The position numbers were made by a program, and so were the translations under genes. The notes beneath the pieces are model-generated. The model did not search any database. It saw nothing but the letters and a program-made list of their open reading frames with translations, and was not told where the DNA came from. 64,000 nt of DNA from contig JAJEKV010000167.1 in NCBI GenBank assembly GCA_021234155.1, positions 1-64,000 on the forward strand. The letters are read 5' to 3'. How positions within the stretch are numbered: position 1 is the stretch's first letter; the number at the start of each line of letters is the position of its first letter. Of the stretch, positions 1 through 64,000 are shown one piece after another. Origin of the DNA: Isoetes taiwanensis. Its lineage: Eukaryota > Streptophyta > Lycopodiopsida > Isoetales > Isoetaceae.

Positions 1-1310
1 TTATAATGCTTGCTAAGGTCATTATTGTAATGCCTTTCTTTTGACATTGTTATACTTTGAAGCTCATTCTCTTTGTGTATTGTATTGGGTGTTGATGGGT
101 AGTAAGCTTTCCAAAACCCTAAACTAAGAGTAAAGACCATCGCTTTTATTCTCGTAAAGCATGAGCACGCGAAAGATATTTCTTTTCTGCTCTACTTTAT
201 TTCATTCTCGTTTCTACTATGCGTGGCATATTATATATCTTAGTCGATATACATTTTATTTTTGTACTTCTTTGCATGTTACAGGATTAAGGACAATAAC
301 TTCTTTATAATAATTCTTTGCATTTTATGCAGTCTTGAGCTTCTTGTACTTTTCATTGCTTTTCGCATGCAAATACCATGAATAATTGCAAGATAGTGGA
401 CCGTGTCGTTAAAAATGTCAGCTAGTGGGGCACAACTTTTGGCCGAGAAAGCGTTCCAGCACTAAGTCACGAAACTGGGGCGTCAAGCCCGTCCGCCTTC
501 TCCCTCCTTTCCCACGGTAGCGAAAACTTCAGGTCGGTGTTCTTGTTGTGATGATGGAGCATGGAAGCAGCGGATGATTTCACCATCGGAGATGCAATGC
601 AATTGAGTTGAAGCCGAGGAAAAAGCGGTTGGAAAATAATATCGCGAGGATCGAGATTGGGATGCATTTGGACAAAGAAGTTGAACAAAGGGAAGATAAA
701 ATGGCATTGTGCAAGGCATCTTCAAGAGAAGTTGGAAACACTCTGTGAAAAATCTACAAAAATTGTCACAACAAAGTAAGAAACAATACGGCCCTTGATT
801 TTGCGTTTGAAAATTGCACTAGATCAATGCGCACGAACACAAAATGGCTGGGCATTTGGTCGGCACATCAAAGATACCACAACAATAGACAAGTAAAAAA
901 CGGGCGTGACAAGTTGTAGCAAATATTAGAAACTGAAATGAAAGAAAGCCAAAGGTGGCCAAATGATCAAATGAGGTCATAGGCATGTGGGGAAAACATA
1001 AAAAACCTTAGAGAATGCAAAGATGAGATTGGAAAAATCGGTTTACTTATCACAAAGAATCTGGAATTAGGAAGTGAGCTGAAAGGCAATGAGAAGGCCT
1101 CCGATTCTGTAAAAATGATGTTGGAAGAATTTGAGAAAATAGTTGGAAGAGCAAACCCTGAATGATTTGGCTACAAAACAAAGAGGAGTTCAAAAGCAAT
1201 CCAACATGTGAGTTGGAGGCGAGAAATTAAAGATTTGGAGCATCCGAGGATGGAAACTTAGTACAGAACAAGGTACAAAAAGCAATGAACCCCACATCAT
1301 TAGCCAATGA
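1..1310. other. AT-rich stretch without an intact gene
   Basis: No convincing coding frame is seen. Short plus-strand stretches rich in Lys, Glu and Leu (from about 690 to 1310) look like decayed coiled-coil coding sequence and may be the 5' part of the phosphatase relic that follows, but stops interrupt every frame. Confidence 0.4.
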
Positions 1311-3195
1311 GCGGTCAATAAACTCAAACTTGAGGAGGAGTTAAAAGTTCTCGAAGAAGAAACGAAGAGACTTCTACATTTCTACATAAAATATTTGTGG
1401 AAGCTGAAAATGGATACTCACACAACATTTAGCATCTCTACTATTATCACAGAGATAAGTTGCTAGTGGAAGATTCATTTTATACATGTTAGGCATGTGG
1501 TCTGAATTCACTAAAGCTACGGTTAAGTTTAGCACTGAATTGCCAACATGACCAGTATCATATAGCTTGTTGTTCATTGTTGAGAGGAGGACAATGTATT
1601 CATGGTTTGCCTTCGGTGCGGGAAGGGTGTATTTGTGAGCTAGGTTTTAGCCATGTGCAGTGCTTCAAAATGAGTACACCAAAAGGATGTGTTAATCCAT
1701 TCACGCGCAATTGAGGTCTCACTGCTGAGGTTCAAAGAAGGACAATGGTGCCATTTGAAGATGCACAACACCTTGAAAGTCCTATAGAATCTGATCAATT
1801 GTGGTGATTTGATTACCAGCAGAAACCACCACCACCGGTCAAGAAACTGTCCGAAAATTTATAGAAAGAAATTTTGTAAACATGAAAAGACCATCGGAAA
1901 AAACAAGACCGATTGTACACTGAAGCACCTAAGGAAGTTGAGGGGAGTAATTCCATGGATGAAAACCTTGTTGAATATTTGCAGAAAGGAAAGGACGAGA
2001 ACAAACAAGGGGGTAAGGAGGATAGCAAAGTAGTTGTTAGGGCTACAAGAAAGAGAACAAAGTAGCTATGCAAAAAGATGCAGAAGGGCCCTCAATCATG
2101 ACACCACACATACTCGAAGTGTGTTCAAGAAAAATGCGTGAAGGCCCCCCAGAGTTTCAGTGAGCCCGATCTTCAACAAATGATTCTTTGCCATTACTAA
2201 CCACGAAAAGGGGTATAAAGCATTGTTGGGCAAGAAGGCCACAAATTTAGTGTTGATTAAAAACATTGAATATTATTGATTTTCTTTTGTTGCATTCCTT
2301 GTGGGATTACCAGTTCATACATTTAGGTCGAATCTGCTGTTGATCTGAAAAGGTTTCCACATTCAACCCATTTTTCATTTTCATCTTCATCTATTTATTC
2401 ATGTAGTAATTCTGTTGTGTAGGTATTGAGGGATGTTCCAACATACTAAATATTGATTTGCCAGCCAAAGATAAACTCATTGTCTTGGATTTAAATGGTG
2501 TGTTGGTAAAAACATTTGGTGCAAATGAACACATACAGCTTGGAAGCGGGATTGACAAATGACATACACTAGCGTAAAGAAGTGATATTCCGGTGGAAGA
2601 GTGTTCTTCTTGAAGACTTTGTTAAGTGTTGTGTTGGTATATGGTCATCAATGCAACTCTCCAATGTGGAAGATGTCTTTTGCAAGTACTATGTCAGTTG
2701 AGGGGGAATTTGACGAATTTGTATGGGAATGGCGGGAAAAATGTGTGCGCACTTGGGGTTTCACCACCCTAACAAACTGGCTGTCCAGTCATGATGAAAC
2801 ACTTGGGGAAATATATAGTCATACCCAAGATTCTCGGGTAAGACTTTGCTTCTTGATGATTCATTGTACAAGTCTTACCTTAGCAAGACCACGGAAATTT
2901 AAATTTTGCATTCCAAGAAGATGGATGTCCATGATGAAGTGCTACCGGTACTCACCCAAAGATAGAAAAATACTGCAGGCCAAAGGCCGAGGAAGAAATG
3001 AAATTCTTGGTGAAAATACACATAGATACAAGCCTTGGCCTAAGAGCAGATAGAAGATTATGAAGAGCTATGCTTGGAAAAAATACCGGAAAAGCGATTA
3101 GATTCTGGGTTTGTGAAGGAGGTGGAGAAGGTTTATGGTGATGGCGGCTTGTCATTCTCCATGATTATTGGTCTGTTTGGTCATTTTATTTAGGC
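1310..3195 (+). pseudogene. FCP1/NLI-interacting-factor-like phosphatase relic (left copy)
   Basis: This is a degenerate plus-strand gene. In order it shows: a coiled-coil remnant near 1330-1380 (LEEELKVLEEETKRLL); a possible Cys-rich finger near 1600-1640 (VCLRCGKG); an FCP1-type HAD catalytic motif at about 2465-2515 (KLIVLDLNGVLVKTFG, matching DxNGxL); the following core strand at about 2615-2665 (VGIWSSMQLSNVEDVF); an aromatic segment (FVWEW) near 2715; the third HAD motif at about 2838-2880 (GKTLLLDDSLYK); and a C-terminal IDTSLG plus acidic tail ending near 3170. These pieces lie in different frames with stops between them, so no full product is possible. FCP1-domain proteins are Mg-dependent Ser/Thr phosphatases, some acting on the RNA polymerase II CTD; activity here is not expected. 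It has the same order of parts as the minus-strand locus near 57-60 kb. Confidence 0.8.
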
Positions 3196-3860
3196 CAAAG
3201 GAATCTACACTTTCATGTACCATCTTTATCTTAATTTAAAATATTTTTTGCTATATTGTTTATGTAGTTCAATGTAGAGACTTGTCTATAAAGTTTTTGC
3301 TATATTGTTTATATATACTTCAATCTTGTTGAAAGGGATGCTTAAAACTTATCAAGTGCTTAAAAAAAATTACGCAAGTGCTATGGTTTTGAGTCTTAAT
3401 GGCAGTCTGCTTGTTGTCTTTGTGTGAGATACTTTTATGTAGTTGCTTAATGTCATCCTGTGCTTACCCTTGTCATCTTGGTGGAGTGCGATTCTTATTG
3501 TTAAGCCATATAACCCTATTAAAGTAGTTGTTTATTGCGCAAGTGCTGCATTAAAGGCTTGTTACTCACCAGCCTTGCTGAAAGTGATTAAAATGCGTTT
3601 AGTGTTTGAAACTAATGAAAGAGCTAGAGCACTGTTACATTCAAGCAGAATCTGAATGGACTGCACAGGAATTCGAACTTCATAAATTTGATAGATAGAC
3701 AAAAATAACATTTCATAGATGAAGAAGAAGAGATCTCAATGAAACAAGAAACAAAGTTACAACAAAGTTTGATGGTAAACAAGATTTTTTATAAAAAAAA
3801 GGCCATTAGGCCAATGTATTAAATTTTACAAAATTTTTACAAAATTTTAGCCCCGAGAGG
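3196..3860. other. Non-coding stretch
   Basis: AT-rich DNA with poly-T and poly-A runs and a repeated short phrase (tgctatattgtttatgtagttcaa, in two variants near 3250 and 3300). No gene is seen. Confidence 0.5.
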
Positions 3861-3865
3861 CCGCT

Positions 3866-3962
3866 GTATTCTTCAAAGGGGTGTCTTCTTCAAAGGGGGT
3901 TGTCTTCTTCATCAAGGGGGTGTCTTCTTCAAGGGGTGTCTTCTTCATCATCTGCTTCCCCT
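3866..3962 (+). repeat. Minisatellite, unit about 17-24 bp (cttcttcaaaggggtgt)
   Basis: Four to five imperfect head-to-tail copies of a CTTCTTC-A-rich/GGGGTGT unit are visible. No coding frame is suggested. Confidence 0.75.
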
Positions 3963-4107
3963 CGATTCATTCTCCATCCATCAGAACAAATGAAACAAAC
4001 GAAAAATTAAACAAACGAAGATTAAACAAACAAAAAAAATGAAAACAGGAAACAAATGAAAATTTGTGCATGTACCTTTAAGGAAAAGCCCCGAGCTCCT
4101 CCGTCGT

Positions 4108-4166
4108 CGCCTTCCCTCGTCTTCCTCTTCCTCTTCCTCTTCCTCTTCCTCTTCTTTCCTCGCCTC
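4108..4166 (+). repeat. CTTCCT/CTTCTT microsatellite
   Basis: A pyrimidine-rich simple repeat (cttcctcttcctcttcctct). It gives a long Glu run in a minus-strand frame, which is an artefact of the repeat. Confidence 0.85.
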
Positions 4167-4269
4167 CTCTTCCTCTTTCCTTAAGCCTATCCATCCCCTC
4201 GCATCACGGCGGTGACATATTCCTAATTCATTTCTCTCGATTCTCATTTTCCATTCCTCATAGGAATCA

Positions 4270-4620
4270 GAAGATGAGGAATCGAATCGACTCCTCAAAC
4301 CGGGAGGCGTGAGAGTGGGCGGAGAGGAGGCAGCAGAGGGGGGGCAGCAAGCAACCTCCCGGCGGAAGAGTGGAGGAACACCTCTTCGACGCCAGTGCCC
4401 GCCGAGGTGACCTCCGCCCCTCGCCACGCGCTCGCCTCATGCCTGAGGATTGGGAGGATTGGCGGAGTGCGAGGGAGGAATTGGCGGGCGATGAATTAGA
4501 GCTTGTAGGGCGTGAGCTGGAGCTTGTGGGCTTAATACCGCTAAGTCTCCGCTTTAGGGCGCAAGCACGATAAACCTCACACGCCACGGAACAATTAATT
4601 GTAACCAGCCGCAATATTTC
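4270..4620. other. GC-rich island, unidentified
   Basis: This short stretch is clearly more GC- and CpG-rich than its surroundings and is open on both strands (about 115 codons minus, 67 codons plus). The minus frame is Ser/Arg/Pro-rich and resembles a transit-peptide or 5'-leader composition rather than a domain. It could be the promoter or first exon of a lost gene. No family is recognised. Confidence 0.3.
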
Positions 4621-5399
4621 TCGGTATGACTACCCAATTGACACATGTCATCAAGGAAACGCCTTGACAATATAATTTTGCCAAGAATGTTGGGATAGTG
4701 ATGGTACCAAAATAAATAATTGAACCTTATTCCAATGTCACAAATCTACATTCTTATAAAACAACAATTCAATCTTCAATTGATATACGTGTCCATGCAC
4801 ACCACCCTTGTGCATCCCTCACTATTGTTAATATATATAAAAATATGTGCTTACATGCTTAGGTCTTTGGAACAACAAATCACTTGAAAAGAATAACATC
4901 AATTTGTTTTAGTGTCAAACAATTACATTGTTATTGGGAGGCCCGGCCATAATTTTTCATGGGTCTCCTGTGAAATTTCGCATATGTCTGCCTTCTAGTT
5001 TTCCATATTAATTTTAGGATATCTTACCACATGGCTGTGCACGGAGGCTTGGGTTGTTTAGTGAGCAACATATATACTTGAAATTACCCAAGAATTGATA
5101 ATACAATCCACTTAAGATAACCTCATGCACTCCAAATTTTTTGCCCCATCCATCTTTGTATGAATCTTCAAGTGTGCATTTGGGTTCACATTGCGCTTGA
5201 GGATGTAGAAGTCCACACCCTCAATTGTCTACCTCAGCATTCACCGCAAAATTGTCACCCACCTCTACCAAATTACTGATCCATTCATTGGCTTGTTCAA
5301 GAGTCTCCTTTTTCTTCTCAACTCCCCTGTTTTAAATTCGGTTACCTCCCACTTTCCAAATCTACGTATTGATGCAGGAGTCCCAATTATGATCCATGC

Positions 5400-7870
5400 A
5401 AAACGAAAGGGAAACATGACGGGCATCTATGAGCAAGCCTGTTTGGTCTAGTCCTGGCGACAGTGTCCTGATGGAATCTTCTTTGTGCCTTTGAGTGTTT
5501 CAATTTCATATTCTTCCATGTTTGCCACAAATAAAGGGTTCAATTTCCCAAAAATATCTTTTTGATCTCATCTGTTTCATCGATCGTAGGCTGGCAAAAA
5601 ATATGTACCACGAAATTTTATAATATCTTTAGCATGCCTCCGCTTGCACACCATTGGGTTTGAGTTGTTCCTTACTTAGCGACCTTTTGATAATGTAAAG
5701 ACACGCACCATCATGTTCACCTTTACCATGGCATGAGGCAAAGTAGTTCCACACTATTTCCTTTGTCATTGATTGTGAAGTACCGCCTAAGAAAAAAAAA
5801 AAGTTTTCTCGACTTGAATTGTGATGAGCAGCCATCACTCCAAAACCAATGCTTCTCATACTCTATTTCGTTGCTCCTTAAGCCATGCAACATGCTTTTT
5901 GTAGGCGGTGTTCCACAAATAATGAGTCATGCACTTTATCATCGAAAATGTAAAAGTGAGTCTCTTTTATGATCTTCCTACCGTTGTTGAGTCTATTCTT
6001 TGATCCGCTCCAACCTTACGTTCTTTTTCTCTTCTTTTTGAAGTCTTCTTAAATGCGACAGCGAATGGTGGAATATCGTTACTTTTGTCATGCCTATATG
6101 TTATGTGAACAAGTATAGAAACTTATGGTCTACGTATGCGCATTGATGGGGCTCATTCCGGATCTTGATGTAATTTTTTCGCAAAGTCAATAACGGATAC
6201 AATTGTATCTTCACGGAAATAATGACACACAATGTTTAAACTGATTGGCACATAATGTGCTATGTAATTGTGTGGAACAAAATCTGATATTACCTTCTTC
6301 ACTTCCTCTTGAAATTCTTTGGGTTCTTCACTTCATACATACTAATCTCAAGGCAGTTTGTACCTCAAAGCCTTTCTTGATCCCTGAATTCTCGTCCCGG
6401 TCCACGGGTTGCTTTTCAAATGTCTTCCAATTAACTAGTAATGAACCCGTGGCCATCCATTTCTGTGGACATTTTCTAATTCTATCCAACCCACATTTTT
6501 TACACGCCAACATCAAGCGCTTATGATCAAACCACTCCTCATCATCACCTTTGTTTGCCCAGACCACTTGTCTCCATAAATCACCGGTAATTTGATTGTA
6601 TGCTCCTTGGCTGCACATTCTCCGGCGAGGCCAAATCTCCAAGATGGCCAATTGTCATGAACTCCACCCGATTTTCTCGGCATTGCTCAATCCTTGCATG
6701 ATGTATTCAAATTTCAAGTGGTAAATGCAACATGTATGCCCTCTCGCACCATCCTCCTTACAAAACTAGGTTTCAACCTCTCAAAAGTCTACGAAATGCA
6801 ATTTTGATATGAGGATTCTCCTCTCTAAACCCAGGTAGAATTGCAACCTGTGGGAAATCGTGTGAATGCCAAATAAATGCTACATATAATGAACCCTACA
6901 ATATAGGATGAATACTTACTTACTTGCTGACTTCAAGAAGGTGAATTGGATGTTCCATCTTTATTCCCGTCTCGATACATACTTCCCTCCGTCTTTCTTG
7001 TATGGAGAAACTCTTGTATTTTCTCGTCGAGAACTTGATAACAGCCTTTCTATTGTGATCTAACATGCTATCCATCCGCTTCCTCCTCCCGAACATTGAC
7101 CAAGGTCCTTCCCCTTTGTTAGCTTGCACCCTTCTTTGAAAAGCATTTGAAATTGTTTTTTCGGGGATCTTGAGCAATCAGCCACTTTTCGCTTGATTCA
7201 ATGGCTTGACACCATTTGTACCTACTTCAGCGCCATTATCGGGGTGGACTTCCTTTAATGAAGCATGTCATAATTCCTCTCAAACTTATGTTCTTGCATT
7301 GTTTCCTTCAAATTCTTCACCATTTGCTTTCGGCCATATAGTAACCTGCTTAGATTTCTTTATAGAAGCAATTGGTAAAATCCTTGCCCTCCAAAGAAGA
7401 CGTCAAGGATGCGCCTTTGTCATTGTCATCAACATTTGTCTTGATTTGGTTGAATACTTCATAAATTTCTCCCCCAAATTTCTCTTATTCTCTTGGTCAC
7501 TTTCGGCCTCAATTTCTTATTATTCGTCTTTTGAAGCTGAATCTTTAGAAGAGAAATTCTTCTTCATTGCTACCTTCTTTGCATACAATCTCGCCTCGAT
7601 CTCTTCTTGCTGTATCAATGGCTCTCAGAATTGAACGGGAGAGGAATTGGGTTTCATCTATCCCGATTTACGTGTATTGCCGAATTGGTGAGGGCAAATT
7701 GTTGAATTTCGTTCGTGCAATTCTTGGAAACAATTAGTCCCTCCATTTTGCTTGAATTCAAGATGGGTTAGCCCGCCATCCGGGAATATGGCGGGGCTCT
7801 GAGGTGCATTCATGTTTCCGCACCAAACATGTTCATGATTCTCTCTTTTGTCATTTGACGGGCGGCGCAC
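5400..7870 (-). pseudogene. Degenerate transposase-like gene with HGKGxxDG motif
   Basis: Minus-strand coding relics lie in a consistent order: a segment with RRVQANKGEGPWSMFGRRKR near 7020-7135; a segment ending in EHPIHLLEVSK near 6925-6960; a Cys-containing block near 6450-6600 (WFDHKRLMLACKKCGLDR); FVPHNYIAHYVPISLN near 6220-6280; then WSDGCSSQFKS near 5800-5830 and WNYFASCHGKGEHDGA near 5700-5760, followed by KEQLKPNG. Stops and frame changes separate the blocks. The pattern of an Asp-containing strand with QFKS and HGKGxxDG recurs in large eukaryotic transposon-encoded proteins of uncertain name. I infer a decayed transposase with an RNase H-like core. A second copy lies at 39.6-40.2 kb. 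The exact superfamily is unknown to me. Confidence 0.55.
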
Positions 7871-7879
7871 CTACATGTC

Positions 7880-10800
7880 AATACTTTCAATCACGCCGTC
7901 GTGTTTAAAACACACCGATTTTAAGCACTTGTAAGCGTCCGGACGGTGATTTCTCGCTACCCAAGACCGATTTTGCACCCAAATGCGCCATTAAGATAAT
8001 TTTAAGCACATTTCTGGAACCTAAGTGTCCATATCTTTCTTAAGTGATCTCTACATCACTCTCTTTACAATTAATTTACGATATGCAATTTTTGTGCATG
8101 TACGCCCCTCATTAAGTAATTTACGCTTCGGCGACATTTTCAACATCGAGTTTTATGGATCACATATCACCGCTAGCTTTGCTTGAGTTGCGAAAATGAT
8201 ATATAGAACACAATGCAACCTTGTTACCCGTCGGCACAACTTATTTATAATGACACTCAATTTTGTTATTTCACCATGCGTGATGTGCTTTAAAACCGGC
8301 TTGACCATACTGTTTCTCATTCTCGGTGGACTTGCAATTGCAACCGCTTTTACGTGCATTAATCCCTTTGCAGCCTAATCTTCTTTTTGCCCTCGCTATG
8401 CCTTTTTTATTTTCAGGAGCCTTTGTTCCATCACAAAACATCACAGCTTACCATCATGATTACCTTTGGGAGACCCACCATCTTGACCTACCAATTGTTG
8501 AGGCAATCTCATTTCCGGCTTGGACAATAATTTCAAGTCCCGCTTCATCATGGGAATCCTGCTTGTTGTAAGTCCATAATTTTTACTTTTTGGCAAAGCT
8601 AATTACCTTGCTTATGCAGGCTACACGGGTTCAAGTGCATGGAAAGTTTGTCTCTGGAGTTTTGCTACCTTCGCAACTCTGCACTACAGAAGTTAGAGGT
8701 CTGTAATCTGTTATAAATAGAAGGATGACATACGTTGTTTGCAGATTCGTTTTCCTGTTGGTGCAACACACGATATTGCAATCACAGTTTTATGTTTATG
8801 AATTCCCCAATCGTGATGGTCTGCATCATATCATTGGGTTTCAAAGAGTTGGATATTGAGCTTTCATCCTTACCATGGGATATGAATATATCATGGCTGG
8901 CAATTTAGTACATATCAAGAACCATGTATTCTTTTGTCTCAAGCCAATTGTTCCTGCAGTCAAAAGGAGTATTGACTCACTGTACCTACACCAACACTTT
9001 TAATATGTACAAAAATCTATTGCATTCTAATGGTCATAAAATATACATAGTCATTACAGATAAGGATTGCTTGTATTGCTCATGTCTTTATGCACCATAC
9101 TGGCTGCTTCAGAAAGTGCAACCTATCTCAGCAGAGAGGTACTCCAAATCTGCAGCAAGGTCGACAGGAGCTCTGGCTCTGGTATTTTCAATCTTTTTGA
9201 AACCTAGCAAACAGAAGGACAAACATTTAGCTAAGATTATTCTAATCTTCCCTATTTTCTCCATGCATGTTACCTTCAGAATGTTTCCAGGCAAAGCTTA
9301 TTCCACCCTTCAATCAAATCTGCAAAACAGTCACACAATTTTGCGTGATGATCAACAACTACATGTGAGATGGTGCCCTGGGATCACTACAAAATTAGCA
9401 GACATTTGAACATAGAATAGAGACAGAGAAAGCATACATATTCTAGGATAAGCCACGTCGAACATGGCAGCCCATGGTCGTTTCCAATTCCAATTTCTCA
9501 TATTTCTACAAATAAGAATATTTCTCATATTTTTAATCTCAGTCATTGCCAGCAAGACCCAGCTTGGCAGGCTCCAAAACCTAAACAATATGTAGAAACC
9601 CACATGAAAAACCCGCAAAAACAATTCTTGAACTAAGATGTTTGCCGGATTCATATTGAGCTTTTGAAGCAATGATAGACAAAGGCACGCGAGGCACCAC
9701 ATTTAATTTCTAACATCATAGATGCCTCACCATGACCACATTCATGTCTCTAGACAATCCGGCAATGTAGTCTGCACACTGCAGACTTACAACAGTAAGA
9801 AAACATGCCCTAGTAAAGAATGTCCCTTGCATAATTACTTTGGTGCATCATGCGAAGAATTTTTCAAGGAGCTCACCCCTGTCCATCCCTTGCTGTCATC
9901 AAGCACTCTATTTTCTTATTTCTATGCAACTCTTTCACCGGATTGAGAAGCAAGCATCTAGAGTTATGGAGGTTAAGGTTAAGCATGGGATATAGGGACA
10001 CCCTCTCCTAACGGCTAATAGAAACCTGTCACATAACTTTGCCCTTCGATAACAGAAATTTTTTTTGTCCAGTGTGGGCCGTCAAATTTGCTCAGGTTAA
10101 TTCTAGCTGCCCGATCTAGGGCGTGATCCATGACAAATAAATCTTCATGGCAAATAATTGATCTGCTCCAAGCCGATCAAAAATAAAAAAGATCTCAGAT
10201 TATGAAGGAAGCTAAAATCGTTCAGAGGCGTGTATGCCATTGCTCTAGATGCTCCTGCATTTGTAGAACCCTAGTGCAGTTCTCTGCTCCGGTGATGGTC
10301 TATTGCAGAAAACTCTGCTTCGATGATCAAAGCCTACAGAGATCAGCCTAAGTTTCTGCAACTTACCGTGGCTCCAACACAGGAATGCCCCTTGTTGATC
10401 CAAAAAGCATGATAAGGATGAACTCGAAATGAATGCATCCCTTCCTTGTGTTCAACAAAATTGGCCCATCGGATCTACTCGTTGAATTCTAGCCATTGGA
10501 TTTAGGGCTGGATTCAACACCGCATAACATTATAATATAGGATAAGATAATATGTTATATTAAAAAAAAGCAAGGATAAAAAAACTAATAAAATTTTGAC
10601 CAACGTTTTTATCATACATACGTATAATATGTTTGTTTCGAAAAATACGTTTGGTATATGTAAAATATGCTTATTTATACAACACTGGTTGCATTTACAG
10701 TTATAAATGGAGCCCTAGCATATATAAACAACCAGCACACAGAATAAGGTTTTCTTAAAGCAAAAATGGGTTACATAGCTGTGGTTAGGGAGTATCAATC

Positions 10801-11335
10801 CCAAAAAGATCTGCATGGAGTATTTGAAATGTAAGCTAACGACAGATTTAAACGCCAAGTTTTTTTTTTTATGATTAGCAACAACCTTTCTATTCTTTCT
10901 TATTTCATATGATGCAATTGAATTTTCATTGCATCCGCAATTCCAGAAGACTTTCATGGTACGTGATACAAATTTTTGGTTTGGGCAAACTACTATGACA
11001 TTACCATATCAAGATATTTTATAGCACATGCATTTAGAATTAGTATCATTGTTGCTTGATAGTACGCTTAAGATAGCATCTTAACATGGAAAGATTCAGG
11101 GTCTGATCAACTTAATCTATGCAAAATTAGCTCCTATAAGAATGTTAATCATGATTTTCTCCATATTAAAGAGCTCCAATATCCGTCTTAATGTGTGCAA
11201 AATTACAATGATTTCATAGCTTATATGGGTGTTCCTGTGCCTTTAGTCTTAAAGGCATTGGCATTTTGTTGCAAAGACCAATGTTTTAGCATTCACAATA
11301 ACGGACAGGCAAAGCAAACAGTTGTTGTCATTTTT
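7880..11335. other. Long stretch without a recognised gene
   Basis: This stretch holds scattered open frames, the longest being 161 codons on the plus strand at 8924-9409, which matches nothing I recognise and has no domain, signal or membrane pattern. A short piece at 8620-8700 has an acceptor-like GCAG, an open frame (ATRVQVHGKFVSGVLLPSQL) and then TAG, and could be a lost exon. Near 10040-10520 there are several splice-like sequences but no frame. Otherwise AT-rich non-coding DNA. Confidence 0.4.
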
Positions 11336-11338
11336 ATT

Positions 11339-11496
11339 TGTAACAGGCCCATGGTAGACCGCTCGAGTATTCGATCCTTGAATGTGCCTGTGGGGTGTTC
11401 CCGAGACACTGGCATAAATAGGTAGAAACGACTACTCATAAACGTCTAGACGGTTTTGCCCAATTGGTTAAGGGCATGTCGGTTAGGAATGTCACA
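11339..11496 (+). mobile_element. TRIM retrotransposon, 5' LTR
   Basis: A 158-bp LTR beginning TGTAACAGGCCC and ending GTCACA, so it has TG...CA ends. It is directly followed by a primer-binding site at 11498-11510 (TTGGTATTAGAGC), which matches the plant initiator-Met tRNA PBS except for one base. The short LTR and short internal region without coding capacity define a terminal-repeat retrotransposon in miniature. Such elements are moved by enzymes of larger retrotransposons. Confidence 0.85.
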
Positions 11497-11650
11497 GTTG
11501 GTATTAGAGCAGGTCTCGAGTTCGAGTCTCCATGGGTGCCTGTATGCATGGGTAATTTACAAAGACTTGGTAATCATTGTGACATGGTATGACATAGACA
11601 TGGTATAGCCTTGGATGCTCGAGGACGAGCATAGTTCTAGTGGGAGAGAC
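11497..11650 (+). mobile_element. TRIM internal region with PBS and polypurine tract
   Basis: The internal region is about 154 bp. It opens with the tRNA-Met-type PBS and closes with a polypurine tract at 11639-11650 (AGTGGGAGAGAC), immediately before the next LTR start (TGTAACGG at 11651). It has no coding sequence. Confidence 0.85.
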
Positions 11651-11818
11651 TGTAACGGGCCCATGGTAGACCGTTCGAGTATTCGATCCTTAAATGTGTA
11701 TGTCATGGTATAGCCTTGGATGCTCGACTAGTGGGAGAGACTGTAACGGGGGTAGACCGTTCGAGTATTCGATCCTTGAATGTGTCTGTAGGGCGAGACA
11801 CCGACATAAATGGGTATT
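11651..11818 (+). mobile_element. Truncated second LTR, second polypurine tract and third partial LTR
   Basis: The second LTR copy (from 11651) matches the first only to about 11700. It then jumps back into internal sequence (tcatggtatagccttggatg), repeats the polypurine tract (11729-11741) and starts a third LTR copy at 11742, which stays recognisable to about 11817. This LTR-internal-LTR-internal-LTR arrangement is what unequal recombination between LTRs of tandem TRIM copies leaves behind. Confidence 0.8.
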
Positions 11819-11819
11819 A

Positions 11820-12510
11820 GCTCATCATAGCATATTCTTGCAACTCTTTCTTCCTTTAGTGCGACTTTGATATTTGATGTAATATAATTGGTTGTTGCTT
11901 TTCCATAAGCATGTTACGAGATTCTTAAAGCAGCGTAAGGACAACTTAATTATTTGGAAGGAAAAATCCTAGAAGTGGCAGCACAGAAAAAGAAAGATAA
12001 AAATAATTATTTGCACAATCATTTACCTATATGTGAGATTATGATGATATAAGAGGCTATTCTGCATGCCAGATTCTTGATATCCATATTAGAAAGTGGA
12101 AAGAGACTACTCCTTTGGAGTGCTGACAGTGTTATTTGCAATGCCACTTTTTGCAAATGTTCCAAGATGCTTGCAGGGACAGTAAAAAGGATATTCACCA
12201 CAGCGTTAGATTTGGGTTAGAAACAAAACTGTATTTATTTCACACTATTGCTGATGTTTTCATAAATATAATATTATGTCTCAGGACCTGTGGTTATGCA
12301 GGCACGTGTGTTGTAAGTTGCACATGTGATTATGCATGCACATGTGTTGTCATTTTAATGCTTATGCTAATTGTCTTTACCATTCGATTTGTTTGCAAGC
12401 ACAAATATACAAGCTGGCTTTGAAGGAAAGTAGAATACAGAAGGGCAGTTGGTCCATTCTAGGGAGATGCAAAATGACCTACAGAGGGCGATTTCTGTAT
12501 TTGAATGGCG
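11820..12510. other. Non-coding stretch
   Basis: AT-rich DNA. A short imperfect repeat of a gcatgcacatgtgttgt-like phrase occurs near 12300-12350. No gene is seen. Confidence 0.45.
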
Positions 12511-12511
12511 C

Positions 12512-12870
12512 ACTTAGAACTCAAAACATGTCTTGCAGGGGCTTTGCCAGGATAAGCCATTTGAAAACTTTATGGATTGTGGCTTCTAGATGAAATATCT
12601 GTAGTTGAAATGTGATTTTCAGGAACTATTTTTCAAATGCAATGTCTAGATTAAAGAATCAAGATCTGCTTTCTTCTGTAAACTGCAGTTATTAATGAGA
12701 AAAAACAGGCCCTATTCAATAAACATTTAGTCTCAAATATCGTTTTAGGAATGGGATGATTGAAGTGGTTTGGCAGTCATATCTAGCCTACTCTATTGAT
12801 CCATTGAACCGTAACGGCATTGCCCTGTATTTCTTGAAGTGTAGAACGTAATGTGCAGATAGAGCTACTT
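12512..12870 (+). repeat. Dispersed repeat, copy 1 of a pair
   Basis: About 350 bp, starting at AACTCAAAACATGTCTTGCAGGGG and ending near GTGCAGATAGAGCT, is diverged but collinear with 17611-17930 in the same orientation. No coding function is seen. Confidence 0.75.
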
Positions 12871-12889
12871 AAATACTACTTAAAATACT

Positions 12890-12918
12890 ACTAGTTATAG
12901 TGCCCGGCGTTGCCGGGC
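12890..12918 (-). mobile_element. Helitron 3' terminus (family A, copy 1)
   Basis: On the minus strand the hairpin GCCCGGC-AAC-GCCGGGC is followed by a 7-nt spacer (ACTATAA) and CTAGT. This is the arrangement of a Helitron 3' end (hairpin, short spacer, CTRRT). The element body would lie at higher coordinates, to the right. No RepHel gene is seen there, so it is presumably non-autonomous. Its 5' TC end was not identified. Confidence 0.75.
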
Positions 12919-12919
12919 C

Positions 12920-15900
12920 TAGTAACAATTTGAAAGGCGGTTGTTTAGTACGAAAAGAAGATTTGGAGCATGAAAATATGCATTTGAAGATCGTAGGAGC
13001 AATATGGGGTAGGAAATTTGCATTCTTGCCACATATGTTTTATATATAAGAATCTAGCATTTCCAATGCGTTCTAAAATACTCGTGTTTTCTTGTCCGGG
13101 CCATGTTGGAGTCTCTAGTAATTTGTAGATGACGAAGGACATGATTTTCATTGGTATTAATTCGATCAATCAAAGGCGTACATGGTGTGAAATTTTGATA
13201 AGTAAATACCAATAAATTTTGTAGACATTGTTTTAATCGTTGCAACAAATTATTCACTTCTATTTTACAATGGCTATAACATCAATATTTTTTTCCTCCA
13301 TTACTAAGTTGTTATGATGCACAATGTAACATTGTTATTGTATTGGTTGACAATGACCTTAATACACCATGGGTTCACAGTGTGACATTGTTATTATATG
13401 TAAAGGGCGATGAGTAGGCTAGCAATAGACCATAAAACACATAGGCATACACCATTTTAAGCACATTTAGTACCATTATTATTTTGCCAACGATAATTGT
13501 GCAAACTCATCTGGTCAAAGAATATGCAATGGGACTTAAAGTCCTCTGAAGTGTACTCCTATTTTAAATTTACCAATATATAAAACTTTGGTTTTTCTTA
13601 GAATGGCTCTCTTCGTCATACATTTTGTTGTTTTCCACGTGGTTTTGCACCTAGAATATATACCATACTTTCTTTGTCTTACATATGCCATAAGTATGTT
13701 ATGTCCATACTTTCTTTGTCTTACATATGCCATAAGTATGTTATGGCTGCAACGACAGTAACAATAATTACACCAAACTTGCCACAGATGTAATACAAAC
13801 AATCAGATTCACGTAAGCCGGAATCTATTCTTGGATGAAAATCGCAGACAACAATGGACAATGGGCTATCTAAATAGAATAAATTAACGGATCATAAATT
13901 AACAGAATATGCTAGAATCTTGTTTGATCTTCTGGAATCACCATACAATGTTCTGCCCGTGAAGATCACTCTTCTTTTTCAAATGTTTCTTCGCTAAACT
14001 ACCTAGATGCATAATCCATTAAAAGGTGCATTTCTATCGCAATTTGCCAAATGAAGCGACACTTCCTGAATCTATCAAAAGGATCAGCTCACACTGGCTA
14101 TGCAAGCTTGTCCCTAAATTAGAAGAAAAGATCTCAGCTCACGCTGATCTATGCATGCTGATTGAACTCTTTATGATCTGCTCTCCATCCAAAAATGTCC
14201 AGATTAGGACTTGAAGAAATAATATTGATAGATAATAGCAAGGGGCTATGGCCCCAAAATCAATTCCTCATATTCAGCTTGTGAAAAGGTTCTAAAATGT
14301 AATAAAGAGTATGGCAGTAGCCATTTGATAAAGTCATTTTGATAAAAAAAAACCCCAAGATGGGATCTAGATCCTAAATTAAGATTTGACAAAGCCTTAA
14401 TAAACCGGACCCAAAATCTTAATTTCGAAATCTCAAATCTTGACAGACTAATCTGGCCCAATTTTTTGAATACTGGAATAATCATTGTATAACATGCAGG
14501 ACTTTTAAGACCCAAAAAATGACAGGGAAAATAGCAATCTGAAGACAATGCTTACTTGATCATAATCCTATACGGTATATATAGAGCAGGAGCTTTTGTT
14601 GGCTTCGGCAGAGAAACCTATATATTAATCAGTAGACAGATTAGCCTGGAAATGTTTCAACAACAAAAAATATGAAATTGAAACATTTGGAGAACTATGT
14701 CTCTAAACTTGTACATTTATATTTGAATAAACAGATTGGATTTCACACCGTCCGCCTTATCTGCCCTGCAAATGCGTGGACTTAGTAAACCTGATGCCAA
14801 CATGTCCCTAATACCCAGTCTCTTCTAGAACCCTTTGCTCAATGCTATACAGTAGACAATCTTGAGCATAATAAGGCAATCATCATTGTAGAACAATCCT
14901 TTTTTCAGACATGTATGCGTGTAGAAATAAACAAGGTGGATGCGAAGTCAATTAATGATCTATTGATAATATATGCTCTGGAATAAAGTCATCTCATGAC
15001 TCAGCCCATACTGCCAGATATAAATGTCCATGTAATCTGTGGTCAGTCCATGAAATAGAGGTGGTGCACAAATACACTGAGGGTTATGCATGAACTGGTT
15101 ATAACTATGACATCCACTCTGGCAGTGTTACGCCAATCAATAATGAAATAATAGAGATGCCATGATGGGAAAATATAAAAAATGGATGATTACTTTCAAC
15201 TTAGACGCTTGACTATAGGACATGCATTGAGCTTAATTATAGGATATGCATTGGTGTAGATATCATGTTCTCTCGGCAACGTTTACGATGATGCACTGGC
15301 ATGGATCCAAAACTAAAAGAGAAGCATTTCAATACATACTCATTGATGATTGAGCTGTGTTGCTGTTGACAAAGGGAAAAAAGTTCTTTGTATAGAAATA
15401 AAGATATTATGACATTCAAAAAAACGGGCACCTTGTGCTGAAGTTTCTGCATTTAGTACAATTATTATAAAGAATTGCTCCTACCTAGGCAAACTGAAAT
15501 AGATCAGGACGAAGAATGGAAGGGCTAAGTTCCAGACCTCAGAGATGCAAATAACCATATGTGTTGCAACTGTTAAACATAAAGAAACTCTTTATTATGT
15601 CTTATGGCTATGCTATGAAGTAAAAATACTTATCTATAGCAAGGGAATTCGATGCTTCACCTGAATAGATTGTTAATCTCCAGCTCATAAACCTTTCTAG
15701 GTTCTCGAAATGGGACAGACTTATGTCTTGGCCTCGTATCCAAAAAGCCTAGGTCTTAGATGCACCAAAAGATCCCATCATAATCTCAATAAACTGTAAG
15801 GTAGGGTTAGAGTCCTCCACCCCGCTGCAAACTGAAGCAAATTCTTGAAGATAGGACTTGCTAACCTCGTTGAAGATGAAGGGGCTCTGCCACTGGAATA

Positions 15901-17605
15901 CGGCAAGAAGCGTGAGGCTAAAACATCATCAGCATGTGACAACATGAATGAATCTAGAACTCAACCTAAGATGATTGTGGCAATTGTGGCACACATGCCT
16001 AATGCCAGATACAATCGGATGGAACCATGTCCATTGGCCATCACTCTCATCATTCAGTGCACACGCCAGATATATTATTTTGCTGACTCCTGGAATGTGA
16101 AGCACATGAAGAAATCAAATCCACGGGATAAACATGTTGGAGTAGCAGGACATGAGATAGCCAGAAAAATAGCACTTGCCAAAGAATGCATAATCAAATT
16201 CTAGACGTTATCAATGCCATAGCTTTTTAATCTGTAGTTGAAACCACATCCATAGGCCAGCAATCTCAACCTACTCATAAATTGTTAATACATCTCATAG
16301 TTGTTAAGAACACAATCTATGAGCATGTTAAGAACAAATAATGCTTTGTCCTTGGCCTGATCAATTGTGCAATATTTTCCTGCATCAATAATCTAATGTG
16401 CATGAGTTGACCTCCTTGGAGACTTGAACTCTGAGCAGCGACTTAGCTACTTGGCTCTTGGGTTTTCTTGTATGCTTATTCCGCCTATGCCACGCCTACA
16501 TAAAGAACATGGATAAGATACAGAGCATCTGCACATAACATCCCCGACGATAGCAGATCTTTGTTTCCAAATAAAGCATCTACCATTATTATTTCATATA
16601 TTCTCCTAACAAAAGATGCAAAGAACATGTGATTCTATATGTCAAGACTTCTTGATATATCATGCAAGGTACGAATCTTGATAATCAACAAACAGGCTGG
16701 AAAATTCAAATACAACTTATTGTTGCAAATATCTACCCATGAACCCCAGATCAGTAAATCCCTGCAATTGAGAAAATGAAAAATAACATTAAGTTTACCT
16801 TAGCAAGCTCGTCCAAGCAGCTCTTAGAGGAATCACAAATGGCCTGAAATTGTCGTATTTCATACCTAAACTTGGCAGACGGTGGAAATATAATCTCCTA
16901 CAAACAGGTGCCTAATTTGGCCAAGAAAGCCTCTTACCAGGATCGTTAGCAATCATGGACTTTCAGGCTGTGCCGCCTATGCAATTAAAAGAAAGAACCC
17001 AAAAAATTATGTTATTTGAATAGAGATAGAAGTTCGTTTACCTCCCTCTGCAACTTCTCCTCCCTCCATGCAGACCCATCGATCCCAAGGCTACTAAAAA
17101 TATTCGGAGCTCGAATTATCCTGCACATGGCATTATCCCGACGGATTTTGATCCAACATGCTAGCTACAGTAATCAAAAGAGCAAGAAGATGCACCAACC
17201 GTGGAGGCAAGCCATCCGGATCAGATTGTCAGAAACCTGTAAGGCCCCAAAACCCTGATCAGATTGCCACGGAACTGTAAACCCTCAAAACCCTGAATAA
17301 AAGGGGGCAAATCGATCTGCTCGGGGTTAGGGAAAATGGAAATCATACTAATTTTTTTTTTCCTAATTTCTGGAAATCGATTTTTTTTTTCGGCGGCCAA
17401 AAACCCACAAAATCTTAGGAAATCGATTAAAAAAAAATTCCAAAAACATTTTCCTCCAGACCGGAAAATCCCAAATTAACAAGATTGATTTAAGTAGTGT
17501 TTGGTGTTGGTCACAATTTTCACCTTGCATGATCCGCCGATACTTGAAAAGTCATGTGATGCACTGTCTTATGGTTGTAGAACGTGTCATCCAGCATCAT
17601 GCAAA
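12920..17605. other. Long stretch without a recognised gene
   Basis: AT-rich DNA that should include the body of the Helitron ending at 12890. A tandem 42-bp duplication lies at 13661-13745 (catactttctttgtcttaca). The longest frame, 119 codons at 15845-16204 plus, has no recognisable features. Confidence 0.4.
13661..13745 (+). repeat. Tandem 42-bp duplication
   Basis: Two adjacent, nearly identical copies of a unit beginning catactttctttgtcttaca and ending gtatgttatg. Confidence 0.85.
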
Positions 17606-17610
17606 GAAAC

Positions 17611-17930
17611 TCAGAACATGTCTTGCAGGGGCTATCGATATTGATTTTGATTATGCATATGAAGATGCATCTATTGAGCTGTAGATATCTGATACCATGT
17701 AGCCACTTAAGATTAAAATCTCTATTAGCTAGACCTACTTTTTGCTCTAAACTGTAGTTATTACTGAGAAAGCAGGTCTCAATAAACATTTAGTCTCAAT
17801 ATTGCTTTAGGGATGGGATGGTTGAAGGTGATTTGACAGCCATATCTGGCCTGCTCTGCTGATCCATTAAACCATAGCAACATTTCCCTGTATTTCTGAA
17901 GTGTAGAATGCCATGTGTAGATAGAGCTCC
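17611..17930 (+). repeat. Dispersed repeat, copy 2 of a pair
   Basis: This is collinear with 12512-12870, with insertions and deletions. A minus-strand TGGTATCAGA primer-binding-site-like sequence at 17687-17697 lies inside this copy but not in copy 1, which suggests a small retrotransposon-derived difference between the two. Confidence 0.7.
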
Positions 17931-18360
17931 CATGAGCTTGGCTTGTATGTATTGTTCATGATAACATGCATCATCTGCCGAACTTAGAGTCATGTAGTGC
18001 ACTGCCCTATACCAGTAGATAGTATCATCGAGCATCGGGCACTTTTTGTTCAAAGCAATTTTCGATAGGGAGAGGCTTGCAATTTTAAGTGTGGACAAGG
18101 GCAAGGAGCACACAATTGTTCCATGATTCGGTAACCACCCCAACAATAGCATTTATTACATAATAATTGTAGTAAATTCAAAACATTAAACCTCAAAAGA
18201 TCTCGATGCATATGCTAAATGAGCACGACTTTCACATTCTTAGAGATCCTTTACATGTTGGGATCTCTTTTATAGGTTGCCAACTTAAGCCCACAACCCG
18301 ATTAATGTTTAATGCAATTCTTGATTTCTGGATCCAATTCATCCCTTCTGCACTTTTAGT
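17931..18360. other. Non-coding stretch
   Basis: No gene is seen. AT-rich DNA between the repeat copy and an LTR/PBS-like boundary. Confidence 0.4.
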
Positions 18361-18363
18361 CCC

Positions 18364-18420
18364 CTTCTGATACCATGTTGGAATGCACAGACTTTTTGTG
18401 AAAAATCTTCATAGAGACAT
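18364..18420 (-). mobile_element. Possible LTR/PBS boundary of a retrotransposon
   Basis: On the minus strand, sequence ending CATTCCAACA is directly followed by TGGTATCAGAAG, the plant tRNA-Met-type PBS. On the plus strand the putative LTR edge starts TGTTGGAATG at 18376. The other LTR, polypurine tract and coding region were not found, so this is a fragment at best. Confidence 0.45.
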
Positions 18421-18429
18421 TTTCGAATC

Positions 18430-19455
18430 ATCTAAGGAGTATAGGTATAGTCCGTAGTCAATCATTTGAAGCATATAGAAAAAATAAACTCACTTTTCCT
18501 CTAATTGCTTAGAGGCATTGCAGGGAAAGTTAAGACCAACTGGAATTGGTCAGCAGAAATCTATGATACAGTCGCTCAATATACATAAATATCTTTTTAC
18601 ACAAAAATTTTAAATAACCCTGAACTTTACATGCATAATGCAGACAAATCATTCCAATTGACAATGTAAACATGCCACAAAGAAAACGTAAAGAAACCTT
18701 GCAAGACGAGAGGAAAGACTCGCAATTGATAGAAGAAGGTACCATATCAAAAGGCAACAAATGCTTGCTAAACAGACAGACATGGAACAACAACTTAAAC
18801 TACAATAAGATGCATCACGGAAGAGAATCCTACGGGCAAAAGCACATGCAACACAAAATAAGAGAAACAGCCCATAAGCTACATCAACAAAGCAACAAAT
18901 ACGCAAAAAGCAAAAAAGGCAGAGAAAATCCTCATAGATATAGACTAGGTCGAACCAATACTAGCATAGTTGATGTTCAAAATGCACAATAGGACATACA
19001 ATAGTGTACTAGCATTTGCTTCATTTGGAGCTAAGATTGAGCAATTTATGTTTCAAGATCCATGGACAAGTATATCATAGAAGGGGAGCCGCACAACGTA
19101 ATCCTGGTGTGAAACCAAAGTATGCACAATTATACATTTTGGACACAAAATATGGAACTATACAACGAGCACAAAATCAAGACGCTACTCTAATACAATA
19201 CATACAAGAATCAAAGATTTTGGTAAACAACATAGAAATGCTAAAATTCAGTAGAAAAGCTAATACCATCAAGTCTTACCATCTATTAAAAAGATTACAT
19301 TTACTCTCAATAATTATCACTCTATTTTTCTATCTCAATAAACATATCAACAGTATAATCCAACATAACATGGCAACTTCATGGTACAATTGTCAAACAA
19401 AGAACCAAGTTTCTATATATTCATTTTCATATCTAGCCAATATTCATACTAATAC
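18430..19455. other. Non-coding stretch
   Basis: AT-rich DNA. The 106- and 167-codon plus-strand frames at 18672-18992 and 19016-19519 show no domain; the second runs into a CA microsatellite. No gene is supported. Confidence 0.4.
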
Positions 19456-19458
19456 TTG

Positions 19459-19481
19459 CACACACACACACACACACACAA
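19459..19481 (+). repeat. (CA)n microsatellite
   Basis: About eleven CA units at the outer edge of the left arm of an inverted repeat. The mirror-image right arm has only three to four TG units. Confidence 0.9.
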
Positions 19482-19907
19482 CTACCATTAATATTATTAA
19501 CACAAACCATTGCATTTGACACATTTAAATTAAAATCCCCCTTAAACCCCCTTTGGTTTGGGTGCATATTCACACGGGGGGTTACTCCGGGCAACGAGTG
19601 CTGTCGGATGGGCATATTTGCCCTTTATTCCAAGATCTGGACCGTACATAGCGATCCTCGTTTGTGAGGTATGTATGTACAAGTTTTTGTATACTGTATA
19701 TTAAGGTTTGCAAAATACTATAAGGTTTGAGAATATGTACTTAATGGTGTTAATTTTGTACATGTATTATAAATTTTTTGGGGCTCTCTGCCCCCTCGTA
19801 ACCCCCGTGAATATGCACCCAAACCAAAGGGGTTTAAGGGGGATTTTAATTTAAATGTGTCAAATGCAATGGTTTGTGTTAATAATATTAATGGTAGTTG
19901 TGTGTGT
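19474..19907. repeat. Near-perfect 110-bp inverted repeat with about 210-bp loop
   Basis: The left arm at 19474-19585 and the right arm at 19798-19907 are reverse complements that differ only by small indels in C/G runs and one dinucleotide. The loop holds unrelated AT-rich DNA. Transcribed, this would form a long hairpin RNA. The near-identity suggests a recent origin. It has no transposase gene, and target-site duplications are not evident. Confidence 0.9.
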
Positions 19908-20009
19908 AAAAAATATTTTGGCCCCTTCGGGGCCTTAAGAATGTTGTAGGGGTGTACATATAGACGTTACCTAGAAATCCATAAATGCATGTAACAATTT
20001 TAGAAATGC

Positions 20010-20120
20010 TTCTGCATGTAATATTATGCATGTAATATCTGTGCATGGAGATTCCTTAGTGCATGTAATATTGTGCATATATAATATCTGTGCATGGAGA
20101 TTCCTTAGTGCATATGAATC
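20010..20120 (+). repeat. Tandem 58-bp duplication
   Basis: Two adjacent copies of a unit containing atctgtgcatggagattcct and ttagtgcat. No gene is seen between 19.91 and 20.48 kb. Confidence 0.8.
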
Positions 20121-20514
20121 ATAATAGAAAATGGTAGTAGAGCTAATACTTTAATTGCTAATCACATCCAAAGAGATTGTTTCCAATCAGCACGCAAAAG
20201 TTCAACATGTAGCTTTTTCTGCACCATGGCAAAGTTGCTTGTTAATGCAACTACAAGGCATTCTCACATGTTTTGAAAAACATAAGATGCACCACTTCCC
20301 ACTGTACATCGACTTTTGAACAATAGACAAATAGATTAATACAAAATGTCAACGGACCAGAAACAACAAAAGTGACTGAGTATATACTAGGAATTACCAA
20401 TCTCTCTTGTACCAGTTCCATTTTCGGTCTTCTTTGTAACCATTGCACAAGTTTTGTAAAAGTTTGGACTTAGCTATCCATGAGAACTCTATGCTCCATC
20501 AAAGGTCCAAGACA

Positions 20515-20750
20515 TATGAAGAATGCAACTAGACCACGATCCCTCGATTCGGTGATCTCCCGCGCCATAAAATTCATCCACTTTTTCACCATTCGGTAGA
20601 AATTTGAATGTTGGAGTCGCGGCGTATGTCCTTTGTTTCTTCCGGACATTCATCGATGTCAGCATTAATGAATGAAGTTGATGGATGGTCATTGCTAAGA
20701 TTGCAAAATGTCGGAAGCATTTGTTTGCAGATATAACATCTATTCGTTCA
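20515..20750 (-). pseudogene. Thioredoxin-like domain relic
   Basis: Minus-strand translation gives the middle and C-terminal part of a thioredoxin fold: LSNDHPSTSFINADIDECPE (the beta3 strand and following Asp/Glu-rich turn) in one frame, then AATPTFKFLPNGEKVDEF and GAGDHRIE (cis-Pro loop, beta4-beta5 and last helix) in another. The frame change near 20640 breaks it. The WCGPC redox active site was not found upstream, so only part of the gene remains. Thioredoxins reduce disulphides in target proteins; no activity is expected here. Confidence 0.8.
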
Positions 20751-20759
20751 AGCATGCAT

Positions 20760-21405
20760 AAGCCAACATCAAAAGCAAAACCTCTAATCACAAAATTGAA
20801 AAGAAAGGTCATACCAACATGCTCCATAGCTCACTACGGCTGCACAAGTTTCATCCCGGCACAAATTATTCCAACAACACGAATTATAACAAACAATCTC
20901 TTCTCAACCTGCCTTCCATCCACGAGGTATTAATTTGTTGTATACCGATGTACAAAAGCCACAAGGTAAAATATCGGAGGCCACATATGTTCTCCAAAAA
21001 GACTTTAAGAAGTTGAGCTTTCTCATTTTTCCGTAATTTTTTTACCTAGAAAAGATCAAGCTGTTGTGCACTTAGGTCGTTTTGAAGTCCTGTTTTCTTC
21101 GGATAAGACTGCTAGCTTCAGAGTCATTGTTAGTAGTAACAAGATTTCCATTTGTTAATGGGCGATTGGCACTCCACATTACCGTCTAATCCTCCTCTTT
21201 TGCCGCGCAAGCGGATCCGGTGTTCCGGAGACCCGAATCCGAAAGCGAGGCAATATAGCTATGTCTAGACTTTGCGGTGAACACATCTCGTCGAATCAAA
21301 AATGAAAGGCTTGAAACTCACCACGGCAATCATAGAATTAAAAAAAAGGGGCCGCTGAGAGCCATGAGCTATGCACGATTCGGCATATCAAAAGCGGGTG
21401 TGCTC
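20760..21405. other. Non-coding stretch
   Basis: No gene is seen. The expected N-terminal thioredoxin exon with WCGPC was looked for on the minus strand and not found. Confidence 0.4.
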
Positions 21406-21412
21406 CATAGAA

Positions 21413-21652
21413 TCCTGTAAAATCTGCTTTCACGCTTCTTGACTATGCATCCAGGCTACACAAGTCGGAAAAAGCCTTTCTTGGCCTTCTCGGTTAGTGC
21501 TTTAGTAAAGAGATTTGGTACAAAACCACGTAACCCTAAATCCTGTAAAAATGCTATGCTTCTTGGCTATGCCTCATCACACAAGTCGAAAAGCCTTTCT
21601 TGGCCTTCTCGGTTCGTGCTTTAGTAAAGAGATTTGGTACAAAACCACCCCT
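21413..21652 (+). repeat. Tandem duplication, unit about 120 bp
   Basis: Two adjacent copies of a unit containing cctttcttggccttctcgg and tttagtaaagagatttggta. They begin with aatcctgtaaaa and end with acaaaaccac. Confidence 0.85.
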
Positions 21653-22032
21653 AAAATGCATTTGGTCGAGCCGTGCATGCTTCAGAAATTCATATGTGAA
21701 CCATTGAAAGTTGGCACTAAAATCAAGGCCGGCGTATGCGCACTCTAGATGTACCGATTAGTACGTCTCATAGAATACCGTCATCAAATCATATAAAACC
21801 CTTAAGGAAAAAAGTATAAAAATACAAAAGAAACCCCCTGTTATTTTGCTACATATTAATAAATTTTAATATTTATTGATGATTACATTCTCAAAATTTT
21901 ATTTAACATTATTATTACAAATCCTTATAACCCATACTCAAGTTTTCATAATTTAACATGTCATAATAATCGTAACACATTAATACCCCACACATTAATG
22001 TCCCACTCTTCATGTACAAATCACATGGAATG

Positions 22033-22059
22033 CCCACCGAAGGTGGGAAATTTTCTAGT
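22033..22059 (+). mobile_element. Helitron 3' terminus (family B)
   Basis: The hairpin CCCACC-GAA-GGTGGG is followed by a 7-nt spacer (aaatttt) and CTAGT at 22055-22059. This is a Helitron-type 3' end on the plus strand, so the body lies to the left, toward the thioredoxin relic. A possible 5' end starting TC occurs near 21766 (TCTCATAGAATACC) but is not proven. Confidence 0.7.
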
Positions 22060-23244
22060 AACTTATTAAATTTTAGGTGTACGGTCTATGATCTCAAGAA
22101 TGGTGATTTATACATCCATATAACCCCCTATTATTGTGCTACATATAATTAGACACCAAGCCAGACTTCACACGCATGCACTCATATAAATGAGAATATT
22201 CCCAATGGTCTTAAATTTCTTGTATTTGTAAATATTGAAGGCCATAGAAATAATTTTTTTGTATTTGTGAATATTTAGCTTTAAAATGTTAACCAACTAT
22301 ACAAAAATAAATTTATTAAAAGTTACATGGCATAGATGCCGAGGGTGTGAGGCTTCAATAAGATTTTCTAATTACATGTTTAACATTTAAGACATGTTCA
22401 ATATTTATGGGTTGCACATGCAACCGTTTAAGCAAATACCTGTACGAAAGAGAGACATGTTCAATATTTATGAGTTGACAATTTAAAAGCAAATATATCT
22501 AGTACAAAAATAGCTAGTACGAAGGAAGAAAAGTCAACAAGGTGCTGCGCACGGAGGGTTGCCCTCCATGGCCAGAGGGTGAAGTGGCCGGACAATCAAT
22601 TCAAAACCATAACCCCGAACATTTAGAAACAAAATCCTCTGTAGCCAACGAACTGCCTTTATCTTCCAAAATGCAGCTAAAGATTTAGCAACCTGTGAAA
22701 TAAAGAACACACGAATTTCAGAACTATAAAATATACGGGGCTATTTGGGAAAATATTTAAAATTTAAGGGCATTTTGGGAGTTTTAAAAATACGAAGGGC
22801 TTTTTGGGAATTAAGTCAAGGAAGGGAGCCACAGAAATCGGTTGCAACTTGCATAAGGCAACACTTGTTAAACACATTATACTTCCAAACAATCTTGTTT
22901 ATTTCAAAGAATCATGTACATAATGAGACTAGAGAATGCCAAACTTTTAAAATGAGATATATATGTGAGGAATGATAAGATTGGACGTTCAAAGCGTTTA
23001 AGCTAAGAAAAACGATAAGCCAATATTGGCACACATTTAAGCATTTGTCGTTACTTTTATCTTTGGTAATGATAGAGGTCAATGCATTTTGCTTAACAGG
23101 CATTCCGTTGTGAATAATATATTCTTCAAATCTTGTCTTTGGAATGTACACTTCAAAATCTAAATCGGTTGTGATCACTCTAGAAGAAAAAAGACATACA
23201 AAAAATAAACTGCTACTATAGGTCTAAAATACCACAAACATATC

Positions 23245-23345
23245 CGAGAATATCCGGCCTTATGCTTAGGATATGCTAAAAACCCACATGAGCAAGGGTT
23301 TGGCCCCCTAGGGGCAACCCAAAAATTTTCGTAAGAAATCATTGA
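23245..23345 (+). repeat. Hairpin-bearing dispersed repeat, copy 1
   Basis: About 90 bp is shared with 26735-26815. Its core is a strong hairpin, GGGTTTGG then CCCCCTAGGGG then CAACCC, preceded by aacccacat and followed by an A/T run. Confidence 0.75.
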
Positions 23346-23361
23346 GCACATGAATAGGTTT

Positions 23362-23402
23362 AGAATAGAATAAAATAGAATAGAATAGAATAGAATAGAA
23401 TA
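23362..23402 (+). repeat. (AGAAT)n microsatellite
   Basis: About eight imperfect AATAG units. Confidence 0.9.
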
Positions 23403-24425
23403 GTGCTTTTAGCATATGATGATATATTTTTAATTATCCGAATAAAGATATTAATAACAAGGTTTGGATGGACTTTCATACAGAGCTATGTATGGATTAC
23501 CAATGGGGCATAGAAAGGGATTCAATGTCGTTCAAAATAATTTGTCGATCTAGATATATATGTAAATAAATATATATGTGAACAATGATGAGACAGGGGG
23601 TTGGACCAGGGCGGAGAGAAGGTGAAGGATCTTGACATAAATAAAGTCAAAGAAATGCAAGAGTCTTTCTTAAAAGGCGGCATGTATCTATGATGGCTTA
23701 GAAGATCTTTTGGCGTGATTACATTGCTTGAAGGCTTCGGTTTATGGCATTCATTGTTTTGTAATTAAAGCAAACATGCTCTAATTTTAAATTGGCCATC
23801 ATAAATCATGCCTAAACCACTTAAAGCACACTAGAGCAAGGTCAATCGAGAGACTTTCGTTTACAATATATGGACTTATAACTCTTGGTAGTACTTTCTT
23901 AGAATTTATGTTGAGATAATTCCTAAGCTGTTGTAAATCTAAGTTGAAAGAACGTTGGAGCTAAAGTCCCCAGTATAGACCTTGATTTGAATGAATGGCT
24001 AAATATGAGGGAAGCAATTGACATCTATGTTTATAGGGTGAGTTTGATTTGACATTACATTGACGAGAGTTTGGCGTTAAGCTCATAGCAATTTTGAACT
24101 TGGCCTTTCGGTTTTTTAAGATTTCCTCTTTTAAGTCTTTAATAATGTCCTTGGTCTAGCGATATGAAGTCCCCACCAAATGAGAAGGTTTGCGTTTTAA
24201 ACCCTAGATGGTGATTTTGTTTGGAGTAAAGTGCCCCAGGATGAAATTGATCAACTTGAAGATAAAGTTGGCAAATGCAAAGAGAGACTAAAGAGAGACT
24301 GTTGGCCTCATTGGCAAAAGCTTTAGACTGTGCCAACAATCTTGTAAAATAAACTATGGATAATTGTGCATCAATATCTTCCACTTTTCGCGGGTTCCCT
24401 CTCTTCCATGGTTCTAATTATGGGT

Positions 24426-26060
24426 TCACAAAATCAGCTCCAAATGCACTTCATCTGGCCCATCCGCAAGACGAGGTCCTAGATGCAGCCCATAAATGAG
24501 CAAGTTCAAAATCGAGATGTACTCCGGCAGCTCCGTGCACTTGGATAGCCGCATCCAACACTCTGAGAGCTACGCAAGGGGCAACTACCTGCAATTAACA
24601 AGAAAAAGTATTATCATATATTTATTCTAGTTAAATTTACCTATTTGATGAGTGTTGACATAAATATTACCTTTGCCATAGCCAGAGATCCTCTTGCAAC
24701 TTTTGCACCATGGAGATCCAACTCATGAGCCGCGTTTAGAACCAATGGCCTTGCTTGAGTGATGTCCGGGCGACCTTTCGCGGCTTAACAGAACACCCAC
24801 TTTAGCTAGCTCTATGAAACTTAGAAACTTATCACTACTAACATCTAAAATATAACGTGCAGAGTGCTGAACCAAGGCACCACTGTTGGAAAATATACTT
24901 CCAAATGCCTTCCTTGAAAGTGCGTTTCTACCATCAACTCAATTGCCCGCTCTGCAGATCCAACGAAGTCTCATGCGTTGGTGCAACCACCCGTGTCCTA
25001 GCCTCCCCTTTTGTGCCAATTTAGCATGGTCCACGAATACTAACATTATGTCCATGATATTTCAAAACCACGCCCTTCTTCCCAGTTATGTTGAGTGCGG
25101 GCATACGAACATTTTCAAATACTATTTCTGCGTATCCATGTGATGCATCATCAAAACCCATACACCAAGAAAGGCAGATTATTTTGACCCCTGTATTTTT
25201 ATGTCCACTAGGATCATTGGACTGTTGTCTGCGTAAGGCAGGTGCATTTACATGTTTTCCCCTATCATGATCACAGGGATTATCTTTGAAACCGATCAGC
25301 ATATAAAGGAATAGATTTGTGAAACGCGCAAAATCATAAGAATTTCTTGCAAATATAAGTAATCAAGGAATATTAAGTAATGTGGCCATGACTTAGCAAT
25401 ATGAAAAGTTCAAACATGCTAAGGTTTTGTTTAAATCGGATCTTCAAGCTCCTTTTGAGAAGTTACCGTTGTGTTTGAAACTTACCATCAAAATAAGTAT
25501 TTGGCATCTTGGATCCATTGCACCACTTCTCCATCACTTCCATTGATGATGTAATGATCTCCCACATTTACCGATACATTTTGCGGAGCAATTATTTAGT
25601 AGTTGCTAATTATCACTTTATTACCGATCCAACTCATTCAATATACCGGTCAATTTTGCACTCTATGTTTGTTGCATCCGACGATGCAACTTGAGGTTCG
25701 ATCATTGCACATCCGATCATTTTCTCATTCTAAGAGGGGCTTCAACCGGTTTTTGCTGTTCTGCATTTCCATATCTTAGGAGCACCTGTAACCATTTTAA
25801 GCTTTACATTGTATTTGGTGTCACTTGCTCAGAATGTAGTGACAATACGGAAGAAGATAACATGTTATCTACTAACAAACATGCAGAGCCATAATGAGAT
25901 CAAGGAACCAAGCTATGGCAATTCCTAAACCTACCTCCATATTGCACAATATCCGGTGCACTATCGTTGGTAAACTCCTGGCAGATGGCGACCAAGCGAA
26001 AAAGCGACAATGATATATACCACTTCCGGCTTTTCTCCGGCCATGGTGTATTCTACAAGA
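24426..26060 (-). pseudogene. IBR3-like acyl-CoA dehydrogenase relic
   Basis: Several exons of an acyl-CoA dehydrogenase of the plant IBR3/ACAD10-11 type are legible on the minus strand: VAFSLGRHLPGVYQR near 25965-26050; EPQVASSDATNIEC near 25650-25700; GDHYIING followed in another frame by WWRSGAMDPRC near 25517-25570; APALRRQQS near 25220-25245; GFDDASHGYAEIVFENVR near 25090-25155; GRLGHG and SRKAFGSIFSNSGALVQ near 24850-25015; RPLVLNAAHELDLHGAKVAR (24671-24782); and VLDAAIQVHGAAGV to RLADGPDEVHLELIL plus stop at 24426-24588. One clean 82-bp GT-AG intron (24589-24670) is preserved. Multiple frameshifts rule out a product. In Arabidopsis, IBR3 is a peroxisomal enzyme in indole-3-butyric acid conversion. 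The N-terminal kinase-like domain was not found. Confidence 0.88.
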
Positions 26061-26064
26061 AAAC

Positions 26065-28125
26065 CAAGAAGATAGTGCAACCAAAAGGGACCGAAAGGAA
26101 AAATCAAATGGGTGAAAACTAACTTACCGATGCGAGAAAGAAGTAGCTAAGTATTCATCTTGGGATGGAATTCCAGCAGGAGAAGGGGGAGAAGAAAGGC
26201 CATAAAATGGAGGACCTGGACTTTTCTTATTGCTTATAACATATGGTCAGTATAATGCAAAACCCGTAAATCTAGAGGCATTAGATTCTTTAGAAAAAGC
26301 AAGAAAATCACCATCGAGACGTACCATACAAATAAGCAACATCTCGACTTTCGATTTCACGAAGTCGGCGACTCCCAGTCCAACACAAAGAACAACAGTA
26401 GAAACCACGCTCCCATCACATAATGAAACATCCAGACCCTCGCCACCGCACCTTCCTCAGCTAATCGAACCTAAGCTATCCACCAGACCTTCCTCGCTGC
26501 TAATCGAACCTAAGCTAACATGAACTGGTAGAAATTGTTGGAGACCCATGTATACACAAAGGGCAAATAGAAGCTTCAACGGTGCATTACAAATACCAAT
26601 TTAGAGCAAAGGCGAGCCTCTCTCAGAAGCCGGTTTGAAGAGTGGCTGCCCAACAACTAAAACCCAGAGCATTTACAGCCAATAAGGGGTTTTTAGCAGT
26701 CATAGGCATATTTCAAGCATATACTGGCATATACCTATAATATGCCACAAACCCACATAAACAAGGGTTTGCCCCCTTAGGGGCAACCCAAAAAATTTGG
26801 CATGATAAGAAATTGTCCAAAATGAAAGCGAGAAGAGGCTACATGACGGAAATTGAGGGCCCACTTCCAAGGGGCGATCTCATGGAAATCCAATTTTTTC
26901 AACGGTAATCAATATACCGATTGCAACCTGCGCACACAAAGAGCATCCAATTTTATTGACATTAGAATTTAGGAGTAGGAAAAAGATTAGAAGTTCGTTA
27001 AAGTGGTGAGACAACGGACTAGTTCAAACAAGCCACGTAAAGGCACCTGGATATGAATGAAGGCGGGGAGCTTTATTTTATCGAGATACTTAGAATAAGG
27101 AAGTCGTATTTAATTAAAGTGGGACTCATTCCATTCCCATTTTTTTTCGGAACCATGTTAATTTACACAAAAAGAAGCACCCCGACCCGAAAACTGGCCA
27201 TAATTGGAATTTTTGTCTATTAGTGTGCATCCAAGCTTTTCTTCCAGTTTTCTTGGATAGCGTGTTGAGAACAAGAACAATGCAATGCAAACATGCATTA
27301 GACCTATCAAGTTCTAATTGAAAAAGATTCTTAGTTGAACATTTTGGCTCTATTTTCTTAGGTGGGTAGACAATAGATCACAAATTCCAACAAAAATTAA
27401 GCAAATTGTTTACTTAATCACCCAAATATACTAGTTTTGAGATACCTTATATTTATAAATGGGCTCATTACAATATATAGTACAGTGGGTGAAGAGACCA
27501 TAGTGGTCGTATGGGCACAATGATTACACCCTCTTCACACATGAATACCTAATGCAAAGGGCGCGTGCGAGTTTTAGCTTTGATGGGTGTGCTCTCTTGG
27601 CTAGCTCTAGTTTAAGAATACAAAGATATGTTCTATTCTTCCTTCCTTGGAATGATTAATCTTTCATACATAATCGGATTTTGGTGATTCCTTGTAGTTT
27701 TTACTGCATTCTTAGGTCCATTAATAAATCCAGTGATTGATTTTGATATATGGGATGCACTTCAGGTTATAGATATTGCTTTTGACAATTAATGTTACTT
27801 TGCGCTTGATGCCTCAAAACCAAATGTGAAAAGAATTATACTCACATATTTTTTTCATTTGGCTTGCATACAATAGATGTGTTTCTTGCAAGACAAGATT
27901 CGTTACCCTTCTTATGTCAATGAGGTGGACACATATTGTAGGGGGTTGTGATGTAGGTGAGACCCTTGCTGCAGAAGAAAGCATAGGGGTCTTTTTGTTT
28001 TAGAAGGTAGTGGATTGTGGCCAATGTAACTCTCAAAACAGTTAGCTGCTCCTAGATTCACAATTATATTTTACGGCGGATTAAGATCTTATCCCTACTA
28101 GGAGCATTTCTGGCGTCGCCCGCAC
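26065..28125. other. Long stretch without a recognised gene
   Basis: AT-rich DNA with a Ser/Thr/Pro-rich 97-codon plus frame at 26230-26523 that may be a leftover of the acyl-CoA dehydrogenase locus region; it is not recognised. It also contains the second hairpin-bearing repeat. The phrase tcgtatttaattaaagtggg near 27105 recurs at 31618. Confidence 0.4.
26735..26815 (+). repeat. Hairpin-bearing dispersed repeat, copy 2
   Basis: This matches 23245-23345 in the same orientation. The hairpin here is GGGTTTGCCCC-CTTA-GGGGCAACCC read in two halves, flanked by aacccacat and an A-run then taagaaat. Confidence 0.75.
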
Positions 28126-28126
28126 C

Positions 28127-28258
28127 TATAACGTTCCTAACCGACATGCAATTAACCAACTGAAAAAAACTATCTAGACGTTTTCTACCCATTTACGCCA
28201 GTGTCTCGAGAATGCAATACCAAGATCTACTCTAACAGTCTCCCATGGGTCCATTACA
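28127..28258 (-). mobile_element. TRIM retrotransposon, 3' LTR (minus strand)
   Basis: Read on the minus strand, this 132-bp LTR begins TGTAATGG directly after a polypurine tract (AGTGGGAGAGAT at about 28257-28268) and ends in GGAACGTTATA. It is related to the LTR at 11.34 kb: both contain GTCGGTTAGGAA near the end and a CTAGACGG/CTAGATAG block. Confidence 0.85.
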
Positions 28259-28413
28259 ATCTCTCCCACTAGATCTAAGCTCATTCTCGAGCATCACAAA
28301 CCATATCCACACCATCCCGTGGTGTCCGAGACCAAGTCAAGACCTATTGTCTAATGGTATTTCGGGCCATACTTGACCCTATACTCGAACTCGGGCCCTG
28401 CTCTGATACCAAA
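28259..28413 (-). mobile_element. TRIM internal region (minus strand)
   Basis: About 155 bp between the LTRs. The PBS TTGGTATCAGAGC (28400-28412) is a perfect match to the usual plant tRNA-Met PBS, and the polypurine tract is at the other end. No coding sequence. Confidence 0.85.
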
Positions 28414-28520
28414 TATAACGTTCCTAACCGACATGCCCTTAACCAATTCAGCAAAACCGTCTAGACATTTATGAGTAGTTGCTTCTACCCAGTTTATGCT
28501 GGTGTCTCGGGAACGCGACA
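28414..28520 (-). mobile_element. TRIM retrotransposon, truncated 5' LTR (minus strand)
   Basis: This matches the other LTR from its inner end up to about 28520, then gives way to unrelated sequence (a short GAGGATGC repeat). The LTR start is lost, so target-site duplications cannot be read. Confidence 0.8.
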
Positions 28521-28524
28521 TCTA

Positions 28525-30325
28525 GAGAGGATGCCTTTTGAGGATGCTACTATGAGAGGATGCCTTTTGAGGATCAAGTTGCTAATATGCAACAGACTTC
28601 AACTGCTATTTAATTAACCTTGAATATGATGCTCTATAATATTGTTCAGAAAAATTTTCTAATTTCCAGTTGCCTCTTGATGTGGGCTGCCACCGATAAC
28701 CATTTTAAAATGAAATGCCCCTCAGCATCTCAGCTCCTCAATGTGGTGGCTTAATTGACTTTTCATCATCAGACGTTGCAAACCATGACTTTTGGGGCTA
28801 AGAACCGCTTATTGTTCAACTATAAAAGAATACTACTTATTTGCTTGTAAAAAGAGTAGATTAAAATACTACTTATAGTAACTAAAAGATAGCATCAAGG
28901 TGCTATCAGTGTACTAAAGTATCACAAATGACATGCTTTAATGTGGACATAAATTCTCTTGATGTCCCTAATTTAGTTCATGTATCATATGTCTTAAGAT
29001 AGCTCAAAGCGTCTTCAAGGATTTATGCTTGCATTATAGGAGCCATTCTTTGGTGCAGTGCAAGCCTTCGTGGTCAAGCAGAGGTAGCACTAAGATGCTT
29101 TCAAACTTAGTTCAAATTACCCAGCAAAGTGCTGTAATATCACAAACATCTACTCAGTGGCAGGCAAGCATATAGGAAGATGTAATTAGAAAGCAAGTTT
29201 TATATTTGCCACAAACCATGTGATACATATGTAGAAGCGTTGTGTAGGCGACAATACGAGTTCTCCACAGGCCAAACAGACAAACGCATTTTATGGATGC
29301 ATTAAGATATCTAATGGGAGAAGAAAGAGATTGTAAAGTAGACTGGTATTGCTTGTTAGAAGCATATGACGTTAACTGACATTATGCACTGGTAATGAAT
29401 AATAGTTCCACATAGGAGTAAAATGATTTGTAATGCACACGATTATGCATAGTGATTTATGTGGTATGACATAAGCCTGAATATAATGATATTCTCAACA
29501 CACAAGTACTCTACAATTATACGCAAATATCAAGCGACGACTTACTTTCATAATCACGTAAACTTTAGTATTGCATTTCTTTCTACAATCTTTTCGGGCA
29601 AAACATATTTTGCAAGAAAGTTAGAGTTATACAAAAGTTTCATTCAAGATCTTGCAACTTGCTAGCTGAAGAGTAATATGACCATGATCGTTTGCTTCCA
29701 TCATTGTGAAGAAGGATGATCTATGACTAAAGCATTTATAAATCCTGCTTGCCATTTAAGTTGATGATACATTTAGAAAATGAATTTCTTTTTGCAGAGC
29801 GCAACTTTGAAAGGGACAAGAAGGTAAGGAATGAAGAAGAAGAAGAAGAGATTTTAACGTCACGCCACAAGGCAGCGTCCTATCGGACATGTGACACTTT
29901 ACAACACACCCAGATGGGTCCTGCCCCCACCAACTTTACATTGAATGGAGAATTGTTGTTAAAGGCTCCCTTCATTATTTTTGTGGTAAAGTATATTTAG
30001 TATCAAATATGGCGGCAAAATAGAATATCATTTTTGTAGGCAAATGTAAATGCATGAGAACACGGACAATATGGAAGTAATATATTCATCTTGATAGTAA
30101 ATAAATGACATCATAGCGTACAATTTCTTGCTGCTATATATGTTAATTCACCAGATTCAAAAGGAACGGAAAACAAAAAGTAAAATGGATGGTTTATAAA
30201 GGTACTTATGCAAATAATATACTAAAGCAAAAGCACAGAAGAAGAGATCTGGCTGGGAACTTAAAGTTCTAAAAAAAGATATAGATAGGTAGATAAATAA
30301 TATTTTTACGTCATGCCACATTGAC
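28525..30325. other. Long stretch without a recognised gene
   Basis: Short tandem gaggatgccttttgaggat copies occur at 28535-28575; the rest is AT-rich. Near 29840-29890 and 30305-30330 the phrase taacgtcacgccac/tacgtcatgccac is shared, linking the region to the dirigent 3' flank. No gene is seen. Confidence 0.4.
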
Positions 30326-30329
30326 AGCA

Positions 30330-30430
30330 TGAGGACATAGGACATATGACGGACCCAATACAACTAGAAGTCAGAAAGCAAGAGGACATAGTACATATGA
30401 CGGACCCCAATAGAACTAGAAGTCAGGAAG
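30330..30430 (-). repeat. Tandem 50-bp duplication of the dirigent stop-codon region
   Basis: Two adjacent copies of a unit containing gacatatgacggaccc, then aactagaagtcag and aagca. The right copy includes the real last codons and TAG of the dirigent gene; the left copy is a duplicate in its 3' flank. Confidence 0.85.
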
Positions 30431-30937
30431 CATAAGGAAGGTATCGAACAAGACAACACTATCAGGAATGTCGAGGTAAGTGGTGGTATAGGTAGTGTAG
30501 CCAGTAGCAGCGCGGAAGTCACCGGTACCACCAAGGACAGCGATTTCTTTAGAAGCAAGGGGACCGACGGATTTGTCAGTGCCTTGGCAGGCAATGGTGC
30601 CGTTAAATTTGGGAGACTGAAGCACAGCGCTAAAGACGAGGGTCGCGTGGGACGCATCGACGGCCGCGATCATGAAGGTACCCTTTGCTCGCCCGATTTC
30701 GTTGGCCGTTGTGAAATTTGGGTCGTCCAGAATCTGGTTGTCCATTACAAACAGAGATCCGAATTGTGTCTTGGTCGTGTCCCCGTTTGGGCCTGCTACC
30801 CGAACCCCTGTTGCATTCGGAGTCGTGATCTTGTCGTATAACCACATCTGGAAGTTTATCTTCTTCCCCTCTGCTCTTCCCACCGATACCAACACCATCA
30901 CCTACACCATCACTAGAATGGCTACTTTTCCCTTCAT
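30416..30937 (-). pseudogene. Dirigent protein gene with in-frame stop in signal peptide
   Basis: An intronless dirigent (DIR, PF03018-type) gene. Homology to the paralogue at 36.2 kb places the original ATG at 30935-30937, but codon 12 is TAG (30902-30904). Downstream, the frame is open for about 160 codons, with the family signatures PNATGVRVAGP, GSLFVMDNQI, EIGRAKGTFM, VFSAVLQ, FNGTI and GGTGDFR. Dirigent proteins are secreted and steer stereoselective coupling of phenoxy radicals in lignan and related phenolic synthesis. The paralogue has CAG (Gln) at the matching place, so a C-to-T change is a likely cause. A start at the later ATG (about 30898) would leave a hydrophobic leader of only about eight residues. 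It is either a recent pseudogene or makes a non-secreted product; readthrough is also possible. Confidence 0.9.
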
Positions 30938-31120
30938 TTTTCCTCTCCGATGTTAAATAAATTCAATTCAACAAACTAAGAACCTCTCGGATGTTAAATA
31001 AATTCAACTCAATAAACTAAGAATGCTAAGTAGCATCTAGCCGGATCTGCATCTGCAGTGTGAATTGCTTCCAAGTGAAAGGCTCAGTATTTATAGCGTG
31101 CCAGGCTCAGTATTTATAGC
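30938..31120 (-). promoter_or_regulatory. Dirigent copy 1 leader and duplicated TATA box
   Basis: On the minus strand, TATAAATA occurs twice, at 31111-31118 and 31088-31095, inside a 22-bp tandem duplication (gctcagtatttatagc on the plus strand). The leader also holds a second tandem pair (cggatgttaaataaattcaa at about 30950 and 30988). The boxes are roughly 150-180 bp upstream of the ATG. Confidence 0.6.
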
Positions 31121-31245
31121 ATGTCTCTGCTCAGATTCCAGCGCACTATCGACCTGATCTCTCCATGATGCCCATGGCCATACACGTTCTCGCCTCCAGC
31201 AAAGATAACAGTGCTCCGGGTCGTTTACCAACTCAACGGTTCTTA

Positions 31246-31613
31246 GGGTCCTTTCCCATGAATTTGCAGACCTGAAAAATCCGTACTAAGGTAAAAAACC
31301 TAAGGCTCAGAATTGTGTGGAGAATACTTTGTGACTCAGGTCCTAAACCTGAATCAAGCAAGTAAGGCGCTCATGGGAACACCGGAGCCCTCGGCCTGAC
31401 CTCAAGAAAATCTCCGGGTTTTAGTCCCATGGGAAAGCACCCTTATTCCCATTGGCAGAAAACCTTCAGGTTTCCTGAAGGTCTGGTCTGCTATTCTGAT
31501 GTTCCTATGAGCTAAGAACCTGAGTGGCTGAGGTTAAGAACCTCATTTGGAAAGTAATCCGGACGATTACTTTTAGACCTCATCCAGGTCCGTCCATCCA
31601 TGGGAAAGCACCC
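31246..31613. mobile_element. Tourist/PIF-Harbinger-like MITE, nested or tandem pair
   Basis: The left terminus, TTA then GGGTCCTTTCCCATG (31243-31260), and the right terminus, CATGGGAAAGCACCC then TTA (31599-31616), are inverted repeats flanked by TTA, the 3-bp target preferred by PIF/Harbinger elements. A second right-type terminus with its own TTA ends at 31442. The block can therefore be read as one 197-bp element plus part of another, or one 368-bp element. It has no coding capacity. Confidence 0.7.
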
Positions 31614-31689
31614 TTAAGTCGTATTTAATTAAAGTGGGACAAATCTCGAATTTTGGGAATTTCTCGAATTTTTACATTGAATCAAGATT

Positions 31690-32005
31690 GTTAGATCGGG
31701 GGAGGAAGGGGAAGGGAGAAGTTGAGAGAAGTAATGGAAGGGGATAAGTTAGAAGAAGAAGGGGGAGGGAGGAAGTTCGAAAGGGGGGGTGAGAAGAGGG
31801 GCAAGGGAGGTGAGGGAGGGTGCAAGGGAGGTGAGTTCAAAACGGGGGAAAGAGGGGGCAAGGGAGGGGGTGAAGAGGGTGCAAGGGGAGGTGAGTTGGA
31901 AGGGGGTGAGAAGAGGGGCAAGGCGAGGTGAGTTCTGGAAGGGGGTGAGAAGAGGGGCAAGGGGAAGAGTTGGGGGAAGAGGTGAGGGGGGAAGGAGAGA
32001 GGGAA
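31690..32005 (+). repeat. G-rich, purine-only minisatellite
   Basis: Imperfect tandem units of about 35-45 bp built on gggtgagaagaggggcaagg. Nearly all bases are A or G on the plus strand, with many GGGG runs, so G-quadruplex or triplex formation is plausible. The long open frames here are compositional. Confidence 0.85.
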
Positions 32006-33640
32006 ACCAAAATAATATCATCTTGAGATTAAAAATAATAATATTAAAATATAATTAATAATTAATTTAATTAAATATAAAATAATTTAATTAATTTAAT
32101 AAAAAATATAAATCGTTCTCTTCTCTAACTAGTGAGTCGAGAATTGAAAAAAGTATGCCTCATTTGAGGTTTAAAAATCACCGATCAAATCTTAGCATGC
32201 CAAAGATCAAGGGCGGCAGAATAGAGGGCGCCCATATCTTTGAAGGGAGCGTTTTTACCGCCGGAGAATCCGTGAAAATTAGCTTCAAGGCTACATTCAC
32301 CGCGCAGCCTTGACCCGTGGTGGCTCGGCCCATAAAAAGCCGCCAAATTCTACAACCAAAATGCCGAAAACAAGCAAGAGAATTCAAACCCCAGTTCAAA
32401 ATCCTAAAACCCAAATGGCGTAAAAACAAGCAAGAGATTCAAAAATCGAAAGCGTAAAAATGGGAAAGGAAGAAGAAATTAACCCGCTTTTGAGAATTAA
32501 GCGGGTCATCGCCACTATCGCCAGTTGCCGAAATGGAATGCCGGGTCGATTAATATTCAAGTTGCCGAGTAAGGATTGGTGAGAGTAAACATGCCGAAAG
32601 GAGTTTGAGAAGAGGAATCGAGGTTCAATCCGCCGATGGGCGCTCTGTTGCTGGGGATTCGGGGATTCGCTCTGTTCTTCCACATCACCGCTTTATTTGG
32701 GCACAAACACAGTATTCTTGGCTTTATGAATTTTCGTGGTCCCTCTCTCTCCTTACTCAAATGTCTCATAGATTGATTGATCAAGCTTTCCCTACCCGTG
32801 TGCAGTAATTTTGAAATCCGCATCTAATATGACCAAAATCAATGAGTTAGGGGCGAAAACGCCCAAAGGCTTCCATAGATCTTCACCAGAGGCGACCTCT
32901 TGCCATACAAGGCGGGAAAGCAGCCAGCCATGGAGTATTATTCAAGCAAAAAGTATTATTCAAGCAAGGAGATGGATGCAACACTCGCCCCTTTACACTT
33001 ACTCCAACACGGCAGGAGCAGATTCAACGGCTATGGGCCCATTAGGCTGGTGCTTCAAACCTTTTGCTTCTGCAAGCTCTCCATCAAATCGGTTCTTCTG
33101 CACACTCTGCTTCAACTCTTCTGCTTCTGAGGGTCTCTGCTTCAAATCGATTCTTCTACTAAGAATTGGTTCTTCTCCAAATCAGTGCTCTTCCGCTAAG
33201 AGCTAGAAGTTGGCGCCGGGTGACGTAGAGCGAGCCCCATTCCATCATTCAAGAGGATACAAGGCAAGGGAAGGGAAGGGAAGCACTTTACTGGGTCTCC
33301 GCAAGATGCATGCACAAGTCGGGCAGCCTAAGCACAAGATACAAGCCTAAGCACTTGCTTATTGCCGGAAAGCCCTGAACAGATCGATGAAAAGATCAAA
33401 GGTGTTCCGGCAGCCTTAAACTCCTTTGTTCACCTTATTGCCGGAAAGCCTTAAACTTTGATTTCTGTATAGGCCTTTGATCGGAAGGTGTCCACGCTTT
33501 AAACCGCCCACCTAACGGTCGATGAAGAGAGCTCCCATCAACGATCGATATCGAGAGATTCAAAGGGCAATGCGAAGATTTGGCGGAAGGTATCGAGGAT
33601 GCTAACACCGGGGGATTAGAGCCACTCGTAAGAACGTACC
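32006..33640. other. Stretch without a recognised gene
   Basis: A very AT-rich segment (32025-32110) is followed by ordinary DNA with short open frames. A minus frame at 32180-32285 (FHGFSGGKNAPFKDMGALYS) reads like protein but matches no family I know. Short imperfect repeats (caaatcg.ttcttct near 33080-33180; ttattgccggaaagcc at 33358 and 33436) are present. Confidence 0.4.
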
Positions 33641-33664
33641 CAAAGGTATGTACCAAATTTTAAA

Positions 33665-33985
33665 TTTCAAGTATAGGGGAAAAAAGGCGGGTAAACGTTA
33701 ATATATTAAAAGGGTAAACATTAATATAAAAAAAAGCCGGGGTAAACATTAATATATTAAAAAGGGTAAACATTAATATAAAAAAAAAATGCCCGCTCAA
33801 AAATAGGAGAGGGTCCATTTGTTTTCTATCACGTATACCTAGAAAATACATAGCATATAGTGTCCATTCCAAGATACATAAGGAGGGTCTATTTTTTCAG
33901 AGAAAATACATGGGGTGGTCTATTTTTTCAGAGAAAATATATGGTGTCCATTGGAAAAATACATAAGATAAAACAATAAACTATA
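33665..33985 (+). repeat. Tandem AT-rich minisatellites
   Basis: Four copies of gggtaaacattaatatatta-like units (33680-33790) are followed by two to three copies of gtctattttttcagagaaaa units (33885-33950). Confidence 0.8.
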
Positions 33986-34379
33986 GTGTGATAAAACAAT
34001 AAATTAAGATGAGAAAAATAATAAACTATGGTGTTTTAGAACTCAGATTTTCCATGTTTTAGAACTATGGTGTTTTGGCATTTAAGAAAATACATCTTTT
34101 ATTTATTAGAAAATATATAGGATAGGATATTGTATTTATTAGAAAACGTTGACATACCAAAAAGGGGAAAAGGCAGGGAGGGGGTTATTTTTGGTCTATG
34201 TATACATAGAAAATGCAATGTATGGTGTGCACTTAGAAAATACATAGGATATGGTGCAACTAATAATGATTTGCACTCTATGATATTGGAGGTAGAAAAC
34301 TATTTTTGTAGGCAAGTAGGTTCGCCACAAAATGGCTGTTGTGTTTTTCACTCTAAATGGCTTTAGACCCTGTTTTTCA

Positions 34380-34690
34380 TCTTGAGGAGCCTTAAACCTA
34401 CGTTTTTTTATTTTGGAGGGCCTTAGAACTTATTTTCGAGAAAGGCCCTCAAACCTGCGTTTTTTTGCCGCCTTTCTTTCGACTCGCGAGTCGAAGAAAA
34501 GGCCTTCTCTGCCCCTTAAAACTTTGGTTGCCTTTCTCGACTCGTGAGTCGAAAGGCCTTCGTCCCTAAAACCCGCGTCTTTTGCTTTGAGTCGCCTTTC
34601 TCGACTTCATGGTAGAAAGTCCTTCCGGACCCCTAAAACCCAGTTTTTGCTTTGAGTTTGTCTTTCTCGACTTCGCTGAAAAATGTGCCC
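34380..34690 (+). repeat. Tandem repeat with palindromic core
   Basis: Four diverging units of about 60-75 bp, each with a CCTTTCTCGACTC...GAGTCGAAAGGCC core and a cccctaaaaccc...tttgctttgagt spacer. The first core is a perfect 18-bp palindrome, TTCGACTCGCGAGTCGAA (34478-34495); the second is TCGACTCGTGAGTCGA. Confidence 0.8.
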
Positions 34691-34694
34691 CAAA

Positions 34695-36000
34695 AAAATG
34701 AGAAATCCAGTTTTTTCATTTTTTGCGTTACCGTCACCCAAAGAAACAAAGAGAAGGGGAAACTGGTGGAAATAAGAAGCGCAAATCGAGTTTTCTGCAA
34801 TTTTCTAATTTTAATGGCCATAGATGCAATAATATGAAAACCTATTAGAAAGTGAATTTATGCTGATGTGGACATCCACATGGATAGGCTAGAATTTCAA
34901 GGTGTGTTGTGGGGTGTTAGACAAGCCTGTTAAAAAAATAAATAATAATAATAAATAAATAAAAAACTCAAGCTCAAATAATAATGCAGGGGATATCATG
35001 GTGGTCATATTAACATTAATAGGGTAGATAGATGGATGGATGGATGGATTAACCAAAGGTGATATACTCAAATCATGAAGTATTGCCAACATCATAATAT
35101 TGACATGACTTGTCCAAGATTAACCAAAATGCAAGCTTCCAATTGTCAACGTAATCTAGAATTTTATAATGGCAAAGTACTATATGAGAAAATATTCAAA
35201 ACAAGATGTACACCTAAAGGTCCAAAGTAGTAGAGTATATGTCTTTATCTCTCGTCCTTCCCATTTGTAATGGCGGCGTACACAACATATCATCATTGTT
35301 GCTATGGTTATTATTTTAATTAATCCAATCCTCTTTGCTTTAAGATCATATCAGATCTTTTGTAGTGAGTGAACATTAACCTAGGTGCTTGTTCATACCT
35401 AGGTGCTTGTTCATGTTAACCTGGCATGAATTTGAGATCTTTTTTTTTTTTTATGGACATTAAGCTAGGGCTCAATTCAATTTATTCATGCTAGCCTGTA
35501 CAATCAACTTGCTTCTTATCTGCCTTGCGTTTTTAGCATAGTTAAGGGTTCACAGGATGGGGTTAAATGTTAGTCTTTGATAGATATTGGACCTTTAAAT
35601 CATTGTTTTTTGAACGATAATACATGTGAAAGACATGTTGTCTTAGTGAAAACTATATTCTCTCCCTCTAATCAGAGTAGTGGCCCTCCCCATGCATCTT
35701 GGACGGTCCCTAGAACACTTAAGTTGGATTTCTATGAACAAATGGATAAGTACATTGGGAAGAAATTGACATGTTAGCATAAAAGATTATTGAAGTATGG
35801 CGCAACTTATGATGGTGGGGCATGAGCATTTCAAACAACTAGGTGAACAATAAAGCAAAGTAAAAGAAAAGAAAAGAAAAAGAGAAAACAAGCCAAAAGG
35901 GTTCCACAATTCAACAGTCCGTTATTGATAAATAAGTAACAAAGTGTCACAACTTAAAGCTTGTTACATGAAAGAGAGAGTGCCCGGGAACAGCAACAGC
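34695..36000. other. Non-coding stretch
   Basis: Contains a GATG microsatellite near 35026-35049, a duplicated ctaggtgcttgttcat phrase at 35380-35415, and poly-T. No gene is seen. Confidence 0.4.
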
Positions 36001-36002
36001 AA

Positions 36003-36095
36003 TAACAATAAGGAAGGAAGGAAGGAAGTATATTTTACCGTTCATGGGGCCACTAAGGAAGGAAGTATATTTTACCGTTCAGGAAGGCCAACTGA
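36003..36095 (+). repeat. GGAA microsatellite and duplicated 30-bp unit
   Basis: (GGAA)n is followed by two copies of gtatattttaccgttca. It lies in the 3' flank of dirigent copy 2. Confidence 0.8.
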
Positions 36096-36189
36096 CCTAT
36101 GGTCTATGAGAAATTAGCAAATTAGACAAACTATAGAACTGTTGAATCATGGCCGAAATCAAAAGGAAAAGGAACAGATCTGGCCGAAA

Positions 36190-36723
36190 TCAAAAGGAAG
36201 GAACAACGATGTGGCAATTGAAGCGAGCAACGCTATCAGGAATGTTGAGGTAGGTAGTGGTGTAATTAGCGAAACCAATAGCAGCGCGGAAATCTCCGGT
36301 GCCACCGACAATGGCGATTTCCTTGGATTGTTTGGAGCCGACGGATTTGTCAGTGCCTTGGAAGGCGATTGTGCCGTTGTATTTCTTGGTCTGAAGCACG
36401 GCGCTGAACACCAAAAACGCATGGGAGGCATCGACTGCAGCGATCATGAAGGTCCCTTTGGCTCGCCCGATCTCGTTGGCCGTCGTGAAATTGGGGCCGT
36501 CGAAGATCTGGTTGTCGATCACAAACAGAGACCCGAACTGGGTCGTGCTCGTATCCCCGTTTGGGCCTGCAACTCGAACCCCTGTTGCATTCGGAGACGT
36601 GATCTTGTCGTAAAACCACAGCTTCAGGCTTATTTTTTTGAACGGCTCCTTGCCCTCTACCCTCGCCAGCGACACCACCACCAGAACCTGCATCAGCAAA
36701 ATCGCTGCTACTCTCGCCTTCAT
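36190..36723 (-). CDS. Dirigent protein (secreted, intact)
   Basis: A 177-residue intronless dirigent gene. Residues 1-24 form a signal peptide (MKARVAAILLMQVLVVVSLA core, cleavage likely near ARVEG). Residues 30-175 are the dirigent beta-barrel, with PNATGVRVAGP (44-54), GSLFVIDNQI (64-73), EIGRAKGTFMIAA (84-96), VFSAVLQ (105-111) and GGTGDFRAA (140-148). N-glycosylation sequons are at N45, N78, N116 and N153, fitting an apoplastic protein. Family members direct stereoselective phenoxy-radical coupling without oxidising activity of their own; the substrate cannot be told from sequence. The length is normal for the family. It is a tandem paralogue of the broken gene 5.3 kb away, same strand, about three-quarters identical in the mature region by hand alignment. 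The 19-bp phrase tggccgaaatcaaaaggaa is duplicated across and just beyond the stop. Confidence 0.93.
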   Translation of the reverse strand: MKARVAAILLMQVLVVVSLARVEGKEPFKKISLKLWFYDKITSPNATGVRVAGPNGDTSTTQFGSLFVIDNQIFDGPNFTTANEIGRAKGTFMIAAVDASHAFLVFSAVLQTKKYNGTIAFQGTDKSVGSKQSKEIAIVGGTGDFRAAIGFANYTTTYLNIPDSVARFNCHIVVPSF

Positions 36724-36813
36724 CTTGCTTGCAAAATTTAAGTAAGCTTTCTCAGATTGCCGGATCTGCTCGAGGTTTTGCTCGCTTCTGAACTCAACTG
36801 AAGAGCTTTTCTG

Positions 36814-36821
36814 TATTTATA
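36814..36821 (-). promoter_or_regulatory. TATA box of dirigent copy 2
   Basis: TATAAATA on the minus strand, about 90 bp upstream of the ATG. It is the same octamer as in the broken paralogue, where it is duplicated. Confidence 0.65.
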
Positions 36822-37039
36822 ACTTATAGCCTAAGTGTTAGTGCCCCCATAAGTTCCTTCCCCGTTAGACCTGCTCTTCCCATAACATTGTCAACTCTAT
36901 AGGCTTCTTCCTTTTTTTTTTCCCTTATATATTCTTGTCCTATCCTACCTCACTTTTAAAACTTTTACCCCTCGCTGAACCTTTCTTCCTTGCCTCTCGC
37001 CCTCTGCATTTACTCGTCCCCTCGCCTCATTGGTCATCA

Positions 37040-37180
37040 TCGTGGACGTAAAAGAACCTATCATACCTTATCTTTATCTTATCTAGTTATCATTTATCTA
37101 CGTTAAGTGTCCCATAAGCTACGAGCTTTCGTCATCTTATCTTATCACTTATCTACGTTAATTGTCCCATAAGCTGGCTT
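37040..37180 (+). repeat. Duplicated 50-bp unit
   Basis: Two copies of ttatctacgttaa.tgtcc followed by cataagct, separated by a TCTTATC-rich spacer. Confidence 0.75.
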
Positions 37181-37324
37181 TCCGTTGACATTAAAATTCA
37201 TCATCATCATATCATCATTTTATTACACCACACCCTCGTATTTTATCACTACTATAGATCTCGTTTAACGTCTTGCCTCCTTTGGGCCAGGCTTGATTGC
37301 TTTTAATTGTCTTATGTACAGTAA

Positions 37325-37568
37325 ACGCTGCTTTCTAGAGGCTTCTCATGCCTGATTGAAAATTTTTTAAAAAATACTTCATTCATCCCATGTCCAACTT
37401 TGGAAGGTATTCAGTCCATCTCCAATTTGAAAAGTAGAGCTAAAAAGTAAACGTTGCTTTCTAGCAGCTTCTCATGCCTGGTTGAAAATATTAAAAAAAT
37501 ACTTCATTCATCCCATATCCAACTTTGGAAGGTATTCAGTCCATCTCCAATTTGAAAAATAGAACTAA
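37325..37568 (+). repeat. Tandem duplication, unit about 120 bp
   Basis: Two adjacent, nearly identical copies running from aaacg.tgctttctag to tttgaaaa.tagaactaaa. The divergence is small, so the duplication is fairly young. Confidence 0.9.
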
Positions 37569-37569
37569 A

Positions 37570-38450
37570 ATAGGTACTTTACTTTAGACCTACCATCACA
37601 AACATGTACGCGTCCTTTATCATAGCATATTTGCTCTATAATATTCTATTTTCTACATAAATTTTTAGGATTTTCTACATCTTGTTTGTTTTTTTACTCC
37701 CCACCAAACACGTCATGTTTTGAATGGTTCCTACGCTCTAGGTAAGCCTTTCATCTTTGACTAGTTGAAGATGAAACCATTCTGCCTCTCCACATTCTCC
37801 AAAGGAGGTTGACGTTCTCCCATTTTGGGATGCATAGGAAGAGAAATTCGTAGTAAGACCATCACCAAGAATGTTATGCTCACGTAGAAAAAAGGCACAT
37901 TCATGAAGAGGAACGTTCCCCTTGAGATGCACTGGCCCCCATAAGGCGTATATAACATTTATGAACTCGAAAAAGTATATGTCCTCATAAGCAAAGTCTA
38001 TATAATTATGTCCAATTGCTTTGTCTAATGACATTAGAGATAGATGTATACAAAAGTATGCTCGACTACATATTCTAAGCAAAGTGTGCCCTGGACTATC
38101 ACAGTCGTCTGATCCATCCATCCTATGGTTCAGATCGTATATTAGTGCCTCTGGGCACCTCTAGTTTTGATCATGGTCAGTTATGATTGCGAGCGCCTAC
38201 GATTTTAAAATATAAAATACAAGTTCGCCTAAGGCGAGATATCAAATAAAAGGACTCTAAGGTTCCGAGATATCAAATAAAAGGACTCATCTCATACATG
38301 TTTGCCTAAGGTTTTAGATTATGAAATATCGAGACTCCAACCGCTAACAAAATAATTCAATATCTTAGTAAGAATGCTTTAACCAATGCAATCAAAGAGG
38401 GCCAAGGAGCTAACATGCTTGTTTTTTCTATTGAATCTATATTTTCAATT
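37570..38450. other. Non-coding stretch
   Basis: A 127-codon minus frame at 37738-38121 has no recognisable domain. A 40-bp direct repeat (gagatatcaaataaaaggac) lies at 38238-38290. Confidence 0.4.
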
Positions 38451-38455
38451 CTATA

Positions 38456-38484
38456 ACTGGTTAAGATGCCCAGCGTTGCTGGGC
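38456..38484 (-). mobile_element. Helitron 3' terminus (family A, copy 2, mutated end)
   Basis: On the minus strand the hairpin GCCCAGC-AAC-GCTGGGC is followed by a 7-nt spacer (ATCTTAA) and CCAGT, one base away from CTAGT. The stem keeps pairing through compensating changes relative to the copy at 12.9 kb (GGC to AGC and GCC to GCT). The body would lie to the right. Confidence 0.6.
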
Positions 38485-38489
38485 ATAAG

Positions 38490-39590
38490 CCAAAAACATG
38501 TAAATGATAAGGCAACAATTATTAAGGTTCAATTAATTATCTGCTTTTATGTCGTGAGTTTTGAACCCAATTACACTATTGAAATATTCTTTAAAAGAAC
38601 CTTCTTATCTAGCCAGCAATCGTCCTCAAATGCATCATAGACAATAGCAACATTCTATTGTGTTTAAATCCCAACCATACTATTATAGTCATTTTACTAT
38701 TCTAGTCTATTAGAGTCTATTTGGAAACTTACAATCATGCCTTGTGTTAACATGAGAATTTGCATAAGAGCAGGTATTTATTTTTTCTTTAAGTCAAGCA
38801 TTAGACTATTGATTTTTGCAAACTCTAATATGTGAACTCGAACATGGGAGCCATCAATGACTATAATATAGACTTCCATTGTCTAAGGGCAAAATGCCTT
38901 AAAATATATGCCTCAATTCTAAAGGCAAATGTTCAAAGTTCTATATTGTTAAGATGAATGATAGGACTATTGCCAAGGAATCAATGTAAGGTCTTGTTAA
39001 TATTCATATACATTTGTGGTAACAAAGATTTGATCTATATTGCTTACAATTACGAGGTCTTGTTCAGTCTAATCACTTTTCTATTATATACTTAATGGGA
39101 TGTTTTCATTTTGCAAGGCCCTCGATGGGAAGAATATTCCTCCTTTTATGCCAGATCAAGGGCCCTTTGTTTTTTGCAGGCCACGACGGGTGAAAGCACG
39201 CTGTGATGTTCCAATTCGGCTGTCCCCCCTGTCCCCCCAAAATGTGGCGTACATCCACCACTTTTGTGGTATGAAAGTATAATTATGGCACCGCTCAGCT
39301 GCCGTTATTTAAGAATGGAGTCCCAATTTGTGGGGGAAATTCTAATTTCAAAAACTAAAATTCAAATTCCTATTCTTTGGCCCCTTCCTGTTCTTTGCCT
39401 TCGTCCTGTTCTTTGGCTCCCTCCCTGCTGCAAGCTCCAATCCATTGTGGATATGGATGTCAATGAGGTAATCTCGTCCTGAGCCGGCATTTTCGACGGA
39501 GGAAAAGCGAAAAGAAGAACCAAGGAACAAGAAATGTTGAAGAAAAAGCCTTGAGAGGAAAAGAAGAAGAGAAGAAAAATTGGAGCTTAT
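38490..39590. other. Non-coding stretch
   Basis: No gene is seen. Near 39240-39275 the phrase ccaaaatgtggcgt plus a small accacttttgtggt palindrome resembles sequence at 60320-60360. Confidence 0.4.
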
Positions 39591-40210
39591 GCGGGGTTGG
39601 CATAAGGATCCGGTTCATCAAAAGTGCAAGCAATGCGCCCGTGTTGTCCTTAATTTGCTAATGTCTTTCCATAAAACGAGACCAAAAGAATGGAGGATAT
39701 ACGAAGAAAGAAATTTTACTTGAGTTTTGAGGGATAAAACATTGGAAAAATTCATAGGTGGAGAATTAAAGGAGTTTGGAAGCCAAGAGCATCGTTATAA
39801 AGAGCCTCACGGAACTCCATGCGGTATCCAAACTCTCTACCAGCAATGGCTACCCCAGCGACCAAGAATAGCAGCCTTGCAATATGCAGACTGCCGTACG
39901 TCATTCTGAAACAAGTGACAAAATCAGCCCGGCGAGATCTTGGAAAGGTATGAGGTGTTCACCCAAGAAACCCCGCAAAAGGCAAAGAAAAAGAGGAAGA
40001 GATCGACACAATGGTGGAAAATGGGTTTCTTACAAGAGGGCTAAAAAGATTCGATGCAATTTCGGATGAACATATAGAAAAGATTCAAAATTTTTGGATT
40101 GAGAACACGTGAGTGTCTCCTACCACAAAAGGATGTTAGAACTAGAAGATTGGAGAGAAGTGTAAGAAGAACATCTTGCCCACTATCCGGAGGAATCACG
40201 GGTTAGTTTA
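39590..40210 (+). pseudogene. Second degenerate copy of the HGKG-type transposase-like gene (N-terminal part)
   Basis: Plus-strand blocks include WHKDPVHQKCKQCARVVLNL (39596-39660), DEHIEKIQNFWIENT (about 40065-40110), then RVSP/KDVRTRRLERS and EEHLAHYPEESRV (about 40110-40205) in alternating frames. The FW...T, basic stretch and EEHxxHxxEE order matches the 6.92-7.18 kb block of the minus-strand relic (EHPIHLLEVSK), so I assign it to the same family. Stops and frameshifts are frequent. The HGKG half was not found downstream. Confidence 0.45.
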
Positions 40211-40214
40211 TTTC

Positions 40215-41275
40215 GCATATTCATGTTTTCTTAGTTATGGTGCTTAGTGTGGTGGTGCATGTGGTGGTTATTGTGTTGTCTGATGATTGTGATGCAATTT
40301 GTATGCGACATGTAAATAGTGTGTAGTTGACTCTAGTCCGAAATGCAATATTTAATGTTTGGAATGTTAGAACATGGCAATTAGTGATACTCTTTATCGG
40401 TGTGTATGCAGTCTAAAAATATTTGAGAATGATAACTAAGCGATCCTAAGATACAAATTTTTTGTTGAATAAAGACAATTTTTTGTCGTTCAAGCACGGC
40501 TCTGTTGGAAAGTATAATATATTAAAAAAGGATCTTACAAAATTTGGCTTTACAAAATTTGGCTTTCCATTGAAAGCTCGTGCACTGAACTAAATTTACA
40601 TGTACTTCCTAAGCAAATGTGAAAATTTGGTATGATCGGCTCGAGAACCGGGTGCATCCAAAATTATTGTTTTACGCACTAAAGCATCTAAGCTTTACGT
40701 AGTCATCCCGGGAATTTAACAGATGAGGTTTGTCGCTGCTTCCTCGTGATCCCCGGTGGTAAGAACGCAAACCTTACCGGGGCATTCCCCGCCATTGGGT
40801 GAAATGTCCAGGCGGACAAGCGACGAGAACAAATAAACCCGGTGCCCGCTAGAAGATAAAAACATAAGCTCATGGACCTTGTCTAAGAGCTCACTTCTGT
40901 CAATCGACCCCAAGCATAGCCATTGAAGGCCCAACATCCAAATTTGTATGCCTTTAGGTTGGATTTGAAATCGAAAAGAAGGTGGATTTTACGATTTCCA
41001 CCTTCAGAGATTGGTCACGAGCCCCGCTTAACATGTGCGAATGCCCTCCTCGCCACCCTCTACAATAGCCGTAGTGATCTGAACATCCCTCCTACCATGT
41101 TGCCGAATGAACTTGTTCAATTGAGAATGGAACGCCAAAAATCGATGCATGAACGTGATTTAGGACCCAAATCCTTTTCTAACGATTAGAAGAGGAATGT
41201 AATTATTATCCGGGTGTACGAATTTCATAAATGTTTATGAGAGCGTGCTAGGCGATTTCTTTATTTCAGACGGAA
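40215..41275. other. Stretch with unidentified open frames
   Basis: A minus frame at 40716-40937 (73 codons) and a plus frame at 40923-41189 (88 codons) have protein-like composition but no recognisable domain. They may be further pieces of the transposase-like relic. Confidence 0.35.
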
Positions 41276-41282
41276 TAGGATA

Positions 41283-41480
41283 AAAGTGATGTGATGTGAT
41301 GTGTGGTGTAATGGTGTGGTGTGGTGTAAATGATGGTGAATGGTGTATGGTGTATGGTGTATGGTGTGTGGTGTGGGTGAATGGTGTGGTGTATGTGATG
41401 TATGGTGTATGGTATATGGTGTGTGGTGAATAGTGTGGTGTGTGGTGGGGTGTGGTGTGGTGTGTGGTAATGTACACAGC
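41283..41480 (+). repeat. GT-rich minisatellite (ggtgtatggtgtgtggtg)
   Basis: Imperfect tandem units of 7-18 bp; open frames here are compositional. Confidence 0.9.
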
Positions 41481-41519
41481 CTTAAGGTGCTCGATGCAGT
41501 GAATATGATGAGTGTGGGC

Positions 41520-42180
41520 ATGCACTACCACCCCAAAACTGGTCCACATGTTGTTTTCGGTGTCTTTTTGCAAAAGAAACAACACCAAAAAATTACGTGT
41601 TGTTTTTTATCCCGGATTTGCTAGAAATGACGTGTAGTTTTTAGCAAAATTTTATACATGTAGTTTTTGTTGCCAAAAAGTCTACGATAGAGTTTTGTCA
41701 AAATTATCTACACACGTAGAAATTAACGATATATTTCTGTATTTGGTTTAAAAGTAGATGTAGTTTTCAAAGCGTTTGCTTTCTTCAAAATTAGACATGT
41801 GGTTCGTAATAAAATTTAAAAGGTCCACATGTTGTTTTTTAACCTGTTGTTTTGCCAAAAGCAACACTAAAAACCATGTATAGGATTTTTGTCCGACTTT
41901 TTGCTAAAAACTATCGTAGTTTTCTGATTTTTCTTTTAATTATGTTGTTTTCAAGTGTTGGTTCTTCAAAAAATGATATGTGGTTTTGAGAAGCAATGTA
42001 TTTTTTCAAAAATAGGTGGTGCCTTTATTATTTTACATAAAATGCACATGTGGTTTTATAGAATTTTCAAGAAACAACATGTCAAATTAATATTTTTAAG
42101 TGTTGTTTATGGTTAAATGACATGGCATTAAAAAAAAACAATATGTTGAAAATTTGAAAATTGTATTATTTTTTACCATA
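41520..42180 (+). repeat. Degenerate T-rich repeat (acatgttgttttt units)
   Basis: Many diverged copies of a unit containing acatg(t)gtagtttt and a nearby caaaa.caacac phrase. Boundaries are unclear. No gene is seen to 42830. Confidence 0.45.
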
Positions 42181-42829
42181 ATATCTAAAATTAACTATGG
42201 TCTTTAAGCATTGTTTTATTACTTTCATGATTGTTGGAATCTTATTAAAGTTGTTTTTAGCTCTGATATAATTGTTATTTTCAGGCCAGTGGTGTTTTGT
42301 TTACCATTCTTTTTGAACTTTTCTATCACAGCCAAGATCGAGATAAAATACTCCACAAATTTAAGAAAACTCTCATTGGCTCCATCATTTCCATGGATTT
42401 CAACCTTAAAATCAGCATTTACAGAGCCAAACTCTGTAATCTACACATCCGATTTGGGAATATACATATGATATACATAAGTACTGCATTAGATTCTTAA
42501 GATTGGATTCTTCTTAAGAAATGTCTGTAATTATCTGCTGCTGGACCGATCACCACACAACACTGCTATACATTTGATTCAACTTGTGAATCAAATAGGG
42601 AAAGTCGAAGGCAGAAGAGCCAAGTATGCATAAATCCGATGCATGAATGATGCATGAATCTGCAAAAATAAAAAAGGGATTAATAGTGCAGTCTTTGAGG
42701 ATAGAAGAAATCTGGAAGCATGAGACTGTGTAAGAACAATAAGAATGTTTCTCAGAGTTGGGATGATTTTGAATGAATGAATTATTTGACAGATTGAAAA
42801 GACTGCAGAAATGAATGAATGACTGGTAA

Positions 42830-43460
42830 GTGTTGCAGCACGCAAGGGCATGAAAAAATCCTGTGCAATTACACATGGAGGAGGCACTTTTATGGCCCTC
42901 AACTCCTGCAGTTCCTTCTGCAACCTCCTGTTTTCTCTTCAGCAGCATGTCTTCAGCAGCTCACAGTCAATTTCAGTCTGTTTCAGCTTGGTCCTGATAA
43001 AAAAAAACCCACAAATCTTTAGAAACCTTCTCAGATACATACACAATAACTTTTCTTCTATAAACTTCGCAAAAAACTTAGTTCAGATTCATTTCTCACC
43101 TTGCTCTATGGCTTTGGAACCACACTTCTACTTGTCTGGGTTTCAAATTGAGCTGTTTAGCCAGTGCATTCTTTTGCTTCTGCTAAGAAGAAGAATTCGG
43201 AGATAGGGTGAGAAACTGAACAGACAATTTTCATACCAGAAAAAATCCCAAATCGGAAACAGGATGAGGACCTACCGGATTGAGAGTGCTGTGCTCTTTA
43301 AAGCTTTCCTCGAGCAGAGCGGATTGTTCTCTAGTAAGACGGAGCTTCTTGCAAGGCATGCCATCTTCTTCATCGCTGGCTCTAGATGTGGCCTCGCAAG
43401 CCCTATCGGCGCTAGGATTGAAAGATGTGGCCTCTGGCTTATCCGGATTTGCCTCCGGCG
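42830..43460 (-). pseudogene. HD-Zip class II transcription factor relic
   Basis: Three exons are legible on the minus strand. Exon A (43276-43460) ends in [20 protein letters not shown] and STLNP, the start of a class II homeodomain, with an acidic DEEDG just before it; donor GT follows. Exon B (43100-43179) encodes KQKNALAKQLNLKPRQVEVW then FQSHRAR and ends AG/GT. Exon C (from 42993) encodes TKLKQTEIDCELLKTCC, then TGA, then RENRRLQKELQELRA, the leucine zipper. The invariant WFQNRR of helix 3 reads WFQSHR, losing Asn51, and the zipper is cut by a stop with a small deletion. HD-Zip II proteins bind CAATNATTG-type sites as dimers, often as repressors in shade and auxin responses. No functional protein is expected. 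The intron positions match the family, so this is an unprocessed pseudogene. Confidence 0.9.
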
Positions 43461-44034
43461 TACTTCATGCACAGCCCTACGGTGGCCAATCAGGGCAAGA
43501 TCATGGCGCAAATGAATGATCTGGGCGGGATCATCTGCGACAGATGAATGATCTGGGCGCCAATGAACTGTCTGTTCCCGCCAAGGCGCCATAGATTTCT
43601 GCCAAAAAGAGACGGCCAATGAGATAGAAGGGCATGGATCGACATCCAAGCCCTTGATTTGTCTTTGATCTAACGGCCATCCATGCATTGGATAAACAAC
43701 TAAAAAAGTTGGCTCCTAATTGGTAAATCTCTGGTTCCTTTGTTTGTTTTGTTCTTAGACTAAAACTTCTTACCTAGCAAATCGAACTTTAAATGCCACT
43801 AATTTAACAAATTATGCCATTGCCTTTGCAAATCATGCCCTTTGCAACTCAGAAAAGGAAGCAGAGATTAGAAGCGGGAAAGGAGGGAGATAGAAGCGGC
43901 ATAAAAAAATACAATGCAGGGATCAAATTTGGGTTGTTAATCTTGGCCATTAACTTAAGGCCAATAGGATCACAAGACTTGGATTACAATCTCAGTTGCT
44001 CATCGCGGCCATTGAATCTGGCCGTGTTTAATGT

Positions 44035-45378
44035 TTGAGACTGTGGCATGTTTGAGCCACATGTCACGTTTGAGCCTATGTGGCATGGCATGTTTGAACC
44101 AAGGTGACATATTGTAGCCTAGGGGCATGTTTGAGCCTAGGGGCACAACATTGCAACCATAGAAAAAACATATGAAATCATATTCCATCCCTAAAAAAAA
44201 TAAATCATTTAAAAGAGCCACGGGTCGTATTTGAGCCAAGGTGGCATGTTTTAGTCTAGGGGCATGTTTGAGCCTAGGGGCACAACATTTCAATCATTAA
44301 AAAAAAATATATACAAAATTCATATTTCATCCCAAATAAAAATCATTTGAAAGAGCTTTTTTATGGCCCTAGTGGCATGTTTTAGCCACATGTCATATTT
44401 GAGCGAAGGTGACATGTTCTAGCCTAGGGGCATGTTAAAGTCTAGGTGCACGTTTGGGCCACGTGTCATATTTTGCCTAGAAGCGTGTTTGAGATGCATT
44501 TCACATTTGAGCCTATGTGGCATGTTTGAGCCACGTGTCATGTTATGGCCAATGTGACAAATCCTAGTCTAGGGGGGGATGTTTGAATCTTGCCGCACAA
44601 CATTTCAACCATAAAAAAAACATAGGAAGTCATATTTCATCCAAAAAAAAAAACATTTGAAAGCCCATTTTTATGACCCAAGTGGCATGTTTTGAGCCTA
44701 GGGGCATGTTTGAGCCATGTGTCATGTTTGAGCCTATGTAGCATGTTTGACCCTAGGGGCAATGCCCTATGTGGCGTCTTTGAGCCGAGGTGGCATGTTT
44801 GAGACTATATGGCATGTTTGAGCCAATGTAACATATTTGCGTGCGTGGCATGCTTGAGCCAAGGTGGCATGTTCGAGCCCAAGGACATGCTTGAGCCTAG
44901 GCGCACAACATTTCAACCCATAGAAAACCACAAAATTATATTTCATCCTTTCAAAAAAGTAAATCATTTCAAAGAGCATTTTTATGACCCTAGTGGCATG
45001 TGTTGAGCCACATATCATGTTTGAGCCACGTATCATGTGTTGAGCCTAGTGGCATGTTTGATACTATGTGGCATGTTTGAGCTAAGATGGCATGTTTGGG
45101 CCACGTCGATTTGGGCCATGATGGCATGTTTGAGCCTATGTGGCATGTTTGAGCCTAAGGCCGCCACGGTGGCATGTTTAAGCCTATGTGGCATGTTTAA
45201 GCCACGTGTCCAGTTTGAGCCAAGGTGACATGTTTGAGCCTATGTGGCATATTTGAGCCTATGTGGCATGTTTGAGCCAAGGTGGCATGTGTGAGCCTAT
45301 GTGGCATGCTTGAGTCACTTGTCATGTTTAAGCCAAGGTGGCATCGAGCCTAGAGGCATGTTTTGAGCCTATAGTCGA
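44035..45378 (+). repeat. Higher-order satellite, basic unit about 20-25 bp (ggcatgtttgagcc)
   Basis: Dozens of imperfect head-to-tail units of ggcatgtttgagcc plus a variable 6-10 nt (tatgt, aaggt, acgtg) fill this stretch. An unrelated AT-rich block starting cacaacattt(c)aacc recurs at about 44143, 44280, 44595 and 44906, giving a higher-order period near 310 bp for the later copies. Its right edge runs directly into a large inverted repeat. Confidence 0.9.
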
Positions 45379-45384
45379 CAAGGT

Positions 45385-47020
45385 AAGGCGAGCAGGCAGT
45401 ATCCTGCAGGCACCACCTACGCCAATGGACTGCGAGCATGTTGGACATGACCTATTTTGGCACTTCTTGGAGAAGGCGTGCTCTTCTTTGGCCCACGACA
45501 CGATTTGGCTCAATTTGGATCTGGAATGTCTAAGAAAATCGAGTTCAAAGTTGGAAGAAAATTTGGCCAGTGCACTTTCTTGAGACAAAAAAAGGTCTAC
45601 ATGCTCAAACGATGATATTACAAGTTTTACCAGCATTTTTTGGATGATTTTTGATATACTATCGAGGAAAAAGTTGTAGCAATATGTGGGAAAAAAGCTT
45701 GGCCTAATTTGGAACCGAATGATGGAGAAAACCGAAGTTCAAAGTGGATAAAAAATTCTCAAAGTCCCGAGGTAATGTCGACTTTTGAGTCCATTGGCGA
45801 GTCGAGTTCCACGGGATTCCCGAGTGGGAGAATTGCCCGTCGGTGGCGGGGGCCTCGAGAGAGGACCTTTGGGACGAACTGCTTCCGGAAGGTTTTAAGG
45901 GTCCGTCTTTTGGCATCAACACCCTCCCTCTACGTCATGACATTATGCAAGATTCTGGCCGAATCTGACTAGGATATGGCCTCTAAAACATAAACCCTGT
46001 GCGTTGCTAGGTTATTGAAGGGTTTACATTATGGAGGCCGAGTTTTAGTTGGTTGCACATGGGACATGGTCGAGAAGCTGCAATTGAAAACACGAAGCAA
46101 TAGGAACTGAGGGAATGGGGTTTGGATTTATCCTCCTCCCAATGTGGCAATTAGAAAACAAGAGCGCGTTTTGCAGTAGCAAAATTATTTGGGATCATTC
46201 GGGATGCCCAACAGATCCAAACTTTGTTATTTCAGTTCCCATGGCTCCGCATTTATGTTTAGAAAAGATGCACTTAGTTATCCTAAAAAACGACCATGTT
46301 TTGGCCTCCGAAAAGTAAACCCTATATGTACCTAGGTTATTGTAGGGTTTACCTTTGAAAGGCCAAAACGTCGTCATTTTCTTTGATAACTAGGTGCACC
46401 TTTTCTAAATATGTATCTTGAGCCATGGCAACTAAAAATAACGAGTTTGGATCTATTGGCCATCCCGAATGATCCCAAACAATTTTGCTCTTTTGCAAAG
46501 GCTCTTGACTTCTAATTGCCACACCGGGATGAGGATAAATCCAAATCCCATTTAGATCAATTCCTATTCGCTTCGTGTTTTCAATCTGCAGCTTTCACCA
46601 TGTCCCAAGTGCAACCACTAAAACTCGATCTCCATAACGTAAACCCTTCAATAACCTAGCAACACACAAGGTTTATGTTTCGGAGGCATATCCTCATCGA
46701 TCCAATCGTGGATCTTGCACAATGTCATCGGATACAGGAAGGGTGTTGGCGCTGGAAGATGGGCCCTTAAACCTTCCCCCGGGCGCCCGCCCCCCAAAGT
46801 CCTCCCCCAAGGCCCCTCGCCATGGATGGGCAACTCTCCCACCTGCACTGTGAATTGACTCGCCAATGGACTCAAAACTTCAATATTACCGGAGACCAAG
46901 TTTAGCCAGGCGTAAGACCATCCCTTCTCCAAGAAGCACCAACGTAGCTCATGTCCAACACGTTAAGTAGTCAATTGGCCTAAGAGGTGGTCAGAATACC
47001 GCCATGTAGAGGGTTCGTGT
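45385..47020. repeat. Large imperfect foldback (about 650-bp arms)
   Basis: Sequence from about 45385 to 46325 is the reverse complement of about 46335 to 47020, at roughly 80 percent by eye, with an almost absent loop. The left arm carries an extra block of about 290 bp (roughly 45480-45775). Matching landmarks include aagattc(t)gg, ggatttggatttatcctc and gatcattcgggatg on both arms. Open frames in the arms are mirror images and not genes. It has no transposase. Confidence 0.88.
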
Positions 47021-47024
47021 TTCT

Positions 47025-47300
47025 TTCATTGCCAAAAATGACCATGTAACTTGGTCCCTAGGGTAATTTTTGCCATTCTAGGCGACATGACGAAGTCGAA
47101 TCTCCATTCCTGAGCCTTTGTGCTTGCCCGGAATGACAAAACAATTGGGTTTCTACAAGGTCGACCAGCGCAGACATTTTCAGCGTTTGATAAGTTCTCT
47201 CGGATCGATCTTGGATTCTTTTGAACCTGCCGGGCGAGGTTACTTGAACGATAGATTCAATCTACGGATAGGGAACCGAGTTCGGGAAGGGGCATTGGCA
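47025..47300. other. Unassigned stretch
   Basis: An open frame at 47118-47363 (81 codons) has no recognisable features. Confidence 0.3.
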
Positions 47301-47895
47301 TTTGCAAATTCACACCACGCTATCTTGAGGCAAGAACTGGAAAAGCAAAGTAACACAAAATAAAGTCAAGAGTCTTCATCCTCAAACAAAATAGAAATGA
47401 AAAAAAGTTACTGTAATGCTTCATCTACATAATTTATTTGACATATAGTTCAATGTAAATTACTTGATGCAAAGATGTACACTAATGCAGATGTACTTCT
47501 ATGCACACATAGCTTTGACATCCATGCATGTAGATTCTCTGCTTCCCCACGAACTGGAGTACTATCAAGTTGAGCCACAATCTACAAACAAATGTAAATA
47601 ATGTCTGAGAATACATAGTCAAGAGCAAGTAAGAAGTGATCGCAAAATTTCAAACCCTCTTTGCTTGATGTTGTTTTATGTCCCCGGCTATATTTCTTAA
47701 GTGTAACATGGTGTTAAATGCGATACTGGATCTCCAAAAGCGACCTTCTCAGGTTCCTCAAGATGCTGGATAGAGGACATTTTAGCAAATTCATACACCC
47801 TATCTTGAGGCAAGAACTGGAAAAGCAAAGTAACACAAAATAAAGTTAAGGGTCTTCGTCCTCAAACAAAATAGAAATGAAAAAAAAGTTACTGT
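47301..47895 (+). repeat. Tandem 480-bp duplication, second unit interrupted
   Basis: 47301-47414 and 47781-47895 are near-identical (tatcttgaggcaagaactgg through aaaagttactgt). The first unit continues with aatgcttcatctacataa; the second is broken exactly there by a CACTA terminus. Confidence 0.85.
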
Positions 47896-48250
47896 CACTA
47901 CAAGAGAATGACTGTTAGGCGTCAGAAAAATCGTCAGACTGTCTAAAAAGATTTGACTTGATGTTTATACTGATGAAAATACTGACGAATAACTCTCTGA
48001 CGTATTTTTTGACGATTTTGCATCAGAACGTTCGTCACATCAATCGTCAGATTATTCGTCAGATCCTGCGTCAAATATATCGTCAGGCTATTCGTAAAAA
48101 ACTATTCGTCAAAAGTTTCGTCAGGTGAAACGTCAGTTTTTAGGTCAGAAATTTTCGTCACTTTTTTCGTCAAACATATCGTCTGGCATTTCGTCAAACA
48201 TATCGTCATGAGATTCGTCAGAAAAATCGTCAGATATTTCGTCAGAAAGT
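47896..48250 (+). mobile_element. CACTA (EnSpm) transposon terminus with subterminal repeats
   Basis: The terminus CACTACAAGAGAATGAC matches the plant CACTA consensus (CACTACAAGAAAA). It is followed by roughly twenty copies of a TTCGTCAGA-type motif in both orientations, the array that the element's own DNA-binding protein recognises in this superfamily. The preceding trinucleotide TGT is a candidate 3-bp target duplication. The opposite terminus (ending CTTGTAGTG) was not found to the right, so the element is truncated or rearranged. Confidence 0.85.
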
Positions 48251-48395
48251 TCAAATTTTTTATGAATACGGTTTTAATCATAACTTTTGATCCAGGAGTC
48301 CGTTTTGGATGAAATTTGATGCGTTAGAAAGCTCTCTTTGTGATCTGTTTAATGATATATAGTATGGCCTCGCCGGTGATAGTGTCATAGAAGGT

Positions 48396-48611
48396 ATGTA
48401 TTACAAGAAGGGCGCAAGATCAACCGTCAGCTATGATCTTTGCAGTAAAGATGCCTTAGGCATAGTATTCACAACACAGATCTGTGCAATCAGACTTCAC
48501 ATGCCACCAACTAAACATCAAAACAGGACTGTATATAGGCTGGATCCTTTAGATGAGGAAAAAATTTTACAGAATTTACCCGAAGTTCTTTCTGATGATG
48601 ATGAAATGTAA
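48396..48611 (+). CDS. Short open frame inside the CACTA remnant, unidentified
   Basis: 71 codons, starting MYYKKGARSTVSYDL and ending NLPEVLSDDDEM before a TAA. The acidic C-terminus reads like a real protein end, but no family is recognised. It follows the CACTA subterminal array by about 150 bp and could be a captured exon or part of the element. Confidence 0.3.
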   Translation: MYYKKGARSTVSYDLCSKDALGIVFTTQICAIRLHMPPTKHQNRTVYRLDPLDEEKILQNLPEVLSDDDEM

Positions 48612-48614
48612 AAA

Positions 48615-49020
48615 CATTCTGTAGTTTTCAGAACTCATGTGAAGTTTTGTGCTTCAGCTGTGAAAATGAGTTTGTCTTGATTTCTTTTAAAGATTTGAAT
48701 TCTTTTGAACACTTGATTCCTTTGTTTGTGAGATGAATTGAATATGAATTTTCATTCAAATGAATCGAGGTTACAATAACAATTATGTACATAAGAAAGA
48801 TATCTGATGATTTAAAGTCGAGGTGACTCATGCACCTACATACTTCCCAATACATATGTTCCTCTCTGGGTTCGGCTTTTGTTGCTTCTAATCTTAAAAC
48901 TTCAAGCATGAACACTCTAACATCAACTAGATCCCAGGTGCGAAATGTCCACAACCCGCAACCGATTAACCACACTTTGTCAATAACGGAGTTTGGTTTG
49001 TCTGCTACATTTGAGTTGAC
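48615..49020. other. Non-coding stretch
   Basis: No supported gene; a 115-codon minus frame has no recognisable features. Confidence 0.35.
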
Positions 49021-49023
49021 TTA

Positions 49024-49572
49024 CTAGATCGGGGCAACAATATATTCACTCCTTTCAAGTACCCCCTCACAAATTTGTGCATAAACGAACATATGGCGGG
49101 GCCATGAATGACCATCGGTTTGAAGAGGCGTTCTAGAAATTTTTACAACATCCGAGGTTGTAAAGCTGAAATTATTGTGTCCAAGCAATTCGAGGAACTC
49201 CATTCAAAGTTTGTTGTCATTGTGCCACAACAAAATCTCCGAGAGCAAGCACTAACCTCTCAATATGTGCTTACGCCATGCAAGCCCGAAGCTATCAAAG
49301 TGATATATCCCCGGTTTATATCTAGAGTCATATGCGAGACACGCGTGGCTTACAATCGAAAATTGTGGTCTAGTGATGTCCATCACAAGCGTGGGCAAAA
49401 ACATATAATCGCACTTATCCAGATTCACATGTTTCTTTATTGTTTTGTAACTATTTGTGTCCTTGGACAATGTCGAGTGAAAAAGAGGGTCAAAGAAATG
49501 AAAGGGATGGCTCATTCCTTGGAGCATCAAGTAGTATTCCATGTATCTGCAAACATATGCATATGATGGCAC
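49024..49572 (-). pseudogene. Ulp1/SENP-type (C48) cysteine protease relic
   Basis: The minus strand encodes DKCDYMFLPTL, then QFSIVSHACL, YKPGIYHFDSFG and, after a frame change, RTPLQTDGHS-WPRHMFVYAQ. In C48 proteases this order is: DYIFIPV, HWS(L/I) with the catalytic His, (L/F)DS with the catalytic Asp, and V-P-x-Q-x-(N/D)-G-x-(D)-CG with oxyanion Gln and catalytic Cys. Here the His is replaced (QFS) and the CG is WP, and there are stops, so it is dead. Plant MULE and some CACTA transposons carry such proteases. It lies 0.8 kb from the CACTA subterminal array, so membership in that element is possible. Confidence 0.65.
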
Positions 49573-49897
49573 AATCCCGGATGATCACAAATCGATGAAA
49601 GTATCACCTTGAGAAGAGGAGGATCAATTGATCATTGAACCAATCGCTGCGTATCGACTTCCAAAATTTTGATGTCGGTGGAGCTAATCACGACAGTTTC
49701 AGTTCCACTCAGCACCACTTCCAGATGTGTATTTGGCTTTAGATAGACAGGGACTGCCAAAACTCTATCATCTCTAGTTCTAAACACACATGAGAACAGT
49801 TGCTCACAATCCATTCAAATATTTTAAATTGAAAAAGTACAACACATATCATAGAAATTTTTTTACTTATATTGACTTTCAAAGAGTTTTACAAGAT

Positions 49898-50105
49898 TCA
49901 TTTATGAAAATACTTGTCGAGCATTTTCATGCAGTTGCGCGACTCTTCAGAATCCCACATGTTCCACATTTGATGTTCCTTCACATAAGCTGGCACACTT
50001 TCTGCAGCCAGAAGTCCCTCCAGCCATGGTTTGAGTTGCTCCAAAAGGAAATTGGAATCCAACCTGTCGGGAGCAAAACTATTTGGACATATCGTTCCTA
50101 GGATG
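49898..50105 (-). pseudogene. C-terminal exon of the right FCP1-like phosphatase
   Basis: The minus frame reads ICPNSFAPDRLDSN, then LEQLKPWLEGLLAAESVPAY and VKEHQMWN, ending at TGA (49898-49900). The stretch resembles the (A)IFPxSF...LRxYLEGLAAAENVQxYVxEH tail of plant FCP1-domain proteins and should directly follow the DDS motif exon now at about 57005-57064. The two are held apart by 6.9 kb of inserted DNA. Confidence 0.75.
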
Positions 50106-53100
50106 GATCCTATGACAACATCTATGTCGGCCGAAGTGAAGTGGTGTTCTCATTGAGCTTTGTAAAACATTGAGTACAAATGGATCCCTCACTAGGGATA
50201 GATAAATTTGGAAATATGAACTTTAAATGCTCCAAAACTAGACAATCATCGAGAGCATGATGAAACTGAAGAATACGACATAAAAAATGGTTTAATCCGC
50301 CACTTGGTCGATGCAAAGGTAAGAAGACCTGGTGACTGCTCCTCATCGGGAAGAAGAACCACGCCTTCTTGGGTTTTTGAGGAAACCCAAGCAAATAATT
50401 AAAGCACGACCCCATGCACTATGGCAACCACAAAGCCTTAAACAATCCTGCAGAATCAAGGCTGAAAGAAAAATAACCCATCAATGAGTTAGATGCCATA
50501 GGCAAGAAGACTCGGAGGCTCGAGGCCCGCCGAAAAGAAATAACAACCGACCAATCGGGAACCGTCCGCGGAATGACCATCACGGGAAAAAACAACCGAT
50601 TAGTGCTGCCTCGGAGGCTACAACGCCACAGAAAAAAATAACAAATATGATCTCTAGGCAAACCTTGTTTACGCCCGAGAGAAACATGAATAATAAATAT
50701 TGACTTCGGAAGCTACAAAGCCACAATCGAGAAAAACATGAATGAATAAATAAAATACTAGAGCCATGCCGAGAAAGAGTAAACCAATAAGTATGCCTCA
50801 AAAAGGCTACAAAAGCCATGCTGAGGAAATAAAGAATGCAAATTTAAAGGACATAGAAAAAGAAATAACTAACACGATCAAATGAAAAACCATCAAGGGA
50901 AGGAGGATGAGGGAAACTGATAGGATAGAGAAGAAGGAGAAATCTAGCTCAAGAGAACGCCGATGATAGAACGATGAAGAGAGGCTGAATAAATAGGAGG
51001 AGTGACAAAGGGCGTCCCCATCCAGGAATGTCGGTTGATTCTTTGTCGCCAATAGAACCGTGGCTATCAAGATAAATGGAAAATAAATAAATACTTTCTC
51101 GAAGGCTACAATGCCAATGCGAGAAAAAGAAACAATGCAAACAAAATTGTCACCACGAGCCACAAAATAGACGGAACAACACGCCTGTGGAAATGAATAA
51201 TAAATACTATCCGAGAGAAAAATGAACAATCATTTAGTCACGGAGGCCACATCTATGCCGAGAAAGAAAGAGATCATAAGAATGAAATGATAAGAATATA
51301 TGTATTATAAAAAACATAGAACGGAAACCATGGAAGATTTAGAGGATCTGCAGGCGACCCAAAATGTGGAAAACAAAGATGAGATGGTTAACGGACTAAA
51401 AAGGAAAAAGAAATGGAAAGGGATAATGGGAAAAAGAAAAAACACGGATACGGGCCTGATGTAGACAAACTATCAAGGGAGGGAGGGTAAGAGAGCTGGT
51501 AAGACAGAGGAGAAGGAAAAACTAGCTCAAGAGAACGGGTGACGACACAATGAAAAGAGGCTGAATAAATAGGGAGTACGAAAAGGGGCGTCCCCATCCA
51601 AGGAATGTCGGTTCTATTGCTATCGCAATAGAACCGTGGCATTCCTAGGATGGGTCCTATGACAACATCTATGTCCGCCGATAGAAGAGGAACAAATCTC
51701 ATCCTAGACAAAGAAAGAAAAGAAGCCAAAATGAAATATGTTCGATGAGAAGGGAGAAATGAGGCCTACCAAGGGTCAACCGGAATAACATGAAAGAGAA
51801 TACACAAATAAGGCTGATGGCAAAAGCGGAACGGCCACAAGTGTGAAGGTACAGAGGGGATGAATCCAGATAAAGGAGGATGAGCAGACTAGGTCAAGCG
51901 AATGGAACAAATGAAATCATAGATAGAACAATATAGGATGAATAGAATACAAGATATCAAAGGAACAGATGAGATGAAAGAGATAAGAGGGGATAATGAG
52001 ATAAAAAAGATAAACGAGCAATAGGACAAACAAGAAGAAGGGGCAAGGAAGGAGTTCCCGAGTACTGGGAAAGGTTCATCTTGAACAAAAGAGCAACCAA
52101 AGCAAATAGAGAAAAAAGGAAGAAAGAGCAAACTAAGGAAAATGGAGCGAAAGGGAAAGCAGAGACGTAAGGAGCCAAGAGAAGCAGAATGAGCAGGTAA
52201 AGCCGGAATCCGAAGAATGGGATGCATACATGAAGGACATAAGAGAACCAATGCCGTGAAAGATGGAAGAGGAGCATGAAAATAGAAGATGGAATAGAGC
52301 AGTAAGAGATGAGAAAAGGAACTCATGGAACAACAACCAACAGAGCCATAAACATGACGACATCAACAGAGTAATGATGGCAATGACTAATGCACTAATA
52401 AATACTATACTAACAAAGATTCATAAATCCGAACTATCCTAACTAGCAATAAACAAGGAGCAAGAAGACAAAGAAATCGAAGAAGGAACTGACGCAACTA
52501 AAGGAGTAATAGTATCATCAGAGTTGAACAAAACAACAAGCCAAAGGAAATTAATGAAGGGAACAATGCATACATACTCGAATAGAGCCATATAATGAGA
52601 AGCATAAAGTAAAAATAAGCACAACCAACCCATAATGGAGCAAGTCAAATCTCATAGAATAAATTGAAAATGTGGAATAAAAAAAAAGGGGGAGAAACGA
52701 GTCCACAAGGATCAGTGGAACAAAATGAAACAGAATGCACAGATGAGGCTAATGTGTCATATGGAGCAAGTGAAACAAATCTAAAACGGAGATAACAAAG
52801 GGTCAATGCGAAAAACACAGAAACATAAAAATCAGAGTAAAGAAGGGCAAAAAAATACCCAAATGACAAAAGTAAAAATGCCTCAAAAACAAACAAACCT
52901 ATTGACAAACTTGAACAAACCGAAATAAAGGCAAAAAATACGTGGAAAAAATGGAAATCACGGAAAAACAAAATGAGCAAACTTGGATAAAAAACAAATC
53001 GAGAGGATGAAGCACTGGCAAGTGGATGGAAATAACTGGAATAAGGACATCAAGCAATGAAGCGGAGTAACTTAAAACAAAAGGGACAATTGTGCAACTG

Positions 53101-56100
53101 TGAGAAAACAGACTAAAAAATGTGCAAAAGACACCGAGTGAAACAACGGGCAAATAGCCCAAGGGATCAGTTATCCATGCGAAGCAAAACATAAGTGAAA
53201 CCAAGCAAGTGAACTGAACGTGCAAAAGAAACAAAAATGCAAAATACGAGAACCATGCTAAATGGATCTTATGCTCATGCATCTGAAGAAAAAGAGTGCC
53301 TCAAATATAGGCATAAACCATGCAGAAGTCTCAACGCAGAAAGGAACTATGTAGAGGGCAATCAAGAACAGGGGAAAAATGAGTAAAGGAGCAAAGCGGT
53401 TACATAAGGCAATCAAGAATCACGGGCTGGCCGACAACCTTGCACAAAGCAACATAGAGAGAGTAAATGGAACATGTCAGGACAAGTGAAACCAAACACC
53501 ACAATAAATCAAGGAAGAAAGATGCTCAAAAACGAAATAAGAAAAAATGAAAACTAGGACAACTCATGCCAATGAGACAAAAGTATAGTAAAAATTAGTA
53601 AGCACTGACAAATTCATAGAACACATGGGACCACCAGAATGGATCATAACCTGCAATCTGGAACGAACCTGTGAGGGCAATACAAAGGAACAACCATGAT
53701 ACCCAAAATATTGAGCACCCAAAATTGTTGACACCATAGCCAAATATAATAATGAGTATGCGGGCAAAGGCACTAGAAGCTGGACAAAGTGTCATGGAGT
53801 CATTGGAGTAAATAGGAAAAAGAAGACGAGAAATCATAGAGAAATACAAAACTAATGGAAGTGACGAGGCAAATGAAAATAGTACCAAATGGAAAAATAC
53901 AAGCACGCCGAGGAATGAAGAGAGTAGACCATCTGTCACGAAAAAATTCAACAAACCAACAAATCACGTAATGATATAATACGAGTTAGCAATAACTGTA
54001 AATCCCATAACTTGTGAAAGAGGACCAATAAAATTCTCCGAAACCTTCCATTCGCACCAGATGTTTGCTGAACAAGAGCATAACCTAGACACATTATCTA
54101 ATGTAAATGATCATAAACAACTCCGAAAACATGCAAGACCACCAGTAACTATAGACATGCAAGCCACAAGGAACATTCCAATAGAAAAGACGGATTTTTG
54201 AAGCAAAAAATGCTCATAAGCAAAAAGAGAACATTGACAGGATTAGAAGAATAGGTGGTATGCACGAGGAAAAGGACCCATGAAAAATATAAGTGGAGCA
54301 CGATGAATAATTGGCGCAAATACGACTAAAGAGCAAATAGGAAAAAAGCAAAGAGAAACAACTAAAGTAACATGAGCATAGCAAAGAACAAATATCGAAG
54401 GAAGCTGCTGAATATGAAGTATATTTGACCTACCGAAGGAAAGGGCGAAGGGATACAAGACCATCCTATAGCCAAACCACACCAATCCTAGCCAAATATT
54501 AAAACACCATGCCCAAACATGTTCACTGGAATGAGAAAAAACGGAGAAGGTCTTGCAAATGTGGCAATCCAACAAAAGAAAATTAAAGAAATAAAGAGAG
54601 GGGTTCGACTAGATGGTACTAGAGAAAAATTCAAAACAAAAGGGATCACCCTAAAACCGCCATATAACAAAATCCAAAAGTGACAAACAACTCAAGAAAC
54701 TATGTAAAGCAATCACGGCACAACGAAACCACGTCGAGAAAATGAGAAACTATAATTGACATAATAGCTCATTAAACTACGTGAAGCAAGCACCCCTTGT
54801 TAATGCGAACTACAGATGTCAGGATAATGGGGCCATGGGACATTGGAACCATTTCGAGGTAAGGAGAAACAAAGAGAAGAATTTGAGGAATTATGCAACC
54901 AAACCAATGTTGACGGTACAATGATTAACCACCATAATGAGCCGCACTAATAATTGAGCACGATGTTAACTGTGCCAACCTATGAAATTCACCCTAGTGC
55001 TAAGAGGAGGCAAAACATGCATTTGAGGGGCATTCCAATCTATAAAAACTTGATTTCCAAAAAAGTGCACAACCCATAGTGGTTCATGCAACCTAACGCA
55101 AAGACAGTCAGACGAAAACCATGAAATACCAACCATCATTATTATGATAAAAACAACATGCAAATGTCGAACAATTCAAGGGCATCGAAGCGAGAGAAAC
55201 ATGGATGCATCTACGGCACCATCGAACATATGTAAGGGCCATACAACTCAACGAGGTTAGAAAAAATGCATATAATGGACAAACCAACAAACGTAAAGGG
55301 ATACCGCGAAACAAACGAGGTTAGAAACCATCACCCGAAGATGACTTTCAAAGAAGTGGGAAACATATCAAAAGCGCATATCTTAAATGCATTCCAAATG
55401 TAACCGCATTCCAACAACGTGAAGACTTGGCCTTGCCTGGCATGTTCTGATTTTGGCACCCCTAGTCAAAGGGCGTTGGAATAGCGCGCATGTAGATGCA
55501 ATAGTAGTCGAAAAGGATCAGAAACGAAAAAGAACACCATTGTTAATCCGAGAAGAAACCGTGAAAAAAATGCTAGCGATAGAATAATGCTAAAGAAACC
55601 ATACTCTAGCGACCGGGGGAACAATGTGAAGCGATCCCAAGAACTCAAGGGGCGTGAACCAACAAGCTTAAAAAGAAGCGATATAGAAAATGTCAAAGAC
55701 AAAATCCAAAGAATAAAAGGAAGGCAAATGACCATTAGAAAAATCCAAGGAATAAACTTGTAGGGAAATGGAGACCCCGGTATCCCGAAAAAGGGAAAGA
55801 ACAAGGGGAAACCAATTCCTAGTATCCCTCCAAAAAATCAGAATAACCAAGCGTGGTGGAAGCGGTTGTGATCGGCGGTGACCTTTGCAGCCAGGGATCG
55901 ATTGAGGAAGGATTTTATTTACAGGCATAAGATCAATACCAAGGCACAACCAACGCAAAAAACCATACTTACTGCTTTGGATCACAAGAATAGAAATGAA
56001 AGAAAATGATTATAACCAACAACCTCTAAGCGAATCGGTTGTACACAAAGCTTTTGAACTATATGACCTTCGAGCTGACTAATCTCCTCTCAAACTGCAT

Positions 56101-57002
56101 CCTGCGCTTGCAAATCAAACCGACTTCCAGCACGGTGTGAGGGAAAGCCATCACAAAGAGCATTCAATTCAAAGTCGAGCTCCTGATGCCGCCATGTCAA
56201 ATCGATTCCAAGATGACCTCCAGACCTGCGAAAACCGAAAGCAATAAAAGATGCTGCATCTAAACAAGAGTCGCCCCCAAAACTTCTGGCAACTCAGAAA
56301 AACCATTTACTTGGTTCACCGACAAGATCACTCAGTCCCAGATCCCACATCTATAAAAAAAAGCTGACGAAATAAGAACAATCAGAGGTTTTTGATCCCA
56401 CAGTGGGATCTGCAAAAAAAAAGACTACACTTAGCACAAAAATCTCTGGTACTAATTATATCAAACGAAATCTGTTGTGGTCGCCTCAGCATAGCGTGGC
56501 ATCAGGAACATCATCCGCCTCTCTCCGAGCTCAACAGGGTACCGGATAGGGATTGACAGCAAAAAGGCACTCTATCTAGAGCATGCAGACCCTGGCCATC
56601 TGAAGACTTGGGAAGCAACCACGGCAGCCATGCCATGCCCCCAAACATCCTGCCAGCGCTCAAATCCACAGGCCAGAGCCCCAACTCGATCCAGATGAAA
56701 GGGAAAAATCACAGAAAAAGGGTTTGACTATAGAAGGGAAAGGGAAAACTTCCAGATCTAAAAAGCTTAACAAAATGATTCGGTAGAAGTAAAGCCTGAT
56801 TGGATCGAAGCAAAGCTGCAAATTCAATCCAGTAGAGAAGTGAAGGAGAAGCTGGTAAGACAGAGGAGAAGGAAAAAACTAGCTCAAGAGAACGCCGATG
56901 ACGAAACAATGAAAAGAGGCTGAATAAATAGGGAGTGCGAAAAGGGGCGTCCCCATCCACGGAATGTCGGTTCTATTGCTATCGCAATAGAACCGTGGCA
57001 TT
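50106..57002 (-). mobile_element. Composite purine-rich insertion of unknown type
   Basis: This 6.9-kb block splits the phosphatase locus between codons for NQPNT and ICPNS. Read on the minus strand it begins TGCCACGG with a terminal hairpin (GGTTCTATTGC-gata-GCAATAGAACC) and a TATTTATT box about 60 bp in. It ends with CATAGATGTTGTCATAGGA and TCCATCCTAGGA. The same start and end meet head-to-tail at about 51648, so two copies (about 5.4 and 1.5 kb) appear to be in tandem. A third copy of the start sequence lies internally at 50893-51059. The plus strand is strongly purine-rich throughout, no frame encodes a known protein, and LTR, RT or transposase features were not found. Candidate host-site repeats ACAA/ACGA flank it. 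Confidence 0.6.
50495..51270 (-). repeat. Periodic array of a hairpin motif (ctcggaggctacaa...gccgag)
   Basis: Six to seven diverged copies of a self-complementary motif, CTCGGAGGCTACAAaGCCAtGCCGAG in idealised halves, occur at about 50511, 50611, 50705, 50796, 51090 and 51236, several at 95-100-bp spacing. Between them lie AT-rich stretches with aataaata. The pairing is kept although bases differ. Confidence 0.55.
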
Positions 57003-57004
57003 GT

Positions 57005-60000
57005 GTTCGGCTGGTTGGCAGATGCCTTATATCTGCTGTCATCTATCAACAATGTGTTTTTCACTTGGTATTTCCAGAATTTCTAGTACACTTTGGACCT
57101 TAAGGAAAATTGGCTTATTAACCACTTTTAATTTTGTGTTGGTGCAGTCATCCTGATTCCAAATAAAAAGAAATCTGCCCTTATATTCCTGCAGCAACTT
57201 TCTCATCAACAAGTCAACATTACTCTTAGCCATGCTGGACCACAATGCAATCTCAAATTTTGAAAAACACCATTCTAAGAACTCCTGTGTAATCCAGGCC
57301 TGGAAACTGCTGCCTTTTGAAGGTTCAATTTCTGGAGGGTCACTTCTGGCTCGGCCGATGCAGGGATCCTCTCTTTCAAGTCATAAAATTTGCCTAAAAC
57401 CCCATTAAAATCCAGAACAAGGAGAATTTCAGTTAACCTCTTGGCTTTTCTTGGTTGAGGTTGTATTGGACTCGTTGAGCAGTCTGCATCTTTGTCCAGG
57501 ATCCGGGATTTCTTGGTTAACATCATCACCTGCATCCGCATTTGGCTCATGTTCAGCACCAAAACTTTTTTCTGGTGAAGGACCCCGTGCAGAATGAATC
57601 TCGAGGGAATTAATTTCCCCCCCTAAAACAGATGCACTAGGAATCTCTTCGTGATGGCTTCCAGTTGCAGTAGCATTTATCTCTGTAACATAATTGAAAG
57701 AAGACCACAGAAAAATACAAAAAAATAAGTCATGTATGTGGCATCGATACTTACTTGATATGACTGCATTCAGTTCACTATCCAAATTTCGTTTTGGAGT
57801 TTCCACGCCATCAGCAGCTGGGATTGACTTAGAAGTATCAAATGGGGTGAATTCTAGGTACAACAGGGAGTATCTTGCAGTCTCATAACTGATCGAGGCG
57901 TGGATAACTATTGGATATCCTTGGTCTCAAATTTCTGCAATTCTGCAAACACTAAGTCAGTAGACCTGTGACAACATCAGTAAACATTAGTTAAGGCACT
58001 TACTTGTGTCTATTGGTTCTTGTGGTACTACTCGAACACCAAAAGCCAAAAGCCATGTCGCAGTCATAATGTGGGCACAACTGGGGCTGCAGCAGGTTCT
58101 AGAGTGTCTGCAAAACAAATTCAAAATCAATAGAGTCTTTAGACGAGGGTTAGAGATGATAATATTTACCTCAAATGGTGTGATAGAATGGAATGTGATA
58201 CTGGTGACTACATTCTGCTATCACAACTGGCAACATTTTACCCTCCCATTTCAGACAATGTCCACAAAATGGACAACCTTCATCACCCTCTTCTTATGCC
58301 TCAGGAAGCATTGGAAGTGCAGGATCTAAAGGAGTGTCATGACCACTACGCTCAGAAAAAATCTCAAATCTTTGCATTCGAGGTTGCAGCTCCAAAGATA
58401 AGAAGTCTTCACATGCCTTTAGCTCAATTTCGGTTTACGCTAGTTCCTTATTTAATTGATTCAGCCTAGGCAACACTTTGTACCATTTAGCTCTTTCATC
58501 CTTTGGTTAAACACAACCCGAACACCCTCTGCCGCTGGATTTGTTCTTTGTCATGATTGATTGCCATCCTGCAGGTAAAATCAGCTCTAATTTCGATGCT
58601 TTATGCTCCATCAACTCAATCTTTCTTTTGATATCATTTTTCCTATCCTCGTTTGCTTGCAATCGTTGCTTTGCATCTATCAAACCTAGCTGATGTTGCA
58701 GCCAACCATTCCTTCACAAGTCTGCCATACTCTTCAAAACAAAACACTACGTATACATCAGCCTCCTAACATAGTAAGCCACGTACTGATGGAAAACCAC
58801 AATCACACACCACACAATACAAGGTACTCTCTACACACCACCACATACCACACACCACACAACATATACGCCTGCACAAGACACACCACAAACACGCCGG
58901 TGGTAGCAAGGAGTGGTGGGACATTGTGCTTGGGGTGAAGTGGTGTGTGGTGGTGGTGGTGTGTGTGGTGGTGGTGGGGTGGGTGGTGGGGTTTGGTGGT
59001 GGTGGTGGTGGTGGGGTGTGTTGTGGTGGTGGAGTGTGGTGTGGGACATGGTGGAGTGTGGTGATGGGGGGTGGCCGGTGGTGGTGGTGTGGTGTGGTGG
59101 TGGTGGAGTGTGGTGGTGGGGTGGGGTGTGGTGGTGGTGGATTGTGGTGTGGGACATGGTGGAGTCTGGTGGTGTGGTGTGGTGGTGGTGGAGTGTGGTG
59201 GTGTATGCGTGGTGGAGTGTGGTGGTGGTGGTGGAGTATGGTGGTGGTGGAGTGGTGGTGGAGGGTGGGAGTGTGGGTGGGGAGATGGTAGAGTGTAGTG
59301 GTGGAATTGGTGGGGTGTGGTGTGGGACATGGTGGATGCCAACAACTCACCACTCACCCAGACCACACATACCTCATCTATCATTCGCATCCATTGCACG
59401 AAATGCCCCATGAGATGGCATCATAGAGATACAACATGACAATACATACCAACATGATGCAAAATGGTAGTAGACATACACGATTCTTGAAGTGGATTTG
59501 ATGTTACCTTTTACGTGAAGATAGAAACAATCTAGGTCAAGCTTGAGATTTTTTTTACGTTATAACACCACTAATAATTGAACATACACAAGAATGGCAT
59601 GTTTTGGTCTCAGAACATTGCTCTGCTTTTCTGTTTTGATTGTGAGTTCAGATTGAATGTTTGGTCTAGAGGAACCTGATTTGGTTTTTTTCCTATCATC
59701 TTCATCGTCCCTGTCACTTTTACTATTTTTCTCCTGGTCAGCTTGGATTTGCCTATGCTTTCTCTTGGGTCTAGAAGAACTGGCCTCTGCTTTCTCATCG
59801 GGAGTTTTATAATAATCCGAGAAGCTCTTCCAATTAACAGCCTCCCCCTTTATATGTAGATAATAAGCCACTGCCCAGGTTCCAGGAGCCATTCCACCCC
59901 ATGTATGTGGCTTCCCTGTAATTCTTTTGTAAATTTTCATGAACTCTTTGTATTGTTCATTGCTCAGATTCTTCAACCTGTACAAGAAAATATATGCCTT

Positions 60001-60161
60001 AATTTTTCAGTTTGAACAAAAACATTTGGGGGAAAATACCTGTAGCCAGATTTATTTGGAACTCTGCCACCCCAAAGCTTCTTTAGATCTTCATGGGGCA
60101 CAATCTCTTGTTTGAGGAGAGATTTCGTCGTGTAACTAGTGGCATTCAATTCTGAGTCCAT
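57005..60161 (-). pseudogene. FCP1-like phosphatase locus (right copy, 5' and catalytic part)
   Basis: A multi-exon minus-strand gene. Exon 1 (60161-60040) begins MDSELNATSYTTKSLLKQE and splices (GTATTT...TTGTACAG) into exon 2 (from about 59975; YRLKNLSNEQYKEFM, then a Lys/Asp/Glu-rich, nuclear-type tail). Further on are a coiled coil at 58572-58703 (QRLQANEDRKNDIKRKIELM), a possible zinc finger at 58180-58290 (CPFCGHC...ECSHQYH), an acidic exon (57429-57863) and the FCP1 core: LLVLDFNGVLGKF (about 57440), then FEIALWSSMAKSNVDLL and FLFIWNQDDCTNTK (57110-57260), and NTLLIDDSRYK (57020-57060). Single-base frameshifts (after RPG; before the DDS exon) and stops in the coiled-coil and finger exons make it a pseudogene, though fairly young. 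FCP1-domain proteins are HAD Ser/Thr phosphatases. It has the same part order as the relic at 1.3-3.2 kb. Confidence 0.8.
58800..59340 (+). repeat. Self-complementary GGT/ACC minisatellite
   Basis: An ACC-rich left part (58800-58895) is followed by a GGT/GTGGTG-rich right part (58905-59335), so the two sides can pair. The phrase gtgtgggacatggtgga recurs three times. It lies in an intron of the phosphatase pseudogene; the long frames on both strands (up to 202 codons) are compositional. Confidence 0.9.
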
Positions 60162-60169
60162 TAGGGTTC

Positions 60170-62070
60170 AATCGGCAAGAAGCGGCAAAAAAAAACAGAA
60201 GAAGAGGTGTGATTATTTCTTAATTCAAATTGAGGGACAATGACGTGGCATAAAATTCAAATTAACCGACGCTCATTAATTCGCACTCCCGCAATCTCCG
60301 CTTCGGTATGCACCACCCGATTCTACCACAAAGGTGGTGCCAAAATGTGGCGTCAAAATACGCGTTTTTGATACACCACATCGTGCTTTTATCCCAACCC
60401 ATACAAATTTCAAAGGTGCAGAATTCATACACACCACCATTGCCGTTATGTGAACCGAAATTCCTGTGGACAATAGCCATATTCATATATTCATATTCGA
60501 CTGTCACATCTACATTGCTGTTTCACCATAACAGTCAATCCAAAATCTCGAACTGCTTGAATGAATAAATCAATCCTACACAATCTCGAAATCAATCTCT
60601 CGAAATCAATCTCGCAACTGGATCTACCTGTACAACAGAGATGGCTGTTTACACCAGGGCTGGAGGATTCGAACCTCCAGGCCATGTCGGCCTCACCAGA
60701 ACCTACATCTTACCTATCCTGCATAAATGGATAAATCCTACAAGCAAGCAGCAGCAAACTAAGGCATTCAGATGCATAAATGCAAGCAGCAGCATACAAG
60801 CAAGCCGACATGCCACAGCCATGATTAGTGCTGCTCATGATTAATGCAAGCCGACAAATTACTGCTGCTCATGATTCAGCCATAGCCGATGGCCTCGTCC
60901 GCCATAGCATCTGTGGCCTGTGAACGACATACCACATACGAAGCTAAAGCCACATACGAAATTTTACCTATCAGATTATTTGGTGGTACAAATTCTTCCT
61001 TCACAACTACAAACCCTTGACCAAATCTGTGTGTGGAGAGAGCGAGCCAGAAGGCAGGCATAGCCATGCCGAATTTGGCAGAAGCTTCGGATGCCTGCCC
61101 AGACTCAGGAAACCGGGGCTCCAAATAGAAACCCCGATCTGCTCTGGAGATGCCCCAGCTAAAACCGGCCGCATGAACGCGTCACCCAGCTTCGTGGCCC
61201 TCCTTCGATTCAATGACACCGTCCGCTTCCAAACTTTGCCCACTGCCATGTCCACACAACAGAGCTTCCAAAAACAGACCCCACATTTCCTTCCTCGAAC
61301 CATTGAACTGACTTAAAAAGAAAATAACACAAACACACCACTCAAATAGAAACTTGCCCCTCAAAACAAATAGGCAGCTCCAACATGCACAAACATACCA
61401 TTCTCAATACAATACAATACAATACCAGAATCATAGTTCCCACCATTGCGAGAATACCCTCCCCAAATACTAAACGAATTGGGCAAACGTAATTGCAACT
61501 ATTATACTATGTCCATGGACATCCATGACCTTTCTCAACTTGTTGACTTGCTATGCTTAGCTTGTGACAAAAAAGCCCAGGCATATTGAGTAGCTTTAAT
61601 GGTACACAACTTAAATGTGGTCTTACAATGGGGCATCAAGAGTTCCCACCTTGAACAACACAAATAACCATTATGGTATTACAATGGGGCAGTAAGAACA
61701 CCCACCTTAAACAATACAAATTATTACAACTACAATGGTCTTGTATTTCAGTATAAGCATGTTTTCCATCTTTTTACTTCATCTTCTAGAAAGAGTTTGT
61801 TGTCATAAATCTTGCTCCAAGCTCTTGCATACAATTCCTACATACTATAACAGCAAAAAGTTTATTTAAGAAAGCATGGCCTAAATATATAATGTTCTTG
61901 ATGGTGCAAGCCATATTGGAAAATGTTATTATCAATATGACATGACAGCAATGATGCTGGCTATATGCCGATAAACTGTCAATGCATCGTAGAACTAAAA
62001 AAGAGTGATTTACACTCTGTGCGCATGCTAGAAACCATATTGTACATAGACTTTGATTGCATGCAATTTC
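60170..62070. other. Upstream of the right phosphatase locus; no intact gene
   Basis: Overlapping minus-strand open frames at 60876-61303 (82-98 codons, KLGDAFMRPVLAGASPEQIG region) have protein-like composition but no recognised domain and may be a first exon or leader of an unknown gene. An AATAC microsatellite is at 61407-61424. No clear promoter was identified. Confidence 0.35.
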
Positions 62071-62077
62071 AAGAAAG

Positions 62078-62106
62078 ACTAGTTATGGTGTCCGGCGTTG
62101 CCGGGC
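62078..62106 (-). mobile_element. Helitron 3' terminus (family A, copy 3)
   Basis: On the minus strand the hairpin GCCCGGC-AAC-GCCGGAC is followed by a 7-nt spacer (ACCATAA) and CTAGT. Just inside, the plus strand reads aacatttgaaaggg, as the 12.9-kb copy reads aacaatttgaaagg, confirming they are one family. The body lies to the right and likely runs beyond 62.2 kb; its 5' end was not found. Confidence 0.75.
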
Positions 62107-62109
62107 TTA

Positions 62110-62990
62110 ACTAACATTTGAAAGGGTGTTTTTGACATGATGCCGAAAATAGAGGAAGGTGTGAATGTGAGTGTGGGTATGAGGAGCATTATTGCATGTT
62201 TTGAGTTGATTTGTTGTGCAATAGAAATGCCAAAGGAGACGCCTTCAGCTTCATGGTGAAATGCATCATAATCTGAAATAGATAGAAATGTGAAGATGCC
62301 ACTTCTGGCATACTCCATCCCTTGATTGAGGCATTGACTACATTCACAAATTGATCATTATAACAATAAAGAATAATGTTCTATTTATTTTGATTCGGAA
62401 ATATCAGTGGTGAGTCTATTAGTTACTTTACCTATTTTCACTTCCTTTCTACATTAATGATGAAGCTCTCAATGTACATACAGTCATAAGTGTCATAAGT
62501 ATCTTGTTCATTCGAAATGAGCTTTGTGTAGCACAAATATAATTACATGTCACCAATATGCTTTTGATTGACATACACCAAGATGTAATATAACGACTCA
62601 GTGTTTAGTAAAAAAAGGAAATCTATAGAGTCCAAAAATTTTCTCTTCTATTTTATAGGCAAGAAGGTGGTTATATATAACTTTTGATCATTGTCAATAC
62701 TAAGTGTTTCTTTGACATCAACACACACACACATTGGCTTTGAGTCTTTTTAAGAAACCAAAAAATATTGAAATCTTAATTTGCAAAGCTTAAAGTGACG
62801 ATGCATAGCATTGGCAGGCATAGGTACAAATATTACCTAGAGGCGAAGAAAGCAATGGGGGAAGGATTGTGATATGCTCATGATTCTAAATACAATACTG
62901 AAACAACAATTAAATACTTTTAGGATATTGATAAGTCACATATTCCGACAAAAGTCTCGATTTTATATGTTAAAAAATTGGAAGCATTCT
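62110..62990. other. Non-coding stretch, presumably Helitron body
   Basis: AT-rich DNA with a short CA microsatellite near 62722-62734. No gene is seen. Confidence 0.4.
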
Positions 62991-62995
62991 TGTAT

Positions 62996-63640
62996 GAGGT
63001 TGTCAAATAATTCATGACATGATTGTATGAGGTTGTCGAATACTTCACAACATGATCCAAAAGGTTGCGAATCACTATTATATTGGCCATGCGAGGTTGT
63101 CAAATAATTCATGACATGATCATATGAGGTTGTCGAATACTTCACAACATGATCCAAAGGTTGCAAATCACTATAAAACTATCTTATTATGTTGGCCATA
63201 CATCCATGCAAGCTACTGGAGGCAATTCAGGCAACTAATATAATGTTTATAGGTGAGTTTTGTACTTAAAATTTGACGATTTATTGAAGGACGTCTTTAA
63301 AAGCTTAAACATTCGTTACGGCAGCGGGCTTATCTAAACAATCTTCATTGGGTTCATCTCATCAAACTATCTTATTATATTGGCCATGCGAGGTTGTCAA
63401 ATAATTTATGATACATGTATCATATGATGTTGTCGAATACTTCACAACATGATCCAAAAAACTATCTTATTATATTGGCCATACATCCATGCAAGCTCTT
63501 TGGAGGCAATTCGGGCAACTAATGTAATGTTTATAGGTGAATTTTGTACCTAAAATTTGACGATTTATTGAAGGATGTCTTTAAAAGCTTAAACATTAAG
63601 CTCTGGCGGTTTATCTAAACAATCTTCATTGGGTGCATCT
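62996..63640 (+). repeat. Nested tandem repeats, units about 96 and 297 bp
   Basis: gaggttgtcaaataattcatg starts at about 62997, 63093 and 63390. The first two starts define a 96-bp unit containing ggttgtcgaatacttcacaa; the last two define a longer unit of about 297 bp that adds a stretch with gatttattgaagga and aaagcttaaacatt. The second long copy ends near 63640. Confidence 0.9.
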
Positions 63641-63644
63641 CATC

Positions 63645-64000
63645 AAAGGCGGGCTGGCTTAGTGTAGGTAATTCATTATAGAATCTACATTTTTTGAAAG
63701 CAAAAATAATATGAAATAATGAATACATGACCATGAACACACCTTGCGGCATGCCAATAAATGAAATAGTAGTTGCAAAGCTAGCTAAGGGCCTCTAGAT
63801 TCTTTGATAATATCACGGATATCCATTTGCCACCCAATTACGCTTTTAATATAGTAAAAAAGCGAAAACGAAGAGTTGCAAAACCCGTCATCTGCGCAGT
63901 GTTACTACATTCCTTTCTGTTTGTCTCAAGGTCATCGCAAGGTGCGTGCCTTCAACTTCTTATATTTAGTGTTGGTACTGTAAAAGGGAAACCACCAGCC
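63645..64000. other. Non-coding end of window
   Basis: No gene or clear repeat is seen. Confidence 0.4.

Follow-up and report, generated by a model that had tools for sequence, protein, structure and literature searches.

A head-to-tail pair of probable non-autonomous Helitron2/Helentron-type transposons in a phosphatase exon of Isoetes taiwanensis

Introduction

Helitrons are thought to move by a rolling-circle mechanism, and for the element Helraiser the available parts of one report describe a 3' hairpin that acts as a terminator, bypass of that end, and the formation of precise head-to-tail circles (PMC4778049). In Helitron2, as characterized in the accessible text of Bao and Jurka (2013), asymmetric terminal inverted repeats (ATIRs) are placed 0-2 bp from the 5' end, within a 5' hairpin, and immediately upstream of the 3' hairpin, and the 5' end begins with a T (PMC3627910). 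The non-coding HINEs are portrayed, in the portions at hand, as having subterminal inverted repeats (subTIRs) of 12-15 bp, the 3' one about 38-60 bp from the end, together with a 3' palindrome, and Helentrons are said there to prefer a TT target (PMC4067079). Of direct relevance to the locus analysed here, adjacent head-to-tail Helitrons with different bodies have been found in maize, from which the authors, in the sections available, infer consecutive insertions (PMC2267711).

Among the matches listed for papers containing the whole words Helitron2, Helentron or HLE2, no title announces a study of this variant from land plants; titles on maize and rice Helitrons do occur, these papers containing one mention of 'Helitron2' each. 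The HELIANO paper reportedly distinguishes two clades, HLE1 and HLE2, with many new elements in land plants. Under Repbase naming, the suffix SMo presumably stands for Selaginella moellendorffii. Since Helitron-5_SMo is named among the Helitron2 elements in the excerpt available (PMC3627910), land plants seem already to be on record as hosts of Helitron2.

Here we analyse a head-to-tail insertion in a 64,000-nucleotide stretch of the lycophyte Isoetes taiwanensis (assembly GCA_021234155.1, contig JAJEKV010000167.1, positions 1 to 64,000 of the forward strand), referred to as the window. The original prediction for this locus, made from the letters and a list of open reading frames, had left open whether the insertion is a Helitron relative, a rearranged LTR element or a new class.

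Results

Reading the stretch from 49.7 to 57.4 kb and comparing it with itself, we found a 6,906-bp insertion (50096-57001) that interrupts an exon of a NIF/FCP1-like phosphatase gene and is made up of two units (Table 1). The dinucleotide TT stands at 50095-50096, 51642-51643 and 57001-57002, and T|T thus forms all three contacts of the insertion. These contacts fit insertion between two Ts and a 2-bp TT duplication alike, and the unit lengths of 1,547 and 5,359 bp assume that insertion took place between both Ts of a TT. With both edges shifted together by up to 2 bp, no direct repeats of 3, 4, 5, 6 or 8 bp flanked it. All that the original prediction described (a hairpin, a start sequence that recurs and an end-start junction inside the insertion) was confirmed, while the positions had to be refined: the edge given as 57002 is the contact 57001|57002, the shared end expected at about 50106 lies at 50095|50096, and the second start, expected at about 51647, lies at 51642|51643. 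The elements are real and form a well-bounded pair of Helitron2/Helentron type that abuts at T|T.

Table 1. Coordinates of the two units, their terminal features and the interrupted host exon (positions in the window)
Feature	Position	Strand	Remarks
Host phosphatase exon, far side of the insertion	49898..50095	-	joined frame reaches stop; NIF to profile 158/160
Unit 1, non-coding Helitron2/Helentron-type element	50096..51642	+	1,547 bp; ends shared with unit 2; boundaries T|T
5' asymmetric terminal inverted repeat, unit 1, TTCCTAGGATGG	50095..50106	+	first T is the host T of TT
5' hairpin, unit 1, TAGGA/TCCTA 5-bp stem	50099..50112	+	weak; overlaps 5' inverted repeat
Older, decayed 3'-end copy within unit 1	50884..51068	+	broken hairpin
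3' asymmetric terminal inverted repeat, unit 1	51594..51605	-	37 bp from 3' end; hairpin directly downstream
3' hairpin, unit 1	51609..51636	+	perfect 12-bp stem, 4-nt loop; z -5.12, 0/200 shuffles
End-start junction of units 1 and 2	51642..51643	.	T|T, zero bases in between
Unit 2, non-coding Helitron2/Helentron-type element	51643..57001	+	5,359 bp; ends shared with unit 1; boundaries T|T
5' asymmetric terminal inverted repeat, unit 2	51642..51653	+	begins with the final T of unit 1
3' asymmetric terminal inverted repeat, unit 2	56953..56964	-	10/12 match
3' hairpin, unit 2	56968..56995	+	identical to unit 1 hairpin; z -5.03, 0/200 shuffles
Host NIF/FCP1-like phosphatase CDS, N-terminal side of the insertion	57002..57412	-	two frame changes

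When the flanks of the insertion were joined in four ways (one TT, three T, two TT or one T), only the single-TT join was in frame, and with it the host frame stays open until the stop ending at 49898; a variant of the join that removes 6,909 bases, three more than the insertion, is also in frame. From EFLEWCF to its end, the joined piece, whose query carried XX at one frame break, matched Pfam NIF with 39 bits (E 8.1e-10, profile 45-158 of 160). The control cut at the join scored 30.2 bits (profile 45-127) and the control read on into the element 32.2 bits (profile 45-130), so that the flank beyond the insertion contributes 7-9 bits and 28-31 profile positions, a support that is real but modest. 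A shorter joined version, at 25.5 bits, passed the cut-off of 21.8, which the unmodified upstream open frame, at 19.5 bits, did not reach. Taken alone, neither the 56-aa upstream piece nor the 82-aa piece that spans and follows the join had a Pfam match, and a PDB sequence search with the joined phosphatase returned nothing convincing (one match, E 0.21). With the single-TT join in frame and the NIF match extending across it, the proposed insertion into a phosphatase exon is supported. The two frame changes of the interrupted gene (57042-57412, minus strand) lie near 57285 and between 57095 and 57052; the gene may already have been a pseudogene, independently of the insertion, or the assembly may contain small errors here.

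We then compared the ends of the units. Both open on the + strand with TTCCTAGGATGG(A/G)TCCTATGACAACATCTATGTC, in which the first T of TTCCTAGGATGG is common to element and target, and both close with CGGTTCTATTGC-TATC-GCAATAGAACCG-TGGCAT, which lies within a shared 3' end of about 150 nt. In blastn, the 5' ends aligned over 40 nt with 95% identity (50095-50134 with 51642-51681) and the 3' ends over 153 alignment columns with 95.4% identity (51494-51643 with 56850-57002). Apart from these ends and an older 3' end in unit 1 described below, the unit bodies gave no further blastn match at E 1e-3.

The 3' hairpins, which end 6 bp short of the 3' end in both units, are the longest perfect stems of the 64-kb window when stems of at least 10 bp with loops of 3-8 are considered; six of the eight stem rows recovered are these two identical hairpins at three loop sizes. 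Their z values (Table 1) were obtained by folding the 3' ends as single-stranded DNA and comparing them with 200 shuffles. This structure had previously been described as a near-perfect 11-bp hairpin at the start of the insertion. The hairpin itself stands, with a perfect 12-bp stem and a 4-nt loop, and the orientation was reversed, as it marks the 3' end on the + strand. The stem of the weak 5' hairpin recurs in unit 2 (51646-51659), the sole difference falling within the loop, and its folding was matched by 90 (unit 1) and 72 (unit 2) of 200 shuffles.

Inverted repeats were assessed with an anchored test, in which the 5' terminal 12 nt were matched against the last 100 nt of the unit, and 568 100-nt segments from outside the insertion served as controls. 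In unit 1, the repeat at 50095-50106 matched 51594-51605 in 11 of 12 positions, a level equalled by none of the 568 controls, and in unit 2 the match of 10/12 was reached by three of them. An unanchored search, allowing the repeat anywhere in both ends, was not significant (89/1000 shuffles for unit 1 and 224/1000 for unit 2); the anchored test, which was run after this free search, is the one called for by the family definition.

Taken together, both units have an inverted repeat at the 5' terminus whose 3' copy is subterminal and precedes the hairpin (by the anchored test), a hairpin near the 3' end, and an insertion site within TT that shows no longer target duplication. The 3' inverted repeat lies 37 bp from the end, which is outside the about 20-30 bp given for Helitron2 (PMC3627910) and falls slightly below the 38-60 bp given for HINEs (PMC4067079) in the available text of these papers. 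Because these terminal marks match published Helitron2/Helentron ends except for this distance and the weak 5' hairpin, we conclude, with a probability of roughly 0.88, that the insertion consists of two non-autonomous, HINE-like rolling-circle transposons of Helitron2/Helentron type, both in + orientation within the phosphatase exon, their status as a family resting on two units at one locus. Hence the 'Helitron relative' of the original prediction is the best supported of its three readings, in the form of the Helitron2/Helentron variant.

Other classes of element were considered and rejected. The units start with TC as canonical Helitrons (Helitron1) do, but they end with GCAT rather than CTRR and sit in a T|T rather than an A|T target. 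A cut-and-paste TIR transposon would have symmetric terminal inverted repeats and a target duplication, but the outermost 15 nt at either end do not form an inverted pair. The new class that had been envisaged is not supported either: the pair neatly represents a type of element that is already known.

The insertion showed no sign of coding capacity. All 77 open stretches of at least 45 aa were given to Pfam, and no family exceeded its cut-off; the nine weak matches all lay far or clearly below the curated cut-off (lowest E 0.04), and RepHel, Pif1 and transposase families were absent among them. These scans, from which shorter or frameshifted coding remnants would escape, agree with the original prediction, in which no transposase and no reverse transcriptase had been found. 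Across the window, there were no Rfam matches at gathering scores and no tRNA genes. Within the elements, TRF listed only three short low-score rows and no central tandem repeat array. The exact 5' and 3' terminal patterns each occurred in 0 stretches of viral contigs, a result that is uninformative for a plant element.

The composition of the DNA changes with the insertion. Purines make up 64% of the + strand in both units, compared with 51% in the window left of the insertion, and the AT skew inside ranges from 0.33 to 0.54 by segment. In 1-kb windows moved in steps of 250, the largest absolute AT skew outside, 0.28, equals the lowest value inside. This step in purine content and AT skew occurs at both boundaries and supports them. 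The strand asymmetry spans both units despite the lack of blastn similarity between their bodies. As a speculation to which we give only a slim chance, a single-stranded intermediate might have left this pronounced excess of A on one strand.

Unit 1 additionally contains an older, decayed copy of a 3' end (Table 1). Its sequence from 50884 to 51064 is 79.3% identical to the 3' end of unit 1 over 184 columns, and from 50913 to 51064 it is 82.4% identical to that of unit 2 over 153 columns. The hairpin has been lost, with 86 of 200 shuffles folding as well, and no 5' end follows: the best match to the 28-nt 5' end in 51041-51600 has 13 mismatches. The reading that fits best is that this copy once served as a terminator, that its hairpin decayed, and that it was then bypassed in favour of the later 3' end at 51642.

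In the surroundings, 18 open frames outside the insertion were given to Pfam, of which two dirigent-like frames and, weakly, the NIF frame matched sensibly. The dirigent-like frames (30419-30901 and 36193-36816, both minus, about 5.3 kb apart) matched PF03018 with E 8.6e-32 and 3.5e-29; being similar to each other by eye, they are probable tandem dirigent genes. These frames indicate a land-plant genome; to our knowledge, the dirigent family is confined to land plants. A further open frame (25024-25362, minus), which by eye we take to resemble part of an acyl-CoA dehydrogenase, had no Pfam match at E up to 1. The stretch 44044-45372 is occupied by interrupted arrays whose diverged units measure 18-19 bp and 37 bp (GGCATGTTTGAGCC...), and a GTG-rich low-complexity array of about 400 bp lies at 58931-59335, outside the phosphatase frames on their N-terminal side.

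Discussion

The closest relatives of the pair in the literature, here taken from the available portions of each paper, share some of its features and differ in others. The layout of the ATIRs, the 3' hairpin and the 5' T are those of Helitron2, and its short non-autonomous families likewise lack a target duplication; on the other hand, no RepHel is found in the insertion, and the target is T|T, whereas in Chlamydomonas insertion follows TTTT (PMC3627910). With HINE / DINE-1 elements the units share their non-coding nature, 12-bp subterminal inverted repeats, the 3' palindrome and the TT target. Those elements are described from animals, whereas the present ones are from a plant, have no central tandem array by TRF and possess bodies that are strongly A-rich on the + strand (PMC4067079). 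FoHeli of Fusarium oxysporum also has Helitron2-type ends, and its authors detected joined ends and one case of insertion adjoining another copy, but the terminal sequences are different and the target is TNAT|T in two subgroups (PMC5148889). The maize locus AF466202 resembles ours in that two different bodies abut head to tail, but its elements are canonical Helitrons (TC...CTAG, target A|T), and their abutment gives a G|T junction, while the T|T junction seen here is of the same type whichever unit inserted first (PMC2267711).

How did the pair arise? We propose that a RepHel transposase, supplied by another locus of the genome, would nick at the 5' T, that the strand would be peeled off towards the 3' hairpin, serving as terminator, and that the peeled strand, probably by way of a circle, would be inserted between two Ts. 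The edge of this first copy would then have been the landing site of a second, different member of the family. With a T at the start and at the end of each unit, any copy that inserts provides a TT target on either side. Consecutive insertion could hence be easier here than in maize, in that a T...T element between Ts offers TT targets, as far as one locus can suggest. Copies from one circle are unlikely because the unit bodies share nothing that blastn detects, and judged from the sequence, insertion beside an existing copy appears likelier than the production of two copies from one circle. We are less confident of this order of events than of what the elements are.

The same two elements might instead have arrived in a single event, as a composite that was formed elsewhere and moved past the terminator at 51642, and the odds of this scenario overlap with those of our main reading. 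The T|T at the three contacts fits one event as well as two, for intact Helraiser the share of events in which flanking DNA is captured is put at about 11.7% in the text available (PMC4778049), and an older, apparently bypassed 3' end is present in unit 1. However, the hairpin at 51609-51636 is perfect, and bypass is less expected there than at the decayed one. We regard such a composite as possible but rather unlikely.

Considerably less probable is an assembly artefact, in which the junction at 51642/51643 would unite elements that lie apart in the genome. Shared termini commonly cause misjoins; yet the outer flanks join in frame as one exon, which places at least one unit truly at the site, and the join is base-exact at both termini.

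An even smaller chance is left for the idea, raised in the original prediction, that the junction reflects a tandem or circular intermediate of one element, be it a tandem from rolling-circle replication or an integrated circular dimer. The junction is precise and head-to-tail, and such junctions are known in Helitron circles from the accessible part of the Helraiser report (PMC4778049), but this origin requires near-identical bodies, whereas blastn similarity is restricted to the ends and the units differ in length (1,547 vs 5,359 bp).

Equally improbable is the rearranged or nested LTR retrotransposon formerly entertained, with the 153-column repeat as a short LTR: this direct repeat (95.4%) does begin with TG on the minus strand and one 7-nt primer-site motif occurs with 1 mismatch on each strand, as expected by chance in 7 kb, but the inner repeat copy lies away from the ends of the insertion, the flanking direct repeats sought above are missing, the two 12-nt primer-site motifs tried had no match below 3 mismatches, and the repeat bears the Helitron2 hairpin and inverted repeat.

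The pair is a well-bounded family founder for annotation, and it illustrates how a Helitron2-type pair can pass for an unknown class when read backwards with textbook Helitron ends in mind. If T|T self-targeting were true genome-wide, the formation of head-to-tail Helentron chains would follow a simple rule, and end-bypass could be traced in plants. More speculatively, and as a conjecture to which we give only a slim chance, Helitron2-type chains of unrelated bodies between fixed ends may grow in this plant by T|T self-targeting and be mobilised as a whole once an inner hairpin has decayed and is bypassed; if true, large composite non-coding elements could be built up in this way step by step.
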